The notes under the pieces were generated by a model that searched no databases, had not been told where the DNA came from, and saw only the letters and a program-made list of their open reading frames with translations. Both the position numbers and the translations under genes were made by a program. A stretch of DNA of 64,000 nt from Pelagibius sp. CAU 1746 (GTDB lineage: Bacteria > Pseudomonadota > Alphaproteobacteria > Kiloniellales > Kiloniellaceae): assembly GCF_039839785.1 (NCBI RefSeq), contig NZ_JBDOQT010000001.1, positions 1,984,001 through 2,048,000 of the forward strand, written 5' to 3'. Shown in pieces: positions 1-64,000 of this stretch; position 1 is the first letter of the stretch; each line of letters begins with the position of its first letter.

Positions 1-25
1 GCCCGGCACCGGCGTCGAAGGATTT

Positions 26-772
26 GTGGAGGCTCTCTCGGGGGCCCGCAACACGGCGGAAATCGGGGTCAGGCTGGACGTCGTCCTCAAGGACATGGGC
101 TTCGAGCGCTTCGCCTATGTGCATGTCCGTCCCCCGCTGGGCAAGAAACTGCGCTCTTTCGTGCCGTCCGGCTCGCGCAGCGGCAATCAGGTTCACGAGT
201 TCCTCTCCAGCCTGCCGGATAGCTGGGTCGACTATTATCTCGCTCAGGACTACGGAGACCTGGATCCGACTCTGCAGGCGGCTGTCGGTCGCGTGATGCC
301 CTTTCAGTGGCGTGAGATCGGCTCGCGCAACGACCTGTCCAACGGTCAGCGCAAGGTTCTCGACGAGGCCCGCGACCACGGCATCAGGGACGGCGCCACC
401 ATTCCCATCCACGGTCCCGACAGCGGCCTGTCGACCTTGAGCATCGTCGGCGGCGGCAGCGAGAGCGAATTCCAGGAGGCCTACCGGCGCAGCTATCGCG
501 ACCTGGTCTGGCTGGCCATCAACACGCACCAGGCCTTCCTGAGCCTGGCCGAGAGCGCGCCCGACCAGGGGCGCGTGCGCCTGACCGACCGCGAACGCGA
601 CTGCCTGGTGTGGACGGCACGGGGGAAGACGGCCTGGGAGGTCGGGCAGATCCTCTGCATTTCCGAGGAAACGGTGCTCTTCCACCTGAAGAACGCGACC
701 CGAAAGCTCGGCGTGTTTTCCAAGCACCACGCCGTGGTCAAGGCCGTTATCCAGGGATATATCGTCCCCTAA
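26..772 (+). CDS. LuxR-family acyl-homoserine-lactone-responsive transcriptional regulator
   Basis: Quorum-sensing regulator that binds an acyl-homoserine lactone and activates target promoters. The N-terminal autoinducer domain (about residues 15-165) keeps the family residues: W67 and Y71 in DSWVDYY, D80-P81 in DLDP, W95 in PFQW and Gly in the HGIRDG segment. The C-terminal GerE/LuxR helix-turn-helix starts at LTDRERDCLVW (about residue 190) and includes the conserved WEVGQIL and TVLFHLKNA segments. The GTG at 26 follows GAAGGA with a very short spacer and gives a normal length of 248 residues. The frame stays open to the left edge, so the true start may lie outside the window. The gene sits directly upstream of a LuxI gene on the same strand, which makes it the probable cognate receptor. 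Confidence 0.93.
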   Translation: MEALSGARNTAEIGVRLDVVLKDMGFERFAYVHVRPPLGKKLRSFVPSGSRSGNQVHEFLSSLPDSWVDYYLAQDYGDLDPTLQAAVGRVMPFQWREIGSRNDLSNGQRKVLDEARDHGIRDGATIPIHGPDSGLSTLSIVGGGSESEFQEAYRRSYRDLVWLAINTHQAFLSLAESAPDQGRVRLTDRERDCLVWTARGKTAWEVGQILCISEETVLFHLKNATRKLGVFSKHHAVVKAVIQGYIVP

Positions 773-828
773 ACAGCTGAAACATAACAATTTAACTGGT
801 CCGTGGCCCTCCCGGCCGCGCGTTACCG

Positions 829-871
829 GCTGTCGCCTGCTTCGCGCACCCCCCAGTTCTGGGGGGCTGTC
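829..871. repeat. Palindrome-containing element, copy 1 of 2
   Basis: The segment reads GCTGTCGCCTGC, three bases (ttc), GCGCACCCCC, then a palindromic core and GGGGGCT. The same two blocks with the same three-base gap occur at 49592-49632 upstream of cbpM. The shared left flank (22 of 25 bases identical) shows that at least part of the palindrome's context belongs to a dispersed element. That tempers a pure lux-box reading of the core. Confidence 0.5.
849..866. promoter_or_regulatory. Candidate lux box in the luxI promoter
   Basis: CCCCCCAGTTCTGGGGGG is a perfect inverted repeat of 8-base arms around a TT centre. It lies between luxR and luxI, about 70 bases before the chosen luxI start. 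The CCAGTTCTGG core resembles known LuxR-family operators (18-20 bp dyads with CAG/CTG near the centre). If the dyad is centred near -42, transcription would begin around position 900. It could instead be a transcript hairpin, but no T-run follows it. Confidence 0.5.
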
Positions 872-927
872 TCGGCACTTCCCGCGCGCTCCAATCCTCC
901 CGTCAGATGATGGAGGAACGGGCCGCC

Positions 928-1548
928 GTGATCGATGTCGTAACACCGGATCTCTACCCAGCCTACGCCGAAGAGCTGCGGCTCATGTTCCAGCAGCGCT
1001 ATCGCGTCTTCAAACAGCGCCTGGGCTGGAACGTGCCGGCCAGTGGCGGCGAAGAGCGCGACCAGTTCGACGACTACTATCCCATCTACCTGCTGGCCTT
1101 TGACGAGGGGCGCCGCCTGGCGGGCAGTTGGCGCTTCCTGCCGACCACCGGACCCTACATGCTGCGCAATGTCTTTCCCCAACTTCTGTACGGCGCCAAG
1201 GCGCCCTACCATCCGCTGATCTGGGAGGGCAGCCGCTTCGCGGTAGAGGGCAGGGGCATGCGCCGGCGCACCAGCAGCCACCTGCTCTGCGCGGTGACGG
1301 AAACCTGCATCGCCCTCGGCATCCGCGAGCTCATCACCGTCTACGACGCCCGGATGGAGCGTCTGCTGCCGCGCCTCGGCTGTCCGCCGAAGTGGCAGTC
1401 CCGGGCGGCGCGCATCAATGGCGAACTGGCTTACACCGGCCGTTTCGACATGAACCATGCCACGCTGGCCAGCCTGAGATCTGTGGCCGGCATCCAGCAC
1501 TCCGTAGTTCGCAACGCGCCCTTCCATGATGAAGCCGCGGTTGCCTGA
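928..1548 (+). CDS. LuxI-family acyl-homoserine-lactone synthase
   Basis: Makes an N-acyl-homoserine lactone from S-adenosylmethionine and an acyl donor (acyl-ACP or acyl-CoA). With the GTG at 928 the invariant family residues fall at canonical numbers: R24, F28 and W34 in RYRVFKQRLGW, D45 and D48 in DQFD, R69, F83, and E100 and R103 in WEGSRF. A GGAGG at 912-916 lies at good distance from this GTG, while the upstream ATGs at 907 and 910 have no ribosome site; this decides the start. Length 206 residues is normal. Sequence alone does not give the acyl chain, but an acyl-CoA ligase gene further down the operon makes a CoA-linked donor worth considering. A short gap (57 bases) separates it from the next gene. 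Confidence 0.95.
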   Translation: MIDVVTPDLYPAYAEELRLMFQQRYRVFKQRLGWNVPASGGEERDQFDDYYPIYLLAFDEGRRLAGSWRFLPTTGPYMLRNVFPQLLYGAKAPYHPLIWEGSRFAVEGRGMRRRTSSHLLCAVTETCIALGIRELITVYDARMERLLPRLGCPPKWQSRAARINGELAYTGRFDMNHATLASLRSVAGIQHSVVRNAPFHDEAAVA

Positions 1549-1605
1549 CCGTGACCCCCATGGCTCTCCGGCAAAGAGCCGCTGATTGAGATGAAGGAGG
1601 ACAAG

Positions 1606-1866
1606 ATGTCTGAGAAAAATGGTCCGATCGAACTGAAACTCTTGGATCCGCTGCAGGATGCGGCGGCGATCAAGAGATGCCTCGAATACCTGCGTATCGA
1701 GGCCGGACGCACGGGATTGCATTTCGCGGCGCACCTGATCGGCGTTGCCGCGGAAGCGGTATCCGACTCCATCGCGCTGTCGGAAAAGTCTCTGGCCAAA
1801 GTCGACCGCGACGGCACGGCGCGGTTCTCTCCGGCCTCCATCAGCGAGATAACCCGGCGGCATTGA
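1606..1866 (+). CDS. Small hypothetical protein following luxI
   Basis: An 86-residue soluble, mixed-charge protein with no motif I recognise. The central part (about residues 18-62, around LKLLDPLQDAAAIKRC and LHFAAHLIGVAAEAV) looks alpha-helical. AAGGAGG at 1594-1600 sits just ahead of the ATG at 1606, so I prefer this start to the ATG at 1591, which overlaps the ribosome site. It lies 57 bases behind luxI and 70 bases before the P450 gene on the same strand, so it is probably co-transcribed with both. Possible roles are a modulator of the synthase or an accessory protein for the pathway; both are guesses from position only. Confidence 0.72.
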   Translation: MSEKNGPIELKLLDPLQDAAAIKRCLEYLRIEAGRTGLHFAAHLIGVAAEAVSDSIALSEKSLAKVDRDGTARFSPASISEITRRH

Positions 1867-1936
1867 GCGGTCGTTGAGGAACATGCCGCCCGCGGCGAGG
1901 TGACGCCGCGCGGCGGCGGGGAAGGGGAGAAGACCG

Positions 1937-3349
1937 ATGAGCTTGGCTTTCGATCACGCAACCGAAGACCTTGTCGCCGGCCGTCGCGGCGAGGCGGCGG
2001 CCGTTGCCCCGGCGAAGCTGAAGGGACGTCCTCTTCTGGGCGTGCTGCCGGAGTTGCGCGCCGACCCCTTGCGGTTCTTCACCCGTGTCGCGCGCGACCA
2101 TGGCGATGCGGTCGAGCTGTCCGTCGGCCCCGACAGGGTTCTGATGCTGAACAGCCCGTCGATGATCCGCCACGTGTTGCAGGACAATCGCCTGAACTAT
2201 GAGAAGAGCAAGTTCTACGACGTTCTGCGCTCCATCCTGGGCGACGGCATCTTTCTGGCCGAAGGCGAGGAATGGCTGTCCCAGCGCAAGACCGCCGGGC
2301 GCAGTTTCCAGGGTTGCCAGCTGCGCAGCATGACCGCGTCCATGCAGGAGGCGGTGGCCGACCTGGAGCGTCGCTGGTCGGACCTGGCGGCCCGAAGGAC
2401 GGTCGTCGACGTGATCCCGGAGATGATGCGCCTCACCCTCGACATCCTCATGAGTACGCTTTTCAGCCTGCGTCTCGAAGACCGGCATGAAGAGGTTTTT
2501 CGCGCGCTGACGGTGATTCTGCAGGATGCCGAGAAGCGTATCTGGTCGCCGCTCGGCTTGCCGCGCTGGCTGCCGACCCGGCGTAACCGCGAGGTGCGCG
2601 CTGCGCTCGCCAGCTTCGACCGTTTCGTTCTGGATTTGGTGGCCGCGCGGCGCGCCGCACCGCCGCGCGGGGAGGGCGCCGAGAGCGACCTGCTCGACCT
2701 ACTGCTGGCGAACCAGAACGGCCGCAGCGACCGCCAGCTTTGCGGGCAGATCCAGTCGATGATCCTGGCCGGCCACGAGACCACGGCCAACGCCTTGACC
2801 TGGTGCTGGTATCTGTTGTCGCTGCATCCGGAATCCCTGCGCCGCCTGCGCGGTGAGGCCCGCGCGGTGCTGAACGGACGCATGGCCGGCTTCGCCGAAC
2901 TGCCGGCGCTGAAATACACGCGCATGGTCTTCGACGAGTCCCTGCGTCTCTATCCGCCGCTGTGGACCTTCTCGCGCACCGCGGTCGCCGACGACCGCAT
3001 CGACGGCCTGCAGGTGCCCGCCGGCACCAACGTCATGCTGAACATGTTCGCCGTGCACCGCCGGCCTGAACTGTGGGACAATCCCGAAGGCTTCGACCCC
3101 GCCCGCTTCGATACGGAATCGGCCGATGCGGCGGGGCAGCGTTTCGCCTACTTCCCCTTCAGCGACGGCCCGCGCACCTGTCTGGGCGAGCGCTTCGCGG
3201 TGCTGGAGTCCATGATCGCCATCTCGGCCATCGTGCAGCGCTTCGACCTGCAACTGCTGCCCGGCCAGAACGTCGAGCCGGAGCCGATGATCACGCTGCG
3301 CCCGCGCGGGCCGCTGCTGATGCGGATCTGCCCGGCGCCGGCCGCCTGA
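1937..3349 (+). CDS. Cytochrome P450
   Basis: Haem-thiolate monooxygenase of 470 residues. Visible hallmarks in order: C-helix EEWLSQRK (about 111-118), I-helix oxygen-binding motif AGHETT (278-283), ExxR motif ESLR (334-337), the PERF-like region GFDPARFD (385-392), and the haem loop FPFSDGPRTCLGERF with ligand C415. The overall pattern resembles bacterial CYP4-like or fatty-acid-hydroxylase-type P450s more than terpene-type enzymes, but the substrate cannot be read from sequence. GGGGAGAAGACCG precedes the ATG. No ferredoxin or reductase gene lies in the window, so electrons must come from partners elsewhere. Position behind luxI and before an exporter and an acyl-CoA ligase suggests it oxidises the acyl precursor or the product of this operon. 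Confidence 0.95.
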   Translation: MSLAFDHATEDLVAGRRGEAAAVAPAKLKGRPLLGVLPELRADPLRFFTRVARDHGDAVELSVGPDRVLMLNSPSMIRHVLQDNRLNYEKSKFYDVLRSILGDGIFLAEGEEWLSQRKTAGRSFQGCQLRSMTASMQEAVADLERRWSDLAARRTVVDVIPEMMRLTLDILMSTLFSLRLEDRHEEVFRALTVILQDAEKRIWSPLGLPRWLPTRRNREVRAALASFDRFVLDLVAARRAAPPRGEGAESDLLDLLLANQNGRSDRQLCGQIQSMILAGHETTANALTWCWYLLSLHPESLRRLRGEARAVLNGRMAGFAELPALKYTRMVFDESLRLYPPLWTFSRTAVADDRIDGLQVPAGTNVMLNMFAVHRRPELWDNPEGFDPARFDTESADAAGQRFAYFPFSDGPRTCLGERFAVLESMIAISAIVQRFDLQLLPGQNVEPEPMITLRPRGPLLMRICPAPAA

Positions 3350-3367
3350 CCGCCGGGAGCCCGAAGC

Positions 3368-4531
3368 ATGCCCGTCCCGATGCTGATCGCGCTCGCCTAT
3401 CTGGTGGGCTTGGGGATCGTCTATCCCTTTCTGCCGTTTCAGGCGCTGGCGCTGGGTGCGAGTCCGCTGACCGTTTCCCTGCTGCTGGTCACCGATACCG
3501 TCGTGGTGCTGCTGCTGGCGCCGGTCTGGGGCCGGCTCAGCGACCGCTTGGGGCGGCGGCGGGTGATCTTCCTGGCCATGGCGACGGCGCCTTTCGCCAA
3601 TCTGCTGCTGGCCCATGCCGACGGCCTGGCGCTGCTGTTCCTGGCGCGGGCCTGCGCCGGCGTCAGCAATGCCGCGATCCCGGTGATCCAGGCGCTGGTC
3701 GCCGACCGAACTTCTACGCAGACCCGGGTCTGGGGCATGGCCAATGTGAACGCAGCTTATGGGCTGGCTTTCATCATCGGGCCGCTGTTGGGCCGGCAGT
3801 TGCTTGGCGCCGGCGGCGACGACTACCACGGCGCCGCGCTGGGGGCCGCAGGCTTCGCGGTGCTGTCGATCCTCTTGACGCTGCTGCTCGGGGCGGATGC
3901 CGGGCGGCCCCCTGGGCAGCCCCTGTCGGCGCACCTCAGAGTGTCCTCACGGCGCATCGTCATGGCGCCGCTCTGCTTCGCCCCGATCGCGCTTATGGCC
4001 GTACTGTCCTTCGTCTACGCCTCCATGGATTCGACCCTGGGGTTATGGTCGCAGCGTGTCCTGGACTGGGATGCGCGCGACGTCTCGCTGGCCTTCACCC
4101 TGGCCGGCGCCTCGGCGGTCTTCAGTCTCTGGGTGCTGATCCCGAAGCTCTGCCGGCGTTACGGGGAAGGGCGGGTGACCGCCGGGGCCAGCGCCGCCAT
4201 GGGCGTGGGTTTCCTGCTCTTCGTGCTGTGGCCCGGCGACCTCGCGGTCGCCCTGGCGCTGATGCTGCTGGGCGCGGGCATTGCCATGTGCCTGTCCTGC
4301 CTGCAATCGCTGCTGTCGAAAGCCACGCCGGATGGCGTGCAGGGCTCCGCCATGGGCCTCAATCACGCGGTGCTCAGCTTCGCGCGCATCCTGGGGCCGG
4401 TCTGGGGGGGCTTCGCCCTCGGCAGCCTTGGCGTCGGCTGGCCGTACCTCGTCGGCGCGCTGCTGACCTTCGTCGCGCTGGCCGTGGTGATCTGGATCTA
4501 CCGGCCCGAAGCGCGCGCGCAGCCGGGCTGA
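3368..4531 (+). CDS. MFS transporter, DHA1-like exporter
   Basis: Integral inner-membrane protein of 387 residues with about twelve hydrophobic segments. The loop after the second segment carries the major-facilitator motif A (GRLSDRLGRRRV, about residues 55-66), and later motif-C-like Gly-rich stretches (YGLAFIIGPLLG) point to a proton-driven drug or metabolite exporter. It begins 18 bases after the P450 stop and ends 27 bases before the acyl-CoA ligase. An exporter inside a quorum-sensing biosynthetic operon most simply removes the finished small molecule or gives self-protection. The substrate is unknown. Confidence 0.88.
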   Translation: MPVPMLIALAYLVGLGIVYPFLPFQALALGASPLTVSLLLVTDTVVVLLLAPVWGRLSDRLGRRRVIFLAMATAPFANLLLAHADGLALLFLARACAGVSNAAIPVIQALVADRTSTQTRVWGMANVNAAYGLAFIIGPLLGRQLLGAGGDDYHGAALGAAGFAVLSILLTLLLGADAGRPPGQPLSAHLRVSSRRIVMAPLCFAPIALMAVLSFVYASMDSTLGLWSQRVLDWDARDVSLAFTLAGASAVFSLWVLIPKLCRRYGEGRVTAGASAAMGVGFLLFVLWPGDLAVALALMLLGAGIAMCLSCLQSLLSKATPDGVQGSAMGLNHAVLSFARILGPVWGGFALGSLGVGWPYLVGALLTFVALAVVIWIYRPEARAQPG

Positions 4532-4558
4532 GTCCCGTCGCAAGAGGGAGAGAGAGTC

Positions 4559-6133
4559 ATGTCGAACGTCGCGTCCTTTCTCGACAGCGCTGCCGCGCGG
4601 CAGCCGCGGGCCCAGGCGCTGATCCACGAGGGGCGAAGCTTCGATTTCGCTCAGTTGCGGAGCATGGCCGGCCAGGTGGCCAACGGCCTGCGGGCGGCGG
4701 GCTACGGCCCTGGCAGCCGCATCGCGCTGGCCTGCGGCAACCGGCCGGGCTTCCTCGCCGCCTACTACGGCATCTTGAAGATCGGTGGCCTGGCGGTGGT
4801 GCTGAGCACCACGCTGCGTGAGCGCGACATCCGCTTCCAGCTTGAGGATTCCGGCGCCGAGGCCCTGCTGACCTACGACGGCCCGGCAGGTGCTCCGGGC
4901 GATGCCAGCTACGGCGAGCAGGCCCTGGCCGCCGCCGAGGCCGCAGCGGCCTGCCGGCAGGCCTGGGTCATTCCCGCCGACATCGCCGCAGCCTCGCCCA
5001 TCGCCGGCACTCGGGCGCTCAGCGACCTCATGGCGGGGCAGCCGGATCACGCGCGGACCCACGGCTATGCGGCCGATGCTACCGCGGTGCTGCTCTACAC
5101 CTCCGGCTCCACCGGCCGCCCGAAAGGCGTCGAACTGACCCAGGCGAACCTGCTCGCCATGACCCGCATCAACCAGGCCCTGGCGCCGCGCGCGAGCACC
5201 CGGGTGCGGCTCATCTCGACGCCGCTGTTCCACGTCATGGGCCAGGTCTGCGGGCTCAACCTGGCCATGCTGAACGGCGAGACCCTGGTGCTGGTCGAAG
5301 GCTTCGACCCGGCGCAGATCTGGCGGCTGATCGTCGAGCGGAACGTCAGCTACTTCGTGCATATGCCGATCTACTACCAGTATCTCATGGAGCGCGCCGA
5401 CGGCGTCGACACCGCGGCGGTGCGGGCCTCCTTGCGCCTCTGCGCCACCGGCGGCGCGCCATTGCAGGCGGGCCTGTCGGAGGCCTTCGCCGAGCGCTTC
5501 GGCCTGCCCATCGTGCCCGGCTACGGCCTCACCGAAGCGTCTTCGATCGTCGCCTGGGGCGGGACACGGGACGGCGGCTCGGTGCTGTCGGGACGGGGCC
5601 TCAGGCCCACCACGGTCGGCCCGGCGGTGCCGGGCGTCGAGGTGGCGCTGGAGGCGGGCGGCGCCCTGAGCGCCCTGCCGGGCGCCCAGGGCGAGATCCT
5701 GCTGCGCGGACCGGGGGTGATGAAGGGCTACCTCAACCTGCCCGAGGTCACCGCACGGACGCTGCGTGGCGGTTGGCTCAGGACCGGCGATATCGGCCGC
5801 TTCGACGAGGCCGGGCGCCTCGACATCCTGGGCCGCGCCGACGACAAGATCCTGCGCGGCGAGGAGCATATCTACCCGGCCGAGGTGGAGGCGGTGCTGA
5901 AGGCCCATCCAGCGGTCGCCGAGGCGGCGGTGATCGGCGTGCCCGACGACTACCTGGGTCAGGAGGCCAAGACCTTCGTGGTGCTGCGTGACGGCTGCAG
6001 CCTGGCCGCGGAAGACCTGCTCGGCTGGCTGGCGCGCGAGCTGCCCGACGGCAAGTGCCCGGGACTGGTCGAGTTCCAGGCGGCGCTGCCCCTGACCCCT
6101 ACCGGCAAGGTGGCGCGCCACCTGCTGTACTAG
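4559..6133 (+). CDS. AMP-forming acyl-CoA synthetase (fatty or aryl acid CoA ligase)
   Basis: ANL-superfamily adenylating enzyme of 524 residues that activates a carboxylic acid with ATP and joins it to CoA. Seen: P-loop-like LLYTSGSTGRPKG (about 177-189), A5 motif GYGLTEAS, the GWLRTGDIG motif, hinge region DILGRADDKILRGEEHIYP, and the C-terminal catalytic lysine K517 in LTPTGKVA. GAGGGAGAGAGAG precedes the ATG. As last gene of the luxI operon it could supply an acyl-CoA for the LuxI synthase, as in the aryl-HSL systems where a CoA-linked acid is the donor, or feed the P450 pathway. Whether the acid is aliphatic or aromatic is not decided by these motifs. Confidence 0.93.
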   Translation: MSNVASFLDSAAARQPRAQALIHEGRSFDFAQLRSMAGQVANGLRAAGYGPGSRIALACGNRPGFLAAYYGILKIGGLAVVLSTTLRERDIRFQLEDSGAEALLTYDGPAGAPGDASYGEQALAAAEAAAACRQAWVIPADIAAASPIAGTRALSDLMAGQPDHARTHGYAADATAVLLYTSGSTGRPKGVELTQANLLAMTRINQALAPRASTRVRLISTPLFHVMGQVCGLNLAMLNGETLVLVEGFDPAQIWRLIVERNVSYFVHMPIYYQYLMERADGVDTAAVRASLRLCATGGAPLQAGLSEAFAERFGLPIVPGYGLTEASSIVAWGGTRDGGSVLSGRGLRPTTVGPAVPGVEVALEAGGALSALPGAQGEILLRGPGVMKGYLNLPEVTARTLRGGWLRTGDIGRFDEAGRLDILGRADDKILRGEEHIYPAEVEAVLKAHPAVAEAAVIGVPDDYLGQEAKTFVVLRDGCSLAAEDLLGWLARELPDGKCPGLVEFQAALPLTPTGKVARHLLY

Positions 6134-6365
6134 GTGTCTCGTATAAACCGGCCACTGCCACTCACGGAACCCGACCACGGATTTCGGGTAAGCGCTGGAG
6201 AGCAGACCTGCTTGCTGACGCAAAGCCTTGGCCGCTGTGTGCCAAGAGGAGAACTGAGCGCCGGCTATCGCGGCATACCTAAGCGAACGCGAAAGGAGTT
6301 CTTAAATTCTGCTTCTCATGCTTCGCGACGCATGGACTCAGTAGCCACCTGAAAAGGACGCAGCC

Positions 6366-6734
6366 GTGACAAATTTGGCAAAACTCTTCGCCTTGGCATT
6401 GCTGGTGTTGAGCCAAACAAGCATTGCAAATGCTCAGCAATCCGGGACAGAGCCAACAGACTTGGTTTGCGATATCGGTCCGACCACAAAGGCTTTCGGC
6501 GGTTCGCAGTGGCTCGTTTACAGTTGCAGCGATAGACGCACGGTAGTTGTCATGTCGGTACCAGGTAATGCAGCCGCGCCGTTCTATTTCGTGCTCCATC
6601 CTTCCGAGACTGGCTACCGCCTAGGCGGAGAAGGAACCGGAAACCAAGAACTCACTGCCGCGGCATTCAATGAGCTCCAGGCTCTATCTGCAACGGACAT
6701 CGAAACCCTGATTCAGGAAACGAGACGACGCTGA
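6366..6734 (+). CDS. Hypothetical secreted protein
   Basis: A 122-residue product with a clear Sec signal peptide: MTNLAKLFALALLVLSQT, cleavage likely after ANA (about residue 23). The mature part has two cysteines (LVCDIGP and VYSCSDR) that could form a disulfide. I recognise no family. A GTG start at 6366 follows AAAAGGACG at a good distance. Base composition is visibly more AT-rich than the flanking genes, as it is for the next gene, which suggests later arrival. The 232 bases before it (6134-6365) hold no gene that I can see. Confidence 0.68.
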   Translation: MTNLAKLFALALLVLSQTSIANAQQSGTEPTDLVCDIGPTTKAFGGSQWLVYSCSDRRTVVVMSVPGNAAAPFYFVLHPSETGYRLGGEGTGNQELTAAAFNELQALSATDIETLIQETRRR

Positions 6735-6836
6735 AGCTGGTTGTGACTACATCTCCCAGGGCGACGGCGCGACGCACTAAGTCAGCATTTAGCATCGATC
6801 ACGATGCAATTTCCGCGCCGGGTGAAAAGCGAACGA

Positions 6837-7097
6837 CTATTTGTGGCTACCGCAGAACCAAGGTGTCGCCACTATGAACTTTTCTGCATCTGCTGGCGAA
6901 GCGAAGGGACCGACCAACTTTCCTGAATGCCTGTTCTTGAATGTAGTCCCTTCGACCCATTCCTGCTCATCGATATAGGTCTCACCGTTTTCGAACTCCA
7001 GCACGTCAACAGCCCGTTTTCCGTCCTCGCTGTAGAGCTTGAACGCGCTTCGGTATTCTTGCCCTTGTATCGAAGATTTACTCATTCGCCGACTCAC
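6837..7097 (-). CDS. Hypothetical small protein
   Basis: An 86-residue acidic and aromatic-rich soluble protein without recognised motif. It has no signal peptide. A GTG at 7097 and an ATG at 7085 (MSKSS) are both possible starts, and neither has a strong ribosome site. It points toward the secreted-protein gene at 6366-6734, so the two are convergent. Codon use and GC are lower than in the neighbours. Coding status is supported mainly by the uninterrupted frame and plausible composition. Confidence 0.5.
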   Translation of the reverse strand: MSRRMSKSSIQGQEYRSAFKLYSEDGKRAVDVLEFENGETYIDEQEWVEGTTFKNRHSGKLVGPFASPADAEKFIVATPWFCGSHK

Positions 7098-7285
7098 ATT
7101 GGGTACTGGCTACGGACCAGACACCATGCCTGGAAGTCGTTAACCAAGTATCAAGCGGCGTTCATGAACCGATAGGACGATGTCTGCCTCTGCTGTCACG
7201 GCAATCGATTGAAGATGTCCGGTGATGAATTGGGAGCGGGTATTGAGTCGTCGCCGCTGTCATGACCTACCGGCACAACAAGGTT

Positions 7286-7293
7286 ATGGTTAA
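7286..7293 (-). promoter_or_regulatory. TTAACCAT motif, possible CtrA half-site
   Basis: The octamer TTAACCAT (reverse strand) lies 87 bases before the PilZ gene. TTAACCAT-type half-sites are associated with the alphaproteobacterial cell-cycle regulator CtrA. The same octamer occurs at 9226-9233 and 21430-21437, also in gene-free DNA. Binding is inference. Confidence 0.3.
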
Positions 7294-7379
7294 TAAATCC
7301 CTGTCGGCGCGTAACGTTTTCTACAGAAGCCGGCCCTAGAGTCCTTCCCCGCCGCGACAAGAAGAACGAGGAGGGGCGG

Positions 7380-7733
7380 GTGAACCGCAACGGCATGAAG
7401 GTCATGCGCAAGGAGCGCCGCCGCGACCGGCGGCGCGGCTTGAACCTGGAGGCCACCCTGGGCGGCCATGAGGTGGTGCTGACCGATCTCAGCGCCGCCG
7501 GCTTCGGCGCGGCGCTGGACGCCACCGACCGTACGCCCTTCAGTTTCCGGCTGGGCGCCCAGTCCCGCTTGGAGCTGAAGGCGCCGCAGGGCGCGCCGCT
7601 GAGCCTCTCCGTGGAGATTGTCCGCGAAATGGGGGACAACGGCGTGGTGGGCGGTGTCTTTATCGGCCTGACCGACGCGGCCTACAACGCCATCGAAGGT
7701 ATCCTGACCGGCCGCTCGCAGCGCCGGGGCTGA
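7380..7733 (+). CDS. PilZ-domain protein
   Basis: A 117-residue PilZ protein, a family that binds cyclic di-GMP. Both parts of the ligand signature are present: the arginine-rich RRDRRRG near residues 14-20 (RxxxR) and DLSAAGFG near residues 36-43 (D/NxSxxG). The domain is stand-alone with a basic N-terminus. The GTG at 7380 follows GAGGAGGGGC, a strong ribosome site; the ATG at 7395 is a weaker alternative. No neighbour shares an obvious pathway. It probably affects motility or surface properties, as single-domain PilZ proteins often do. Confidence 0.85.
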   Translation: MNRNGMKVMRKERRRDRRRGLNLEATLGGHEVVLTDLSAAGFGAALDATDRTPFSFRLGAQSRLELKAPQGAPLSLSVEIVREMGDNGVVGGVFIGLTDAAYNAIEGILTGRSQRRG

Positions 7734-7757
7734 GCGCTCCGCAGCGCGCATAAACGA

Positions 7758-7783
7758 AACGGGCCGGCTTTCGCCGGCCCGTT
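7758..7783. terminator. Bidirectional hairpin terminator
   Basis: An 11-bp perfect stem (AACGGGCCGGC with its complement) around a TTTC loop lies between the convergent PilZ and wall-hydrolase genes. Short A/T runs flank the stem on both sides. It fits a shared terminator. Confidence 0.75.
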
Positions 7784-7837
7784 CGGGATGCCGTTTCTCG
7801 TTCGCCTTGTCTAAGCCGTGTTCTCGCGCCGCGCCCT

Positions 7838-8623
7838 TCAGTTGCCCTGTGCGATCTGCGTCGGGGCCGTCTGCGGCTTGCGGGTGTAGAAGATGTGGCG
7901 GCCGATCGTCGGCCCCTCCGCGAAAGACTTCCGCCAGAACGGGTTCACATAGTCGGCGTGGTACCACAGGGCGCCGCCGGAGGGATCCTCGGCGCGGCCC
8001 CAGTACACCTGGCTCGCCAGCTCGGTGGCTTCCTGCCAGGCGCCCTGGTCCTCGATTTCATCCGCCTTGCCGTCGCAGTACCAGGAGAACTGGCAGCGGT
8101 GCAGCACCTCGTCGGTGCCGTCCTGCACCACGCCGCAGACGGTATCGGGAAAGAAGCGCGAGGCGACACGGTTCATCACCACGTGGGCGACGGCCAGCTT
8201 GCCGTCCAGGGGCTCGCTGCGGGCCTCGAAATAGATGTTCTGGGCCAGGCAGGTCAGCTCTTCGCGCAGCTTGCCCGGGTTCGAAGTGAAGGTGCTGGCG
8301 ATCTGCTCCTCGAGATCGAGCTGGCTGATGCCGACCTGGCGCACGTAGAACTGATCGGGATCGATGTCCTTGGCGTCCACGGGAATGAAGCTCTGGGCGG
8401 TCACCCGGGTCCAGGCTTCGTCGACCTGGTCGCTGGAGGCGACACCGGCCAGGGCCGCGCCGGCGATGACGCAGGCGAAGGGCGCGCTGAGGGCGGAGCA
8501 AACGGCCTTCGTGCTGAGGCCGTGTCTGGTATGGCGCTGCCCGGTGAGCACGTGGCAGGCGGCAGCGAACCAACGGTCCCGCTGCGGCCGCCAATCGGCC
8601 AGCATCTTTGCAATCCGGTTCAT
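7838..8623 (-). CDS. SleB-type cell wall hydrolase (Hydrolase_2 family)
   Basis: Predicted peptidoglycan hydrolase of 261 residues. A basic N-terminus is followed by a hydrophobic stretch (SAPFACVIAGAALAGVA, about 46-62), a signal anchor or Sec signal, so the enzyme acts in the periplasm. The C-terminal catalytic domain begins at LTCLAQNIYFEARSE (about 122-136), where the glutamate is the likely catalytic residue, and continues through VVMNRV, TVCGVV and CQFSWYCDG, all typical of the SleB/CwlJ family. In non-sporulating alphaproteobacteria these enzymes serve wall remodelling. A possible promoter lies at 8781-8808. Confidence 0.85.
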   Translation of the reverse strand: MNRIAKMLADWRPQRDRWFAAACHVLTGQRHTRHGLSTKAVCSALSAPFACVIAGAALAGVASSDQVDEAWTRVTAQSFIPVDAKDIDPDQFYVRQVGISQLDLEEQIASTFTSNPGKLREELTCLAQNIYFEARSEPLDGKLAVAHVVMNRVASRFFPDTVCGVVQDGTDEVLHRCQFSWYCDGKADEIEDQGAWQEATELASQVYWGRAEDPSGGALWYHADYVNPFWRKSFAEGPTIGRHIFYTRKPQTAPTQIAQGN

Positions 8624-8780
8624 CTAACGTCCATTACCCTGTGAACAATCCGTGGAACGTGCCCTGGTTCTCGTCGGGGCCTGCCGCCCTTCCTGCTCTG
8701 CCGGCGGGTCCCCCTTTCGGGGTTCAAGCAACGCCGCAGGGGCTCTTCCGGCCCAGGGGAGCTTCGTCCACGGACAAAGG

Positions 8781-8808
8781 TTTACACAATCTTAACCTGG
8801 GATATCAA
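8781..8808 (-). promoter_or_regulatory. Possible sigma-70-like promoter for the wall hydrolase
   Basis: On the minus strand TTGATA (8803-8808) and TGTAAA (8781-8786) are separated by 16 bases and lie in an AT-rich setting about 155 bases upstream of the hydrolase start. The match is moderate and not verified. Confidence 0.3.
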
Positions 8809-8826
8809 GAAGAATCGTCTTATATT

Positions 8827-8841
8827 TGAGACAAATTCTCA
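8827..8841. promoter_or_regulatory. Fur-box-like inverted repeat
   Basis: TGAGACAAATTCTCA matches the 7-1-7 Fur operator TGAGAATnATTCTCA at all positions but two, with a perfect right half. It lies in AT-rich DNA, 204 bases upstream of the wall hydrolase and with no gene on the plus strand nearby. It may be chance in AT-rich sequence. Confidence 0.3.
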
Positions 8842-9225
8842 TAAAATCCTAAGAAAATTAACTATTAATCCTGTATATCTTCAAAAAGTTTTCCGAAAAA
8901 AATGGTAACAATGTTGCTTTTGGATGATTTTTACTTAGGTATGCTTGGATACGAGGGTAACTAATACTTTCTTGTGCTCTGATGTGTTCGCCGAGCGAGT
9001 AAGAATTCTGGACTCCATTACAATGAATCTCGCAACTGCGGGAGCGTGATTCATAGGTCCTCTATTAGACTCGGGGCGGTTGAATCTTGGCGTGGGGACG
9101 ACTCTCGGGGATCAATACTGAGGCCCTTGGAGGGCCTCCGTGGGCGCGGCGGCCGGAGCGGGGGAGGGCAAATCTGTGATTTCGGCCGCCAGGCCGCTCC
9201 GAGTCGCGAGGGGCGAGTCCCGGCG

Positions 9226-9233
9226 ATGGTTAA
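9226..9233 (-). promoter_or_regulatory. TTAACCAT motif, possible CtrA half-site
   Basis: Same octamer as at 7286-7293 and 21430-21437. Here it lies 45 bases past the cysH stop, with no obvious promoter to serve, so it weakens rather than strengthens a regulatory reading. Confidence 0.15.
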
Positions 9234-9277
9234 CGGGCCGCTGCAGGGGCCGTTGGGAAGGGGCGCGGAGGAAGGGC

Positions 9278-10081
9278 TCAGCGCAGCCCCTTGGCGGGTG
9301 CCTGGGAAGCCCCCCTGGCGTTCCAGGGCGCCTTGTGGATGCCGCACTCGGTCTTGCCGCTGCCCGCCCAGCGCCCGGCGCGCGAGCCGTCACCCTGGGA
9401 CTTGGAGGTGCAGGGGGCGCAGCCCACCGAGGGATAGCCCCGGGCGCCCAGCGGGTGGCGCGGCAGATCGCGCTCAACGAAGGCCCGGGCCAGATCCTTT
9501 GTGTCCCAGGTCACCAGGGGGTTTACCTTGATCCGCGACTCGGCCGCCTCGAAGAGGCCCAATTGCTGGCGCCGGCCGCCCTGGAAGCGCTTGCGCCCGT
9601 TGATCCAGGCGCTGAAGCCGGAGAGCGCTCGTTCCAGCGGCAGCACCTTGCGCAGTTGGCAGCAGAGGTCGGGGCTGCGCCGCCACAGGGCGCCGTCCTG
9701 GTCGGCCCAGTCCAGGTCGCCGGCGCTGGGGCCGACGCTGCGCACGTCGGTCAGGCCCAGCCTGTCGACCAGGGTGTCGCGGTAGGCCAGGGTCTCGGGA
9801 AAGTGCTGGCCGGTCTCCAGGAAGATCACCGGCGTGTGGCGGTTGACCCGGGCCACCAGGTCCAGCAGCACCGCCGATTCCGTCCCGAAGGAGGAGACCA
9901 CGGCGATACGTCCGGCGAAGACCTCGTTGATGGCCGCGTCCAGGATGGCCTGGCTGTCCAGCCCACGGTAACGCAGTTCCAGCAGCCGCGCCCGCTCGCT
10001 GAGGCGCAGTCCGTTGTCCTGATTGGCCGGCGGGCGGACGACCAGGGAAGGGCGGGACAGCGGGGCGGCGGCCTGGGTCAT
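9278..10081 (-). CDS. cysH: Adenylyl-sulfate (APS/PAPS) reductase, iron-sulfur type
   Basis: Reduces activated sulfate to sulfite in assimilatory sulfur metabolism, using thioredoxin. The N-terminal ATP-pyrophosphatase-like fold shows SSFGTESAVLLDL (about 63-75, the PP-loop). Four cysteines in the pattern C140-C141, C221 and C224 (CAPC) would hold a 4Fe-4S cluster, which points to APS as substrate rather than the cluster-free PAPS type. The C-terminal catalytic ECGIH motif (C246) is present. The gene is last in a minus-strand run with DUF934, sulfite reductase, DUF2849 and cysG and starts 28 bases after the DUF934 stop. Length 267 residues is normal. Confidence 0.93.
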   Translation of the reverse strand: MTQAAAPLSRPSLVVRPPANQDNGLRLSERARLLELRYRGLDSQAILDAAINEVFAGRIAVVSSFGTESAVLLDLVARVNRHTPVIFLETGQHFPETLAYRDTLVDRLGLTDVRSVGPSAGDLDWADQDGALWRRSPDLCCQLRKVLPLERALSGFSAWINGRKRFQGGRRQQLGLFEAAESRIKVNPLVTWDTKDLARAFVERDLPRHPLGARGYPSVGCAPCTSKSQGDGSRAGRWAGSGKTECGIHKAPWNARGASQAPAKGLR

Positions 10082-10109
10082 GAGGGCTCCGGAGTCTCCT
10101 GAGGGCCGG

Positions 10110-10604
10110 TCAGCCGTTGCCCGCGCCGCGGCGCAGGGCGAAGGCTGTCCGCCGACGGTCGCCGGTCGGCTGGTAGAGCACCGAGATTTCGTTCATGGCC
10201 TCCTGCCAGCCGGCGATGGCTTTGCCGTCGGCCACTTCGAAGCTGTCGAAGCCGCAGCGCACCATGAAGAAAAGCTGGTCGCGCAGCACGTTGCCGACGG
10301 CGCGCAGTTCTCCGGTGAAGCCGTAGCGTTCGCGCAGCAGGCGCGCATAGGAATAGGCGCGGCCGTCGCCGAAACGCGGGAACTCCAGCGCGATGAGGTC
10401 GAAGCGGTCGAGATCGCCGGCCAGCTCGGCCGGCGACTGGTCGCTCTTCAGGCGCAAGCCCAGGCGGCCGTTGTGGGCGCGCAGCGTCTCGCGGCCGGTC
10501 CGCCACTGCTCCAGGCTGACGATGACATCGCCGTTAGGGGCGGCGTCCTCGGCCAGTGCCGTCCAGGGATCGGCGACGACCTCTCCGTTCTTAAGCAACG
10601 GCAT
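10110..10604 (-). CDS. DUF934 family protein, sulfite-reduction accessory
   Basis: A 164-residue protein of the DUF934 family, recognised by the segments LALEFPRF-like (IALEFPRFGDGRAYS) and GELRAVGNVLRDQLFFM. The family is almost always encoded between sulfite reductase and cysH in proteobacteria and is presumed to help sulfite reduction, but its biochemistry is not established. The ATG at 10604 overlaps the end of the sulfite reductase gene by 14 bases, so translation is probably coupled. An open frame extends upstream of this ATG but only as antisense-free overlap with the reductase. Confidence 0.88.
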   Translation of the reverse strand: MPLLKNGEVVADPWTALAEDAAPNGDVIVSLEQWRTGRETLRAHNGRLGLRLKSDQSPAELAGDLDRFDLIALEFPRFGDGRAYSYARLLRERYGFTGELRAVGNVLRDQLFFMVRCGFDSFEVADGKAIAGWQEAMNEISVLYQPTGDRRRTAFALRRGAGNG

Positions 10605-12246
10605 AGAGCTTCTCCTTGAACGGCGCGGCGCCGACCCGGGCATAGGTGTCGTTGAAACGCTCGCCGTCGCGGCGCAGGTCCAGATAGGTGTCGACGATGG
10701 TCTCGACTGCGTCGACGACGTCGTCGTAGGAGAAAGCGGGCCCCAGGATCTTGCCGACCGCCGCATTCTCGTCGGCGCTGCCGCCAAGGGTGATCTGGTA
10801 GAATTCCTCGCCTTTCTTGTCGACGCCCAGGATGCCGATATGGCCGGCATGGTGATGGCCGCAGGCGTTGATGCAGCCGGAGATCTTGATCTTCAGGTCG
10901 CCGATCTCGTGCTGCTTCTTCAGGTCGCTGAATCGCTGGGTGATGCGCTGGGCCACCGGAATGGAGCGTGCGTTGGCCAGGTTGCAGTAGTCAAGGCCCG
11001 GGCAGGCGATGATATCGGAGACCAGGCCGGCGTTCGGCGTGCCCAGGCCGTTGTCGACCAGCGCTTCCCAGACCTCCGCCAGGTCGGTGAGCCTTACGTG
11101 CGGCAGCACCAGGTTCTGCTCGTGGGTGACGCGGATCTCGTCGAAGCTGAAACGCTCGGCCAGGTCCGCGACCGCCTCCATCTGCTCGGCGCTGGCGTCG
11201 CCCGGCGCTTTGCCCTCCGGCTTCAGCGAAATGGTGACGCAGGCATAGCCGGGCGCCTTGTGCGCGGTGACGTTGGATCGCACCCAGCGGGCGAAGTCGC
11301 CGTCCTCGAAGCGCCGCGCCTCGAAGGCGGGCTGGTTGCTCTCCAGCGCCTCGAAGGGCGGCGGCGCGAAGTAGGCTTCGATGCGCTCGATCTCGTCGGC
11401 CGGCAGCGTGAGGGCGCCGTCCTTGATCTGCTGCCACTCGTCCTCGACCAGATCCTTGAAGGTCTCGGCGCCGGTCTGCTGGACCAGGATCTTGATGCGC
11501 GACTTGAAGAGGTTGTCGCGCCGGCCGAGCTGGTTGTAGACGCGCAGGATGGCTTCCAGGTAGCTCAGCAGGTGCCGCTTCGGAAGGAATTTGCGGATCG
11601 ACGTGCCGACCACCGGCGTACGCCCCAGGCCGCCACCGACGATGACCTCGAAGCCGACCTCGCCGGCCTCGTCGCGGCGGATCTGCAGGCCGATGTCGTG
11701 GAACCGCACGGCGGCGCGGTCGTTCGGCGCGCCGGTAATGGCGATCTTGAACTTGCGCGGCAGGAAGGAGAATTCGGGGTGCAGGCTCGACCACTGGCGG
11801 ATGATCTCTGCATAGATGCGCGGATCCTCGATCTCGTCGGCGGCGGCGCCGGCGAAGTGGTCGGCGGTCACGTTGCGGATGCAGTTGCCGCTGGTCTGGA
11901 TGGCGTGCATCTCGACCTCGGACAACTCCGCGAGGATGTCCGGGACGTCCTGCAGCTTCGGCCAGTTGTACTGGATGTTCTGGCGCGTGGTGAAGTGGCC
12001 GTAGCCGCGATCGTAGTCGCGGGCGATGCCGGCGAGCTTGCGGAGCTGCCGTGACGACAGCGTGCCGTAGGGCACGGCGACGCGCAGCATGTAGGCGTGC
12101 AGTTGCAGGTAGACTCCGTTCATCAGGCGCAGCGGCTTGAACTCGTCCTCGCTCAGATCACCGGCGAGGCGGCGCTCGACCTGTCCGCGGAACTGCTTTA
12201 CGCGCTGGCGCACGAAGGCCGCATCGAACTCGTCGTAACGGTACAT
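10591..12246 (-). CDS. cysI: Nitrite/sulfite reductase haemoprotein (assimilatory sulfite reductase)
   Basis: Six-electron reductase converting sulfite to sulfide, 551 residues. Two ferredoxin-like/nitrite-reductase half-domains precede the siroheme/4Fe-4S domains. The signature TTRQNIQYNW (about 87-96) contacts siroheme, and cluster cysteines lie in CPGLDYC and in SGCINACGHHH near residues 425-475. The siroheme it needs can be supplied by CysG of the same operon. No flavoprotein (CysJ) partner is encoded here, so ferredoxin or another donor is likely. It is followed with overlap by the DUF934 gene and preceded by DUF2849. Assignment as sulfite rather than nitrite reductase rests on the cysH/DUF934 context. 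Confidence 0.92.
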   Translation of the reverse strand: MYRYDEFDAAFVRQRVKQFRGQVERRLAGDLSEDEFKPLRLMNGVYLQLHAYMLRVAVPYGTLSSRQLRKLAGIARDYDRGYGHFTTRQNIQYNWPKLQDVPDILAELSEVEMHAIQTSGNCIRNVTADHFAGAAADEIEDPRIYAEIIRQWSSLHPEFSFLPRKFKIAITGAPNDRAAVRFHDIGLQIRRDEAGEVGFEVIVGGGLGRTPVVGTSIRKFLPKRHLLSYLEAILRVYNQLGRRDNLFKSRIKILVQQTGAETFKDLVEDEWQQIKDGALTLPADEIERIEAYFAPPPFEALESNQPAFEARRFEDGDFARWVRSNVTAHKAPGYACVTISLKPEGKAPGDASAEQMEAVADLAERFSFDEIRVTHEQNLVLPHVRLTDLAEVWEALVDNGLGTPNAGLVSDIIACPGLDYCNLANARSIPVAQRITQRFSDLKKQHEIGDLKIKISGCINACGHHHAGHIGILGVDKKGEEFYQITLGGSADENAAVGKILGPAFSYDDVVDAVETIVDTYLDLRRDGERFNDTYARVGAAPFKEKLYAVA

Positions 12247-12261
12247 CTCTCAGACTTCCTT

Positions 12262-12588
12262 TCAGGCGGCGCGGTCGCGCTGCTGTTCATTTCCCCGGTA
12301 ATCGGCCCGCACCGTGGGGCCGGCGGCGCGGATGATCTCGCGCGCCGAGAGCGGCTGCAGAATGCCGTCGACCTCGACCACTTCCATGTCGTAGGGGGCG
12401 ACGATCTCGCGCGCCGCGACGGCTTCCTCGGCCAGGGCAAGCATGGCCTCCAATTCCGCCGCGTCGCGGGTCGCGCGGCTCTGGTTCAGGTGCGTCGACC
12501 ACTTGCCGGTGTCGGTCAGGTAGACGACGTCGCCCTCGCGCAGGCGGTTGGCGGTGACGATCTTCAACTTGTCGTTCTTCTTGCTCAT
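12262..12588 (-). CDS. DUF2849 family protein
   Basis: A 108-residue protein of the DUF2849 family (start MSKKNDKLKIVTANRL, then GDVVYLTDTGKWS). The family is largely alphaproteobacterial and is typically found between siroheme synthase and sulfite reductase genes, as here. Its role is unknown; position suggests help in sulfite reductase maturation or siroheme delivery. It starts 17 bases after the cysG stop and ends 15 bases before the reductase start, so it belongs to the same operon. Confidence 0.88.
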   Translation of the reverse strand: MSKKNDKLKIVTANRLREGDVVYLTDTGKWSTHLNQSRATRDAAELEAMLALAEEAVAAREIVAPYDMEVVEVDGILQPLSAREIIRAAGPTVRADYRGNEQQRDRAA

Positions 12589-12605
12589 GGCGGCGGCTCT
12601 TTTCT

Positions 12606-14027
12606 CTATACGGCCTGCGGCAGGGCCGCTGCGGCGTTCTGCAGGTCGGCGGTGATGTCGGCCTCGAGCGCCTGACGCGCCACCTCGCCGATGACGATCA
12701 GGGCCGGGCCGGTGACACCTTCGACTTCCAGCCTTTCGGCCAGGGTATCCAGGCGGCCGGTGACCACCTTCTGCTCCGGGCGGGTGCCGTTCTCGATGAC
12801 GGCCACCGGGGTGGCGGCGGCCAGGCCGTGCTCGATGAGGCGGCCGGCCAGCGTGGCGGCAGTGGAGACGCCCATGTAGACGGCCAGGGTCTGCTTGCCC
12901 GAGGCGAGGCTCGCCCAGTCCAGCTCCGGCTCGCCGTCCTTGGCGTGGCCGGTCAGGAAGGTCACGGCCAGGGCGGTGCCGCGCAGGGTCAGCGGGATGC
13001 CCGCCGCCGCCGCGCAGCCGGCGGCCGCGGTGACGCCCGGCACGACCTCCACGGCGATGCCGCGGGCCTGCAGGTAATCCATCTCCTCGCCGCCGCGCCC
13101 GAAGATGAAAGGGTCTCCGCCCTTCAGGCGCACGACCCGCTTGCCGGCCAGGGCCTGCTCGGCCATGAGGGTGTTGATCTCGTCCTGGGTCTTGGTGTGG
13201 TGGCCCTTGGCCTTGCCGACGTAGATGCGCTCGGCATCGCGGCGCGCGTAGTCGACGATTTCCGGGCCGACCAGCTTGTCGTAGAGCACCACGTCGGCTT
13301 CCTGCAGGCGGCGCAGCGCCTTGAAGGTCATGAGGTCCGGGTCGCCCGGGCCGGCGCCGACGATGGCGACGGAGCCCGCCTCCTGGCGCTGGGCGTCTCG
13401 CCCGTTGATGAGGCCGAGCATGGTCTCGCGGGCGCCGGTCTCGTCGCCGGCCAGCACCTTGTCGGCCACCGGGCCGCTGAAGAAACGCTCCCAGAAGCGG
13501 CGGCGCTGCAGGCCGTCGCCGATCTGGGCGGCGACGGCGCCGCGGAAGGCGCCGGCGAAGCGGGCGAGGCGGCCCAGGTTGGCCGGCAGCAGGGTTTCCA
13601 GGCGGGCGCGGATCTGGCGCGCCAGGATCGGCGCGTCGCCGCCGCTGGAAATGCCGATGACCACGGGGTCGCGGTCGATGATCGCCGGGGTGATGAAGCT
13701 GGAGAGGTCGGGGCGGTCGACCACGTTGACCGGCACGCCGCGGCTCCGGGCCGTCTCGGCGACGGCCGCGTCGACGGCGGCCAGGCCGCTGGCGCCGATC
13801 ACCAGGCCGCAGCCGGCGACGTCGCCGGCCCGGAAGGCCCGCGGGTGCCAGGTAATCTCGCCCCGGCGGGCCAGGGCTGCGATCTCGGCCACGGCCTTGG
13901 GGGCGACCACGACAGGCCGGGCGCCCGCCTTCATGAGCAGGCGCAGCTTCCGGGCCGCCGCTTCACCGCCCCCCACCACCAGGCTGGGGCGGGCGGTAAG
14001 GTCATGAAATGCCGGGAAATACCGCAT
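12606..14027 (-). CDS. cysG: Siroheme synthase (uroporphyrinogen-III methyltransferase / precorrin-2 dehydrogenase / ferrochelatase)
   Basis: Trifunctional enzyme of 473 residues making siroheme for the neighbouring sulfite reductase. The N-terminal part (about 1-210) is the NAD-binding dehydrogenase/ferrochelatase domain (FHDLTARPSLVVGGGEAAARK, split here by reading only its key GGGEAA motif). The C-terminal part (about 215-460) is the SAM-dependent methyltransferase with VGAGPGDPDLMT, VLYDKLVG, VRLKGGDPFIFGRGGEE and VVPGVTAA-type motifs. It is the first gene of the sulfur operon. The promoter must lie in the AT-rich DNA at about 14131-14215. Confidence 0.94.
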   Translation of the reverse strand: MRYFPAFHDLTARPSLVVGGGEAAARKLRLLMKAGARPVVVAPKAVAEIAALARRGEITWHPRAFRAGDVAGCGLVIGASGLAAVDAAVAETARSRGVPVNVVDRPDLSSFITPAIIDRDPVVIGISSGGDAPILARQIRARLETLLPANLGRLARFAGAFRGAVAAQIGDGLQRRRFWERFFSGPVADKVLAGDETGARETMLGLINGRDAQRQEAGSVAIVGAGPGDPDLMTFKALRRLQEADVVLYDKLVGPEIVDYARRDAERIYVGKAKGHHTKTQDEINTLMAEQALAGKRVVRLKGGDPFIFGRGGEEMDYLQARGIAVEVVPGVTAAAGCAAAAGIPLTLRGTALAVTFLTGHAKDGEPELDWASLASGKQTLAVYMGVSTAATLAGRLIEHGLAAATPVAVIENGTRPEQKVVTGRLDTLAERLEVEGVTGPALIVIGEVARQALEADITADLQNAAAALPQAV

Positions 14028-14130
14028 GCTACGCTTTCCTGCTTCCTTCGACGTCCGCTTTCCTGGGGCCGCAATCCCTGGGGTTTTGCCGCAGGCCGGC
14101 GGCCGCAGCCGCCCAGGCCTATTTCACGCT

Positions 14131-14215
14131 GAAGGTAGGGCTGAATATATTATTTGTCCATATAAAGATGTAAAAATTATCGTTATCACATATAAAAATA
14201 GTAAAATAAGAAGGC
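14131..14215. promoter_or_regulatory. AT-rich divergent promoter region of the sulfur operon
   Basis: About 85 bases of nearly pure A/T lie between cysG (minus) and the lipoprotein gene (plus), inside otherwise GC-rich DNA. Several TATAAA/TATATT-like -10 candidates occur on both strands. No clear dyad operator is visible. Confidence 0.45.
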
Positions 14216-14299
14216 TGGGGCTTGGCGGGTGACAGGCAAGGCGCATCTGCCGTATCAAGGGGCACCACTTGATTCGGGGCCTGTTCTGGGGAGTCGCCC

Positions 14300-14671
14300 A
14301 TGTCCTTTCGTCGGCCGCTTGGCCTTCTGCTGATGATCTGTGCGTCGGTTCTGCTGGCGGGCTGTTCCATGGCGCCTTTCCAGGTCGGGGGCTCCGATGC
14401 GGCAATGGAGGCGGCCGAGGCCGAAGGCCAGAACCAATTGCCGCGTCTGCAGCCGCGGGCCATCGGTATCTGCTACAGCCCGGCGTTCAACGAGCCGGCC
14501 GAAGTGGAAGCGGAAGCGATCTACCGCTGCGACGGCGGGCGCGTGGTGAAAAAAGACGAGGATGTGTTCTGGAACGGCTGCTCGCTCAGCCAGCCGAACC
14601 GCGTCAACTATGTTTGCTACCCGCCGGACATCACCAAGAAGCTGCGGGACGGCGAAGTGCCGTCGAACTAG
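14300..14671 (+). CDS. Hypothetical lipoprotein
   Basis: A 123-residue protein with a lipoprotein signal: a hydrophobic stretch PLGLLLMICASVLLAGC ends in the lipobox LAGC (C22). The mature part has four more cysteines (GICYSP, YRCDGG, NGCSLS, YVCYPP), evenly spaced, which may form two disulfides. I do not recognise the family. It stands alone between the divergent sulfur operon and the convergent cyclodeaminase-like gene. ATG at 14300 follows GGGGAGTCGCCC at acceptable spacing. Confidence 0.8.
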   Translation: MSFRRPLGLLLMICASVLLAGCSMAPFQVGGSDAAMEAAEAEGQNQLPRLQPRAIGICYSPAFNEPAEVEAEAIYRCDGGRVVKKDEDVFWNGCSLSQPNRVNYVCYPPDITKKLRDGEVPSN

Positions 14672-14681
14672 TGGGCCGCGG

Positions 14682-15686
14682 CTAGAAAAGGGCGCTGGGG
14701 ACATTGCCCTCGGCGAGGGCGCGGCGGTAGACGAGTTCGGCCGCGACAAGATCCTCCATGGCGATCCCCATGGCCTTGTAGACGGTGATCTCCTCGTCGT
14801 TTTCCCGCAGCGGCGCGCGGCCGAGCAGCGCATCCCCGAGGTGGATCGCCGCGGCCGGGTCGATGCCTTGCAGTTCCCCGCAGCCGACGGGTGGCGCCGC
14901 GAAAGCTGCGCCGTCCTCGACATAGAGCTGGTGGTCGTGGGCCAGCACGGCCGGCAGCTCGCCCCGCGGCGGCGCGTAGCCGACGGAGGTGACGTGGGTT
15001 CCAGGCTTCACCCAGGAAGGCTCGATGACCGGCGCATAGGAATGGCTGGCCAGGCAGACGACGTCGGAACGGCGCACCGCCGCTTCAGGATCTTCTACCG
15101 CGCGTGCCCGGGGATGGCCGGCCGCCAGTTTCCGCGCATCGTCGAAGTTCAGGGAGGTGACCAGGATCTCGTCGAAGTCGCGCACCAGGGGCAGCAGCCG
15201 CAGGTGCTCGCGCCCCTGGACGCCGGCGCCGATGATGGTCGCCACCGCCGCCTTCGGCCGGGCGAGCAGACGGACTGAGAGCACCGCGGCGGCAGCGGTC
15301 CGGATGCCGGTGATGCAGGTGCCGTCCATCAGGCATAGCGGCGCGCCGGTCGTCTCGTCGAAGAGGTTGATCATGGCCAGGTGGTTGGGCAGGCCGAGGT
15401 CCAGGTTTCCCTCGAAGACGCTGACCATTTTCACCATGATCGGGCCTCCGGCGCGCCAAGCCGGCATGGACAGCAGGAAGCCTGTGCCGGGCAGGGTGAC
15501 GGCCGGGCGGTCGGGCGTTTGAACCTCCCCGCGTGCCAGCGCCCGGAAACCCTCGGCGAGCCCCTCCAGCAAGTCGCTGGGGTCGAGCAGCCGCTGAACC
15601 TCCGCCTCGCTGATCGTCATAACTTTCAGGTCGCCCTTGGTTATCTCGGCCGCGCTGCGGCATAGCGGCTTTGCCATTCCCGTCAT
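14682..15686 (-). CDS. Ornithine cyclodeaminase / mu-crystallin family enzyme
   Basis: NAD(P)-dependent enzyme family that includes ornithine and lysine cyclodeaminases, ketimine reductases and alanine dehydrogenase. Recognised by LLSMPAW, a Lys in GPIMVKMVSVFEGN (substrate-binding), ALCLMDGTCITGIRTAAAAVLSVRLLA-type core, and the Rossmann loop IIGAGVQGREHL (about residue 150). CCAGGGAGATCACA precedes the ATG at 15686; an internal ATG at 15620 (MTISEAEVQ) gives the classical family N-terminus but has a poor ribosome site, so the start is ambiguous. The divergent LysR gene is its probable regulator. The exact amino- or imino-acid substrate is not decided. Confidence 0.88.
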   Translation of the reverse strand: MTGMAKPLCRSAAEITKGDLKVMTISEAEVQRLLDPSDLLEGLAEGFRALARGEVQTPDRPAVTLPGTGFLLSMPAWRAGGPIMVKMVSVFEGNLDLGLPNHLAMINLFDETTGAPLCLMDGTCITGIRTAAAAVLSVRLLARPKAAVATIIGAGVQGREHLRLLPLVRDFDEILVTSLNFDDARKLAAGHPRARAVEDPEAAVRRSDVVCLASHSYAPVIEPSWVKPGTHVTSVGYAPPRGELPAVLAHDHQLYVEDGAAFAAPPVGCGELQGIDPAAAIHLGDALLGRAPLRENDEEITVYKAMGIAMEDLVAAELVYRRALAEGNVPSALF

Positions 15687-15795
15687 TGTGATCTCCCTGG
15701 AAGAAACTGCGATATACCGGCACCAGTCGCCGGAAGCCGCCGCTATGAATGGCTTGACCTGAAGCTTCGGGCAAATGACTCTGCGGCGAAGAGAC

Positions 15796-15810
15796 ATAAC
15801 CTGAGGTAAT
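15796..15810. promoter_or_regulatory. Candidate LysR operator (T-N11-A dyad)
   Basis: ATAACCTGAGGTAAT is an imperfect 15-base inverted repeat containing a T-N11-A core, in the gap between the divergent cyclodeaminase and LysR genes. It overlaps the ribosome site of the LysR gene, so binding could repress its own expression. Confidence 0.4.
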
Positions 15811-15813
15811 GAA

Positions 15814-16710
15814 ATGGCCCGGCGCTACCTGCCGCCTTTCGCCGCGCTGCGGGCTTTCGAGGCCGTGGCGCGCAGCTTGAGCTTCACCCGCGCCGCCGAC
15901 GAACTGGGCATAACTCAGGCCGCGGTCAGCCGGCAGGTGCGTCTTCTGGAGTGCGAACTGGGAGTGCGGCTGGTCGAGCGGCGGCCGCGGGGCAACGAAC
16001 TGACGGCGCCCGGCCGGTCCCTGTCCGCCGCCCTGCGTGACAGCCTCGACGCGATGGCGGCGGCCGTCCGCGAGGTATCGTCGCATCCGGCGCGGACGGT
16101 TCTGACCGTCAGCGTGGCGCCCTATTTTTCGGCCTGCTGGCTTACTCCTCGGATCATGGGGTTCGTCGAGGCGCACCCGCAGATCGACCTCAGGCTCCAT
16201 CATTCCTACGAGCCACCCGACTATCGGCGCGACCAGATCGATCTCGGCATCAATTGGGGTGCGGGAGAGTGGCCGGGCGTCGCCGCCGAACGGGTCCTCG
16301 ACGGCTCCATGACGCCGCTGTGTTCGCCCGCTTTCCTGGATCGATGCGGCGGGCTCAGGCGGCCGGCGGACCTGCTCGGCCGGCAGTTGTTTTTCGAATT
16401 CCGCTTGAGCGACTGGGCCGCGTGGTTCGCGGCGGCCGGGGTGAGCGACACCGGCGAGCTTCAGGCGACGCGGCTGGACGACTCCAACGCCCTCAGGCGG
16501 GCGGCGCTGGACGGGCACGGTGTGGCGCTCTTCTTCCGAAGCCTGGCGCAGGACGACCTGGCTATTGGCCGTCTGGTGGAACCCTTCGGGCAGGCGGCCG
16601 ATACCGGCAGCCATTACTTCCTGAACTACCCCGCGGGTCGCGAGCTCAGCTCCGGCGGCAAAGCCTTCCGCCGCTGGCTGCGCGCCGAGCTGAGGCGTGA
16701 CGCGGACTAA
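15814..16710 (+). CDS. LysR-family transcriptional regulator, GcvA-like
   Basis: Regulator of 298 residues. The N-terminal winged helix-turn-helix is clear: PFAALRAFEAVARSLSFT then RAADELGITQAAVSRQV and LECELGVRLVERR (about 7-60). The rest is a periplasmic-binding-protein-like effector domain (about 90-290) with the AWLTPRI-type start (ACWLTPRIMGF) typical of the GcvA/AmpR group. It is divergent from the cyclodeaminase-family gene with 127 bases between starts, the usual layout for a LysR regulator and its target. The effector is unknown, probably a substrate or product of that enzyme. Confidence 0.9.
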   Translation: MARRYLPPFAALRAFEAVARSLSFTRAADELGITQAAVSRQVRLLECELGVRLVERRPRGNELTAPGRSLSAALRDSLDAMAAAVREVSSHPARTVLTVSVAPYFSACWLTPRIMGFVEAHPQIDLRLHHSYEPPDYRRDQIDLGINWGAGEWPGVAAERVLDGSMTPLCSPAFLDRCGGLRRPADLLGRQLFFEFRLSDWAAWFAAAGVSDTGELQATRLDDSNALRRAALDGHGVALFFRSLAQDDLAIGRLVEPFGQAADTGSHYFLNYPAGRELSSGGKAFRRWLRAELRRDAD

Positions 16711-17873
16711 GGGGCATTGCCCGCGCGCCACTCCGCCAGGACGTCGGTGTCGCTTTCCAAAGCCATCCGCCGGCCACGGAGGGCAGTGAAGTCGTTCCTG
16801 GGCAGCAGGCGCGCCAGGGCCCAGACGGCCATGGCGCGGACCAGCGGCGAGGCGTCCTCGAGCAAGACTTCGGCGCGTGGCGCCAGTGCGGCCTCGCCGC
16901 TGTTGCCCACGGCGATCAGCACATTGCGCAGGAAGCGGTCGCGGCCGACGCGCTTGATGGGGGAGCCCGCGAAGACGCGGCGGAAGGTGGCGTCGTCGAG
17001 CTGCAGCAGGTCGGCCAGGCGCGGCGCCGAAAGCTCGGCGCGCGGCAGGAAGGCGGGCTCGCTGCTGCGCCGGGCGAACTTGTTCCAGGGGCAGACCGCC
17101 AGGCAGTCGTCGCAGCCGTAGATGCGGTTGCCCATGGCGGCGCGGAACTCGCGCGGAATGTGCCCCTTGTGTTCGATGGTGAGGTAGGAGATGCAGCGCC
17201 GCGCGTCCAGCCGGTAGGGCCCGAGGAAGGCGTCGGTGGGGCAGACATCCAGGCAGCGCCGGCAGGAACCGCAGTGATCCTCCTCGCCGCCGTCCGGCGC
17301 CAGTTCCAGGTCGGTGAAGACCTCGCCCAGGAACAGCCAGGAGCCGAGCTCCAGCGAGACCAGGTTGCTGTGCTTGCCCTGCCAGCCGAGGCCCGCGGCC
17401 TGGGCCAGGTGTTTTTCCATCACCGGCGCGGTGTCGACGAAGACCTTCACATCGGCCGCGAGATCCTGGTGCATCCAGCGCGCCAGCGCTTTCAGGCGCT
17501 TCTTGATAAGATCGTGGTAGTCGGCGTTGCGCGCGTAGACGGAAATCGAGGCGCGGTCCTTGCGCTCCAGCAGGGCCAGGGGGTCGCTGCCGGGCCCGTA
17601 GTTCTGGCCCAGCACGACGACGCTGCGCGCCTCCGGCCAGAGCGTTTGCGGATCGGCCCGGCGTTCGGCGTTGCGCGCCAGCCAGTCCATGTCGCCGTGG
17701 CAGCCCTGGTCGAGGAAGTCGAGAAATTCGGCTTGTGCCGTCTCGGCGACCCGCGCCGGAGCGAAGCCGACCGCGTCGAAGCCCAGCGCCAGCGCATGCT
17801 CGCGGATCCGGATCTTCAGGTCGTCAGAGGGCGGGGATATCGCCTTCCGCGGCTTGTCGCTCGAAGTCGGCAA
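16707..17873 (-). CDS. queG: Epoxyqueuosine reductase
   Basis: Last step of queuosine biosynthesis: cobalamin-dependent reduction of epoxyqueuosine in tRNA to queuosine. About 388 residues. It has two 4Fe-4S ferredoxin motifs: [16 protein letters not shown] and [11 protein letters not shown] followed by [16 protein letters not shown]. The N-terminal catalytic part ([35 protein letters not shown]) is typical of QueG. A C-terminal HEAT-like helical tail (about 300-375) follows. The open frame begins with TTG at 17873, which overlaps the tgt 3' end by 50 bases; no ATG lies between, so the start is uncertain. It completes the queA-tgt-queG operon. A LysR gene converges on its 3' end with a 4-base overlap. 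Confidence 0.93.
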
Positions 17874-18957
17874 CGAAATCCTCCAGGCGGCCAGCTTCGA
17901 TGGCCTCGCGCAGGCCGGCCATGATCTGCTGGTAGTAGTGCAGATTGTGACGGGTCAGCAGGATGGGGCCAAGCATCTCCTTGGCCTTGAAGAGATGGTG
18001 CAGGTAGGCGCGGCTGTAGTCGCTGCAGGTCGGGCAGGGACAGTCCGGGTCCAGGGGGCGGGCGTCGTCGCGGTGGCGGGCGTTGAGGATGTTCAGCGTC
18101 GCGCGCCGCGTGAAGGCCTGGCCGGTGCGCCCGCTGCGCGTCGGCAGCACGCAGTCGAACATGTCGATGCCGCGCTTCACCGCGCCGACGATGTCGGCGG
18201 GCTTGCCGACGCCCATGAGGTAGCGCGGGCGCTGCGCCGGCAGGTGCGGCACCGTGGCATCCAGCACCTCGAACATCGCCTCCTGGCCCTCGCCGACGGC
18301 CAGGCCGCCCACGGCGTAGCCGTCGAAACCGATCTCCTTCAGGGCCTCCGCCGAGCGGTGGCGCAGCTCCGGATAGACGCTGCCCTGGACGATGCCGAAC
18401 AGGCCGTAGCCGGGGCGCCGCGTGAAGGCCTCCTTGCAGCGGGCCGCCCAGCGCATGGAGCGCTCCATGGATTCCCGCGCCTCTTTTTCCGTTGCCGGGA
18501 AGGGCGTGCATTCGTCCAGCGCCATGGTGATGTCGGCGTCGAGCAGCTCCTGGATTTCCATGGCGCGCTCGGGCGTCAGGTTGTGCGGCGTGCCATCCAG
18601 GTGGGAGCGGAAGGTGACGCCCTCCTCGGTGATCTTGCGCAGCTCTTCCAGGGACATGACCTGGAAGCCGCCGGAGTCCGTCAGGATCGGCCCCGGCCAG
18701 TTCATGAACTTGTGCAAGCCGCCCAGGGCGGCAACGCGCTCGGCGCCGGGGCGCAGCATCAGGTGGTAGGTGTTGCCGAGAATGATCTCGGCGCCGCTGT
18801 CCTTGACCTGGTCCGTCGTCAGGCCCTTCACCGTGCCGGCGGTGCCGACGGTCATGAAGGCCGGGGTGTTGACCACGCCGTGCGCGGTGGTCAGGCGGCC
18901 GCGCCGCGCGGCGCCGTCCGTTGCCTGGACGTCGTAGTCGAGACCGAAGCCGCTCAT
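17824..18957 (-). CDS. tgt: Queuine/preQ1 tRNA-guanine transglycosylase
   Basis: Exchanges guanine-34 in GUN-anticodon tRNAs for the queuosine precursor preQ1. 377 residues. Seen: [29 protein letters not shown] (nucleophile/base-binding Asp region), [11 protein letters not shown] (substrate loop), RYLMGVGKP and [18 protein letters not shown] with the catalytic Asp, then the zinc motif [17 protein letters not shown]. The ATG at 18957 forms an ATGA overlap with the queA stop, so translation is coupled. An open frame continues upstream into queA but that part is a shadow. Confidence 0.96.
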
Positions 18958-20018
18958 GCGTGCTGCTCCGGCTCCAGCAGGCAGGCGTCGCCGTAGGAGT
19001 AGAAGCGGTAGCCCTCGGCGATCGCGTGGGCGTAGGCCGCCGCCATGCGCGCCTTGCCGGCGAAGGCGCAGACCAGCATGAAGAGGGTCGAGCGCGGCAG
19101 GTGGAAGTTGGTCATCAGCAGGTCGACGGCCTTGAAGCGGTAGCCGGGCAGGATGAAGAGGTTGGTCTCGCCGGTGAAGGCGGAGAGGGTGCCGTCCTCG
19201 GCGGCGACGCTCTCCAGCAGGCGTAGCGCCGTGGTGCCGACGGCGACGATGCGCCCGCCCGCGCCGCGCGCGGCGTTGATCGCCGTCGCGGCCTCCGCGC
19301 TGATCTCGCCCCATTCGCTGTGCATGACATGGGCCTCGACCTCCTCGGTCTTCACCGGCAGGAAGGTACCGGCGCCGACGTGGAGGGTGACGTTGGCGCG
19401 GCCGACGCCGCGTTCCTCGAGGCGCCGCAGGAGGGGCTGGGTGAAGTGCAGCCCGGCGGTGGGCGCGGCCACTGCGCCCTCGCGCTCGGCGAAGACCGTC
19501 TGGTAGTCGTGGCGGTCGCGCGGATCGCCGGTCTTGCCGCGGGTGATATAGGGCGGCAGCGGCATGACGCCGTGCTCTTCCAGGGCCGCCAGCAGGGCGC
19601 CGTCGCGGCGGTCGAAGTGCAGCGTGACCTCGCCGGCCTCGCCCTTGTCGATCACCGCGGCGGTGAAGTCCCCCGAAGCGTCAGATCCGAAGTCGATGCG
19701 GTCGTTGACGCTCAGCTTGCGGGCCGGGCGCGCGAAAGCCTTCCAGGTGCCGCCGTCCAGGGACTGGTGCAGCGTCACCTCGACCCCGGCGGTGCCGCGC
19801 CTGCCGGTCAGGCGGGCGGGGATTACCTTGGTGTCGTTGGTGACCAGCAGGTCGCCGGGGCGCAGCAGGTCCGGCAGATCGGCGATGCGGCGGTCGGCCC
19901 GGCCCGTTTCGGTTCCGGGGGCGCCCACATGCAGCAGCCGCGCCTGGTCGCGCGGCTCCATGGGGTGCTGGGCGATCAGTTCCCGAGGCAGATCGAAGTC
20001 GAAGTCGTCGGTTCTCAT
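18954..20018 (-). CDS. queA: S-adenosylmethionine:tRNA ribosyltransferase-isomerase
   Basis: Transfers and isomerises the ribosyl group of SAM onto preQ1 in tRNA, giving epoxyqueuosine. 354 residues. Recognised by [14 protein letters not shown] at the N-terminus, [47 protein letters not shown] and the C-terminal [13 protein letters not shown]...[10 protein letters not shown]-type block ([14 protein letters not shown]). The ATG at 20018 is chosen by homology; its upstream context lacks a good purine-rich site. First of the three queuosine genes. Confidence 0.95.
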
Positions 20019-20062
20019 TTGGGGGGAGGCTCTACCACCGCGGCGGCGGCAGGCCAAGATGT

Positions 20063-20662
20063 CTAGTTTCCCGGCTGGCCGGAGGGCGGAATGAGCCGGA
20101 TCGGCCCGCCGGGTCCGGCGCCGGTGGCCAGAGGCGCGGGCGGGGAGGGCCGGTAGAGACGGCCGGCTATGCCGGAAAGCTCGGTGGCGGGTGCGGCGCC
20201 GGCCGAGCCGGTGACCGCCGGGGGGATGGCCGCGCCCGCGACGGCGCCGCGCCCGCGGGCATAGTCTGCGGCCCGGTAGGTCAGCAGGCGGCCCCCCTCG
20301 ATGACGTATACGACATCATTTCCCGGCGCGGATACGGCGCCGTCCTCCGGGCCGCGGCCCGGCGGTGCGGCGGGTGAGACCGGGGTCGAGGGAGCGGCGC
20401 TGGTGATCAGCGGCGCTGCCGGAGCGGCGGGAGGCGGCCCTCCGGCCCCGAAGGTGCGGGCGTAGACCGAGCTGTAGGGCGACCCCTCCGACGCGGCATA
20501 GGTGGGAGAGAAATGGCGTGCGTCCTGCGCCGCTGCCGTTCCGGCGCCCGCCGTTATCGCGGCCGCCAGGACGGCCGCCAGCGGGACGGCCGCCACCAGG
20601 ACTGCCGCCCGGACGCACCGCGGGCGGGGCGGCTGCGAATGGCGCTGGCTGACGTCCGGCAT
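20063..20662 (-). CDS. Hypothetical exported Ala/Pro/Gly-rich protein
   Basis: About 199 residues. After a basic start (MPDVSQRHSQPPRPRCVR) comes a long hydrophobic segment (AAVLVAAVPLAAVLAAAITAG) that could be a signal peptide or anchor, followed by a low-complexity Pro/Ala/Gly-rich region and one more ordered stretch (NDVVYVIEGGRLLTYRAADYARG). I do not recognise a family. The ATG at 20662 has GGGGTCTC upstream; an in-frame start at 20725 exists but adds an unlikely tail. It ends 44 bases before the queA start on the same strand and may be co-transcribed. Very GC-rich composition makes coding status less certain than usual. Confidence 0.55.
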   Translation of the reverse strand: MPDVSQRHSQPPRPRCVRAAVLVAAVPLAAVLAAAITAGAGTAAAQDARHFSPTYAASEGSPYSSVYARTFGAGGPPPAAPAAPLITSAAPSTPVSPAAPPGRGPEDGAVSAPGNDVVYVIEGGRLLTYRAADYARGRGAVAGAAIPPAVTGSAGAAPATELSGIAGRLYRPSPPAPLATGAGPGGPIRLIPPSGQPGN

Positions 20663-20845
20663 GAGACCCCTAGCTCCCCCGCAGGCGGGGGCGTGCCGGT
20701 ACCCCGGAGGCACCGCTGGAGCCATTTAGCGGGTTGCGGCGGCTGCCGTCCAGGGCGCAGTGGCCCAGGCAATGTCCGTTCGGGGCGGGATGGCGGCCGG
20801 ATGGAGCCGTCACGGCGGGGCCGGGGGCGAGCCGGCGGGCCGGTT

Positions 20846-21349
20846 CTAGTCGCCGACCGTCTTCACCAGGGCATAGATCTGCCGCCGCACGTTGGGATCG
20901 GAAATCCGGTTATAGGCCTGGATCAGTTTCAGCGTATCGCTCTTGCCCAACAAGGCCCCGACCTGCGCGTCGGAGCCCGCTTCGCCGTCGCTGCCGGCCG
21001 CTTCCGGCGCCGGGGCCTCGCCGTCGGCCGGAATGCCCTGGAAGAAATAGCCGACGGGCACGCGCAGCACTTGGGACAATTGAAACAGGCGGCTGGCGAA
21101 GATGCGGTTGGTGCCGCGTTCGTATTTCTGAATCTGCTGGAAGGTGATGCCGAGGGCGCGGGCCAGTGTCTCCTGGCTGAAGCCCATGGCCAGGCGGCGC
21201 AGGCGGAGGCGAGATCCGATGGCGATGTCGATGGGATCTGGCGTCGGGGAAGAAGGGCGTGGTTTTCCGGTCACTCTCTGGATCTCTGTTGGCAGTTCGA
21301 CCCAGCGGCGATGGGTGAAAAACGGGCTTTTTACTGGCAATGTCGGCAT
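20846..21349 (-). CDS. XRE-family helix-turn-helix regulator
   Basis: A 167-residue DNA-binding protein. The HTH_3 domain (about 40-95) reads IGSRLRLRRLAMGFSQETLA then ITFQQIQKYERGTNRI and LFQLSQVLRVPVGYFF, a pattern seen in a widespread alphaproteobacterial XRE group whose members act in stress and envelope control. The C-terminal part (RISDPNVRRQIYALVKTV) is the short conserved tail of the same group. Its N-terminal 35 residues are basic and may be dispensable; a start nearer the domain is possible. A TTAACCAT octamer lies 80 bases upstream. Confidence 0.85.
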   Translation of the reverse strand: MPTLPVKSPFFTHRRWVELPTEIQRVTGKPRPSSPTPDPIDIAIGSRLRLRRLAMGFSQETLARALGITFQQIQKYERGTNRIFASRLFQLSQVLRVPVGYFFQGIPADGEAPAPEAAGSDGEAGSDAQVGALLGKSDTLKLIQAYNRISDPNVRRQIYALVKTVGD

Positions 21350-21429
21350 CAGGCTTACCGCAAACCGTTTCCGGCGATCAACCGTGCAAAATGATCACGT
21401 CGGGACTCACCGGGGCGCTTAGGCGCCTC

Positions 21430-21437
21430 TTAACCAT
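21430..21437 (+). promoter_or_regulatory. TTAACCAT motif, possible CtrA half-site
   Basis: The octamer TTAACCAT lies in the gap between the XRE gene and the ArsR gene, 80 bases upstream of the XRE start. See also 7286-7293. Function is inference. Confidence 0.28.
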
Positions 21438-21503
21438 ACTACCGGGGATAGCCCCTTCGGCCGCCGGGAAGGGAGTGACTTTTTTGGGATGCCGATAAAA
21501 CGG

Positions 21504-21902
21504 CTAGGCGCTGGATTTGCGCCAGGCGGCGCGCGCGTCCGCGGTCCTCGCGCCGGAGGGCCGGTGCTGGGAGGTGCCGTCGTTGCGTGCATTGGCGGCC
21601 GCCGCGGCGACCGAGGGGAAGACTTCGGAGAGGGCCTTCAGGATCGGCGCCACCTCGGGACTGGAGACCGAGTAGTACACGGTCTGGGCCGAACGCCGCG
21701 TCTTGACCAGATTGTCCCGGCGCAGCTTGGCCAGGTGCTGCGACAGAGCCGATTGGCTGAGCCCGACCAGGCGACACAGCTCGTTGACCGAGTGTTCGCG
21801 ATCGCAGAGATGGCATAGGATGATCAGGCGCCGCTCGTTGCCCATCGCCCGGAGCAAACGGCTGGCGCGGCCAGAGGTCAGGAGGAGGGATCCGAACGAC
21901 AT
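21504..21902 (-). CDS. ArsR/SmtB-family transcriptional regulator
   Basis: A 132-residue winged-helix repressor. The core (about 15-95) reads LLRAMGNERRLIILCHL, HSVNELCRLVGLSQSALSQHLAKL and LVKTRRSAQTVYYSV. One Cys sits in the LIILC position used by BigR/SqrR-type persulfide sensors, and two more in CHLCDREHSVNELC, but the second redox Cys of that type near the last helix (EVAPILKALSEVFPS) is absent, so it is not a canonical dithiol sensor. The C-terminal 30 residues are low-complexity. It is divergent from a TusA-like sulfur-carrier gene, which suggests a link to sulfur or thiol stress. Confidence 0.87.
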   Translation of the reverse strand: MSFGSLLLTSGRASRLLRAMGNERRLIILCHLCDREHSVNELCRLVGLSQSALSQHLAKLRRDNLVKTRRSAQTVYYSVSSPEVAPILKALSEVFPSVAAAAANARNDGTSQHRPSGARTADARAAWRKSSA

Positions 21903-22013
21903 AGTGTTGAAACTTGTTCGCCGAGGACGATGGTCAAGGGCGGAGGTGGATTTTATGCCCAGAACTAACCATCTGAGTTGTCTGTTGATTTTGAGAGTAG
22001 AGACAAGGGATCA

Positions 22014-22241
22014 GTGACTACTACTTTTTTGGATGCGACCGGCCTGCGCTGTCCCCTGCCGGTGCTGCGGGCCCGCAAGGCGATGAAGGGCGTCGCCGCG
22101 GGCGGTGTGCTGGAGGTCAAGGCGACGGATCCGGGCGCGGTCGCGGACTTTCAGTCGTTCTGCGAGACCACCGGCGACGAGTTGGTGGAGTGGCAGGAGA
22201 GCGACGGGGTTTTCCTGTTTCGTATCCGCAAGGCGGGTTAG
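22014..22241 (+). CDS. TusA-like sulfurtransferase
   Basis: A 75-residue sulfur-carrier protein of the TusA/SirA family. The signature LDATGLRCPLPVLRARKAM contains the catalytic Cys in a CPxP motif (C13). The rest (LEVKATDPGAVADFQSFC, TGDELVEW, FLFRIRK) follows the family's two-layer fold. GTG at 22014 has AAGGGA upstream and gives the usual length; a TTG further up is unlikely. It stands alone between the divergent ArsR gene and the convergent RND operon. It probably relays sulfur for tRNA thiolation or molybdenum-cofactor/thiosulfate metabolism. Confidence 0.9.
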   Translation: MTTTFLDATGLRCPLPVLRARKAMKGVAAGGVLEVKATDPGAVADFQSFCETTGDELVEWQESDGVFLFRIRKAG

Positions 22242-22262
22242 GGCAGACCAGGGTCGGCTGGA

Positions 22263-22277
22263 ATCGCCGAAGGCGAT
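22263..22277. terminator. Weak hairpin between convergent genes
   Basis: ATCGCC-GAA-GGCGAT, 6-bp stem, lies between the TusA-like and RND genes. No T-run follows; probable but weak shared terminator. Confidence 0.35.
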
Positions 22278-22312
22278 CCACCGTCCCTGTGAACCCGATC
22301 TAGGACCGCCGG

Positions 22313-25300
22313 CTATTCGCCGAGGGCTGGCTGGGTTCCGCGGCCGCCGGGCGGCTGCGCGGGGGCCGCGACAGCTTCCCGCCCTTCCAGCAGGCTGACC
22401 AGCAGCGACAGCATCGGCGGGATGATCAGCAAGGTCAGCGCCGCCGAGAGCGCCAGACCGCCGATCACCACGGAGCCGAGGCCGCGGTAAAGCTCCGAGC
22501 CCGCGCCGGGGAAGAACACCAGCGGGAGCATGCCGACGACCGAGGTCAGGGTCGACATGAAGATCGGCCGGATGCGGTTGCGCGTCGCCTCGACGATCGC
22601 CGGTCCCGCGGCCATGCCCTCTTCGCGCAGGTGATAGAGAGTCTGATGCACCAGAAGGATGGCGTTGTTGACGACGATGCCGATCAGGATGACGAAGCCC
22701 AGCAGCGTCAGCATGTCCAGCGGCTGATAGGCGTAGAGGTTCAGCACCGCCAGGCCGGCGACGCCGCCGGCGGTGGCCAGGGGGACCGACAGCAGGATGA
22801 TCAGCGGATAGAAGAAGCTCTCGAAAAGCACCGCCATGACCAGATAGACGATGGCGATCGCGATGGCGAGTTGCAGCACCATGGCGTTCCAGGTCTGCGT
22901 CAACTTGTCGGCGGTGCCGGAGATGCTGAATTTTACCCCCGGCGGCAGGCCCGCCTGCTCCATCGGCGCCATGACCTGGTCGCGCAGAATCTCCAGCGCG
23001 GCTTCCAGGGGGATGCCCGGCGCCGGCCGGATCTCCAGGGTGATGGTGCGGGCGCGCTCGTGGTGGCGCACCTCTGTGGGGCCGGAGGTCAGGACCACCT
23101 CGGCCAGCGAGGAGGCGGGCAGGATGTCGCCGCTGGAGGTCACCACCGGCAGATTTGAAATCCCTTGAGTTTCCGCGACGTTGGCTTCCGGCCCCTGCAG
23201 CATGAGGTCCAGGCGGTCGTTGCCGACCGTCACCTCCAGCACGCGCAGGCCGTCGTTGAAGGTATCGATGGCTTCGCCGAACTGGCGGGCGCTGACGCCG
23301 TTGTCGGCGAGACGCAGACGGTCGGGGAACAGCCGAACCTCCGGCGCGCCCAGTTCCAGGCCGGGGTTGGGCCGTAGCTGGTTGCCCGTCTCGCGGGGGA
23401 GGATTTGCGCGATGCGTCCCACCGCCTGCTGGGCCACCTGCAGGATCGGCTCCAGGTGCTGGCCGGAGATGTTGAGATCGATCTTGCGCCCCGAGCCGAT
23501 GCCGCGCCCGAAGATGGAGGGCTGGTTGATGAAGCCGAAGGTGCCGGGCTCGCTGAACACCGGGCCCTCCAGCAAGGGAATGACCTCCGCCGCGCGCTGC
23601 GGCTCCGCCGAGGTGGCGCCGATGAAGGTATTGGCGTTGAAGGCGACGAAGAAGAAGCGGTCCATCTTCGGCGGTGGCCGTTCCCCGGCGCCGGCGCCGA
23701 AGCCCGCGAGCAGGCCGCCGACGGCGTCCCGCGCAGCCTGCAGCAGCTCGCCGGGCAGGGCGCCGATCCGCTCCCCCAGAGGCCTCTCGTCTTTCGCGGC
23801 CTCTTCGAGGGAGGTTTCTTCCTCGGTCCAGTGCTCCCGGGTCGCCGTCTCGACGCCCTCGGCGATGCTCACCATGGTGTCGAGGTTATAGCCGGGCGGC
23901 GGGATGATGATGCCGAAGACCAGGTTGCGGTTGCCTTCGGGCAGATACTCCAGCTTGGGCAGGTAGTGCCAGCTTCCGTAGAGCGCCACCGTGGTGACCG
24001 CAGCAACGGTGCCCAGGGCGGCGAGGCGGCTGCGCACCACGAGTTGTGTGAAGCCGACCACCGTGGCGACGAAGCCCCTGGCGAGCTGGTCGACGACCGG
24101 CAGCCGCAGGCGCGTGACGCTGTGATCGGAGCGCGATTTGCCGTTGCCGAGCAGGCGGCTGGACAAGGCGGGCAGCACGGTGATGGAGACCAGCAGGGAC
24201 AGCAGCACCGAGACGGAGATTGCCACCGCGATGTCGCGGAACAACTGGCCTACCTCCAACTGCATGACCAGGATCGGGATGAAGACCATGACCGTGGTGA
24301 GCGCCGAGACCAGCACCGCGCCCCAGACCTGCTTGGCGCCCAGATAGGCGGCCTCGCGCACCGGACGGCCTTGCTCGCGCAGGCGGTAGATGTTCTCCAG
24401 CACGACGATGGCGGCGTCGACCACCATGCCGACGGCGAAGGCGATGCCGGCAAGGGAAATGACGTTGATCGAGCGTCCCAGCGCGGCCATGGCCACGAAG
24501 GCGCCGATCACCGAGACGGGGATGGCCAGGGAGATCACCAGGGTGGCGCGGAAGGAGCGCAGGAAGAGCAGCAGGATGATGGCCGCCAGGGTGCCGCCGA
24601 CCCAGATGTTCTGCTGCACCAGGTCGATGGCGGAATCGATGTAGACTGTCTCGTCGTAGACTTGGCGCAGCTTCAGTCCGGCGGCGGGGATGGGGCCTTC
24701 GTTCAGCTCCGTGATCGCGGCGCGGATGCCTTTCATGGTCTCGATGACGTTGGCTCCGGTCTCGCGGATGGCGTTCATGGCCAGGGCGGCGTCGCCGCGC
24801 ATGCGAATGGCGGCGCGCGCCTCCTTGTAGCCGAAGCGTACCTCGGCGATGTCGCCGATCAGGACTCGTGCCAGACGGCCGCTGGCGGCGTCCTCGTCGC
24901 TGCGCACCACGACGGAGCGTACTGCCTCGACGGTGTTGAGCTCGCCCTCGGTGCGGACCACATAGCGGCGCTTGCCTTCGTCGACGTCGCCGGCGCTGAA
25001 GGAGGCGTTGGCGCGGCGCAGGGAGTCCACGACCTCGCTGACCGTCAGGCGGTAGCGGGCCAGAACCTGGGGGTCGACGGTCACCCGGATCTCCCGCTCC
25101 GTGCCGCCGTAGACGTTGATCCGGCTGACTCCGGGGACGCGCTCCAGGCGCTCCTGAATCACGTCCTCGGCGAAATCGCCGTATTCGCTGATCGGCCGTT
25201 CGTTGCCGGGCTCGCGCGTCAGAATGAACCAGGCGATGGCGTTGTCCTCGGCGCCGGCGGTGTCCAGCGTCGGCTCGTCGGCCTCGCTGGGGTAGCCGTT

Positions 25301-25648
25301 GACCCGGTCCAGGCGGTTGGAAACCAGCAGCAGCGCCCGGTCCATGTTGGTGCCGACGGCGAACTCCAGAGTGACGCGGCTGCGCCCGCGCTCGGAGCGC
25401 GAGGTGATCTCCTCCAGTCCCTCGATGCCCTTCAGCTCTTCTTCTTGACGGTTGGTGATCTCGCGCTCGACCTCGGCCGGCGCCGCGCCGGCCCATTCCG
25501 TGGTGACGGTGATGACCGGGCTGTTGATGTCGGGGGCAAGCTGGATGGGGATGGTCTGCAGGGCCACCAGGCCGAACATCACCACCATCAGCACGGCGGC
25601 GATGACGGCGATGGGACGTTCGATGGCTGTCTTGATGAGGTTCATCAA
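22313..25648 (-). CDS. RND-family efflux transporter permease (HAE1-type)
   Basis: Proton-driven inner-membrane pump of 1111 residues that works with a membrane-fusion protein and an outer-membrane channel. Typical features: MMNLIKTAIERPIAVIAAVLM at the N-terminus is read as the first membrane segment, two large periplasmic loops, GIAFAVGMVVDAAIVVLENI (TM4 with the essential Asp pair), and the mirrored LLGFVILIGIVVNNAILLV in the second half. Between about residues 600 and 680 there is a charged insert (ETSLEEAAKDERPLGERI and a Gly-rich stretch) not usual for the family. Overlaps the fusion-protein gene by 4 bases (ATGA). Substrate unknown; no outer-membrane factor gene is adjacent. Confidence 0.95.
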   Translation of the reverse strand: MMNLIKTAIERPIAVIAAVLMVVMFGLVALQTIPIQLAPDINSPVITVTTEWAGAAPAEVEREITNRQEEELKGIEGLEEITSRSERGRSRVTLEFAVGTNMDRALLLVSNRLDRVNGYPSEADEPTLDTAGAEDNAIAWFILTREPGNERPISEYGDFAEDVIQERLERVPGVSRINVYGGTEREIRVTVDPQVLARYRLTVSEVVDSLRRANASFSAGDVDEGKRRYVVRTEGELNTVEAVRSVVVRSDEDAASGRLARVLIGDIAEVRFGYKEARAAIRMRGDAALAMNAIRETGANVIETMKGIRAAITELNEGPIPAAGLKLRQVYDETVYIDSAIDLVQQNIWVGGTLAAIILLLFLRSFRATLVISLAIPVSVIGAFVAMAALGRSINVISLAGIAFAVGMVVDAAIVVLENIYRLREQGRPVREAAYLGAKQVWGAVLVSALTTVMVFIPILVMQLEVGQLFRDIAVAISVSVLLSLLVSITVLPALSSRLLGNGKSRSDHSVTRLRLPVVDQLARGFVATVVGFTQLVVRSRLAALGTVAAVTTVALYGSWHYLPKLEYLPEGNRNLVFGIIIPPPGYNLDTMVSIAEGVETATREHWTEEETSLEEAAKDERPLGERIGALPGELLQAARDAVGGLLAGFGAGAGERPPPKMDRFFFVAFNANTFIGATSAEPQRAAEVIPLLEGPVFSEPGTFGFINQPSIFGRGIGSGRKIDLNISGQHLEPILQVAQQAVGRIAQILPRETGNQLRPNPGLELGAPEVRLFPDRLRLADNGVSARQFGEAIDTFNDGLRVLEVTVGNDRLDLMLQGPEANVAETQGISNLPVVTSSGDILPASSLAEVVLTSGPTEVRHHERARTITLEIRPAPGIPLEAALEILRDQVMAPMEQAGLPPGVKFSISGTADKLTQTWNAMVLQLAIAIAIVYLVMAVLFESFFYPLIILLSVPLATAGGVAGLAVLNLYAYQPLDMLTLLGFVILIGIVVNNAILLVHQTLYHLREEGMAAGPAIVEATRNRIRPIFMSTLTSVVGMLPLVFFPGAGSELYRGLGSVVIGGLALSAALTLLIIPPMLSLLVSLLEGREAVAAPAQPPGGRGTQPALGE

Positions 25649-26808
25649 GACGCCTCTTCGATCTTCACCGGCGTTCCCGGTTGCAGCCGTTCGTTGCCCC
25701 GCACCACCACCAACTCGCCGACGGCTAGCCCGTCGAGCACCTCGTAGCGGCTGCCTACCGCTTCGCCGAGCACGATGCTGCGCGGCTGCGCCATACCGTC
25801 GACGACGACGAAGACGACGGTGTCGTTCGGCCGCTTGATGATGGCGTCCTTGTGAACCGAGACGATCTCCCGCGGTGCGCCGATCGGCACCTGAACGGTG
25901 ACCGATTGCTCATTGGCCAGCGGGCCGGTGGCGGCCTGTCCCTGCGCGCCGAAGTCCGGCAGGAAGCGCACGGCGCGGGTGCGCGTCAGGGGGTTTTCGT
26001 TGGGGATGACGGCGCGCACCGCGGCCTGGAATTTGGTGCCGTTGTCCAGGGTGACGTCGACATGCGTGCCGGCCGAAAGGCCGAGCAGCCGGTTGGAGGG
26101 CACGTCGGCCTCCACCTCCAGGCTCCGGTCGGCGATCATGTACACCAGTTCGTCGCCGGCCGAGGCGTAGGAGCCGGCTTCGCTGAGACGCCGGGTGACG
26201 ACGCCGTCGTAGGGCGCCGTGATCTGGGTATATTCCAGGTCGATTTCCTCCAGGCGCAACTGGGCGCGCGCCGAGGTCACGGAGGATTCGGCCTCGCGGG
26301 CCCCGGCCTCGGCGATGACGACTTCCTGCAGGGCGTCCTCGAAGCGGGCCTGGCTGAAAGCGGCCGACTTTTTCAGCCCTTCCAGGCGCTTCAGTTCCTG
26401 CTGGGCCAAGGTGATCTGGGCCTGTTTGGTCTTCAGTTCGGCGCGCGCCACCGCCAGGCCCGCGGCGGCGAGGTCGCGCTCGGCCCGCTTGGTGGCGTCG
26501 TCGAGCACGGCGATGACGTCGCCGGCGGTGACACGGTCGCCCACCTCGACGCGGAATTCCAGGATCGGCCCGCTGATGCGCGCCGCGACGGAGCCCGCCT
26601 GGCGGGCCACCAGCCGGCCGATCACCGGCACGGTCTGGCTCAAGGGTTCGCTGCGCACGGCGTCGACGCGGACCCGCGCGACATCCTGCTGGGCGGCGGC
26701 GGGGCCGCTGCCCAGCCAAAGGGCGGTCAGGGCCAGAAGAATGGCCGCCGACGGCGCAATGCCGTCAACTGCCGAGCGGCGTTTTGCCGTTCGTACGTAC
26801 GCGATCAA
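25645..26808 (-). CDS. RND efflux periplasmic adaptor (membrane fusion) protein
   Basis: Adaptor of 387 residues linking the RND pump to the outer membrane. It has a hydrophobic export segment ending in AAAQQ (about 20-40), a lipoyl-like half-domain (GSVAARISGPILEFRVEVG, then YDGVVTRRLSEAGSYASAG), an alpha-helical hairpin in between (about 105-190) and a beta-barrel domain. TTG at 26808 opens the frame; the true start is uncertain by a few codons. Ends with ATGA overlap into the permease gene, so the two are one operon. Confidence 0.92.
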   Translation of the reverse strand: MIAYVRTAKRRSAVDGIAPSAAILLALTALWLGSGPAAAQQDVARVRVDAVRSEPLSQTVPVIGRLVARQAGSVAARISGPILEFRVEVGDRVTAGDVIAVLDDATKRAERDLAAAGLAVARAELKTKQAQITLAQQELKRLEGLKKSAAFSQARFEDALQEVVIAEAGAREAESSVTSARAQLRLEEIDLEYTQITAPYDGVVTRRLSEAGSYASAGDELVYMIADRSLEVEADVPSNRLLGLSAGTHVDVTLDNGTKFQAAVRAVIPNENPLTRTRAVRFLPDFGAQGQAATGPLANEQSVTVQVPIGAPREIVSVHKDAIIKRPNDTVVFVVVDGMAQPRSIVLGEAVGSRYEVLDGLAVGELVVVRGNERLQPGTPVKIEEAS

Positions 26809-26913
26809 TTTCGCTCTCCACTGGCCCTTGGGTCGCGGAGGGGCGTCCTGCCGCCGTCCGCACTGGAAAAATCAGCTATTTCCCACAATTGGCGTGAGTT
26901 AGGAGGTGAGTCA

Positions 26914-26946
26914 ATGCCGCAGAAGCAGCCTGGGCGGGACTGCTGA
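26914..26946 (+). CDS. Possible ten-residue leader peptide
   Basis: AGGAGGTGAG at 26901-26910 is a near-perfect ribosome site placed 4 bases before an ATG. The frame reads MPQKQPGRDC and stops. It lies 151 bases ahead of the HDAC-family gene in the divergent gap. So short an ORF with such a strong site could be a leader peptide, or the ribosome site could be chance. Confidence 0.2.
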   Translation: MPQKQPGRDC

Positions 26947-27097
26947 CAGGGCCCTGAAGGCGCGTCCGCGGGGTGCGTTTCCGCCTTTCGGGGCGCTTCT
27001 TCGCGTCCCGGCAGGGAAATTGCTCGGTTAAATTGGCGGGCTTCAGGTTCTATGATTGGGCGAGTCGGACGAATCGAAAGCCCAATTGAGCCACTTT

Positions 27098-28033
27098 ATG
27101 ACCACTCTTCTCTTCAGTCACAGCGCCTGCGAAGACCACATCCCAGACATCGGGCACCCGGAGAGCCCGGTGCGCCTGAAGGCGATTCGCGAGGCGCTTT
27201 CCGCCTCGGAGTTCGACGCGCTGGAGCGGCGCGAGGCGCCGCGGGCCGAGGAAAGCCAGATCGCCCTGGTCCATCCCGGCGACTACGTCGCGAACATCCT
27301 GCAGGCGGTTCCAAGCGACGGCGAGGGGGAGCGGGCCCTGGACGCCGACACCATCCTTTCACCGGGCTCCGGCGAAGCGGCGCTGCGCGCGGCCGGCGCC
27401 GTTGTGGCCGCCGTCGACGCGGTCATGGCTGGCGAGGCTGACAACGCCTTCTGCGCGGTGCGCCCGCCGGGCCATCATGCCGAGCCGGACCATGCCATGG
27501 GCTTCTGCGTCTTCAACAACGTCGCGGTCGGCGCCTTGCATGCGCGTGCGGCGCATGGCCTGCACCGCATCGCGGTGGTGGATTTCGACGTGCACCACGG
27601 CAACGGCACCCAGGCGGCGTTCTGGAGCGATCCCGATCTTTTCTATGCCTCGACCCACCAGATGCCGCTTTACCCCGGCACCGGCGCGGCGCGGGAGCGC
27701 GGGGTGAACGCCAATATCGTCAACGTGCCGCTGCCGCCCGGCGGTGGTTCGGAAGAATTCCGCCAGGGCATGCGCGACAACATCGTGCCGGCCCTGACGA
27801 GCTTCCAACCTGAGTTTCTCTTCATCTCCGCCGGTTTCGACGCCCATGCCGAGGATCCGCTGGCCGGCCTCAACTTCACCGAGGATGACTACGTCTGGGC
27901 GACGCAGCAGCTCATGGCCTTGGCGCGCAACTCCTGCGGCGGGCGGCTGGTCTCGGTGCTGGAAGGCGGCTACAACCCCGCCGCCCTGGGGCGCAGCGTG
28001 GCTGCCCACGTCCGCACGTTGATGGCGCGGTGA
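27098..28033 (+). CDS. Histone-deacetylase-family protein (class II / acetoin-utilisation type)
   Basis: Zinc-dependent deacetylase fold, 311 residues. The signature VRPPGHHAEPDHAMGFCVFNN, read here as RPPGHHAEPDHAMGFC, contains the tandem His pair; the metal site residues appear in VVDFDVHHGNGTQ (Asp and His) and in SAGFDAHAEDPLAG (second Asp); EGGYN carries the catalytic Tyr position. In bacteria such enzymes act on acetylated small molecules or proteins rather than histones. The ATG at 27098 gives the normal N-terminus TTLLFSHSACEDH; an upstream TTG is unlikely. It leads a plus-strand group with xseB and ispA, as in many alphaproteobacteria. Confidence 0.92.
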   Translation: MTTLLFSHSACEDHIPDIGHPESPVRLKAIREALSASEFDALERREAPRAEESQIALVHPGDYVANILQAVPSDGEGERALDADTILSPGSGEAALRAAGAVVAAVDAVMAGEADNAFCAVRPPGHHAEPDHAMGFCVFNNVAVGALHARAAHGLHRIAVVDFDVHHGNGTQAAFWSDPDLFYASTHQMPLYPGTGAARERGVNANIVNVPLPPGGGSEEFRQGMRDNIVPALTSFQPEFLFISAGFDAHAEDPLAGLNFTEDDYVWATQQLMALARNSCGGRLVSVLEGGYNPAALGRSVAAHVRTLMAR

Positions 28034-28229
28034 AAGGCCGCGCCGGGGCGCAGACCCCGCCTTATGGGGCAAAGAAGGGGCAAACGGACGGAAAATGGTG
28101 TCCCCTGGCTATCTAGGGGCTGTTTTCCCGCCCGCGCTTCCGGCATGGTCGGCGGAGAACCCGCCGCGATTCCGCCGCGGCGCAAGCAGTGAAGGGGGGC
28201 GTGGGGCCCCACGGAGTGAGATCGAAAGC

Positions 28230-28481
28230 ATGGCAGACAACGACATTCCCGCCGAAATCCGCAAGATGAGCTTCGAGGAAGCGCTGGACGAGTTGAAGGC
28301 GATCGTCGGCAAGTTGGAACAGGGCCAGGGCACGCTGGACAGCGCCATCGGCGACTACGACCGCGGCGCCGCCCTGAAGCGGCACTGCGATGCCAAGCTG
28401 CGCGAGGCCCAGGCCAAGATCGAGAAGATCAGCCTGGCCGCCGACGGCAGCGTGAGCAGCGAGGCTCTCGATGTCGAATAG
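28230..28481 (+). CDS. xseB: Exodeoxyribonuclease VII small subunit
   Basis: An 83-residue acidic helical protein, the small subunit of ExoVII. The hallmark segments SFEEALDELKAIVGKLEQG and LDSAIGDYDRGAAL are present, followed by a heptad-like C-terminal helix. GGAGTGAGATCGAAAGC precedes the ATG. It overlaps the ispA start by 11 bases, a layout conserved in proteobacteria. XseA, the large subunit, is not in the window. Confidence 0.93.
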   Translation: MADNDIPAEIRKMSFEEALDELKAIVGKLEQGQGTLDSAIGDYDRGAALKRHCDAKLREAQAKIEKISLAADGSVSSEALDVE

Positions 28482-29400
28482 CCAGGCCCGGACCCGGAGC
28501 CTGCCGCCGGAGGGCGGCGGCCTGCAGGAGGCGCTGAAGGCGCGGGCCGAGGCCGTCACCGGCTTGCTCGACCGGCTGCTGCCCCCGGCCGCGGGCCCGC
28601 GCGGCACGGTCGTCGAAGCCATGCGCTATGCCGCGCTGGGCGGCGGCAAGCGCCTCCGGCCCTTTCTGGTCTGCGAAACGGCCCGGCTCTTCGACGTGCC
28701 CGGCGAACAGGCGCTGCGCGCCGGCGCGGCCTTGGAGATGGTGCACTGCTACAGCCTGATCCACGACGATCTGCCGGCCATGGACGACAGCGATCTGCGC
28801 CACGGCAAGCCGACGGCGCATCTGGCCTTCGACGAGGCGATCGCCATCCTGGCCGGGGACGGTCTGCTGACCGAGGCTTTCACGGTGCTGTCGGACCCGC
28901 GCACCCATGAGAAGGCGGAAGTGCGCTGCGATCTGGTGGCCCGGCTGGCGGCCGCTGCCGGGGCGGCGGGGATGGTCGGCGGACAGATGATCGACATCTC
29001 GCCGCAGCGCGGCAGCCTGGACCTGGCGGGGATATCGGAGCTGCAGAGCCTCAAGACCGGGGCATTGATCCGCTTCGCCTGCGAGGCGGGGGCGATCCTC
29101 GGCGAGGCGGGGGCCGGCGAGCGGCAGGCCCTGGTCGCCTACGCGGAAGATCTGGGCCTGGCTTTCCAAATCGCCGACGACCTGTTGGACGAAGAGAGCA
29201 CGCCCGAGGCCCTGGGCAAGCCCACAGGCCAGGATGCGGACCTTGGAAAAGCCACATTCGTCGGCCAGCTTGGCGTTGAAAAGGCGCGAGAAAAAGCCAG
29301 GGAGCTGGTTCACTCCGCTTGTGCGCGGCTTGATCTTTTCGGCCAAAAGTCGGACCTTCTAAGGCAGGCGGCGGATTTCGTCGTCTCCCGCCGGTCCTGA
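28471..29400 (+). CDS. ispA: Polyprenyl (farnesyl/geranyl) diphosphate synthase
   Basis: Short-chain prenyltransferase, 309 residues, condensing IPP with allylic diphosphates. It has the first Asp-rich motif DDLPAMDDSD (DDx4D, about residues 94-103) and the second DDLLDEE (about 232-238), as well as GGGKRLRPFLV and HCYSLIHDDLP. The DDx4D form and the neighbourhood (xseB upstream, dxs downstream) favour farnesyl diphosphate synthase. Overlaps xseB by 11 bases and is followed by dxs after 113 bases. Confidence 0.94.
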   Translation: MSNSQARTRSLPPEGGGLQEALKARAEAVTGLLDRLLPPAAGPRGTVVEAMRYAALGGGKRLRPFLVCETARLFDVPGEQALRAGAALEMVHCYSLIHDDLPAMDDSDLRHGKPTAHLAFDEAIAILAGDGLLTEAFTVLSDPRTHEKAEVRCDLVARLAAAAGAAGMVGGQMIDISPQRGSLDLAGISELQSLKTGALIRFACEAGAILGEAGAGERQALVAYAEDLGLAFQIADDLLDEESTPEALGKPTGQDADLGKATFVGQLGVEKAREKARELVHSACARLDLFGQKSDLLRQAADFVVSRRS

Positions 29401-29513
29401 GGGGGCGCCACGAGAAGTTCGCGGCGGCAGGGATGCGGGCGCGACGGGGTATTGTTAATATTGTTGCGGTGTGACAACGAGACGCCGGCAAGGCGGCAGG
29501 AGTGATTTAAGGC

Positions 29514-31448
29514 GTGGCACAAATAGGTCATAACAGGCGTCCCACCCCCTTATTGGATCAGGTCAACGAGCCGGCGGATCTGCGTAAGCTGGGTGAAGAG
29601 CAACTCCGCGATTTCGCCGAAGAGTTGCGTTCGGAGATGATCGAGGCCGTTTCCTCGACGGGCGGCCACCTGGGCGCCGGCCTGGGCGTCGTGGAGCTGA
29701 CCACGGCGCTGCACTATGTTTTCGAGACGCCCAAGGACAAGCTGATCTGGGACGTCTCCCATCAGTGCTATCCGCACAAGATCCTGACCGGCCGGCGCGA
29801 CCGGATGCGCAGCCTGCGCCAGGGCGGCGGCCTCTCCGGCTTCACCAGCCGCAAGGAGAGTGAATACGACCCCTTCGGCGCGGCGCACAGCTCGACCTCG
29901 ATTTCCGCCGGCCTGGGTTTCTCCGTGGCGCGCGACTTCCGCGGCGAGGACAACGCGGTCATCGCCGTCATCGGCGACGGCTCGATGAGCGCCGGCATGG
30001 CCTATGAGGCGATGAACAACGCCGGCGCCATGAACTCGCGCCTCATCGTCATCCTCAACGACAACGACATGTCGATCGCGCCGCCGGTGGGCGCCATGAG
30101 CGCCTATCTGTCGCAGCTCATCTCCTCCAAGCCTTTCCTCTCGGTCCGCTCGCTGGGCCGCGAGCTGGCCAAACGCTTCCCGCGGCCCATCGAGATGGCC
30201 GCCAAGCGGGCCGAGGAATACGCCCGCGGCCTCTTGACCGGCGGCACGCTGTTCGAGGAACTGGGATTCTTCTACGTCGGCCCCATCGACGGTCACAACC
30301 TGGACCACCTGCTGCCGGTGCTGAAGAACGTGCGCGACTCGCACTACGAAGGCCCGGTGCTGATCCACTGCGTCACGCAGAAGGGTAAGGGCTACGAGCC
30401 CGCCGAGGCCGCCGCCGACAAGTATCACGGCGTCGCCAAGTTCGACGTGGTCACCGGCAAGCAGGCTAAGGGCACGCCCAAGGCGCCGAGCTATCAGAAC
30501 GTCTTCGCCGCGGGCCTCATCGCCGAGGCCGAGCACGACGACACCATCGTCGCGGTGACCGCCGCCATGCCCTCGGGCACCGGTCTCAACAAGTTCGCCG
30601 AGCGCTTTCCGGAACGCATGTTCGACGTCGGCATCGCCGAGCAGCATGCGGTCACCTTCTGCGCCGGCATGGCCTGCGAGGGTTTCAAGCCTTTCGCGGC
30701 GATCTATTCCACCTTCCTGCAGCGCGGCTACGACCAAGTGGTCCACGACGTGGCGATCCAGAGCCTGCCGGTGCGCTTCGCCATCGACCGTGCCGGCATG
30801 GTCGGCGCCGACGGCGTCACCCACCAGGGCAGCTACGACCTGACCTATCTGGGTTGCCTGCCGAATTTCGTGATCATGGCGCCCAGCGACGAGGTGGAGC
30901 TGATGCACATGGTGGCGACCGCCTGCCAGATCGACGACCGGCCCTCGGCCCTGCGCTATCCGCGCGGCGAGGCGCTGGGCATCGAGATGCCGGCGCGCGG
31001 CACGCCGCTGGAAATCGGCAAGGGCCGGATCATCCGCGAAGGCGGCAAAGTGGCGATCCTGTCCCTGGGCACGCGTCTGGCCGACGCCCTGGCGGCGGCT
31101 GACGACCTGGCGGCCCGCGGGCTTTCCACCACTGTGGCCGACGCCCGCTTCGCCAAGCCGCTGGACGAAGACCTGGTGCGACGCCTGGCCCGCGAGCATG
31201 AGGTGCTGGTGACCGTGGAGGAGGGCGCCATCGGCGGCTTCGCCACCCAGGTCATGCAGTTCCTGGCCTTGGAAGGCGTCTTCGACAAGGGCCTCAAGTT
31301 CCGTCCCCTGACTCTGCCCGACCGCTTCATCGACCACGACAAGCCGGAGGTGCAGATCGCCCAGGCGGGCCTGGACCGCGCCGGTATCCTCGCCGCCGTG
31401 CTGGGGGCGCTGGGCCAGGACGAGCTGGAGTCGCCCGCCCGCGCGTGA
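29514..31448 (+). CDS. dxs: 1-deoxy-D-xylulose-5-phosphate synthase
   Basis: First enzyme of the MEP isoprenoid pathway: joins pyruvate and glyceraldehyde-3-phosphate using thiamine diphosphate. 644 residues. The TPP motif [18 protein letters not shown]...LNDNDMSI is complete. Other landmarks are [29 protein letters not shown], the transketolase pyrimidine-binding part [16 protein letters not shown] and [19 protein letters not shown]. The GTG at 29514 is preceded by AGGAGTGATTTAAGGC. With ispA just upstream it supplies precursors for quinones, hopanoids or carotenoids. Confidence 0.97.
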
Positions 31449-31546
31449 CCGCTGGCTGACCGCGGGAAGGATCGAAAGAGCCGCGCATAGCGGCCCTGCG
31501 CGCGAAGTGGCTTCTCCCCTTCAGCGAAACCGGTCATATTGCCGCC

Positions 31547-32974
31547 ATGTCCGGAACGCTTCTCCCCAACGCCGCGGCCTTGGCTGCCGATGGCGAGCTT
31601 AGTGCTGCTGCATTGTGGCGCCGCGAGATCCTCGCGACGCTGCGGCTGTCTGCGCCGCTGGTCTTCACCCAGTTGGCGATGATCGGCATCAACACCACGG
31701 ACATCGTGATGATGGGCTGGCTGGGGCCGGAGGAACTGGCCGCCGGCGCTCTGGGCATGAACATCTTCATCCCGCTGTTCCTCTTCGGCCTGGGCATCGC
31801 CACGGTGGTCGCGCCTATGACCGCGCAAGCGCTGGGCGGGCGGGACTTCCGCGGTGTGCGCCGCACGGTGCGTCAGGGCTTCTGGCTGACGCTGCTGTTC
31901 GGGGCGGTCTTCACCGCGATCATCTTCTATGGCCGCTGGGTCCTGCTGGCCTTCGGGCAGGAGCCGGCCATCGCGCTGCTGGCCCAGGACTACCTGCAGG
32001 CCGTCGCCTGGTCGCTGTTGCCCAGCCTGTGGTTCGTGGTGCTGCGCAGTTTCGTCACCGCCCATTCCCGTCCACGCTCGGTGCTGGTCATCACCGTCAT
32101 CGCGGTGGGCGTCAACGCGGTTTCGAACTACGGCCTGATGTTCGGCAACTTCGGCCTGCCGCGCTGGGGGCTGATGGGTGCGGGCGTCACCAGCTCCATC
32201 GTGCAGATCCTCTCGTTCCTGGCGTTGCTCGGCTACGTGCAGTGGGACCGGCGTTTCCGCCGCTATGCCATCTTGCTGCGCTTCTGGCGTCCCGACTGGC
32301 CACGCTTCTTCGAGCTGTTCCGCGTCGGCGTGCCTATCGGTCTGACCATCGTCGCCGAGGCCGGGCTGTTCTCCGCCGCCGCCTTCCTCATGGGGCTCAT
32401 CAGCACCGAGGCGCTGGCCGCCCATGCCATCGCCCTGCAGTGCGCCGCGGTCGCTTTCATGGTGCCGCTGGGCATCGGGCAAGCGGCGGTGGTGCGTGTC
32501 GGCCTCGCCGCGGGCGCGCGAGACCACGACGGGGTGACGCGGGCCGGCTGGGCGGCGCTCGTTGCCGGCACCCTCTTCATGACCTGCTCGGCGCTGGTCT
32601 TTTGGTTTGCCGGGCACTTCCTGGTCGGCCTCTTCCTCGACCTCTCGACGCCGGAGAACGCGGAGGTCGTGGAATTGGCCGTGGCCTTCCTGGTCATCGC
32701 CGCCTTGTTCCAGTTGGTCGACGGGGGCCAGGTCATCGGCGTCCACGCCCTGCGCGGCCTCAGCGATACCAACGTGCCCATGTGGCTGGCCATCGGCGGC
32801 TATTGGATCATTGGCTTCGTCGCCTCGGTGGTGCTGGCCTTTCCACTCGGCCTGGGCGGCCGCGGTGTCTGGGTGGGGCTCGCCTGCGGCCTGGCTTTCG
32901 TTGCCTCGGCCGTGATCTGGCGCTTCCACCGCCGCCAGCGCTACCTGCCTGACGCAGGCCTCGTCCAGCGATGA
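31547..32974 (+). CDS. MATE-family multidrug/metabolite exporter
   Basis: Inner-membrane antiporter, 475 residues with about twelve hydrophobic segments arranged as two six-helix halves. Family features: LRLSAPLVFTQLAMIGINTTDIVMMGWLG at the N-terminus (segments 1-2; key residues TQL and D in TTDIVM), the GLGIATVVAPMTAQALGG loop, and the repeat in the second half around AEAGLFSAAAFLMGLIST. It breaks the dxs-tlyA adjacency found in many alphaproteobacteria. The substrate is unknown. Confidence 0.92.
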   Translation: MSGTLLPNAAALAADGELSAAALWRREILATLRLSAPLVFTQLAMIGINTTDIVMMGWLGPEELAAGALGMNIFIPLFLFGLGIATVVAPMTAQALGGRDFRGVRRTVRQGFWLTLLFGAVFTAIIFYGRWVLLAFGQEPAIALLAQDYLQAVAWSLLPSLWFVVLRSFVTAHSRPRSVLVITVIAVGVNAVSNYGLMFGNFGLPRWGLMGAGVTSSIVQILSFLALLGYVQWDRRFRRYAILLRFWRPDWPRFFELFRVGVPIGLTIVAEAGLFSAAAFLMGLISTEALAAHAIALQCAAVAFMVPLGIGQAAVVRVGLAAGARDHDGVTRAGWAALVAGTLFMTCSALVFWFAGHFLVGLFLDLSTPENAEVVELAVAFLVIAALFQLVDGGQVIGVHALRGLSDTNVPMWLAIGGYWIIGFVASVVLAFPLGLGGRGVWVGLACGLAFVASAVIWRFHRRQRYLPDAGLVQR

Positions 32975-32999
32975 GCAAGGCCCCCAGGAGCAAAGTCCC

Positions 33000-33764
33000 G
33001 TGAGCAAGCCGAAGGCCGGCAAGACCCGCGCCGACGTGGCGCTGGTCGAGCGCGGCCTGGTGGAAAGCCGGGCCAAGGCCCAGGCCCTGATCATGGCCGG
33101 GAAGGTCTTCGCCGGGGAGCGCAAGCTGGCCAAGGCCGGTGAAGGCGTTGCCGAGGATCAGGCGCTGGAGGTGCGCGGCCAGGACCACCCCTGGGTCAGC
33201 CGCGGCGGGCTGAAGCTGGCGCACGCGCTGGGGGCTTTCGGCCTCGACCCGGCGGGGCTGATCTGCCTCGACGTCGGTGCCTCGACCGGCGGCTTCACCG
33301 ACGTGCTGCTGCAGCACGGCGCGGCCAGGGTCTACGCCGTCGACGTGGGACACGGGCAGTTGGCCTGGAAGCTGCGCAACGATCCCCGCGTCGTGGTGCT
33401 GGAGCGCACCAACGCCCGCACCCTGACCCCCGGGCAGGTGCCGGAGCCGGTCGATCTGCTGGTCTGCGATGCCAGCTTCATCGGCCTCGAGGTGCTGCTG
33501 CCGGCCCCGCTGGCCCTCACCGCGCCAGAAGCCGCCATGGCGGTGCTGATCAAGCCGCAGTTCGAGGTCGGCAAGGAAAGGGTCGGCAAGGGCGGCGTGG
33601 TGCGCGACCCCGCCCTGCATGAAGAGGTCTGCGCGCGTATCGCGGCCTGGGTCGACAGCCAGCCGGGTTGGTCGGTGGAAGGCGTCACCGAAAGCCCGGT
33701 CACCGGCCCCGAAGGGAACAAGGAATTCCTGCTGGTGGCGCGCAAGACCGTCCGGCGGTGGTAG
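33000..33764 (+). CDS. tlyA: TlyA-type rRNA 2'-O-methyltransferase (haemolysin-A family)
   Basis: A 254-residue protein with an N-terminal S4 RNA-binding domain (RADVALVERGLVESRAKAQALI, about 11-65) followed by an FtsJ-like SAM methyltransferase domain (LICLDVGASTGGFTDVLL, about 85-100, then VYAVDVGHGQLAW and VDLLVCDASFIGL). The family methylates ribose in 16S and/or 23S rRNA. AGGAGCAAAGTCCC precedes the GTG at 33000. It comes 25 bases after the MATE gene. Confidence 0.93.
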   Translation: MSKPKAGKTRADVALVERGLVESRAKAQALIMAGKVFAGERKLAKAGEGVAEDQALEVRGQDHPWVSRGGLKLAHALGAFGLDPAGLICLDVGASTGGFTDVLLQHGAARVYAVDVGHGQLAWKLRNDPRVVVLERTNARTLTPGQVPEPVDLLVCDASFIGLEVLLPAPLALTAPEAAMAVLIKPQFEVGKERVGKGGVVRDPALHEEVCARIAAWVDSQPGWSVEGVTESPVTGPEGNKEFLLVARKTVRRW

Positions 33765-33788
33765 ACAGCTTGAGGGGGAGGCGGCGTC

Positions 33789-34535
33789 ATGACGCCCGGT
33801 TCAAGACGCAGATCCTACGATACGATCGGGGTCAACTATTCCAATCTCAGGAAGCCGGATTCAAGGATCGCGGCGAGGATCGCGACGGCGCTGGGCGCCG
33901 CGGACTCCGTCTTGAACGTCGGCGCCGGCGCCGGCTCGTATGAGCCCGCCGGCAGGCGGGTCACCGCAGTCGAGCCCTCGGCGGAAATGATCCGGCAGCG
34001 CGCCGGGACTGCCGCTTCGGTCATTCAGGGCCATGCGGAAGGCCTGCCTTTCGGCGACCATTCCTTCGATGCCTCCATGGCGGTCCTGACGGTCCATCAT
34101 TGGACCGACAAAGGCAAAGGCCTGTCGGAAATGCGCCGCGTGACCAGGGGTTCCGTTGTCCTGCTGACCTTCGATCCCGCGCAACGGGGCGCCTGGCTTA
34201 CCGACTATTTTCCGGAGCTGGCGGCGCTGGACGACGTGATCATGCCGAGAATGACCGATTACGAGACGTGGCTTGGCCCGGTGGAGATCTCGGCCGTGCC
34301 CGTTCCACACGATTGTACCGACGGGTTCCTGTATGCCTACTGGCGGCGCCCCGCCGCCTATCTCGACGTCAAGATTCGGGCCGCCATGTCTTCTTTCTGG
34401 ACGCTGGAGAACGTGTCCGAGGGGCTGAAAAGACTCGAAGACGACCTGAACTCGGGCGCCTGGGCGCAGCGCTACTCCAAGGTGCTCGACCTGGAAGAGT
34501 GCGACGTCGGCTACCGTCTCGTCGTGACGAAATGA
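33789..34535 (+). CDS. Class I SAM-dependent methyltransferase
   Basis: A 248-residue methyltransferase (Methyltransf_11 type). Motif I is SVLNVGAGAGSYEP (about 38-51), motif II VTAVEPSAEMIRQR, then LPFGDHSFDASMAVLTVHHW as post-I/motif IV. The substrate cannot be told; related proteins act on small molecules. It begins 24 bases after tlyA on the same strand and is followed by the convergent APAH gene after 16 bases. The start at ATG 33789 follows GAGGGGGAGGCGGCGTC. Confidence 0.85.
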   Translation: MTPGSRRRSYDTIGVNYSNLRKPDSRIAARIATALGAADSVLNVGAGAGSYEPAGRRVTAVEPSAEMIRQRAGTAASVIQGHAEGLPFGDHSFDASMAVLTVHHWTDKGKGLSEMRRVTRGSVVLLTFDPAQRGAWLTDYFPELAALDDVIMPRMTDYETWLGPVEISAVPVPHDCTDGFLYAYWRRPAAYLDVKIRAAMSSFWTLENVSEGLKRLEDDLNSGAWAQRYSKVLDLEECDVGYRLVVTK

Positions 34536-34551
34536 GGCGCCCCTAAGGGCT

Positions 34552-35583
34552 TTAGCGGCGCCCCTCGAACCCCAGCAGCACGTTGACGGCGTTGATGCCG
34601 ATCTCCGCCACCGCGTAGCCGCCTTCCATGACGAAGAGCGTTGGTTTGCCGAGCGCGGCGATGGTCTCGCCGATGACGAAGTAGTCGTCGGACTTCAGTT
34701 TGAACTGCGAGATCGGATCCTTCTCGAAGGTGTCGACGCCCAGCGACACCACCACCACCTCGGGTCCGTGGTGGGCGATCTTCTTGCAGGCATCCTCCAG
34801 CGCCGCCCGCCAGACGTCGAAGCCGCTGCCCCAGCGAAGCGGGTAATTGGCGTTGCATCCCTCGCCCGCGCCCGCGCCGGTCTCGTCCTCATAGCCGAGA
34901 AAGAAGGGGTACTCCTGCCGGGGATCACCGTGGATCGAGGCGAAGAAGACGTCGGGGCGGTCGTAGAAGATTGCCTGCGTGCCGTTGCCGTGATGATAGT
35001 CGACGTCCAGGACTGCGACCCGCCCGGCGCCCGCGTCGATGAAGGACTGGGCGGCGATGGCGGCATTGTTGAGAAAGCAATAGCCGCCGTAGAAGTCGGC
35101 CGCGGCGTGGTGGCCTGGCGGCCGGCAGAGCGCGAAGGCCGAGGTCGCGCCCCGGTGCAATTCGTCAGCACCGCTCAATGCCACGTCCGCGGCAGCGGTG
35201 GCCGCCTCCCAGGTGCCGGCGGTGATCGGCGTGCCGGCGTCGAAGGAGAAGTAGGAGAGCTTGCCGTCGATGTGTTCCGGCTCGATCTGGCGTAGGCCGC
35301 GCACCGGCCAGACCAGAGGCAGGGCGTCGTAGTCGCGGCCCTCGGCGGTCCACAGGTCCCAGGCCTTTTCCAGGAAGCCGACATAGCTGGCGTCATGCAC
35401 CTTCAGCACCGGGCCCAGGCCGTGCACGCTGGGGCCCGATACCGGGCCCAGGCCGACGGCCTTCACGCGCTCCAGCACCGTTTCGGCCCGCGAAGGCATC
35501 TCCACGGCGGGCTCCATCTGGCCGTTGATGAGCTCCAGCTTGGCGTGATGAAGCTTGTGCTTTTCGCTGTAGACGGTCTTCAC
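34552..35583 (-). CDS. Acetylpolyamine amidohydrolase
   Basis: Zinc hydrolase of the histone-deacetylase fold that removes the acetyl group from acetylputrescine, acetylspermidine and similar amines. 343 residues. Counting from the GTG at 35583, the catalytic set H158-H159 (RPPGHHA), D195, H197 (DVDYHHGNGTQ), D284 (GVDTFEKDP) and Y323 (EGGY) falls at the numbers of the characterised Mycoplana enzyme. The acidic polyamine-site positions 17 (Glu) and 106 (Asp) are also present. The start overlaps the upstream hydrolase stop by 4 bases (GTGA). An open frame continuing past 35583 is a shadow. Last gene of the polyamine operon. Confidence 0.95.
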   Translation of the reverse strand: MKTVYSEKHKLHHAKLELINGQMEPAVEMPSRAETVLERVKAVGLGPVSGPSVHGLGPVLKVHDASYVGFLEKAWDLWTAEGRDYDALPLVWPVRGLRQIEPEHIDGKLSYFSFDAGTPITAGTWEAATAAADVALSGADELHRGATSAFALCRPPGHHAAADFYGGYCFLNNAAIAAQSFIDAGAGRVAVLDVDYHHGNGTQAIFYDRPDVFFASIHGDPRQEYPFFLGYEDETGAGAGEGCNANYPLRWGSGFDVWRAALEDACKKIAHHGPEVVVVSLGVDTFEKDPISQFKLKSDDYFVIGETIAALGKPTLFVMEGGYAVAEIGINAVNVLLGFEGRR

Positions 35584-36503
35584 GGGAGGGGATCCTCGAC
35601 AAGCGTGACGTGGTCGGCCCGCCAGGCGCCGGGCCAGACTTCGGCGCCGGATGCGCGCAGCCGGCGGATCTCGGCGAAGGGGATGTCGCGGGCGAACACC
35701 AGGGGGCCGTCGGCCTCGTGCTCCGCCAGCGGCGGAATGGCTTCCAGCACGCCGTGCATACCGAGGCTGGGCTCGCAGGGCAGGAACAGGGCGCAGGCGC
35801 CGACGTTGGTGGGATTGAGTGTCGTGCCGGGGGAACGTCCGATCAACCCGGTCGCGCCCACCGCGCAAATCAGCTCGACCGCACGCGCCTTGGCGCAGCC
35901 GAAGACCCTCGAATTGCCCGAGAGCCGGTGGGTCATCGAAGGCACGAGGATGAGGTCCGGGGCCTGCGGTGCCAGCAGGACCGAGAGCGCCGGCATCTCG
36001 ATGTCGAGGCAGATCAGCGTGGCGATCCTGAGGCCCTCCCACTCGACGATGTGCAGCTCGTTGCCGGGCGTCAGGTTCCAGTAGTCCGGCTCCTGCTCGC
36101 CGGGGGTCAGGGAAAGCTTGTCCTGGGCAATGGCGCGGCCGTCGGGCAGAAGCAGCCAGGCGCGGTTGCTGAAGCCGCCCCCCTTCTTGGTGTCCACGCG
36201 CCAGGGCATGGTGCCGGCGAGCAGGCCGATGCCGTGGCGGGCGGGCAGGTCGCGCAGCAGTTCCAGCGCGCTCGGGGCCTGCTCGGCCATCCAGGCGATC
36301 TCCCTGTCGGAGGCGAGCCCTTCCGGCTTGAAGGACAACCAGGCTTCGGCCGCGTACTCCGGCATGACCAGCAGCTTCGCGCCGCCCGCGGCGGCTTCGG
36401 CCATCTTGGATTCCACACGATCGGCCCAGGCGCCGAGACCGCTGATCGGTGTCGAGAGATTGGTGGCCCAGAGAGCCAAGGTAAAGGAGGAGGGGACTGT
36501 CAT
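35580..36503 (-). CDS. Nitrilase-superfamily carbon-nitrogen hydrolase
   Basis: A 307-residue amidase-type hydrolase. The catalytic triad is visible: E49 (MPEY), K129 (QDKLSLTPGEQ) and C165 (LICLDIE). Members cleave amides, nitriles or N-carbamoyl groups. Its place between a polyamine binding-protein gene and an acetylpolyamine amidohydrolase suggests an amide derived from polyamine breakdown, such as N-carbamoylputrescine or an omega-amide; that is inference, and the nitrilase subfamily is not decided by motifs. ATG at 36503 is preferred over an upstream TTG at 36509. A GC-rich hairpin precedes it. Confidence 0.88.
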   Translation of the reverse strand: MTVPSSFTLALWATNLSTPISGLGAWADRVESKMAEAAAGGAKLLVMPEYAAEAWLSFKPEGLASDREIAWMAEQAPSALELLRDLPARHGIGLLAGTMPWRVDTKKGGGFSNRAWLLLPDGRAIAQDKLSLTPGEQEPDYWNLTPGNELHIVEWEGLRIATLICLDIEMPALSVLLAPQAPDLILVPSMTHRLSGNSRVFGCAKARAVELICAVGATGLIGRSPGTTLNPTNVGACALFLPCEPSLGMHGVLEAIPPLAEHEADGPLVFARDIPFAEIRRLRASGAEVWPGAWRADHVTLVEDPLP

Positions 36504-36526
36504 GTACAAACTCTGCGGCGCGGGGG

Positions 36527-36550
36527 GGGGGCGGGCCGCGGCCCGCCCCC
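36527..36550 (-). repeat. GC-rich stem-loop between binding-protein and hydrolase genes
   Basis: GGGGGCGGGCC and GGCCCGCCCCC form a near-perfect 10-11-bp stem with a tiny loop, between the PotF-like gene and the hydrolase gene. No T-run follows on the minus strand, so it is more like a transcript-stabilising or partial attenuator hairpin that would lower distal expression relative to the abundant binding protein. Confidence 0.55.
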
Positions 36551-36561
36551 GAGCGGTCGGC

Positions 36562-37620
36562 TTACTTTTTCAGGCGCGTCCACACTTTGTTGCGCAGCTC
36601 GCGGGCGGCCGGCGAGCAGTTCTCGTTCGGCCGCAGTCGGTCGGCGTATTCCTCCGGCATGACCACCGCGGGGTCGGCCTTCAGGGACTCGTCCATAAAG
36701 GCGTCGGAGCCGCGGATGGCGTTCATGTAGCCGGTGAAATTGGATGCCACGGCGGCGTTCTCGGGCGCCATCATCCAGTTGATGAAGGTCTTGGCGTTTT
36801 CCTTGTTGGGCGCCGAGGCCGGCACGACGAAGTTGTCGTTCCAGAAGGTGATGCCCTCCTTGGGGTAGAGGTAGGCCGCAGTCGGCAGCTTCTCCTTGGT
36901 GCGGTGCGAGGCGCCGTTCCACTGCATGTGCGCCAGCACCTCACCGGCGGCCATCCGGTCGATCGTGCCATCGGAGTTGTAGGTGGCGACGAAGGGCTTC
37001 TGCTTTTCCAGTACGTCGAGGATCTTCTGCGCGTCCTTGGAATCTTCGGTGCACTTGGAGACGCCGACGTAGTAGGCCGCGGCGTTGTAGACCTCGACCT
37101 CGTCGTTCAGCATGGCGATCTGGCCTTTCAGGGCATCTCGCGGCTCGAAAACCTCCTTCCAGGAGTTCTCCAGCTCGCCGACCTTGGCGGCGTCGTAGGT
37201 GAAGCCGGTGGTGCCCCACATGTAGGGCGCGGAATACTCGCGCTTTGGATCGGCCGGCAAGTTGTTGTGCGGGGCCACGACGTTGTTGAAGTTCGGCATT
37301 GAGCCGGCGTCGATCTTCTCGGCCAGGCCCTCGTCGATCATGATCTTGACCATGTAGGCGGAAGGCACCACCACGTCGTAACCGGAGGCGCCGGCCTGTA
37401 GCTTGGCCAGCATGGTCTCGTTGGAATCGTAGACGTCGAGCGTCACCTTGATGCCGGTATCGGCCTCGAATTTCTTCAGCAGGTCCGGCGGGAAGTAGTT
37501 CGACCAGTTGTAGAGGAACAACTCGCCTTCGGCCTGGGCGCTGCCCGCGGTGAGCGGCCCCATCGTGAGAGCCAGGGCCGCCGCGCAGGCGACGCTTCCC
37601 AAGAGTTTCTTAAATGCCAT
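36562..37620 (-). CDS. Polyamine ABC transporter, periplasmic substrate-binding protein (PotF/PotD-type)
   Basis: Periplasmic binding protein of 352 residues. A signal peptide (MAFKKLLGSVACAAALALT, cleavage likely after SAQA) precedes the mature start EGELFLYNWSNYFPPDLL. The YNWSNY start, YDSNETMLAKLQAG and YDVVVPSAYMV segments are typical of putrescine/spermidine binders, with aromatic and acidic residues for the amine. GGAGGCTCAG precedes the ATG at 37620. It follows the permease genes, with the ATPase at the front of the operon. The exact polyamine is not determined. Confidence 0.93.
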   Translation of the reverse strand: MAFKKLLGSVACAAALALTMGPLTAGSAQAEGELFLYNWSNYFPPDLLKKFEADTGIKVTLDVYDSNETMLAKLQAGASGYDVVVPSAYMVKIMIDEGLAEKIDAGSMPNFNNVVAPHNNLPADPKREYSAPYMWGTTGFTYDAAKVGELENSWKEVFEPRDALKGQIAMLNDEVEVYNAAAYYVGVSKCTEDSKDAQKILDVLEKQKPFVATYNSDGTIDRMAAGEVLAHMQWNGASHRTKEKLPTAAYLYPKEGITFWNDNFVVPASAPNKENAKTFINWMMAPENAAVASNFTGYMNAIRGSDAFMDESLKADPAVVMPEEYADRLRPNENCSPAARELRNKVWTRLKK

Positions 37621-37692
37621 CTGAGCCTCCAATTATCTTAGCCTTGCGGATTTATCGTCCGTCCCGCGCGGCGCCGCTTCGCCGCCGTGGGA

Positions 37693-38487
37693 TCATCGCC
37701 GCATCCTGCCGACCAGAAACGACAGGGTGACGAAGAGGATCGACACGATCAGCATCAGGGAGGAGATCGCATTGACCTCCGGGGTGATGCCGATGCGGAT
37801 CATGCCAAAGATATAGACCGGCAGCGTGGTCGCGCCGGCGCCGGCGACGAAGTAGGTGATGACGAAGTCGTCCAGCGAAATGATGAAAGCCAACATGCCG
37901 CCCGAGAGAATGCCCGGCCAGAGCAGCGGCAGGGTGACCCGGTGGAACGCCTGCCAGTCGTTGGCGTAAAGGTCGCTGGCGGCTTCGCCCAGGGCCTTAT
38001 CCATGCCTTCCAGCCGTGCCCGGATCGGCAGATAAGCGAAGGGGATACAGAACACCGTATGGGCGACGATCACGGTCAACAGGCCCAACTGGAAGCCGAT
38101 CAGGATGAAGAACAGAAGCGTGGCCACGGCGGTCACGATCTCCGGCACCACCAGTGGCAGGGCGATGAGCCCGGAGACGCCGTCGGCGCCGCGGAAGCGG
38201 CCCTTCGACATGCCCAGCGCGGCCAGGGTGGCGGCGAGGGTGGCGGCCAGGGTCGATACCGTTGCGATGATCAGCGAGTTGCCGGCGGCGCGGATGATGT
38301 CGTCGTTGTCCAGGACGATACCGTACCACTGGGTCGAGAAGCCGCTCCAGATCGTCGCCAGGCGGTTCTCGTTGAAGCTCAAGACGATGAGAACGACGAT
38401 CGGCAGGTAGAGGTAGGCGAAGAAAAGCCAGGTCGTCGCGCGGAGGCCGCGAAAGCGCCACAGCGGATTGGTGACGTCGACGCGCAT
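37693..38487 (-). CDS. Polyamine ABC transporter permease (PotI/PotC-type)
   Basis: Inner-membrane permease of 264 residues with six hydrophobic segments. It carries the EAA loop EAASDLYANDWQAFHRVTLPLLWPGIL in the last third, here ending LPLLWPG, where the ATPase docks. Starts 17 bases after the upstream permease stop. Works with the second permease, the ATPase and the binding protein of the same operon. Confidence 0.93.
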   Translation of the reverse strand: MRVDVTNPLWRFRGLRATTWLFFAYLYLPIVVLIVLSFNENRLATIWSGFSTQWYGIVLDNDDIIRAAGNSLIIATVSTLAATLAATLAALGMSKGRFRGADGVSGLIALPLVVPEIVTAVATLLFFILIGFQLGLLTVIVAHTVFCIPFAYLPIRARLEGMDKALGEAASDLYANDWQAFHRVTLPLLWPGILSGGMLAFIISLDDFVITYFVAGAGATTLPVYIFGMIRIGITPEVNAISSLMLIVSILFVTLSFLVGRMRR

Positions 38488-38503
38488 CAGTGATCTCCCG
38501 CCA

Positions 38504-39397
38504 TCAGTGACCTCCCGAGGGCGCGCGGCGGAAGCGGACCAGGTAGATCATCATCGCCAGCAGCACGATGGCCAGCAGTGCGAAGGCCAGCGCCGCGCCG
38601 AAAGGCCAGTTGCGCGCCGCGCCGAACTGGCTCTGGATCAGGTTGCCGATCATCATCGACTTGCCGCCGCCCAGAAGTTCCGGGGTCACGTAGGCGCCCA
38701 GCGCCGGCACGAAGACCAGCACGCAGCCGGCGGCGACGCCCGGCGCGGCCAGCGGCAGGATGACGCGGGTCAAGGCCCGGCGGCGGTCGGCACCCAGGTC
38801 GAAGGCGGCCTCGATGAGGCGCGAGTCGAGTTTTTCCAGGCTGGCGTAGATCGGCAGGACCATGAAGGGCAGATAGGTATAGGTCAGGCCGATGGAGACG
38901 GCATAGGGCGTGTAGAGCAATCCCAGAGGCTGGTCGCCGGCGATGCCCAGCCAATGCAGCAGATTCTCCACCAAGCCGCCGTTGCGCAGCAGCAGGATCC
39001 AGGCGTAGTTGCGCACCAGCAGGTTGGTCCAGAAGGGAATGGTGACCAGGAAGATCAGCAGGTTGCGCCGTCCCTCCGGCTGCATGGACATGTAAAGCGC
39101 CGTCGGAAAGCCGATGGCCAGGGCCAGGGTGGCGGTCAGCAGCGACAGCCCGAAGGAGCGCGCGAAGATCTGCAGGTAGTCGGTGTTGAGCAGCAGGCTG
39201 TCGTCGAGGTCGCGCTCGAAGATGAAGTTCACGTAGGCTGCGGGCGTGTGCAGGTCCCAGACGACACCGCCGTTCAGTCCCTTCTCCAGGATCGACACGT
39301 AGGCCATGAGGCCCAGCGGCACCAGCATGAAGAAACCGATGATCGCCAGAGCGGGGGCGATCTGCAGGGCGCGTTTTCTGCTGGCGGCAGCGGTCAT
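38504..39397 (-). CDS. Polyamine ABC transporter permease (PotH/PotB-type)
   Basis: Permease of 297 residues, six hydrophobic segments, with the EAA motif EAAFDLGADRRRALTRVILP in the cytoplasmic loop. The N-terminal segment starts LQIAPALAIIGFFMLVPLGLM. Starts 5 bases after the ATPase stop and 17 bases before the other permease, so translation is likely coupled. Confidence 0.93.
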   Translation of the reverse strand: MTAAASRKRALQIAPALAIIGFFMLVPLGLMAYVSILEKGLNGGVVWDLHTPAAYVNFIFERDLDDSLLLNTDYLQIFARSFGLSLLTATLALAIGFPTALYMSMQPEGRRNLLIFLVTIPFWTNLLVRNYAWILLLRNGGLVENLLHWLGIAGDQPLGLLYTPYAVSIGLTYTYLPFMVLPIYASLEKLDSRLIEAAFDLGADRRRALTRVILPLAAPGVAAGCVLVFVPALGAYVTPELLGGGKSMMIGNLIQSQFGAARNWPFGAALAFALLAIVLLAMMIYLVRFRRAPSGGH

Positions 39398-39402
39398 GGC
39401 GG

Positions 39403-40500
39403 TCAGTCCGCCAGGCGCTGGATAGCGGCTGGCGCGATGCGGACCTTCACGGCGGCCCCGCTGGCCAGGTCCAGCCGCGCGCCTTCGTGGTTCTGGCTGC
39501 GCACCGTGAAGGGGGTGCCGTCGGCCAGCGTCAGGTGATAGGTGGTGTCCGTGCCCATGTAGACCACGGCGCCCACCGTGGCGGGCAGGCCCTCGCCCTG
39601 CGGCGGTACGATCTCGGCGCGCTCCGGACGCACCGCCAGGGTCACCTGTTGCCCCTTGGCGCCGCCGCCGGCCTGCCCGTCGAGAGGCAGGAGGTGGCCG
39701 CAGGCGAGCTGCGCCACGGACGTGCCGCCGGACTCCTCGATGCGGCCTTCCAGGAAGTTGGTCTCGCCGATGAAGTCCGCGACGAAGCGGCGCTGAGGAT
39801 GCTCGTAGATTTCGGTCGGCGAGCCGATCTGCAGGATCTTGCCGCTGTCCATCACCGCGATGCGGTCGGACATGGTGAGGGCCTCTTCCTGGTCGTGGGT
39901 CACGAAGACGAAGGTGATGCCGGTTTCCGTCTGCAGGCGTTTGAGCTCGATCTGCATTTCCTTGCGCAGCTTCAGGTCCAGCGCCGAGAGCGGCTCGTCC
40001 AGCAGCAGGACCTTGGGCTGGCTGGCGAGCGCCCGGGCCAGGGCGACGCGCTGCTGCTGCCCGCCGGAAAGCTGCGCCGGCTTGCGGTTGGCATAGCCCT
40101 GCAGCTTCACCAGGGCGAGCATCCGCTCGACCCGGGCGGAGCGCTCTTCCTTGGGGCGGCCCAGCATCTCCAGGCCGAAGGCGATGTTCTGCCCCACCGT
40201 CAGGTGCGGGAACAGCGCATAGCTCTGGAACACCGTGTTGATCGGCCGCTTGAACGGCGGCAGGCCGGTCAGCCGCTGGCCTTCCAGAAAGATGTCGCCC
40301 TGGCTCGGCTGCTCGAATCCCCCGATGAGGCGCAGCAGCGTGGTCTTGCCGCAGCCTGAAGGGCCAAGCAGGGTGAAAAATTCGTTTTGACGGATCGTCA
40401 GCGAAACGTCGTCAAGTGCGTGAACCGCATCTGTCCCGGCGCCGAAGACCTTGGACAGGCCTCGGGCTTCTATGGCTGGCGTAGTCACACGATCTCCCAT
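39403..40500 (-). CDS. Polyamine ABC transporter ATPase (PotG/PotA-type)
   Basis: Energy-coupling subunit of about 365 residues. Walker [11 protein letters not shown]-loop [14 protein letters not shown] signature [15 protein letters not shown], Walker [14 protein letters not shown] and the His-loop THDQEEA are all present in the first 235 residues. The C-terminal TOBE domain (from about 285) is the regulatory part common to polyamine/CUT1 ATPases. Two starts compete: ATG at 40500 and GTG at 40488, the latter with GGGAGAT just upstream. First gene of a six-gene run reaching to 34552. Confidence 0.94.
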
Positions 40501-40619
40501 TCGTGCCTTGCTACCGAGCATAGCCAGCGCCCGGTGACGGTCACAAGATGGAATCAGGAAAGAATCCCACACTTCGCCATGACGCGCGTTATTTTGTGGG
40601 AATCTCGTTCCGAAGAATC

Positions 40620-42431
40620 TCAATCTGCGAGAACGGTATCCGGTATCTGCAAGCTATGGCTGCGCGGATCTCCGTTCAGCAACTCCACGGTTTCGGCCAA
40701 AGGCGCCAGGGCCTGGGCCAGGCGTGCGAAGCTGCGGATCAGCGACAGGGCCGCCGGGCTTTCGATTTCGCCGCCCAGGGCGCCTTCCAGCAGCGCGGTG
40801 AAGGGATCGCGCGGTTCGGGGAAGGGGCGCAGGCGCACCGCCGTGCCGGCGTCGATGCCGGCCGCTTCCTTGGCCAGGTTCAGCGCCTTGCGATAGCCGC
40901 CCAGGGCATCGACCAGTCCCGCTTCCTTGGCGTCGCTTCCCGACCAGATCTGGCCCTTGGCCACAGCCTGCACGGCGTCCTGGCTGAGGCCGCGCCCGGC
41001 GGCCACCTTGCCGGTAAAGTCGGCGTAGGTGGCGTCGAGGGTCTGCTGCAGCCAACTCCACTCCTCGCGGCTGAAGGGCGCGTTGGGGCTGAACATGGCG
41101 GCGCGGCGGCCGGCCTGTACGCCGTCCCAGTTCACGCCCAAATCGGCCCAGAGTTCGCGCAGCGAAACCTTGCCGCTGACCACGCCGATGGAGCCGGTCA
41201 GGGTGCCGGGCTGGGCGACGATGGCGGCGGCCGGGGCGGAGACGAAATAGCCGCCGGAGGCCGCGACGTTGCCCATGGTGACGACAAGCGGCTTGCCCAG
41301 ATCGCGGGCGCGCTGCACCTCGCGCCAGATGGTGTCGGAGCCGACATAGGAACCGCCGGGGCTGTCGACACGGAACAGGATCGCCTCCACCTCCGGATCG
41401 TCGATGGCGTCGGAGAGGGCCTGGGCGATGTCGACGGCGCCTGCCGTTACCCTGCCGAAGACCGGGTCGTTCTCGCCGCCGGCCAGCACGATCGGCCCCT
41501 CGCCGTGCACCAGGGCGACGACGGGGCCTTCGGCGACGGGCCCCGGTGCGGCGCGGAGATAGGCCTGCAGCGGCAGGATCTCGGCGCCGGGACCGGCGGC
41601 CTCCAGGACCAGGGCCTCCACCTCGTCCCAGTAGCCCAAACGGTCGACCAGGCCCAGGCGCTGGGCCTCGGCCCCGCGGAAGGGGGCACGGTCGATGAGG
41701 CTGCGCAGGGTGCCGGCCTCCATGTCGCGGGTCTCGGCCACGGCGGTGACGATCTGGCCCAGGGCGGACTCGAGATAGCGCAGCAGGTTCCGGCGTTGCG
41801 GCTCCGGCAGGCCGTCTTCCGTCAGGAAGCTCATGGCGCCCTTGTATTCCTCGCGCTGGGCGACCTGCGCGCGCACGCCGATCTCCTCGAGCAGCGGTTT
41901 GAGGAAGGGCTGCTGTAACGCGAAGCCGGTGATGCCCAGGTCGCCGGAGGGCTGCATCCAGACCTCGCCGGCCACGCTGGCCAGGAAGTAGTGCAGGGTT
42001 CCGTTGCCGGCCTCGCCGAAAGTTTCGGCGAAGGCGGTGACCGGTTTGCCCTGGGCGCGGAACTCCGTGACGGCGTCGCGCAGTTCCTGTACCTGCGCCA
42101 GGCCCGGCGCGCCCCAGCCGGCGCGGATCACCAGGGCCTTCACCCGGTCGTCGCGGCCGGCGGCCTCCAGGGCCTCCACCGCCTCGCGCAGCACCAGGGC
42201 ATGGCCCAGGGAGGCGCGGGCGAGGGGATTGACGGGGCGCTGCTCGATGAGGCCGCGGGAAAGATCCAGCAGCAGGACGGTCTCCTCCGGCACGTCGCTT
42301 GCGGCCGGCTCCAGGCCGTCGAAGCGGGGCAGGAAGACCGCCGTGGCGGCGATGCCGGCGATGAGCAGGAAGCCGACCGTCGCGAAGAGGCCGAGCAGGC
42401 ACTTCAGCAGAAACATGATGATGCGGGTCAT
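40620..42431 (-). CDS. sppA: Signal peptide peptidase SppA, 67-kDa type
   Basis: Inner-membrane serine peptidase of 603 residues that cuts up released signal peptides. One N-terminal anchor segment (about 5-33) is followed by two homologous S49 domains. The Ser-Lys dyad is split across them: K197 in [12 protein letters not shown] and S392 in [13 protein letters not shown], matching the layout of the E. coli enzyme (K209/S409). It lies 119 bases upstream of the polyamine operon on the same strand; whether they share transcription is unclear. Confidence 0.94.
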
Positions 42432-42632
42432 GGCCCTATCTCAGCGTCCCGGACCTTCCCTGGCCAGTTAAATTTTCGCTCAAGGAAGCCCGGAAGAGGT
42501 AGGCGGGCAAGGCGCCGGGCGGCTGTCTGGCCGCTTGTGCTTGAGCGGGCGATCCCGCAAAGTCCGCTGCGCGCGATGGCGTGACGTGAAGACAGGCGGA
42601 TATGCGATTTAAGATAGTTCAAAGGCCGGACC

Positions 42633-43925
42633 ATGCGGCGTAAGGCGCGGCGTGGCGGCGGCCGCCAGCTTGAAGTGACGGTGGAGGCCTTGGGGGCCAA
42701 GGGCGACGGCCTGTCGAGCTGTGACGGGCGGCCGCTGTTCCTGGCCCAGACGGTGCCGGGCGACAGGGTGCTGGCGCGGGTCACCGGGCAGCGCGGCGGC
42801 GGCTTCAAGGGCGAGGTCATCGAACTGCTGGAAGAGGGCCCCAACCGGGCCGAGCCGCCCTGTCCCTTCTTCGGGCCCTGCGGCGGCTGCGCCCTGCAGC
42901 ACCTGGCCGAGCCCGCTTACGTCGACTGGAAGGAAGGCCTGCTGCGCCTGGCGCTGGAGCGCCGCGGCCTGGCGCCGGAGACGCTGCATCCGCTGCGCCG
43001 GGTGCCGCCGGGACGGCGCCGGCGCATCACCTGGAGCGCGCTGAAGACGGCGCGCGGCCAGCTTCTCGGGTACTACGAGCGCGAGTCGCACCAACTGACC
43101 GATGTCGATGCCTGCCTGCTGGTGGTGCCGGAATTGCAGGCGCTCATCGCGCCGCTGCACGGTCTGCTGGAGCGGATCCTGGCGGTCCAGGAAGGAGCAA
43201 GGGTGACGGCGACGCTCTGCGAGACCGGCGTCGACCTGCTGCTCGATTCACGCCATGAACCCACCCTGACCGACCGCGAGGCCCTGGCCGCCTTTGCCGA
43301 GGCGAGCGACTTGGCGCGGCTGTCCTGGACCGACGGCCGCGAGGCGCCGGAGCCGCTCGCCGTGCGCCGCGATCCGGTCCTCACCTTCGGCGGCGTGCCG
43401 GTGCTGCCGCCGCCCGGCGGTTTCGTGCAGCCGACGGCGGAAGGCGAGGCCGTGCTGGTGGACCTGGTCATGGCCGCGGTGCCCGAGGGCGCGGAGACCG
43501 CCGCCGACCTCTTCGCCGGCTGCGGCACCTTCACCTTTCCGCTGGCCGAACGCCTGCAGGTCTACGCCGCGGAGGGGGCGGAGGACTCGCTCATGGCCCT
43601 GGACGCCGCCGCGCGCCGCGCCACGGGCGTTGTACGGGTGCAGGCGGAGCTGCGCGATCTGGCGCGCTTCCCAGTGCTGGCCGACGAGCTGTCCGGCGGC
43701 GATGTGGTGGTCTTCGATCCGCCGCGCAACGGCGCCCGCGAGCAGGCGGCGGAGATCGCCGCCAGCGACGTACCGGTCGTCATCGCCGTGTCCTGCAATC
43801 CGACGACCTTCGCCCGCGACGCCCGCATTCTGGTCGACGGGGGCTACCGCCTGAAAGAGGCGACGCCCATCGACCAGTTCCCCTGGTCGGGACACCTGGA
43901 ACTGGTCGCGGTCTTCGCGCGGTAG
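42633..43925 (+). CDS. RlmD/TrmA-family 23S rRNA (uracil-5-)-methyltransferase
   Basis: RNA methyltransferase of 430 residues. An N-terminal TRAM-like RNA-binding region (about 10-65) precedes iron-sulfur cysteines in CPFFGPCGGC (C77, C83, C86; the fourth is probably in VDACLLV). The SAM site is ADLFAGCGTFTFPLA (about 293-307), the C-terminal catalytic motif AVSCNPTTFARDARIL with the nucleophilic Cys, preceded by VVFDPPRNGA. The family methylates U1939/U747 of 23S rRNA or U54 of tRNA; members in alphaproteobacteria often sit near tlyA, but here it is 9 kb away. Confidence 0.92.
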   Translation: MRRKARRGGGRQLEVTVEALGAKGDGLSSCDGRPLFLAQTVPGDRVLARVTGQRGGGFKGEVIELLEEGPNRAEPPCPFFGPCGGCALQHLAEPAYVDWKEGLLRLALERRGLAPETLHPLRRVPPGRRRRITWSALKTARGQLLGYYERESHQLTDVDACLLVVPELQALIAPLHGLLERILAVQEGARVTATLCETGVDLLLDSRHEPTLTDREALAAFAEASDLARLSWTDGREAPEPLAVRRDPVLTFGGVPVLPPPGGFVQPTAEGEAVLVDLVMAAVPEGAETAADLFAGCGTFTFPLAERLQVYAAEGAEDSLMALDAAARRATGVVRVQAELRDLARFPVLADELSGGDVVVFDPPRNGAREQAAEIAASDVPVVIAVSCNPTTFARDARILVDGGYRLKEATPIDQFPWSGHLELVAVFAR

Positions 43926-43969
43926 AATCCCTTTGAGGGTCGCTGCGCGGCCCCCCCCCACCATCCCAA

Positions 43970-44046
43970 CCTTCCCCCACAAGGGGGAAGGGACGAAGAG
44001 CGAAGCGGCTTCGCGGTTTAACTCCCTCCCCCTTGATGGGGGAGGG
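43970..44046. repeat. Intergenic hairpin-repeat cluster
   Basis: Two 9-bp perfect stem-loops sit side by side between convergent genes: CCTTCCCCC/GGGGGAAGG (43970-43991, loop ACAA) and CCCTCCCCC/GGGGGAGGG (44024-44046, loop TTGAT), with a GAAGCGGCTTC dyad in between. This C/T-rich and G/A-rich pattern resembles the short palindromic repeats scattered through many alphaproteobacterial genomes. It probably also ends both transcripts. Confidence 0.65.
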
Positions 44047-44066
44047 TTAGGGAGGGGGTGAAGCGC

Positions 44067-45113
44067 TTACGCCTTGGCGTCGCTCAGGACTTCGCGGATG
44101 GCGGTGATGGCCGCTTCGACGTCGGCGCGGGAGATGTCCAGGTGGGTGACGGCGCGGATGCGCGCGCCGGCGCCGCCCAGGTCGACGCCCTTTTCCTTCA
44201 GCGCCGCGCAGAAGGTCTCGGCGGAAAGGCCGGTGCCGGCGATGTCGAAGAAGACGATGTTGGTTTCCACCGCGTCGACGTCGACCCAGATGCCCGGCAG
44301 GTTGCGCAGGGACTCGGCAAAGAGCTTCGCGTTGTCGTGGTCCTCGGCCAGGCGCTCGACGTTGTGCTCCAGGGCATAGATGCCGGCGGCGGCGATGATG
44401 CCGGCCTGGCGCATGGCCCCGCCGGTGCGCTGCTTCAGGCGCCATACTTCTTCGATGAACTCGCTGGAGCCGGCCAGCACCGCGCCGACCGGGCAGCCGA
44501 GGCCTTTGGAGAGGTCGATCCACACGCTGTCGAAGGGCGCGGAGAAGTCTTTAGCGGATACGCCTGCCGCCACCACGGCGTTCAGCAGGCGCGCGCCGTC
44601 CATGTGGTAGGCGAGGCCCTGCTGCTGCGCCAGGGCACCCAGCGCCTCTATGTCCGACAGCGGCCAGATGGTGCCGCCGCCGAAGTTGGCGGTCTGCTCC
44701 ACGGCGATCAGGCGGGTCTGCGGATTGTAGCGGCTCTTGGGGCGGATGGCCGCGCGTGCCGCTTCCACCGAAAACAGGCCGCCGGGGCCGTCGAGGCCCT
44801 GCACCTGGGCGCCGGAGAAGGCGGCGGTGCCGCCGCCCTCGGCGTTCAGGATGTGGGCCGAGCGGTGAGCGATGATCTCCTCGCCCGGGCGGCAGTGGAT
44901 GTGGATGGCGAGCTGGTTGCACATGGTGCCCGAGGGCAGGAAGACCGCCGCCTCCTTGCCCAGCAGTTCGGCGGTCATCTCGCAAAGCCGGTTGACGCTG
45001 GGGTCCTCGCCGCGCTGCTCGTCGCCCACCTCGGCCTCGGCCATGGCCAGGCGCATGGCTTTGGAGGGCTGGGTCTGGGTATCGCTGTAGAGGTTGATCA
45101 GCTTCTCGGCCAT
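44067..45113 (-). CDS. Low-specificity L-threonine aldolase
   Basis: PLP-dependent enzyme of 348 residues splitting L-threonine/allo-threonine into glycine and acetaldehyde. Signature parts: INLYSDTQTQPSKAM (N-terminus), GDEQRGEDPSVNRL, FLPSGTMCNQLAIH, HMDGARLLNAV and the PLP lysine in VWIDLSKGLGCPVG. The ATG at 45113 lies 5 bases after the aroC stop, so it is the third gene of fabI-aroC-aldolase. An open frame continuing upstream through aroC is a shadow. Confidence 0.94.
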   Translation of the reverse strand: MAEKLINLYSDTQTQPSKAMRLAMAEAEVGDEQRGEDPSVNRLCEMTAELLGKEAAVFLPSGTMCNQLAIHIHCRPGEEIIAHRSAHILNAEGGGTAAFSGAQVQGLDGPGGLFSVEAARAAIRPKSRYNPQTRLIAVEQTANFGGGTIWPLSDIEALGALAQQQGLAYHMDGARLLNAVVAAGVSAKDFSAPFDSVWIDLSKGLGCPVGAVLAGSSEFIEEVWRLKQRTGGAMRQAGIIAAAGIYALEHNVERLAEDHDNAKLFAESLRNLPGIWVDVDAVETNIVFFDIAGTGLSAETFCAALKEKGVDLGGAGARIRAVTHLDISRADVEAAITAIREVLSDAKA

Positions 45114-45118
45114 CCTGT

Positions 45119-46213
45119 CTAGTCCTCGACGTTTCCGGCCAGGGCGCGCTGGCGCAGCAGGTGATCGGCCAGCACGATGGCCATCATGGCCTCGCCGACC
45201 GGGACCGCGCGGATGCCGACGCAGGGATCGTGGCGGCCCTTGGTGACGATTTCGGTTTCCTTGCCGTGGCGGTCCACGGTCTTGCGCGGCGTCAGGATGG
45301 AGGAGGTCGGCTTCACCGCGAAGCGCACCACCACGTCCTGGCCCGAGGAAATGCCGCCCAGGATGCCGCCGGCCCTGTTGGAGGTGAAGACCACGCGGTT
45401 GCCTTCCAGGCGCATCTCGTCGGCGTTCTCCTCGCCGCTGAGCGCCGCCGCTTCCAGGCCGGCGCCGATCTCCACCGCCTTGACCGCGTTGATCGACATC
45501 ATCGCCTTGGCCAGGTCGGCGTCGAGCTTGTCGTAGACCGGCTCGCCGAGGCCTGCGGGCACGCCGGAGGCCACCACCTCGATGACCGCGCCGGTGGAGG
45601 AGCCCGCCTTGCGGATGCCGTCGAGGAAGCCCTCCCAGTCCCGGGCCGCCTTGGCGTCGGGGCACCAGAACGGATTTTCGTCGATCTGGCCCCAGTCCCA
45701 GTTGCCGCGCTCGATCCGGTGCGGGCCCATCTGCACCAGGGCGCCGCGGATGACGACGGGCTGCGTCAGGATGTGGTTCAGCACCTTGCGGGCAATGCCG
45801 CCGGCGGCGACCCGCATGGCGGTCTCGCGCGCCGAGGAGCGCCCGCCGCCGCGGTAGTCGCGGATGCCGTACTTCTTCCAATACGTATAGTCGGCGTGCC
45901 CCGGACGGAACTTGTCGGCGATGTCGCCGTAGTCCTTGGAGCGCTGGTCCTGGTTCTCGATGACCAGCGAGACCGGGGTGCCGGTGGTCTGCCCTTCGAA
46001 GACGCCGGAGAGGATCTTCACTTCGTCCGGCTCGCGGCGCTGGGTGGTGAAGCGCGACTGGCCGGGCTTGCGCTTGTCGAGCCAGTGCTGCAGTTCCGAA
46101 GCTTCAAGCGGGATGCGCGGCGGCACCCCGTCGACCACGCAGCCGATGGCCGGGCCGTGGCTCTCGCCCCAGGTGGTGAAGCGAAAGATCTCTCCGAAAC
46201 TGTTGCCTGCCAT
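45119..46213 (-). CDS. aroC: Chorismate synthase
   Basis: Last step of the shikimate pathway: converts EPSP to chorismate using reduced flavin. 364 residues. All three family signatures are visible: [17 protein letters not shown] near the N-terminus, [20 protein letters not shown] in the middle, read as [13 protein letters not shown], and the C-terminal [17 protein letters not shown]. It starts 33 bases after the fabI stop and is followed after 5 bases by threonine aldolase. Confidence 0.97.
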
Positions 46214-46246
46214 CGCCGGATCGCCCTCGCGGGTGGAAGGAGGGCC

Positions 46247-47086
46247 TCAGGACTGAGGCGTGAAGTTCTTCAGCAGCTCCGCGAGCTGCGGTGCCGCGTC
46301 GACCGACATCATGCCGACCACGTGGTAGCCGGAATCGACGTGATGCACCTCGCCCGTGACGCCGGTCGAAAGGTCGGAGAGCAGATAGAGGCCGGCGCCG
46401 CCGACCTGTTCGATGCTGACGTTCTGACGCAGCGGCGAGTTCAACTCGTTCCACTTCAGGATATGGCGGAAGTCGCCGATGCCGGAGGCGGCCAAGGTCT
46501 TGATCGGCCCGGCGGAGATGGCATTGACGCGGATGTGCTGATCGCCCAGGTCGGCGGCCAGGTAGCGCACGCTGGCTTCCAGCGCCGCCTTGGCCACGCC
46601 CATGACGTTGTAGTGCGGCATGACCCGCTCGGCGCCGTAGTAGGTCAGCGTCAGGATGCTGCCGCCGTCCTTCATCAGCGGCACAGCCCGCTGGCTGATC
46701 GCGGTCAGCGAATAGCAGGAGATGTCGAGCGAGCGCAGGAAGTTGTCGCGGCTGGTCGCCAGGTACTTGCCCTTCAGCTCTTCCTTGTCGGCATAGGCGA
46801 TGGCGTGGACCAGGAAGTCGAGCTTGCCCCAGGATTTCTCGATCTGGGTGAAGACGGCGTCGATGGAGGCGTCGTCGGTGACGTCGCAGGCGATGACCTG
46901 GTCGGAGCCGACCGATTCGGCCAGCGGGCGCACGCGCTTCTCCAGGGCCTCGCCCTGGTAGGTGAAGGCCAGTTGGGCCCCCTGGTCGTGCGCGGCCTTG
47001 GCGATGCCCCAAGCAATGGACCGGTCATTGGCGACCCCCATGACAAGGCCACGTTTGCCGGCCATTAGCGGTTGGGGCTCGGTCAT
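46247..47086 (-). CDS. fabI: Enoyl-[acyl-carrier-protein] reductase (NADH)
   Basis: Final reductive step of each fatty-acid elongation cycle. 279 residues, SDR fold. The N-terminal nucleotide-binding motif [19 protein letters not shown], the catalytic YxxxxxxK pair in YNVMGVAK, and [12 protein letters not shown] are typical of FabI, the triclosan target. First gene of a minus-strand run with aroC and threonine aldolase. The 172-base divergent gap to the YihY gene must hold its promoter. Fatty-acid supply also feeds AHL synthesis. Confidence 0.96.
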
Positions 47087-47258
47087 TCCATTTCCTCAAT
47101 GTAAATCTGGACTCAAAGGCGTTGCAAAACGTGCGGCATCCTACACCAAAGGATTCAGGGGTCAACGCTGCGACCTCCGAATAATCCCACATTTCCGCCG
47201 ATTCTTGCTGTAGAGTGGCGATCTTTCGGGGGAGTGTGGCCGGAGCCGGGAAAACGCC

Positions 47259-48527
47259 ATGAAGAAGCCCGATTTATCAGGATTCTGGCGGAATTTGATC
47301 CGTTTCGCGGGCTATTGCGGCCGCCGCTTTCTGGGCGACCAGTGCCTGCGCCGGGCCACCCAACTCAGCTATGCCTCGCTGCTGGCCATCGTCCCCATCC
47401 TGGCCATCTGCTTCAGCCTGCTTTCAGCCTTTCCGGCCTTCGAACAATTGCGGGTGGATGCCCAGCTCTTCCTGTACGAGAACCTGGTTCCCAACGCCGG
47501 TGTGGAGGTCAGCGACCAGCTCGCCACCTTTGTGGAGAACGCCCGCTCCATGACCGGAATCGGCATGGCGGCGCTGGTGGTCACGGCCATCCTGCTGCTC
47601 TCGGCGGTCAACGGCGCCTTCAACGCCATTTGGCGGGTGACCGAGCCGCGGCCGCTGATGATCCGCATCATGGCCTATTGGATGGTGCTGACCATCGGCC
47701 CGATCCTGCTCGGCACCTCGATGTCGCTGTCCAGCTACGGCTTCGCCACGGCGGTGTTCGAGCAAGGCGAGCGCGCCTTCGGCCTGACTCAGCTCCTGCC
47801 GTTTCTCCTGACCGCCGGGGGCTTCGCCCTGCTGTACATGGTGGTGCCGGCGCGCAGTGTCGCCTTCACCCATGCGCTGGCCGGCGGTGTCGTCGCGGCG
47901 GCCCTCTTCGAGGGTCTTAAGTGGGGATTCGCTTTTTATCTCAAGCAGTTTCCCTCCTATGAGGCGATCTACGGGGCGCTGGCCGCGGTGCCGGTCTTCC
48001 TGATCTGGATGTACCTTTCCTGGGCAGTGGTGCTGTTCGGCGCGGAGATCGCGGCGGCGGCGCGGGAATGGCGGCTGGTCGACCGGCTGGATGAAGGCAG
48101 CAGGGGCGCCGGCCACCGCCTGGCCCTGGCCCTGGCGCTGCTCTACCGGCTGCGCAATGCCGCGCGCAGCGGCACGGTGCTGAAGGAGACGGCCCTGACG
48201 CGCGGCCTGCCGGCTGACCTGGACCAGCTCTCGGCGGTGCTCCAAGCCTTGAAGCGGAGCGGTTTCATCAGCCGCAGCAGCGGCCGCTTCTTCCTGGCCC
48301 GCGACCTGACCGCCGCCAATCTGGACGAACTCATGACGGCGCTGGACCTGACTCTCGACCCGGGGCAGGGTTGGCCCGAAGGGGTCGAGGCCATCGTCAC
48401 CGAGGCGGGGCAGGTGGGGGCCGCGGTCAAGGGCAAGAGTCTGGCGGCGCTGATCGACAAGGCGACGGCCAGCGACCCGCCCGACGGGGTGGCGCGCCTG
48501 CACCCGGCTCCGCAGGACGAGCGCTGA
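47259..48527 (+). CDS. YihY/BrkB-family membrane protein
   Basis: Inner-membrane protein of 422 residues with six hydrophobic segments in the first 280 residues. Family landmarks: QLSYASLLAIVPILAICFSL (segment 1), NGAFNAIWRVTEPRPLMIRI, and YEAIYGALAAVPVFLIWMYLSWAVVLFGAE. The C-terminal 140 residues form a soluble, winged-helix-like tail (LTRGLPADLDQLSAVLQALKRSGFI). The family was formerly annotated as ribonuclease BN by mistake; the function is not established. Confidence 0.92.
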   Translation: MKKPDLSGFWRNLIRFAGYCGRRFLGDQCLRRATQLSYASLLAIVPILAICFSLLSAFPAFEQLRVDAQLFLYENLVPNAGVEVSDQLATFVENARSMTGIGMAALVVTAILLLSAVNGAFNAIWRVTEPRPLMIRIMAYWMVLTIGPILLGTSMSLSSYGFATAVFEQGERAFGLTQLLPFLLTAGGFALLYMVVPARSVAFTHALAGGVVAAALFEGLKWGFAFYLKQFPSYEAIYGALAAVPVFLIWMYLSWAVVLFGAEIAAAAREWRLVDRLDEGSRGAGHRLALALALLYRLRNAARSGTVLKETALTRGLPADLDQLSAVLQALKRSGFISRSSGRFFLARDLTAANLDELMTALDLTLDPGQGWPEGVEAIVTEAGQVGAAVKGKSLAALIDKATASDPPDGVARLHPAPQDER

Positions 48528-48559
48528 TTTCCGGATCAATCCGAACAGAGGGGACCGAA

Positions 48560-49192
48560 GTGGAACTTGTGCATATTCTGGGCTTCGCGGCGGTGGCCGG
48601 CCTGCTGGTCATGTCCCCCGGCCCCAACGGCGTCCTGATCGCCAAAACGGTGCCGACGTCGGGACGCGCGGCGGGCTTCGCCAACATTGCCGGATTCGTC
48701 GGCGCCTTCTACCTGCACGGCGCCCTGTCGATCTTCGGCATCTCCATCCTTCTGGTGCGCTCGGCCGAGGCCTTCTTCGTGGTCAAGGTCCTGGGTGCGG
48801 CCTATCTCTGCTGGATCGGCCTCAAGGCCTTGCGGGACGCCTGGCGGGGCGTCGAAAGCGTGGCCCAGGTCGCCCCCGCGAAGCGCCGGCGCAAGTTCGC
48901 CAAGGCCTGCCTCGAGGGGTTCCTGACCAATGCCCTGAACCCGAAGGTGTCGATGTTCTACCTGGCGGCCTTTCCGCAATTCATGCCGCTGGGCGAGGGG
49001 GCGGTCCGGAGCGCCTTCGTGCTGGTCACCGTCCACGCCCTGCTGAACCTTCTGTGGTTCTCGGCCATGGTGCTGCTGTTCGGGCGCCTGATGCGGGCCG
49101 CGCGCAGCGGCCGATTCCAACGCTGGCTCAAAGCCGTCACCGGCGTCATTTTCGTCGGCTTCGGCGCCAAGCTGGCGGCGCTCAGTCCTTGA
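48560..49192 (+). CDS. LysE/RhtB-family translocator
   Basis: Amino-acid or homoserine-lactone-type exporter of 210 residues, with about six hydrophobic segments. The family signature appears as MSPGPNGVLIAKTVPTSGR near the N-terminus and GFLTNALNPKVSMFYLAAFPQF in the middle. GTG at 48560 follows AGAGGGGACCGAA; an open frame upstream overlaps yihY and is a shadow. RhtB relatives export threonine, homoserine and homoserine lactone; here the substrate is unknown. Confidence 0.9.
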   Translation: MELVHILGFAAVAGLLVMSPGPNGVLIAKTVPTSGRAAGFANIAGFVGAFYLHGALSIFGISILLVRSAEAFFVVKVLGAAYLCWIGLKALRDAWRGVESVAQVAPAKRRRKFAKACLEGFLTNALNPKVSMFYLAAFPQFMPLGEGAVRSAFVLVTVHALLNLLWFSAMVLLFGRLMRAARSGRFQRWLKAVTGVIFVGFGAKLAALSP

Positions 49193-49216
49193 GGACAGCC
49201 CCGGCCCCGCCGCGCG

Positions 49217-49564
49217 TCAGTGGGCGGTGCGCTCGCCGTCGTCCTCGTTGTCGCTGAGATAGCTCCGCAGTTGTTCTTGCGCCGATTCGGGGAGCTCCTG
49301 GATGGCCTCGTTCAGATCCGCCAGGGCGCGGCGCAGGCTGTAGACCTGATCCAGCAGGCGCAGCACCACCGGGATGGCATCCTCGTTGACGCCCAGATCG
49401 TTGCGCAGTTCGGCGATCAGCCGTACGCGCGCGACGTCGGTATCGTCGAAGAAGTAGTCGCCGCCTTCCTCGACCGGCAGCACCCAGTTCTGCTCGATCC
49501 AGGCGTGCAGTTCGCTGGCACCGATATCGACCGAGACCAGCACTTCGTCGAATTTCACCAGCAT
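49217..49564 (-). CDS. CbpM-like chaperone modulator (MerR-type helix-turn-helix)
   Basis: A 115-residue protein that in known systems binds and restrains the DnaJ-like CbpA. It has a MerR-like N-terminal part (ELHAWIEQNWVLPVEEG and YFFDDTDVARVRLIAELRNDLGV) and a C-terminal helix (VLRLLDQVYSLRRALADLNEAI). GAGGGGGAGCGC precedes the ATG at 49564. The partner gene cbpA lies at 50158-51066 on the same strand, but a cupin gene is inserted between them. Confidence 0.88.
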   Translation of the reverse strand: MLVKFDEVLVSVDIGASELHAWIEQNWVLPVEEGGDYFFDDTDVARVRLIAELRNDLGVNEDAIPVVLRLLDQVYSLRRALADLNEAIQELPESAQEQLRSYLSDNEDDGERTAH

Positions 49565-49591
49565 GCGCTCCCCCTCGCTTCCCGATCCTGC

Positions 49592-49632
49592 GCTGTCGCC
49601 TGCCCGGCGCACCCCCTTGTTACGGGGGCTCT
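49592..49632. repeat. Palindrome-containing element, copy 2 of 2
   Basis: GCTGTCGCCTGC, three bases (ccg), GCGCACCCCC, a 7-base centre and GGGGGCT. The left part matches 829-853 in 22 of 25 positions with identical spacing. The arms here (CCCCC/GGGGG) are shorter than in copy 1. It lies 28 bases upstream of cbpM. Confidence 0.5.
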
Positions 49633-49672
49633 TCCCAATGTTGTTCCCGGTTTGCCCGGAGCCGCCGACCGG

Positions 49673-50050
49673 TCAGCGGTCCCGGTCCCAATCTATGTTC
49701 GGCTGTGACCGATCGAATTTCGGCGCGAAAATCGACAAGGCGGCAAAGCTCTGCCCCTCGTCCAGAATCGGACCGTGGAGCGTGCCGCGGGGGATGAAGA
49801 CCAGATCGCCGCGCTTCACTTCCTCGATCTCCTCGCCCACTCGAAAGTTCACGCCGCCATCGATGATGACAAGCACCTCATCATGGTTCTTCTGCGTGTG
49901 AAGCGCGTTGCCGCTGTCCCTGACAATCCCGACGTTCGCGGTCAAATGTTCGCCATCCACGACGAATATCCGCTTGATCGGATGGTCTTTCGTCGAAGGG
50001 TCTATATCGAGCGTCTTGGCGATCCGGTCCAGGTTCTGAAAGTAGGTCAT
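49673..50050 (-). CDS. Cupin-domain protein
   Basis: A small single-domain cupin of 125 residues. The metal-site motif 1 is present in reduced form: ALHTQKNHDEVLVIIDGGVNFRVGEE (two His and a Glu, key part HTQKNHDEV), and motif 2 as GDLVFIPRGTLHG with a later His. Such proteins bind metals or small ligands or act as isomerases; the function cannot be told. GGAGGGCGTGCC precedes the ATG at 50050. It sits between cbpA and cbpM, a place where no gene normally occurs, and has its own 107-base gap on the cbpA side. Confidence 0.85.
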   Translation of the reverse strand: MTYFQNLDRIAKTLDIDPSTKDHPIKRIFVVDGEHLTANVGIVRDSGNALHTQKNHDEVLVIIDGGVNFRVGEEIEEVKRGDLVFIPRGTLHGPILDEGQSFAALSIFAPKFDRSQPNIDWDRDR

Positions 50051-50157
50051 GGCACGCCCTCCTTGAGTGGCCGGCACCACACTACAGCACTTCCAAGCTT
50101 TTGCTCCACAACCTGCCCGAGCGTGGCCGAGTGGGGCTCTAGGTGGGCTTATGAAGC

Positions 50158-51066
50158 TCAGGTGAGGCCGGCCTTGCGGCGCGGGTCGTAGTCGTGCGAG
50201 CGGCTCCAGTTTTCGATGAAGTCGCGCAGTTCCTGGTCCGGGCGCTCGGGCAGCATCACCTTCAGTTTCACGTACTGGTCGCCGATCTCGTCGCCGTCGC
50301 GGGCCTTGATGCCCTTGCCCTTGAGGCGCAGCGTCGAGCCGCTGTTGGAGCCCGCAGGGATCTTCATCGACACGCTGCCGTGCACCGTAGGGACGGTCAC
50401 GGTGGCGCCCAGCACCGCCTCCTGCAGCGTCACCGGCAGTTCCACGTGCACGTTGTTGCCTTTGCGCTCGAAGAAGGGATGCGGCTGGATGTGCGCCTCG
50501 ACCAGGGCGTCGCCGGCCGGCCCGCCGCCGACTCCGGGCATGCCCTGGCCCTTCAGGCGCAGGGTCTGGCGGTCTTCCGTGCCCGGCGGAATGCGCACGT
50601 CCAGCGTCTTGCCGTCGGCCAGCTTGATGCGTTTCTTGGCGCCCTTGGCGGCCTCCAGGAAGGTGATCGGCACGGTGTAGGAGACGTTGGCGCCGGGGCG
50701 CCGGACCCGGCGGTTCCGGGCGCCGAAGAGATCGGCGAAGATGTCGTCGGCGCTGATGTCCTCACCGAAGTCGAAGGGATTGTACTTGGCGCCACGCTTG
50801 GTGCCCGCGTGGTTGCGATAGAAGCCGCCCTTGAAGGGGGTCTCCTGTCCGCTGGCGTCGATCTCGCCCTTGTCGAAGCGCTGCCGCTTCTCCGCGTCTC
50901 CCAGGATGCTGTAGGCCTGGGAGATTTCCTTGAATTTCTGCTCGACCGCCTCGTTGCCCGGATTGATGTCCGGGTGCAGCTCCTTGGCCAGCTTGCGGTA
51001 GGCGCGCTTGATGTCCTCTTGCGAAGCCTTGCGGTCGACGTTCAGCAGCTGATAGGGATCCTGCAT
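50158..51066 (-). CDS. cbpA: DnaJ-like co-chaperone CbpA
   Basis: J-domain protein of 302 residues that stimulates DnaK. The J-domain (about 2-68) starts [20 protein letters not shown] and keeps the HPD motif ([11 protein letters not shown]). The Cys-rich zinc domain of DnaJ is absent; a Gly/Phe-like linker leads directly into the two beta-sandwich C-terminal domains ([39 protein letters not shown]). That layout is typical of CbpA. CbpM is encoded downstream on the same strand. A strong terminator for the preceding lipoprotein gene lies just upstream, so it likely has its own promoter. Confidence 0.92.
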
Positions 51067-51114
51067 AGGCTCTACGGTCGCGACCCCGGAAGTTTAAGGT
51101 TGGGGAATCGGGAA

Positions 51115-51143
51115 AAGGGGTATTCCGTTGAAGAATACCCCTT
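51115..51143 (-). terminator. Rho-independent terminator of the glycine-zipper lipoprotein gene
   Basis: An 11-bp perfect stem AAGGGGTATTC/GAATACCCCTT with a 7-base loop lies 68 bases after the lipoprotein stop on the minus strand and is followed by TTTTCCC. Clear intrinsic terminator. Confidence 0.8.
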
Positions 51144-51210
51144 CCCAATCGCTCGCCCAAGGGGCTCTGTGAGCCCCGCCGGGAGCTGCGGCGGTGTGGA
51201 TTCGCCGCCG

Positions 51211-51687
51211 CTAGTTGCGGATTTCCCAGGCACCGTCCGGCTGGCGGCAGGCCACGCCGTAGGCGGCTTCTTCCCTGCCGCCGATAATGACGGTTTGCTG
51301 GAACTCGCGGCAGTAGGCGCCGGTCGAGGAGGTGCCGTCGCGGGTCGGGGTGATCGTGCCGCTGTTGCCGGTGTTGGGGTTGTTCCAGGTGATGGTCTCG
51401 CCCACCGGCGCGGTGGTTGCCCGGGTGTAGGCGGCTTCCGCCTTCTGGCGATCGACCTCGTCCATGGTGCGGCCGATCTCGCTGCCGATGAAAGCGCCCA
51501 GCAGGGCGCCGGCGGCGGTGGCGGCAAGCTGGCCGGAGCCGCTGCCGAACTGGGCGCCGAAGAGGCCGCCCGCGGCGGCGCCGCCCAGAGTGCCGATGGT
51601 CTGCTTGGTGCCGCCCAGGCTGCTGTTTTCACAGGCGGCGGCGGTCAGCGCGATGGCGCCGGCGGCGATGACGACTCGAAGTTTCAT
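51211..51687 (-). CDS. Glycine-zipper outer-membrane lipoprotein (17-kDa surface antigen-like)
   Basis: A 158-residue protein with a lipoprotein signal: MKLRVVIAAGAIALTAAAC, lipobox TAAAC with C19. A glycine-zipper membrane segment follows (GTLGGAAAGGLFGAQFGSG then AAGALLGAFIGSEIGRTMD, about 35-80), then a soluble domain with two Cys (YCREFQQTV and GVACRQPDGAW). This is the layout of the rickettsial 17-kDa antigen family. GAGGGACGTTCT precedes the ATG at 51687. It stands alone; the terminator after it is clear. Confidence 0.9.
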   Translation of the reverse strand: MKLRVVIAAGAIALTAAACENSSLGGTKQTIGTLGGAAAGGLFGAQFGSGSGQLAATAAGALLGAFIGSEIGRTMDEVDRQKAEAAYTRATTAPVGETITWNNPNTGNSGTITPTRDGTSSTGAYCREFQQTVIIGGREEAAYGVACRQPDGAWEIRN

Positions 51688-52001
51688 AGAACGTCCCTCT
51701 CTCCACATGCGGGGCCCCAAGGGGGCGGCCCTGATAAACTGTTGGCCTGCGGGATCTTTGGGCTTCATAGCCCCGCTGGATGGCCCTGGGGAATGACTTG
51801 GCTCAAAATTAGGGCGATCTCATGGCAATCGCCGGATTTACCTGTGTCTTACGGGGGACTCGGCAAAACCATCCCCGCCGCCGGACGAGCTGCGGAGAAT
51901 CCCGCCGATTAAGGGGTTTTCTCGCTTTTTCTAGGCCCTGGGGCCGCTATATGGTGGCATGGACTCAGATATCAACCCGAACGCTAGGGAAATCCCTTTT
52001 T
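51688..52001. other. Divergent promoter region without a gene
   Basis: About 314 bases between the lipoprotein gene (minus) and pdxH (plus). No coding frame convinces: one in-frame extension of pdxH runs through it but shows no family similarity. A 6-bp dyad GGCGAT/ATCGCC at 51813-51833 and a short AGGGA-AA-TCCCT palindrome at 51986-51997 just before the pdxH start are the only structures I see. Confidence 0.55.
51986..51997 (+). promoter_or_regulatory. Palindrome covering the pdxH ribosome site
   Basis: AGGGAAATCCCT contains the only purine-rich ribosome-site candidate (AGGGA) and its exact complement 2 bases downstream, followed by TTTTT and the ATG. Pairing would hide the site or end transcription. 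The short loop makes a stable hairpin unlikely. Confidence 0.25.
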
Positions 52002-52604
52002 ATGGAGATCAGATCGGACCGGTCGGCCGACCCCCTTGAGGTCTTCGCGGCCTGGCTGGCCGAGGCCGAGGAATCGGAGCCCAACGATCCCAACGCCATG
52101 GCCCTGTCCACCGTGGGCGGCGACGGCATGCCGTCCTGCCGCATGGTTCTGCTGAAAGGCTACGACGAGAGCGGCTTCGTCTTCTATACCAATTACGAGA
52201 GCCGCAAGGGCCGTCAGTTGCTGGCGACGCCGAAGGCCGCGCTGCTGTTCCACTGGAAGAGCTTGCGCCGCCAGGTGCGCATCGAGGGCGCCGTGGCGCA
52301 GGTGAGCGACGCCGAGGCCGACGCCTATTTCGCCAGCCGCCATAAACAGAGCCAGATCGGGGCCTGGGCCAGCCAGCAGTCGCGGCCCCTGGAAGGACGC
52401 TTCGAGCTGGAGAAGAGGGTTGCGCTCTATGCCGCCAAATATGCGGTCGCTCAGGTGCCGCGCCCGCCTCATTGGTCCGGATTTCGTCTGGTGCCGCGGC
52501 TGATCGAGTTCTGGCAGGACGGTGCCTTCCGGCTGCACGACCGTCTGGTCTATACGCGCCAGGACGCCGGGGACGACTGGCAGACGGAGCGGCTGTATCC
52601 ATGA
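52002..52604 (+). CDS. pdxH: Pyridoxamine/pyridoxine 5'-phosphate oxidase
   Basis: FMN-dependent enzyme making pyridoxal 5'-phosphate, 200 residues. Signature segments: [27 protein letters not shown]-type N-terminal core (key SCRMVLLKG), [46 protein letters not shown], and the C-terminal [13 protein letters not shown] with RLYP end. The ATG at 52002 gives the expected N-terminus ahead of [13 protein letters not shown]; upstream ATG at 51951 is possible. PLP made here serves threonine aldolase and ALAS encoded in the same window. Confidence 0.95.
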
Positions 52605-52628
52605 GAGACGGGCTATGAGGGTCGGGCC

Positions 52629-53567
52629 ATGAGCGGGTCGGAGCAGGCCGCGCCACGGGCAACGGGAGAGGAGGCGTCCCGGCTGCTGCGCCTGGCCACC
52701 ACCGCGTCGGTGGCGACGGCCTGCGTGCTGATCGTGGTGAAGCTGGTCGCTTTCCTGCTGACCGATTCCATCAGCATCCTGTCGACGCTGATCGATTCGC
52801 TGTTGGACGCAGCCGCCTCGATGGTGAACCTCATCGCCGTCCGCCACGCCCTGGTGCCCGCCGACCGCGAGCACCGTTTCGGCCACGGCAAGGCGGAACC
52901 CCTGGCGGCGGTGGGCCAGGCGATCTTCATCACCGGTTCGGCCGTCTTCCTGCTGATCGAGGCGAGCCAGCGCTTCTTCACCCCGCAGCCGCTGACCAAC
53001 AGCGAGGTCGGCATCGCGGTGATGATCTTCTCCATCATCGCCACCTTGGGACTGGTCACCCTGCAGCGCTACGTCATCCGGCGTACCGGCTCGCTGGCCA
53101 TCAGCGCCGATCAGTTGCACTACACCGGGGATATTCTGGTCAACGGCGCCGTGATCGTGGCTTTGGTTCTGGCGGCACAGTTCGGCTGGCGCTTCATCGA
53201 CCCGGCCTTCGGCATCGCCATCGCACTCTATATCCTCTACAACGCTTGGCAGATCGCCGCCGGCGCCCTCGACATGCTGATGGACCGCGAACTTCCGGAG
53301 GAAGACCGCAACCGTATCCGCGACGTGATCGTCAATCACGACGGCGTTCTGGGCTTCCACGACCTGCGCACCCGCGCCTCGGGGCCGCAGATCTTCATCC
53401 AATGCCATATCGAGCTGGATGCCGGGCTCAGCTTGATGAATGCCCATGACATTGCCGACGACGTGGAGAACGAACTGCGTGACGCCTTTCCCGGCGCCGA
53501 GGTCATCGTTCACCAGGATCCCTACGAGCCGGAGGTCGACGCCCCGGCCGGCGAGCCGGGCCATTGA
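52629..53567 (+). CDS. Cation diffusion facilitator (FieF/CzcD-type metal exporter)
   Basis: Inner-membrane divalent-cation/proton antiporter of 312 residues. Six hydrophobic segments in the first 215 residues; the metal-site aspartates appear in ISILSTLIDSLLDAAASM (segment 2, DSLLD) and in QLHYTGDILVNGAVI (segment 5, HxxxD pattern). HRFGHGKAEPLAA is the conserved cytoplasmic loop. A C-terminal metal-binding domain (about 220-300) follows. It begins 24 bases after pdxH. The metal (Fe, Zn) is not decided. Confidence 0.93.
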   Translation: MSGSEQAAPRATGEEASRLLRLATTASVATACVLIVVKLVAFLLTDSISILSTLIDSLLDAAASMVNLIAVRHALVPADREHRFGHGKAEPLAAVGQAIFITGSAVFLLIEASQRFFTPQPLTNSEVGIAVMIFSIIATLGLVTLQRYVIRRTGSLAISADQLHYTGDILVNGAVIVALVLAAQFGWRFIDPAFGIAIALYILYNAWQIAAGALDMLMDRELPEEDRNRIRDVIVNHDGVLGFHDLRTRASGPQIFIQCHIELDAGLSLMNAHDIADDVENELRDAFPGAEVIVHQDPYEPEVDAPAGEPGH

Positions 53568-53572
53568 ACGGT

Positions 53573-53587
53573 GCAGGGCTGCCCTGC
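53573..53587 (+). terminator. Short hairpin after the CDF gene
   Basis: GCAGGG-CTG-CCCTGC followed by TTTG, beginning just after the CDF stop. Weak intrinsic terminator. Confidence 0.4.
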
Positions 53588-53599
53588 TTTGCGGGGGGC

Positions 53600-53613
53600 T
53601 TGACGCAGGTCAA
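53600..53613. promoter_or_regulatory. FNR/FixK-type binding site upstream of the universal stress protein gene
   Basis: TTGACGCAGGTCAA is a perfect TTGAC-N4-GTCAA dyad, the operator form recognised by FNR, FixK and related Crp/FNR regulators. It lies 115 bases before the usp start with no other gene on the plus strand in between. Low-oxygen control of universal stress proteins by such regulators is well known, which supports the reading. Confidence 0.7.
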
Positions 53614-53728
53614 TGCCGCGCCGGACTATTCATCCTTCCATCGGGCGGGCAGGCGGGCGAAGCTTGGATCGCCGGGGCCCGGCAGGGAATCATTTTGAAT
53701 TTCTTTTCCTCAGATTAAGGAGCCAGCC

Positions 53729-54595
53729 ATGGATTGGGGCACCATTCTCGCCGTCACCGACGGAGCCGCAGGCAGCGACGCGGCCATGGCCGCCGCCATC
53801 GACCTTGGCCAGCGTTTCGGCGCGCGGGTCGATCTTCTTCACGTGGCCAACGATCCCCGCGACCTGATGCCCTACGTGGGCGAGGGCATGTCCGGCACGG
53901 CGATGGAGCAGATCATGGCGTCCGTCGAGGCCAGCAATGCCAAGCGTCGCGAAGCGGTGGAGGCCAGCTACAAGCGCTTGTGCAGCGGTGCGGGCCTGCC
54001 GGAGATCCAGCCCGAGGAATTGACCGAGGCGGGGCAGTTCGCGGTCTGCCTGGAGCAGGTGACCGGGCGCCAGCCCGAGGAGATCGAGCGTCGGGGCCGC
54101 TTGGCGGATCTGATCGTGATGCCGCATCCGGCGCTCACCGAGGGCGACGAGACGGCTTCCATGGACGCCGCGATCTTCGGCAGCGGCCGGCCGGTCCTGG
54201 TGGCACCGGCGGACCTCAAGGCGGGTTTCGGCAGCAAGGTCGCCATCGCCTGGGACGGTTCGCGCGAGGGCGCCGTGGCCACCACCGCCGCCCTGCCGCT
54301 GCTGAAGCAGGCCGCGGAGGTGGTGATCATCACCGCGCGCGAGGATGAAGAGGTGATGGAGCCGAGTTCCCTAGCGCGCTTCCTGGCCGGGCACGGGGTC
54401 AAAGGCAAGACCTGGGCCTACACGCCGGGGTCGGAATCCATTGCCGAAGGACTGCTCGATCAGGCCAACCATGCCGGGGCCGATTGCCTGGTGATGGGAG
54501 CTTACGGCCACAGCCGTCTGCGCGAGCGCATTCTGGGCGGTGCGACCGAAGGCGTCTTGGAGAATGCCAAGATCGCGGTTCTGATGAAACATTGA
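53729..54595 (+). CDS. Tandem universal stress protein (UspA family)
   Basis: Cytoplasmic protein of 288 residues made of two Usp domains. The first (about 1-145) starts GTILAVTDGAAGSDAAMAAA, the second (about 158-288) starts GSKVAIAWDGSREGAVATTA and ends with the ATP-binding-type motif VMGAYGHSRLRERILGGATEGVLENA (GxxGx9G-S/T pattern). The first domain lacks a clear G-2x-G-9x-G loop. ATTAAGGAGCCAGCC precedes the ATG. An FNR/FixK box upstream points to induction at low oxygen. Confidence 0.93.
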   Translation: MDWGTILAVTDGAAGSDAAMAAAIDLGQRFGARVDLLHVANDPRDLMPYVGEGMSGTAMEQIMASVEASNAKRREAVEASYKRLCSGAGLPEIQPEELTEAGQFAVCLEQVTGRQPEEIERRGRLADLIVMPHPALTEGDETASMDAAIFGSGRPVLVAPADLKAGFGSKVAIAWDGSREGAVATTAALPLLKQAAEVVIITAREDEEVMEPSSLARFLAGHGVKGKTWAYTPGSESIAEGLLDQANHAGADCLVMGAYGHSRLRERILGGATEGVLENAKIAVLMKH

Positions 54596-54664
54596 GCCTT
54601 AGCGATCCGCGCGGCCGCGCCGGCCGCAGGTTTGCGCTGCGCGCGGGAATAGGCGAAGCTAGCG

Positions 54665-54690
54665 GCCGGGCCCGCGTTGCCGGGCCCGGC
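54665..54690 (+). terminator. Rho-independent terminator of the usp gene
   Basis: A 10-bp perfect stem GCCGGGCCCG/CGGGCCCGGC around CGTTGC, followed by TTTGTGT, 70 bases after the usp stop. Confidence 0.75.
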
Positions 54691-54746
54691 TTTGTGTCGA
54701 TGGCGCGGCAGGCGGCCCGGAGGAGAGGGTTGTCTCAGGAGGTTGG

Positions 54747-55112
54747 ATGTCTTTGAAAACGATCCGTTTGGAACTCGCCCGGGACCAGGATTTCCCGAAC
54801 GGTAGTCCGGACAGGGGCTATATTCTCAAGGCGCCCTTGACGCCGGAGGGCCACATCGATGCGGAAGGCTGGCGTCAGGCGCGCAAGGACTGCACCGTCA
54901 CGCGCTTCTGGCAGGGCGAAGACGACCAGACCGGCCACCTGCGCCATACCCGCGGCGGCAAGTGGGCCTTTCACTACGATATCGAAGGCGATCCCGACGA
55001 CGACGAGGTCGGCTTTAAGTTCGAGTCCCACATCTTCAATAAAGGCGAGTACGTCTCAATCCGCGAACAGGACGGGGAGCTGCGGACCTTCCGCGTGGTC
55101 TCGGTCCGCTGA
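54747..55112 (+). CDS. Hypothetical protein
   Basis: A 121-residue acidic, soluble protein without signal peptide or membrane segment. Parts such as ELARDQDFPNGSPDRGYILKAPL-type opening (key DFPNGSPDRGY), CTVTRFWQGEDDQTGHLRHT, WAFHYDIEG and FKFESHIFNKGEYVSI read like a compact beta-rich domain conserved in alphaproteobacteria, but I cannot name it. A strong ribosome site (AGGAGGTTGG) precedes the ATG. It stands between two genes on the same strand with gaps of 151 and 76 bases. Confidence 0.82.
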   Translation: MSLKTIRLELARDQDFPNGSPDRGYILKAPLTPEGHIDAEGWRQARKDCTVTRFWQGEDDQTGHLRHTRGGKWAFHYDIEGDPDDDEVGFKFESHIFNKGEYVSIREQDGELRTFRVVSVR

Positions 55113-55188
55113 GCGCCCAAAGCGGCGAAACGCCCAAGGCCGGGAAATCATCAGTGGCGCCGCGCGGCTTCCAGAGTAAGATCGCGCC

Positions 55189-55929
55189 ATGACGGAACAA
55201 CGCCAGAGGGTGATCCTGACCGGCGCCAGCCGCGGGATCGGCCATGCCACGGTGAAGCGCTTCAGCGACGAGGGCTGGGAGATCATCACCTGCTCGCGTG
55301 AGGAGGTGCCGGAGCACTGCCTGCGCGACCCCAACTGGACCCACCACATCACCGCCGACCTGGCCGACAAGAAGGCGGTCGCGGACTTCGTCGCCGAGGC
55401 CAAGTCGATCATCGGCGACGGCCCGGTCCATGCCCTGGTCAACAACGCCGCGGTCTCGCCCAAGACGGCCTTCAAGGAGCGCCTCGGCTGCCTCAACGGC
55501 AACCTCGACCTTTGGCGCGAAGTCTTCGAGTTGAACTTCTTCGCGCCCCTGGCACTCGGCCGCGGCTTCGCGGCGCCGCTGCGCAAGGGCCAGGGCGCGA
55601 TCGTCAACATCACCTCCATCGCCGGGCACGGCGTGCACCCCTTCGCCGGTTCGGCTTATTCGACCTCCAAGGCGGCGCTCTCGGCGCTGACCCGTGAGAT
55701 GGCGGTGGAGTTCGCCGAGCTGAACGTGCGTGTCAACGCCGTGGCGCCCGGTGAAATCGAGACGGCGATGATCGGGGAGGAATACGAGGCGTTGATCCCG
55801 CGCATTCCTCTGCACCGCATGGGCCGGCCGGAGGAAGTGGCGGCGACGGTGTTCCGGCTCTGCACGCCGGACTTCGGCTACGTGACCGGGACCGAGATCT
55901 TCGTCACCGGCGGCCAGCACCTCTATTAA
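55189..55929 (+). CDS. Short-chain dehydrogenase/reductase
   Basis: NAD(P)-dependent oxidoreductase of 246 residues. The nucleotide motif is TGASRGIGHATV (about 10-21), NNAA marks the core, and the catalytic set S in NITSIAG, Y and K in AYSTSKAAL is complete. VNAVAPGEIETAM and the C-terminal GYVTGTEIFVTGGQHLY are typical of the FabG-like classical group. The substrate is unknown. Confidence 0.92.
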   Translation: MTEQRQRVILTGASRGIGHATVKRFSDEGWEIITCSREEVPEHCLRDPNWTHHITADLADKKAVADFVAEAKSIIGDGPVHALVNNAAVSPKTAFKERLGCLNGNLDLWREVFELNFFAPLALGRGFAAPLRKGQGAIVNITSIAGHGVHPFAGSAYSTSKAALSALTREMAVEFAELNVRVNAVAPGEIETAMIGEEYEALIPRIPLHRMGRPEEVAATVFRLCTPDFGYVTGTEIFVTGGQHLY

Positions 55930-55950
55930 TTGGGTTTTGCTCTCGTGTCA

Positions 55951-56064
55951 TCCCGGCACTCGTTGCCGGGACCCATGATCGTTGCCGCCTGATCGGGCTG
56001 CGAGGGCTTCACGCTCGGTGAGTGCTGCTTGCCGACGGCATTGGGTTCCGGGACCAAGTCCCGG
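55951..56064. repeat. Intergenic hairpin repeats between convergent genes
   Basis: Two perfect stem-loops: TCCCGGCA/TGCCGGGA (55951-55971, loop CTCGT) and CCGGGAC/GTCCCGG (56048-56064, loop CAA). The first lies in a GTGTCATCCCGGC context and the second in TTCCGGGACCAAGTCCCGG, both typical of short palindromic repeats spread through alphaproteobacterial genomes. They also separate the convergent SDR and PadR-like genes and may end transcription. Confidence 0.6.
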
Positions 56065-56097
56065 GGCGACAGCCTTTGTATGGCGGGAGCCGGCACC

Positions 56098-56661
56098 TCA
56101 GGCCAGGCGGTCGCGCAGCCGGACGGTCCAGTCGAGGCGTGCCTGGGACTGGGCGATTTCCAGATCCAGCCAGTCGTGCAGATGGCCGGCTTCGACGTCG
56201 TGATGTTGGCGCAGGTCGATCAAGCGGGCCAGCTCACGCTCGCAGATGTCGTGCAGCAGCTCCGCCTGGACGCGTTGGTCGGCGGGGTCCATGAGGTGAA
56301 GGAAGCGCATCTTCAGGGCGACGATCAGCTTGTTGAGGTCGCTGATCTGCGGACGCACGTTGGCCGAGAGCAGCCGCAGCAGCTCGGCGCGGCCCTGTTC
56401 GGTGACCGTCAGCAACTGGTTCTCGGCCTCAGGATCGTCGTCCGGCAGGTCGGGCGCGCCGCCTTGGTTCTGCACCAGCCCCTCGACCTTCAGTACCTCC
56501 AGCGGGGCGCCGACCAGGTCCAGCGAAGGGCCGACGATGCGGCCGGTGAAATGCCGCACCTCGCGCGCCAGCTCGGCATAGCTCTTCGGCTTGCTGGCTA
56601 GGATACCCAGGGCCAGCAGCCGCACGGCCTCGCTGGGGATCAGGGTGTTGTCGCGGTACAT
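56098..56661 (-). CDS. PadR-like winged-helix transcriptional regulator
   Basis: A 187-residue protein with an N-terminal winged-helix domain (about 8-100: SEAVRLLALGILASKPKSYAELAREVR, then VLKVEGLVQNQ and LLTVTEQGRAELLRLL) and a helical C-terminal part (about 105-187) for dimer formation. This is the PadR/Vir-type arrangement. Effector and targets are unknown. The nearest genes are the convergent SDR and the downstream ABC operon on the same strand, which starts far away, so no target is obvious. Confidence 0.8.
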   Translation of the reverse strand: MYRDNTLIPSEAVRLLALGILASKPKSYAELAREVRHFTGRIVGPSLDLVGAPLEVLKVEGLVQNQGGAPDLPDDDPEAENQLLTVTEQGRAELLRLLSANVRPQISDLNKLIVALKMRFLHLMDPADQRVQAELLHDICERELARLIDLRQHHDVEAGHLHDWLDLEIAQSQARLDWTVRLRDRLA

Positions 56662-56929
56662 GGCGGGCGATTCCGGTTGGTGCCTGCGGGATCTTGAATG
56701 TGGCGCGATTGCCGCGCCGCTTCCAGGCTGCGGACTATAGGCGAGGGCGGGTTAAATGTCCATATAAATGCAAATAAGAAGCAATCGCAAATAGGTGAGC
56801 TTGCTTCGGGAGCCCGGTCTTCGTCGCCGGGCGCGGAAATGAGCTGCCCGGGCGCTTCCCTGGGGAAGGCCCGGGCGGATTAGGATGGTTGCAGGCGCGC
56901 GATTTTCCCGGCCGCTGCGGCCCTTGGGA
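56662..56929. other. Gap with a strong hairpin
   Basis: About 270 bases between the PadR-like start and the end of the second ABC operon. A short AT-rich stretch (56755-56800) may hold the regulator's promoter. The rest holds only the hairpin at 56846-56876. Confidence 0.5.
56846..56876 (-). terminator. Probable terminator of the second ABC operon
   Basis: GCCCGGGC repeats at 56846-56853 and 56869-56876 pair, and CTTCC/GGAAG extends the stem after a one-base bulge. It lies 53 bases past the last permease stop. The following T content is low, so it is not a textbook terminator. Confidence 0.55.
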
Positions 56930-57781
56930 TTATTGCGGGGTCATGCCGCGCAGACGCTCGGAGCGGCGGCGCAGCAGTTCGACCGAGGTGAGCAGCAGGA
57001 TGGAGATCGTCACCAGGATGGTGGCGACCGCTAGGATGGTCGGGCTGATCTGCTCGCGCAGGCCGGAGAACATCTGCAAGGGGATGGTGCGCTGATCGAA
57101 GTCGGCCAGGAAGAGCACCACCACCACCTCGTCGAAGGAGGTGATGAAGGCGAAGAGGCCGCCGGAGATCACGCCCGGCAGGATCAGCGGCATGATGACC
57201 TTGAAGAACACCGTCGGCGGCGAGGCGCCCAGGTTCTGTGCTGCGCGGATCAGGCTCTGGTCGAAGCCGACCAGGGTGGCGGTGACGGTGATCACCACGA
57301 AGGGCGTGCCCAGCGCGGTGTGCGCCAGAATGATTCCCAGGTGCGTCTGGGCCAGTCCGACGTTGGTGTAGAAGAAGAACATGCCGGTTGCCGAGATGAT
57401 CAGCGGCACGATCATCGGCGAGATCAGCGCCCCCATGATGACCGCCTTGTAGGGGGTGTAGGGGCGGCTGAGGCCGAGCGCGGCCAGCGTGCCCAGCACC
57501 GTCGAGAGGATGGTCGAGGCGATGGCGATGATGAAGCTGTTCTGCAGCGAGTGGATCCACTGGGGATTGTTCAGGAAGTCTTTGTACCAGCGCAGCGAAT
57601 AGCCCGCCGGATCGAAGCTCAGCATCTCCGGCGTGAAGGTGAAGAAAGGCACCGAGTTGAAGGACAGTGGAATGATCACCAGAATCGGCACGATCAGAAA
57701 GAGGAAGATCAGCCCGCAGACGAAGCGGTAGCCGTAGTACCAGGCGATCTCTCCGGGGCCGGCGTAGGAAGGAAGTGCCAT
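56930..57781 (-). CDS. ABC transporter permease (PotC-type)
   Basis: Inner-membrane permease of 283 residues with six hydrophobic segments. The EAA loop appears as RAAQNLGASPPTVFFKVIMPLILPGV, with key part LGASPPTVFFKVIMP, where the ATPase docks. The sequence belongs to the PotC/CUT1 permease group. It starts 6 bases after the upstream permease stop. The ligand is given by the binding proteins of the operon and is not known. Confidence 0.93.
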   Translation of the reverse strand: MALPSYAGPGEIAWYYGYRFVCGLIFLFLIVPILVIIPLSFNSVPFFTFTPEMLSFDPAGYSLRWYKDFLNNPQWIHSLQNSFIIAIASTILSTVLGTLAALGLSRPYTPYKAVIMGALISPMIVPLIISATGMFFFYTNVGLAQTHLGIILAHTALGTPFVVITVTATLVGFDQSLIRAAQNLGASPPTVFFKVIMPLILPGVISGGLFAFITSFDEVVVVLFLADFDQRTIPLQMFSGLREQISPTILAVATILVTISILLLTSVELLRRRSERLRGMTPQ

Positions 57782-57787
57782 GGTCTG

Positions 57788-59053
57788 TTACCCCAGCTTC
57801 ATCTTGTCGATGCCGACAACACGGTTGTAGAGGAAATACAGCGCGATCACCGTGGCCAGCAGAATGACGCCCAGAGCCGCGGCGAGTCCCCAGTTCAGAG
57901 ACTGCTGCATGTGGTAGGCGATCTGGTTGCTGATCAAAGTGCCCGAGGTGCCGCCGACCAGGGCCGGCGTGATGTAGTAGCCGATGGCCAGAATGAAGAC
58001 CAGGATGCTGCCGGCGCCGATACCGGAGAGCGTCTGCGGCACGTAGACCCTTATGAAGGCGGTCGCTTGATTGGCGCCCAGGGAGCGCGCCGCGCGCATA
58101 TAGCTCGGCGGGATGGTCTTCATCACGCTGTAGAGCGGCAGCACCATGAAGGGCAGCAGGATGTGCGTCATGGCGACGATGGTGCCGATCTTGTTGTAGA
58201 CAAGCTGCGGTCTGGCGTCGTCCGAGAAGAGGCCCAGCGCCACCAATATGTCGTTCAGCACCCCTTCGGACTGCAGCATCACGATCCAGGCCGTGGTGCG
58301 CACCAACAGCGAGGTCCAGAAGGGCAGCAGCACCAGGATCATCAACAGGTTGCTGTAGCGCAGCGGCATGGTCGCCATCAGGTGGGCGATGGGATAGCCC
58401 AGCAGGATGGTCAGGCCGGTGATGAGAATGCTCATCCAGAAGGTGCGCAGGAAGAGGTCGATGTAGATCTGCCGGAAATCCGGCTGCGCCTCGATCGCGC
58501 CGTCCGGGCTGAATCGCATGTCGATGGCGTTGAGGTAGTAGCCCATGGTGTAGGGCGAGCTAAGGCGCTTCAGCAATTGCCAGACGGCGGGGTCGGACCA
58601 ATCCTTGTCGGCCTTGATCATGGCCTCCTTGTAGGGGCCCTCCTCGACCTTGGCGATCTTGCGGGCGGAGCCCATGACGGTGCCGCGCATGCCGCTCAGC
58701 TCGTAGTTCAGGCGCGTGGCGACCTTGCCGATGTCGCGGCTCTCGCGGCCTGCCTTCATATCGGCGGCCAGCGCCGCGAAGGCGTCTTCCGGCGGCAGGT
58801 CTTCGCCGTCCCACTCGGCCAGCGCGGCCACGGTCTTGGGCAGCACATCGGGGATCACCGAATTGTCGATGCTGCGCAGCGACATGTCGAAGATCGGAAT
58901 GAGGAAGCTGAAGAGAATGAAGAAGAATAAGGGGGCGATGAGGGCCAGGGCCATCAGTTTGTTGCGCCGCATGGCGCGTGCGATGGAGACTTTCAGCGGC
59001 ATTCCGTCCGCTGTCCGCATGACATCGCCTTGATCCGCTACCGCCTGAACCAT
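57788..59053 (-). CDS. ABC transporter permease (PotB-type) with a large extracytoplasmic insert
   Basis: Permease of 421 residues, longer than the usual 280-300. After the first hydrophobic segment (LMALALIAPLFFFILFSFLI, about 33-52) there is about 130 residues of charged sequence (about 60-195: VAALAEWDGEDLPPEDAF through FSPDGAIEAQPDF) before the next segment. The rest is a normal five-segment permease with EAA loop AARSLGANQATAFIRVYVPQ. The insert would face the periplasm and may touch the binding protein, comparable to the extra loop of MalF. Starts 91 bases after the binding-protein stop. Confidence 0.9.
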   Translation of the reverse strand: MVQAVADQGDVMRTADGMPLKVSIARAMRRNKLMALALIAPLFFFILFSFLIPIFDMSLRSIDNSVIPDVLPKTVAALAEWDGEDLPPEDAFAALAADMKAGRESRDIGKVATRLNYELSGMRGTVMGSARKIAKVEEGPYKEAMIKADKDWSDPAVWQLLKRLSSPYTMGYYLNAIDMRFSPDGAIEAQPDFRQIYIDLFLRTFWMSILITGLTILLGYPIAHLMATMPLRYSNLLMILVLLPFWTSLLVRTTAWIVMLQSEGVLNDILVALGLFSDDARPQLVYNKIGTIVAMTHILLPFMVLPLYSVMKTIPPSYMRAARSLGANQATAFIRVYVPQTLSGIGAGSILVFILAIGYYITPALVGGTSGTLISNQIAYHMQQSLNWGLAAALGVILLATVIALYFLYNRVVGIDKMKLG

Positions 59054-59144
59054 GGTCCGTCCGCTCTTTCTTGGTGATGCTTGTTTTTCGGCCGGTACAG
59101 AAAGAACGAAGGGGACGGGAAGGCCCCGTCCCCTTCGCTGGCTT

Positions 59145-60236
59145 CTACTGCTGCAGCCAGGCTTCGAACCGCTCGTTCAGTTCGTCGCGGTTGTCGGCCC
59201 ACCACTGGAAGTTGGTCAGGAAACCCTGATCGGCATACTTGGTCGGCATGTGCGGACCCATGTCGATGCCGAGTTCGGCGTGCTTGCCGACCAGCGGCAG
59301 CGAGGACGTGCGCGCCGGGCCGTAGGAGATGTACTTGGCCTGGTCGGCGAGGCGCTGGGTGTCCGTCGCGAACTTCACGAACTTCAGCACGTCGTCCTTG
59401 TTCTTGCCGCCGGAGGGAATCGCCCAGCCGTCGATGTCGAGCACCTGGCCGTCCCAGATGATGGCCAGCGGCTGCTTTTCTTCCTCGATGGCCGAGAACA
59501 GGCGGCCGTTGTAGCCGGTGCCGAAGACCACTTCGCCGTCGGCCAGCAACTGGGCCGGCACGGCGCCTTCGGTCCACCAGATCACCTCGTCCTTGATCGT
59601 GCCGAGCTTGGCGAAGGCACGGTCCACGCCTTCCGGCGTGTCGAGCACGTCATAGACCTCGGAGGGCGACACGCCGTCGGCGATCAGCGCCCATTCCAGG
59701 TTGTTGATCGGCGCACGCTGCAGGGTGCGCTTGCCCGGGAATTTCTCGAGGTTGAACACGTCGGCCATGGTCTTCGGCTGCTCGCCCTTGAAGGCATCGG
59801 TGCGATAGGCGAAAGCCGTCGAATAGATGATCTGCGGGATGAAGCAGTCCGACAGCGTGCCTTCCAGGAAGTCCTTGGTCGCCGGAGTGCCGTCGGGCGC
59901 CGCGGCGAGCATCTCGTCATGGTCGATCTCCATGAACAGGCCCTCGTCGCAGCCGCGGATGGCGTCGGAGACGACCACGTCGACCAGATCCCAGGTGACG
60001 TTGCCGGCTTCCGACTGGGCGCGGACCTCGGCGAGGCCGCCGCTGTAGTCGACGGAGTTGAGGGTGACGCCCGGATTGGCCTTCATGTAAGGCTGGTGAT
60101 AGGCCTTAAGCTGGCTGGCGGTGTAGGCGCCGCCCCAGGAAACCACATTCAGTTCCTCGGCCTGCACCGAAGCCGCGAAGGCCATGGTCGCGGCGCCGGC
60201 GAGGCAGACGGTTGTGTATCGCAAGGCTTTCTTCAT
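59145..60236 (-). CDS. ABC transporter periplasmic substrate-binding protein (PotD-like)
   Basis: Periplasmic binding protein of 363 residues. A signal peptide (MKKALRYTTVCLAGAATMAF, cleavage after VQA near 26) precedes EELNVVSWGGAYTASQLKAY, a start typical of a PotD/F-like family (COG0687) whose ligands are polyamines or other cationic or organic compounds. The two-lobe pattern includes TWDLVDVVVSDAIRGCDEGL and SYGPARTSSLPLVGKHAELG. It has a close paralogue upstream in the same operon (61676-63046). Between the two lies the ATPase gene. Confidence 0.92.
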   Translation of the reverse strand: MKKALRYTTVCLAGAATMAFAASVQAEELNVVSWGGAYTASQLKAYHQPYMKANPGVTLNSVDYSGGLAEVRAQSEAGNVTWDLVDVVVSDAIRGCDEGLFMEIDHDEMLAAAPDGTPATKDFLEGTLSDCFIPQIIYSTAFAYRTDAFKGEQPKTMADVFNLEKFPGKRTLQRAPINNLEWALIADGVSPSEVYDVLDTPEGVDRAFAKLGTIKDEVIWWTEGAVPAQLLADGEVVFGTGYNGRLFSAIEEEKQPLAIIWDGQVLDIDGWAIPSGGKNKDDVLKFVKFATDTQRLADQAKYISYGPARTSSLPLVGKHAELGIDMGPHMPTKYADQGFLTNFQWWADNRDELNERFEAWLQQ

Positions 60237-60363
60237 AGAAAAATTCTCCCTGTTTTTCTTCGCCGGACAGGCCGGCTCTCTCGCAAAGGTATGAGTCTGC
60301 GTGTCAACGCGGGCAGGAATCGCCGGTCGTCGGCGCGAGACTCCATCAGGGCTCCGGTCCGCC

Positions 60364-61461
60364 TCAGGAGGCGTCCAAGGCCCTGCAATCCTCCATGGCC
60401 CAGCCCACGCGTACCGAACCGCCTTCATTGATGATGGCGTGTCCTTGTGCGTTGGGGACCTTGACGACGAACTGGTCGTTGCCGGCGAAATTGATCCGCG
60501 TGCGGATGTGGTCGCCGAGATAGATCAGTTCCTCGACCTTGGCCTCGAAGGTGTTGGGATATTGATCCTGCGGCGGGTTGATCAAGACCCGCTCGGGCCG
60601 CAGGGACAGCGTCGTCTTTTCACCTTGGCCGGCGATGTTGACCGCCAAGGCTTGGACGGTGCCGCCGCTGTCCAGTTCCACGGTGCAGCTCTGCCCGTTC
60701 GTGCCGGTGACGCGGCCTGTCAGGCGGTTGTTCTCGCCGATGAAGGCCGCGACGAAGGCGTTCTGCGGTTCTTCGTAGAGTTCCGGCGGCGGTGCCAGCT
60801 GCTGAATGATTCCGTCGTCGAAGACGGCGATGCGGTTCGACATGGTCAGGGCCTCGGACTGGTCGTGCGTCACGTAGACGACCGAAACCCCGAGGCTCTC
60901 ATGGATATGCTTGATCTCGAACTGCATCTCTTCGCGCAGGTTCTTGTCCAGCGCGCCCAGCGGCTCGTCCATCAGCACGAGTTCGGGTTCGAAGACCAGC
61001 GCGCGGGCCACGGCGACGCGCTGCTGCTGGCCGCCGGAAAGCTGCGCCGGCCGGCGGTGCTCGAACCCGTCGAGGCGCACCATGGACAACGCGCGGTTCA
61101 CCTTCTCCTCGGCTTCGGCCTTGCCCATGCGGCGGACCTGAAGCGGGAAGGCCAGGTTCTCCGCGATCGTCATGTGCGGGAACAGCGCGTAGTTCTGGAA
61201 CACCATGCCGATGCCGCGCTTGTGCGGCGGCACATTGTTGATCGGCCGTCCGTTGAGCAGAATGTCGCCGTGCGTGGCCACCTCGAAGCCGGCCAGCATC
61301 ATCAGGACGGTCGTCTTGCCGGAGCCCGAAGGCCCGAGCATGGTGAGAAACTCACCCCGCTTTACGTTGAGGTTGAGGTCTTTGACGACCAGGGTTTCGC
61401 CGTCGTAGCTCTTCTGCACGCCGACGAATTCGACAATAAAATCCTCTTGTCCGCTGTTCAC
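60364..61461 (-). CDS. ABC transporter ATPase (PotA-type)
   Basis: Energy-coupling subunit of 365 residues. Walker A GPSGSGKTT, Q-loop VFQNYALFPHM, signature [15 protein letters not shown], Walker B LVLMDEPLGALD and THDQSEA are complete. The C-terminal TOBE domain (about 285-355) is present. The GTG at 61461 follows AGGGAGAAACCGCGG. It lies between the two binding-protein genes on the same strand, 127 bases ahead of the second. Confidence 0.94.
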   Translation of the reverse strand: MNSGQEDFIVEFVGVQKSYDGETLVVKDLNLNVKRGEFLTMLGPSGSGKTTVLMMLAGFEVATHGDILLNGRPINNVPPHKRGIGMVFQNYALFPHMTIAENLAFPLQVRRMGKAEAEEKVNRALSMVRLDGFEHRRPAQLSGGQQQRVAVARALVFEPELVLMDEPLGALDKNLREEMQFEIKHIHESLGVSVVYVTHDQSEALTMSNRIAVFDDGIIQQLAPPPELYEEPQNAFVAAFIGENNRLTGRVTGTNGQSCTVELDSGGTVQALAVNIAGQGEKTTLSLRPERVLINPPQDQYPNTFEAKVEELIYLGDHIRTRINFAGNDQFVVKVPNAQGHAIINEGGSVRVGWAMEDCRALDAS

Positions 61462-61675
61462 CCGCGGTTTCTCCCTGCGCCCCCGAAGTTACCGTTAGTA
61501 TTACCACAATGCTCGTTCTAGGAGCTTGTAGCCTACGGCTCTTTTGTATTATCGGGCGAAGCCTAACCGATCAGTTCGAGGGATGAAACCGTCAAAAAAC
61601 CCCAACCCCTTCTGTGAACGAAATCAGGCTTATTAGGCGTTAATTTATCGGGATTTGGCTCGCTGGGCCGATATT

Positions 61676-63046
61676 TCACCGAGATAGCCAGTCGTTGAAG
61701 CGGTCGACCAGGGCCGGGCCCTCTTCGCGCCAGAAGACAGCGTCGTTGCGCAGGGCGGTCTCCAGGTTCTCCGGCGTCGTCGGCAGGTAGGGGGCGATAT
61801 CGATGTCCGTATGGACGAAATCGCCGGCCAGGGGCGCCGCCGAGCGCCGCACCGGCCCGTAGGGCAGCCATCGGGTCTGTCGTGCCAGCGGCTCCGTGCC
61901 GGTGGCGAAGCGCACGAACTCCAGCGCCGCCTCCCGGTGCGGGGCGCCTGCCGGCACAGCCCAGAGATCGATGTCCCAGAGCTGGCGGTCCCAGATCAGC
62001 TCGACCGGGCGCTGTCGCACGGCGATATCGTTGAAGGCCGGTGCGTTGTAGGCGGAGGACATGACCACCTGCCCGCTGGTCAGCAGCGCGGCCGGCTCGC
62101 CGGCGTCCTCCCACCAGACGATCGCCTCCCTGATGGTGTCGAGCTTGGCCAGGGCGCGTTTGACGCCGGCGTCGGTGCGCAGCAGAGAATAGACCTCCTC
62201 CGGCGCAATCCCGTCGGCCAGCAGCGCCCACTCCAGGTTCGCCATGGGCGTGCGGCGCAGCCCGCGCCCGCCCGGGAAGGTCTGCAGGTCGAAGAAATCC
62301 GCCAGGCTGTCGGGGCGCAGGTCATCGGCCGGCGCCGCATCCTCGCTGCCGGCCCGGGCGAGCACCATGGACCAGGCGACCGAACCTATGGCGCAGGGAT
62401 GGATCGTGCCCGGCAGGAAGTCGTCGAGGGCCGGGGTGCCGTCGGGCGCGGCCGGAAGCACGAAGCTCAGCTTCTCGAAGAGGCCCTCCTCGCAGCCGGC
62501 CTCGGCATCGGCCGGGTCCACGTCGACCACGTCCCAGGTCATCGCGCCCTCGGCCTGCTGGCTGCGGATCTGGTCCAGGGTGCCGGCGTAGACCTTGTCC
62601 TTGATCTCGATCCCGGTGGCGCGGGTGAAGGGATGGAAGATGGCTTCCTGTTGGCTCTTCGAGTACACGCCGCCCCAGGACACCACCGTCAGTGGGCCTT
62701 GCGCCACCTCGGAGGGGGCCGGGCCGGTCTTGGCCGGATCGGTCTTGGCCGGATCGGCCTTATCCGGATCGGGGGTCGGTGTCGCGGGGGCCGCCGGATC
62801 GGGCTTGGCGATCGGCGTCGGCGGGGCCGGCTCTTCAGCCGGCGCGGCTGCGGGCGCGGCGCCGCCCGGCTCGGCGGCTGCGTCGCCGGCAGGCTCCGTT
62901 GCCGCGCCGGCTTCGGTTCCGGCCTTGGTCTCCACCGCCGCCGGTTCCTGCGCGCGGGCGCCCTCCGGCGCGGCGGCACCCAACAGTGCCAGTGCCACAG
63001 CCATCGCCGAAAAACGCCCGGCGGCTTCGAATTTGCCGTTGATCAT
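61676..63046 (-). CDS. Second ABC substrate-binding protein with Pro/Ala/Lys-rich N-terminal tail
   Basis: Binding protein of 456 residues. After a signal peptide (FSAMAVALALLGAAAPEGAR, cleavage likely after ARA near 32) comes about 85 residues of low complexity rich in Pro, Ala, Glu, Asp, Lys and Thr, including the repeated unit DPAKT. The binding domain starts at GPLTVVSWGGVYSKSQQEA (about 118). It aligns along its whole length with the binding protein at 59145-60236: NLEWALLADGIAPEEVY against NLEWALIADGVSPSEVY, and WAVPAG against WAIPSG. GGGGAAGGCAGCGC precedes the ATG at 63046. The tail may be a flexible tether or wall-spanning spacer; no lipobox is visible. Confidence 0.9.
   Translation of the reverse strand: MINGKFEAAGRFSAMAVALALLGAAAPEGARAQEPAAVETKAGTEAGAATEPAGDAAAEPGGAAPAAAPAEEPAPPTPIAKPDPAAPATPTPDPDKADPAKTDPAKTGPAPSEVAQGPLTVVSWGGVYSKSQQEAIFHPFTRATGIEIKDKVYAGTLDQIRSQQAEGAMTWDVVDVDPADAEAGCEEGLFEKLSFVLPAAPDGTPALDDFLPGTIHPCAIGSVAWSMVLARAGSEDAAPADDLRPDSLADFFDLQTFPGGRGLRRTPMANLEWALLADGIAPEEVYSLLRTDAGVKRALAKLDTIREAIVWWEDAGEPAALLTSGQVVMSSAYNAPAFNDIAVRQRPVELIWDRQLWDIDLWAVPAGAPHREAALEFVRFATGTEPLARQTRWLPYGPVRRSAAPLAGDFVHTDIDIAPYLPTTPENLETALRNDAVFWREEGPALVDRFNDWLSR
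62726..62770 (-). repeat. 15-base tandem repeat coding for DPAKT
   Basis: Two perfect copies of a 15-base unit (62726-62740 and 62741-62755) and one degenerate copy (62756-62770) inside the second binding-protein gene. They encode the repeated DPAKT of its N-terminal tail and could change in copy number by slippage. Confidence 0.75.
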
Positions 63047-63169
63047 GCGCTGCCTTCCCCCAGCTCGAGCGTCCCGGCTTGGCCCGTGGCGCTCGGTTTC
63101 GGTACCTCCAGGCGCATAGCATTGCCCGCCGCGCCCGCGGGAGCAATGCCCTGCCGGCGTGGCGGCTGT

Positions 63170-63179
63170 AACAATTGTT
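63170..63179. promoter_or_regulatory. Ten-base palindrome in the gap after hemA
   Basis: AACAATTGTT is a perfect palindrome between the hemA stop and the second binding-protein gene, about 125 bases ahead of the latter. It could be an operator of the ABC operon or chance. Confidence 0.2.
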
Positions 63180-63206
63180 GGTTGATAACGGGGCCGGAGC
63201 GGCCGT

Positions 63207-64000
63207 TCAGGCGGCGCGGCGCAGGTCCATGGCCTGCCAGATCTCGCAGAGAGCCGCCACCAGGCGGTCCATCTCGGCATCGCTGTGCAGCGGCGTCGGC
63301 GTCAGGCGCAGGCGCTCGGTGCCGCGCGGTACCGTCGGATAATTGATCGGCTGCACGTAGATGGCGTACTGCTCCATCAGACGGTCGGTGACCGCGCGGC
63401 AGGCCACCGGATCGCCGACCAGAACCGGTACGATATGGCTCTCGGAGGGCATGACCGGCAGTCCGGCCTCGGTCAGGCGGCGTTTCAGCGTCGCCGCGCG
63501 CTCCTGGTGGGTGTCGCGCTCGGTCTGGCTGCGGCGCAGATGGGAGACGCTGGCCAGCGCCCCCGCGGCCACCGCCGGCGGCAGCGACGTGGTGAAGATG
63601 AAGCCGGAGGCAAAGGAGCGCACGAAGTCGCAGAGCGCGGCGGAGGCGGCGATGTAGCCGCCCATCACGCCGAAGGCCTTGCCGAGGGTGCCCTCGATCA
63701 CCGTAAGGCGGTCCGTCAGGCCCTCGCGCTCGGCGATGCCGCCGCCGCGCGGTCCATAGAGGCCGACGGCGTGAACCTCGTCCAGGTAGGTCATCGCGCC
63801 GTGTTTTTCCGCCACGTCGCAGATCTCGGCGATGGGGGAGATATCGCCGTCCATGGAATAGACCGATTCGAAGGCCACCAGCTTGGCCGCGCCGGGGTCG
63901 GCCTCGCTCAGCAGGCGATCCAGGTCGGCCGGGTCGTTGTGCCGGAAGATAGTCTTGCGGGCCTTGGAATAGCGGATGCCCTCGATCATCGAGGCGTGGT
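63207..64000 (-). CDS. hemA: 5-aminolevulinate synthase, 3' part
   Basis: PLP enzyme that makes 5-aminolevulinate from glycine and succinyl-CoA, the C4 haem route of alphaproteobacteria. The window holds the C-terminal about 264 residues; the gene continues past the right edge. Seen: [41 protein letters not shown] (PLP-binding Asp and His), and the Schiff-base lysine in [23 protein letters not shown] follows as in ALAS. The distinction from KBL/BioF relatives rests on the [14 protein letters not shown] and TSLPP segments. Confidence 0.95.

Follow-up and report, generated by a model that had tools for sequence, protein, structure and literature searches.

A small gene behind luxI in Pelagibius encodes a predicted helical hairpin, a candidate antagonist of PraR-type XRE regulators

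Proteins encoded in the position directly behind a luxI-type gene (the luxI slot) have been linked to XRE-type regulators in two cases, which so far stand as separate published reports. CinR of Rhizobium leguminosarum switches on cinIS; CinS, which is co-transcribed with cinI, is presented in the accessible portions of PMC4149787 as an anti-repressor that binds the XRE-type regulator PraR and blocks its DNA binding; the same source draws a parallel to SinI/SinR of Bacillus subtilis. In Methylobacterium fujisawaense, according to the available parts of PMC10790750, MmaP is co-transcribed with mmaI and pulls down with PraR. Among the titles and abstract openings searched, there was no report of the Pelagibius gene described here or of a class-wide family of luxI-slot proteins.

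The DNA analysed in this study (the window) is a stretch of 64,000 nucleotides from Pelagibius sp. CAU 1746, corresponding to positions 1984001-2048000 of contig C1 in a genome of 4.66 Mb. At its start lies a quorum-sensing cassette (Table 1) in which genes for an XRE regulator, LuxR, LuxI, a small protein, a P450, an MFS transporter and an acyl-CoA ligase follow one another in a single direction, and this order is fixed in 8/8 Pelagibius genomes. Our preferred reading, to which we give close to an even chance, is that quorum sensing induces the small protein, which then antagonises a PraR-type XRE and so works like CinS and MmaP. The reading draws on the position, predicted fold and neighbours of the gene, and on the binding of PraR by CinS and MmaP from the same slot; its strongest support is the slot and the cassette.

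Table 1. Features of the Pelagibius cassette and related XRE genes; positions are those of the window unless a contig or locus is named
Feature	Position	Strand	Remarks
luxR-adjacent PraR-type XRE	G000:C1:1983329-1983778 (= L139:8329-8778)		Outside the window, ends before its start
luxR, AHL receptor	1-772	+	PF03472 and PF00196; 5′ end lies before the window
Lux-box-like palindrome CCCCCCAGTTCTGGGGGG	849-866	+	Upstream of luxI
luxI, acyl-homoserine-lactone synthase	907-1548	+	PF00765, E 5.7e-32
Shine-Dalgarno AAGGAGG	1594-1600	+	ATG of the small gene 5 bases on
Small gene	1606-1866	+	86-residue predicted helical hairpin (AF2), purifying selection; predicted antagonist of a PraR-type XRE
Cytochrome P450	1937-3349	+	PF00067; next cassette gene after the small gene
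MFS transporter	3368-4531	+	Pfam search; order in Pelagibius genomes
AMP-binding acyl-CoA ligase	4559-6133	+	Pfam and NCBIfam searches; order in Pelagibius genomes
Further PraR-type XRE	20846-21349	-	Within the window
PraR orthologue by synteny, xre	L151:5315-5794	-	
metK beside it	L151:4005-5177	-	
trmB beside it	L151:3265-3972	-	

The open reading frame is a real gene under purifying selection, as judged from its strong Shine-Dalgarno sequence, its pattern of substitution and its retention in all eight Pelagibius genomes, our own included. Compared with six named loci, pN/pS is 0.27-0.39 along its full length and falls to 0.10-0.18 in the core, residues 13-60. An alternative in-frame ATG occurs at 1591; however, the placement of the Shine-Dalgarno sequence, which is likewise present in L139 and L247, favours the start given in Table 1. 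The gene is separated by 57 bases from the luxI stop and by 70 bases from the P450 gene, and it occupies this place in 8/8 Pelagibius genomes. The original prediction, made from the sequence, had described an 86-residue protein with a strong ribosome site 57 bases after luxI that matches no recognised family, and all of these points hold: searches of Pfam and NCBIfam at E<=1, and of PHROGs, returned nothing for the protein. Its stated dissimilarity to RsaL, RsaM and QslA was likewise upheld. The Pfam and NCBIfam libraries include models for RsaL, RsaM, QslA, TraM and QseM; none of these was matched at the same threshold, which led us to reject a protein of such a type. Homologues at E<=0.1 were found in 18/41 genomes, a count in which several of the weakest matches are long open reading frames that we do not accept as relatives; close relatives in the named collection belong to Pelagibius and Kiloniellaceae, and the plasmid collection held no relative.

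Upstream of luxI, 40 bases before its ATG at 907, is the lux-box-like palindrome, and related palindromes or near-palindromes are found at about the same site in other Pelagibius loci, in a Kiloniellaceae MAG and in L130. (The luxI gene might instead start at a GTG at 928, which is better conserved.) The 16-base core of the palindrome has one exact copy in the genome, together with one site with a single mismatch; when up to two mismatches are allowed, the window alone holds one match vs 0.83 expected, which is not above chance. The palindrome is probably the LuxR operator for both luxI and the small gene, to which LuxR would bind. Because the sole exact site of this kind precedes luxI, the row of genes behind it has just one other regulator-like product, the small protein. 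The genome has a single detected LuxI. In the upstream flank, genes for an ECF sigma factor and a histidine kinase were recognised by sequence reading.

From a 23-sequence alignment, AF2 predicts two helices (residues 15-35 and 39-72), with block pLDDT values of 96-99 in the core and a disordered tail past residue 72. The helical hairpin is predicted with confidence, and no DNA-binding domain was recognised in the protein. Although the tail (window 1822-1863) is predicted to be disordered, its extreme C-terminus is conserved as RH or RLH; this motif forms the last two to three residues in 10/10 tabulated loci and is possibly a contact or a degradation tag. Fold comparison with the PDB was uninformative (best Foldseek E 1.8), and the structures matched by VIA-align, at Z values up to 8.0, were long helical hairpins, PspA among them. 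A profile match to MazE7 (E 5.5e-4) was set aside as Ala-rich helix similarity.

Some LuxR-type proteins are kept in check by helical antiactivators, and a helical protein encoded behind luxR and luxI, with no recognised enzyme or DNA-binding domain, could bind LuxR itself in the manner of TraM or QslA and so set the threshold of the circuit. We consider this unlikely, given that the Pfam and NCBIfam searches found no match, that distant family members lie in loci with neither luxR nor luxI in view, and that both slot proteins studied so far, CinS and MmaP, act on PraR in the published accounts available. By analogy with those two proteins, the target is likely to be a PraR-type XRE rather than the AHL level or LuxR.

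How closely the family is tied to luxI was addressed with a 16-member profile searched in 385 Alphaproteobacteria genomes, blind to luxI. Matches at E<=0.01 occurred in 18 of the 385, and twelve places had E<1e-4, six of them directly behind luxI (our own locus, L022, L023, L026, L031 and L039). The same genomes hold luxI at 69 places in 55 genomes. For a second count the slot was taken as the 350 bases that follow luxI, read on the luxI strand, and a 23-member profile was applied with a 7-bit cut set post hoc: 19/69 luxI genes had a family-like open reading frame in the slot vs 4 matches in the remainder of these 270 kb. Of the 19, six belong to the profile, and the other 13, from eight families, score only 7-17 bits; the scores of L056, L049b, L048, L074, L061 and L059 are each equalled or exceeded by only 2/3154 real-protein windows. 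In f58, a family guessed to be Azospirillaceae, the luxI loci gave no match to the small-protein family.

The original prediction had proposed either a dedicated regulator or an accessory to the synthase or its pathway, and had asked whether homologues always lie beside luxI; our results support it in part. Close homologues do adjoin luxI, in 9/9 named loci, and six of the twelve best class-wide places are directly behind it. Distant members (L111-L119, L122 and L124) have no luxI, so that the counter-evidence named in that prediction, homologues away from luxI, is partly present; their neighbours, named by sequence reading, include YcaO/TfuA-like, cyclase-like and DnaK genes. A dedicated regulator is plausible, with PraR-type XREs as the candidate target class. 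Among the luxI-less loci, L112-L115, L117 and L119 have a member beside YcaO-like, TfuA-like or large cyclase-like genes (TfuA-like or YcaO-like in L112, L114, L117 and L119) and also a small open reading frame with 'RGADG..Y'; as read from their gene content, these loci look like RiPP-type loci. In L113 and L115 a PraR-type XRE lies about 3.6 kb from the luxI-less family member.

In the accessory half of that proposal, the protein would help the synthase or the P450/ligase pathway, for example as a scaffold or in a carrier-like role. The P450/MFS/ligase set (1937-6133) resembles a biosynthetic set under quorum control, or one for modification of the signal, and the order luxI-small gene-P450 recurs across several families (L042, L044, L046, L050, L061, L074 and L077), with the MFS and ligase genes next in Pelagibius. 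Yet family-like open reading frames also stand behind luxI where no P450 was seen (L045, L048, L056, L059, L063 and others), orphan members are found apart from pathways of this kind, and Pfam and NCBIfam gave no carrier-protein match, so that a pathway accessory seems to us improbable.

Regulators of the PraR type are available to an antagonist in Pelagibius. The genome encodes three full-length PraR-type XREs, along with two weaker matches, and all three are also present in the other seven Pelagibius genomes searched. One lies immediately upstream of luxR in 8/8 genomes, the Pelagibius copies being 86-92% identical to the first of six aligned, and in 8/8 genomes another copy lies 19-21 kb from it. 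The third is the PraR orthologue by synteny, on the xre-metK-trmB arrangement used as the criterion for orthology in the accessible text of PMC10790750, metK and trmB having been named here from sequence reading. The mere presence of a PraR-type XRE is weak evidence, because such regulators are nearly universal (35/35 genomes). PraR-type XREs lie near luxI in 15/140 alphaproteobacterial loci, eight of the 15 in Rhizobiaceae, vs a rough chance estimate, reckoned by hand, of fewer than one locus. No XRE was seen within the retrieved stretches of the strong non-Pelagibius luxI-small gene loci L127-L130. In nine Rhizobiaceae-like loci (L214, L215, L216, L218, L231, L233, L236, L239 and L240) PraR-type XREs adjoin luxI; three of these hold two XREs beside it, and several have an open reading frame of 61-65 residues behind it.

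The neighbouring XRE also allows a scheme in which the small protein, the XRE and LuxR form a three-part activator, and this we rank as the least probable, because although phage LuxR and XRE proteins jointly activate promoters, with a small open reading frame as the output in ARM81ld (available parts of PMC9894119 and PMC13345283), and the XRE-luxR-luxI order of the phage modules is matched in Pelagibius, no phage or viral relative of the small protein was found in our searches, which makes a phage origin improbable, the flanks read as chromosomal with no phage genes seen beside the locus, and some luxI-slot members of the family have no XRE close by.

Some slot proteins resemble part of the putative target. 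The C-terminal hairpins of 12 PraR-type XREs were built into a profile, and slot proteins were scored with it beside 3154 background windows: L072 reached 19.8 bits and L081 11.8 bits, each with 0/3154 background windows as high, and P0003 gave a weaker 8.3 bits, with 2/3154 as high. P0003 is the slot protein of an M. radiotolerans plasmid luxI locus, which we do not equate with mmaI. On this similarity the three look like stand-alone XRE tails, an arrangement like that of SinI and SinR. Small XRE-tail-like open reading frames directly behind luxI were noted in L072 (G346:C4), L081 (G258:C65) and L256:3694-3864. For the Pelagibius protein (P0001) the profile search reported no score. In the Pelagibius XRE, AF2 places a C-terminal helix pair with low confidence.

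If the small protein is an XRE antagonist, the following sequence of events can be envisaged. As AHL accumulates, LuxR would bind the palindrome and luxI and the small gene would be induced together. The small protein, a soluble hairpin, would then bind a PraR-type XRE repressor, probably at its C-terminal two-helix tail, the most likely target being either the XRE whose gene immediately precedes luxR or, from the xre-metK-trmB locus, the true PraR. The XRE would be kept from acting on DNA, the genes it represses would come on at high cell density, and the quorum signal would be relayed one step further. The present data show the gene and its predicted fold, the cassette with its palindrome, the family with its luxI slot, and the XREs; co-transcription, LuxR control, XRE binding and the sign of the effect are all points that we infer. 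A broader and rather doubtful extension is that the alphaproteobacterial luxI slot is a general relay, filled by unrelated or very diverged hairpins, some of them stand-alone PraR-type XRE tails, through which activation by LuxR would free an XRE regulon from repression; in that case the Pelagibius protein would be a well-conserved branch locked to the XRE of its own cassette. Should the slot commonly hold an XRE antagonist, lux boxes alone would be insufficient to read many alphaproteobacterial quorum regulons, and XRE sites would have to be searched for them. A compact test case is the Pelagibius cassette, with one LuxI, one exact lux-box-like site and one adjacent XRE.

Finally, we compare the Pelagibius gene with the described systems. 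Both cinS (WP_017961378.1, L241:3663-3866) and the small gene come immediately after a luxI gene that is itself preceded by luxR, and both systems include a PraR orthologue. The differences are that CinS has 67 residues vs 86, that cinI and cinS overlap at stop and start in place of the 57-base gap of Pelagibius, and that P450 and XRE genes are not annotated in L241, unlike in the Pelagibius cassette. Against the family profile CinS scores 0.3 bits, with 111/500 shuffles and 373/3154 real-protein windows as high, and 114/3154 windows are as high after one profile extension; because this is no better than chance, we do not claim family membership or common descent. A search with CinS in four genomes of one Rhizobium-like genus, run without a positive control, found nothing. 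The Rhizobiaceae slot protein L204, which resembles CinS by eye only, is matched against the family profile by 3/500 shuffles and 5/3154 windows.

SinI resembles the tail of SinR. In the SinI/SinR pair a small antagonist acts on a repressor broadly comparable to the one proposed as target in Pelagibius. The Pelagibius protein received no reported score with the XRE-tail profile; other luxI-slot proteins did. MmaP, compared here by its published description only, is likewise small, without recognised domains and tied to a luxI gene; it has 59 residues vs 86, and quorum sensing in M. fujisawaense lowers swarming (available parts of PMC10790750). Prophage modules of Phaeobacter share the xre-luxR-luxI order with Pelagibius, but they are phage-borne and carry a counter-oriented hth gene, and the accessible text of PMC13345283 does not describe a small gene behind luxI.
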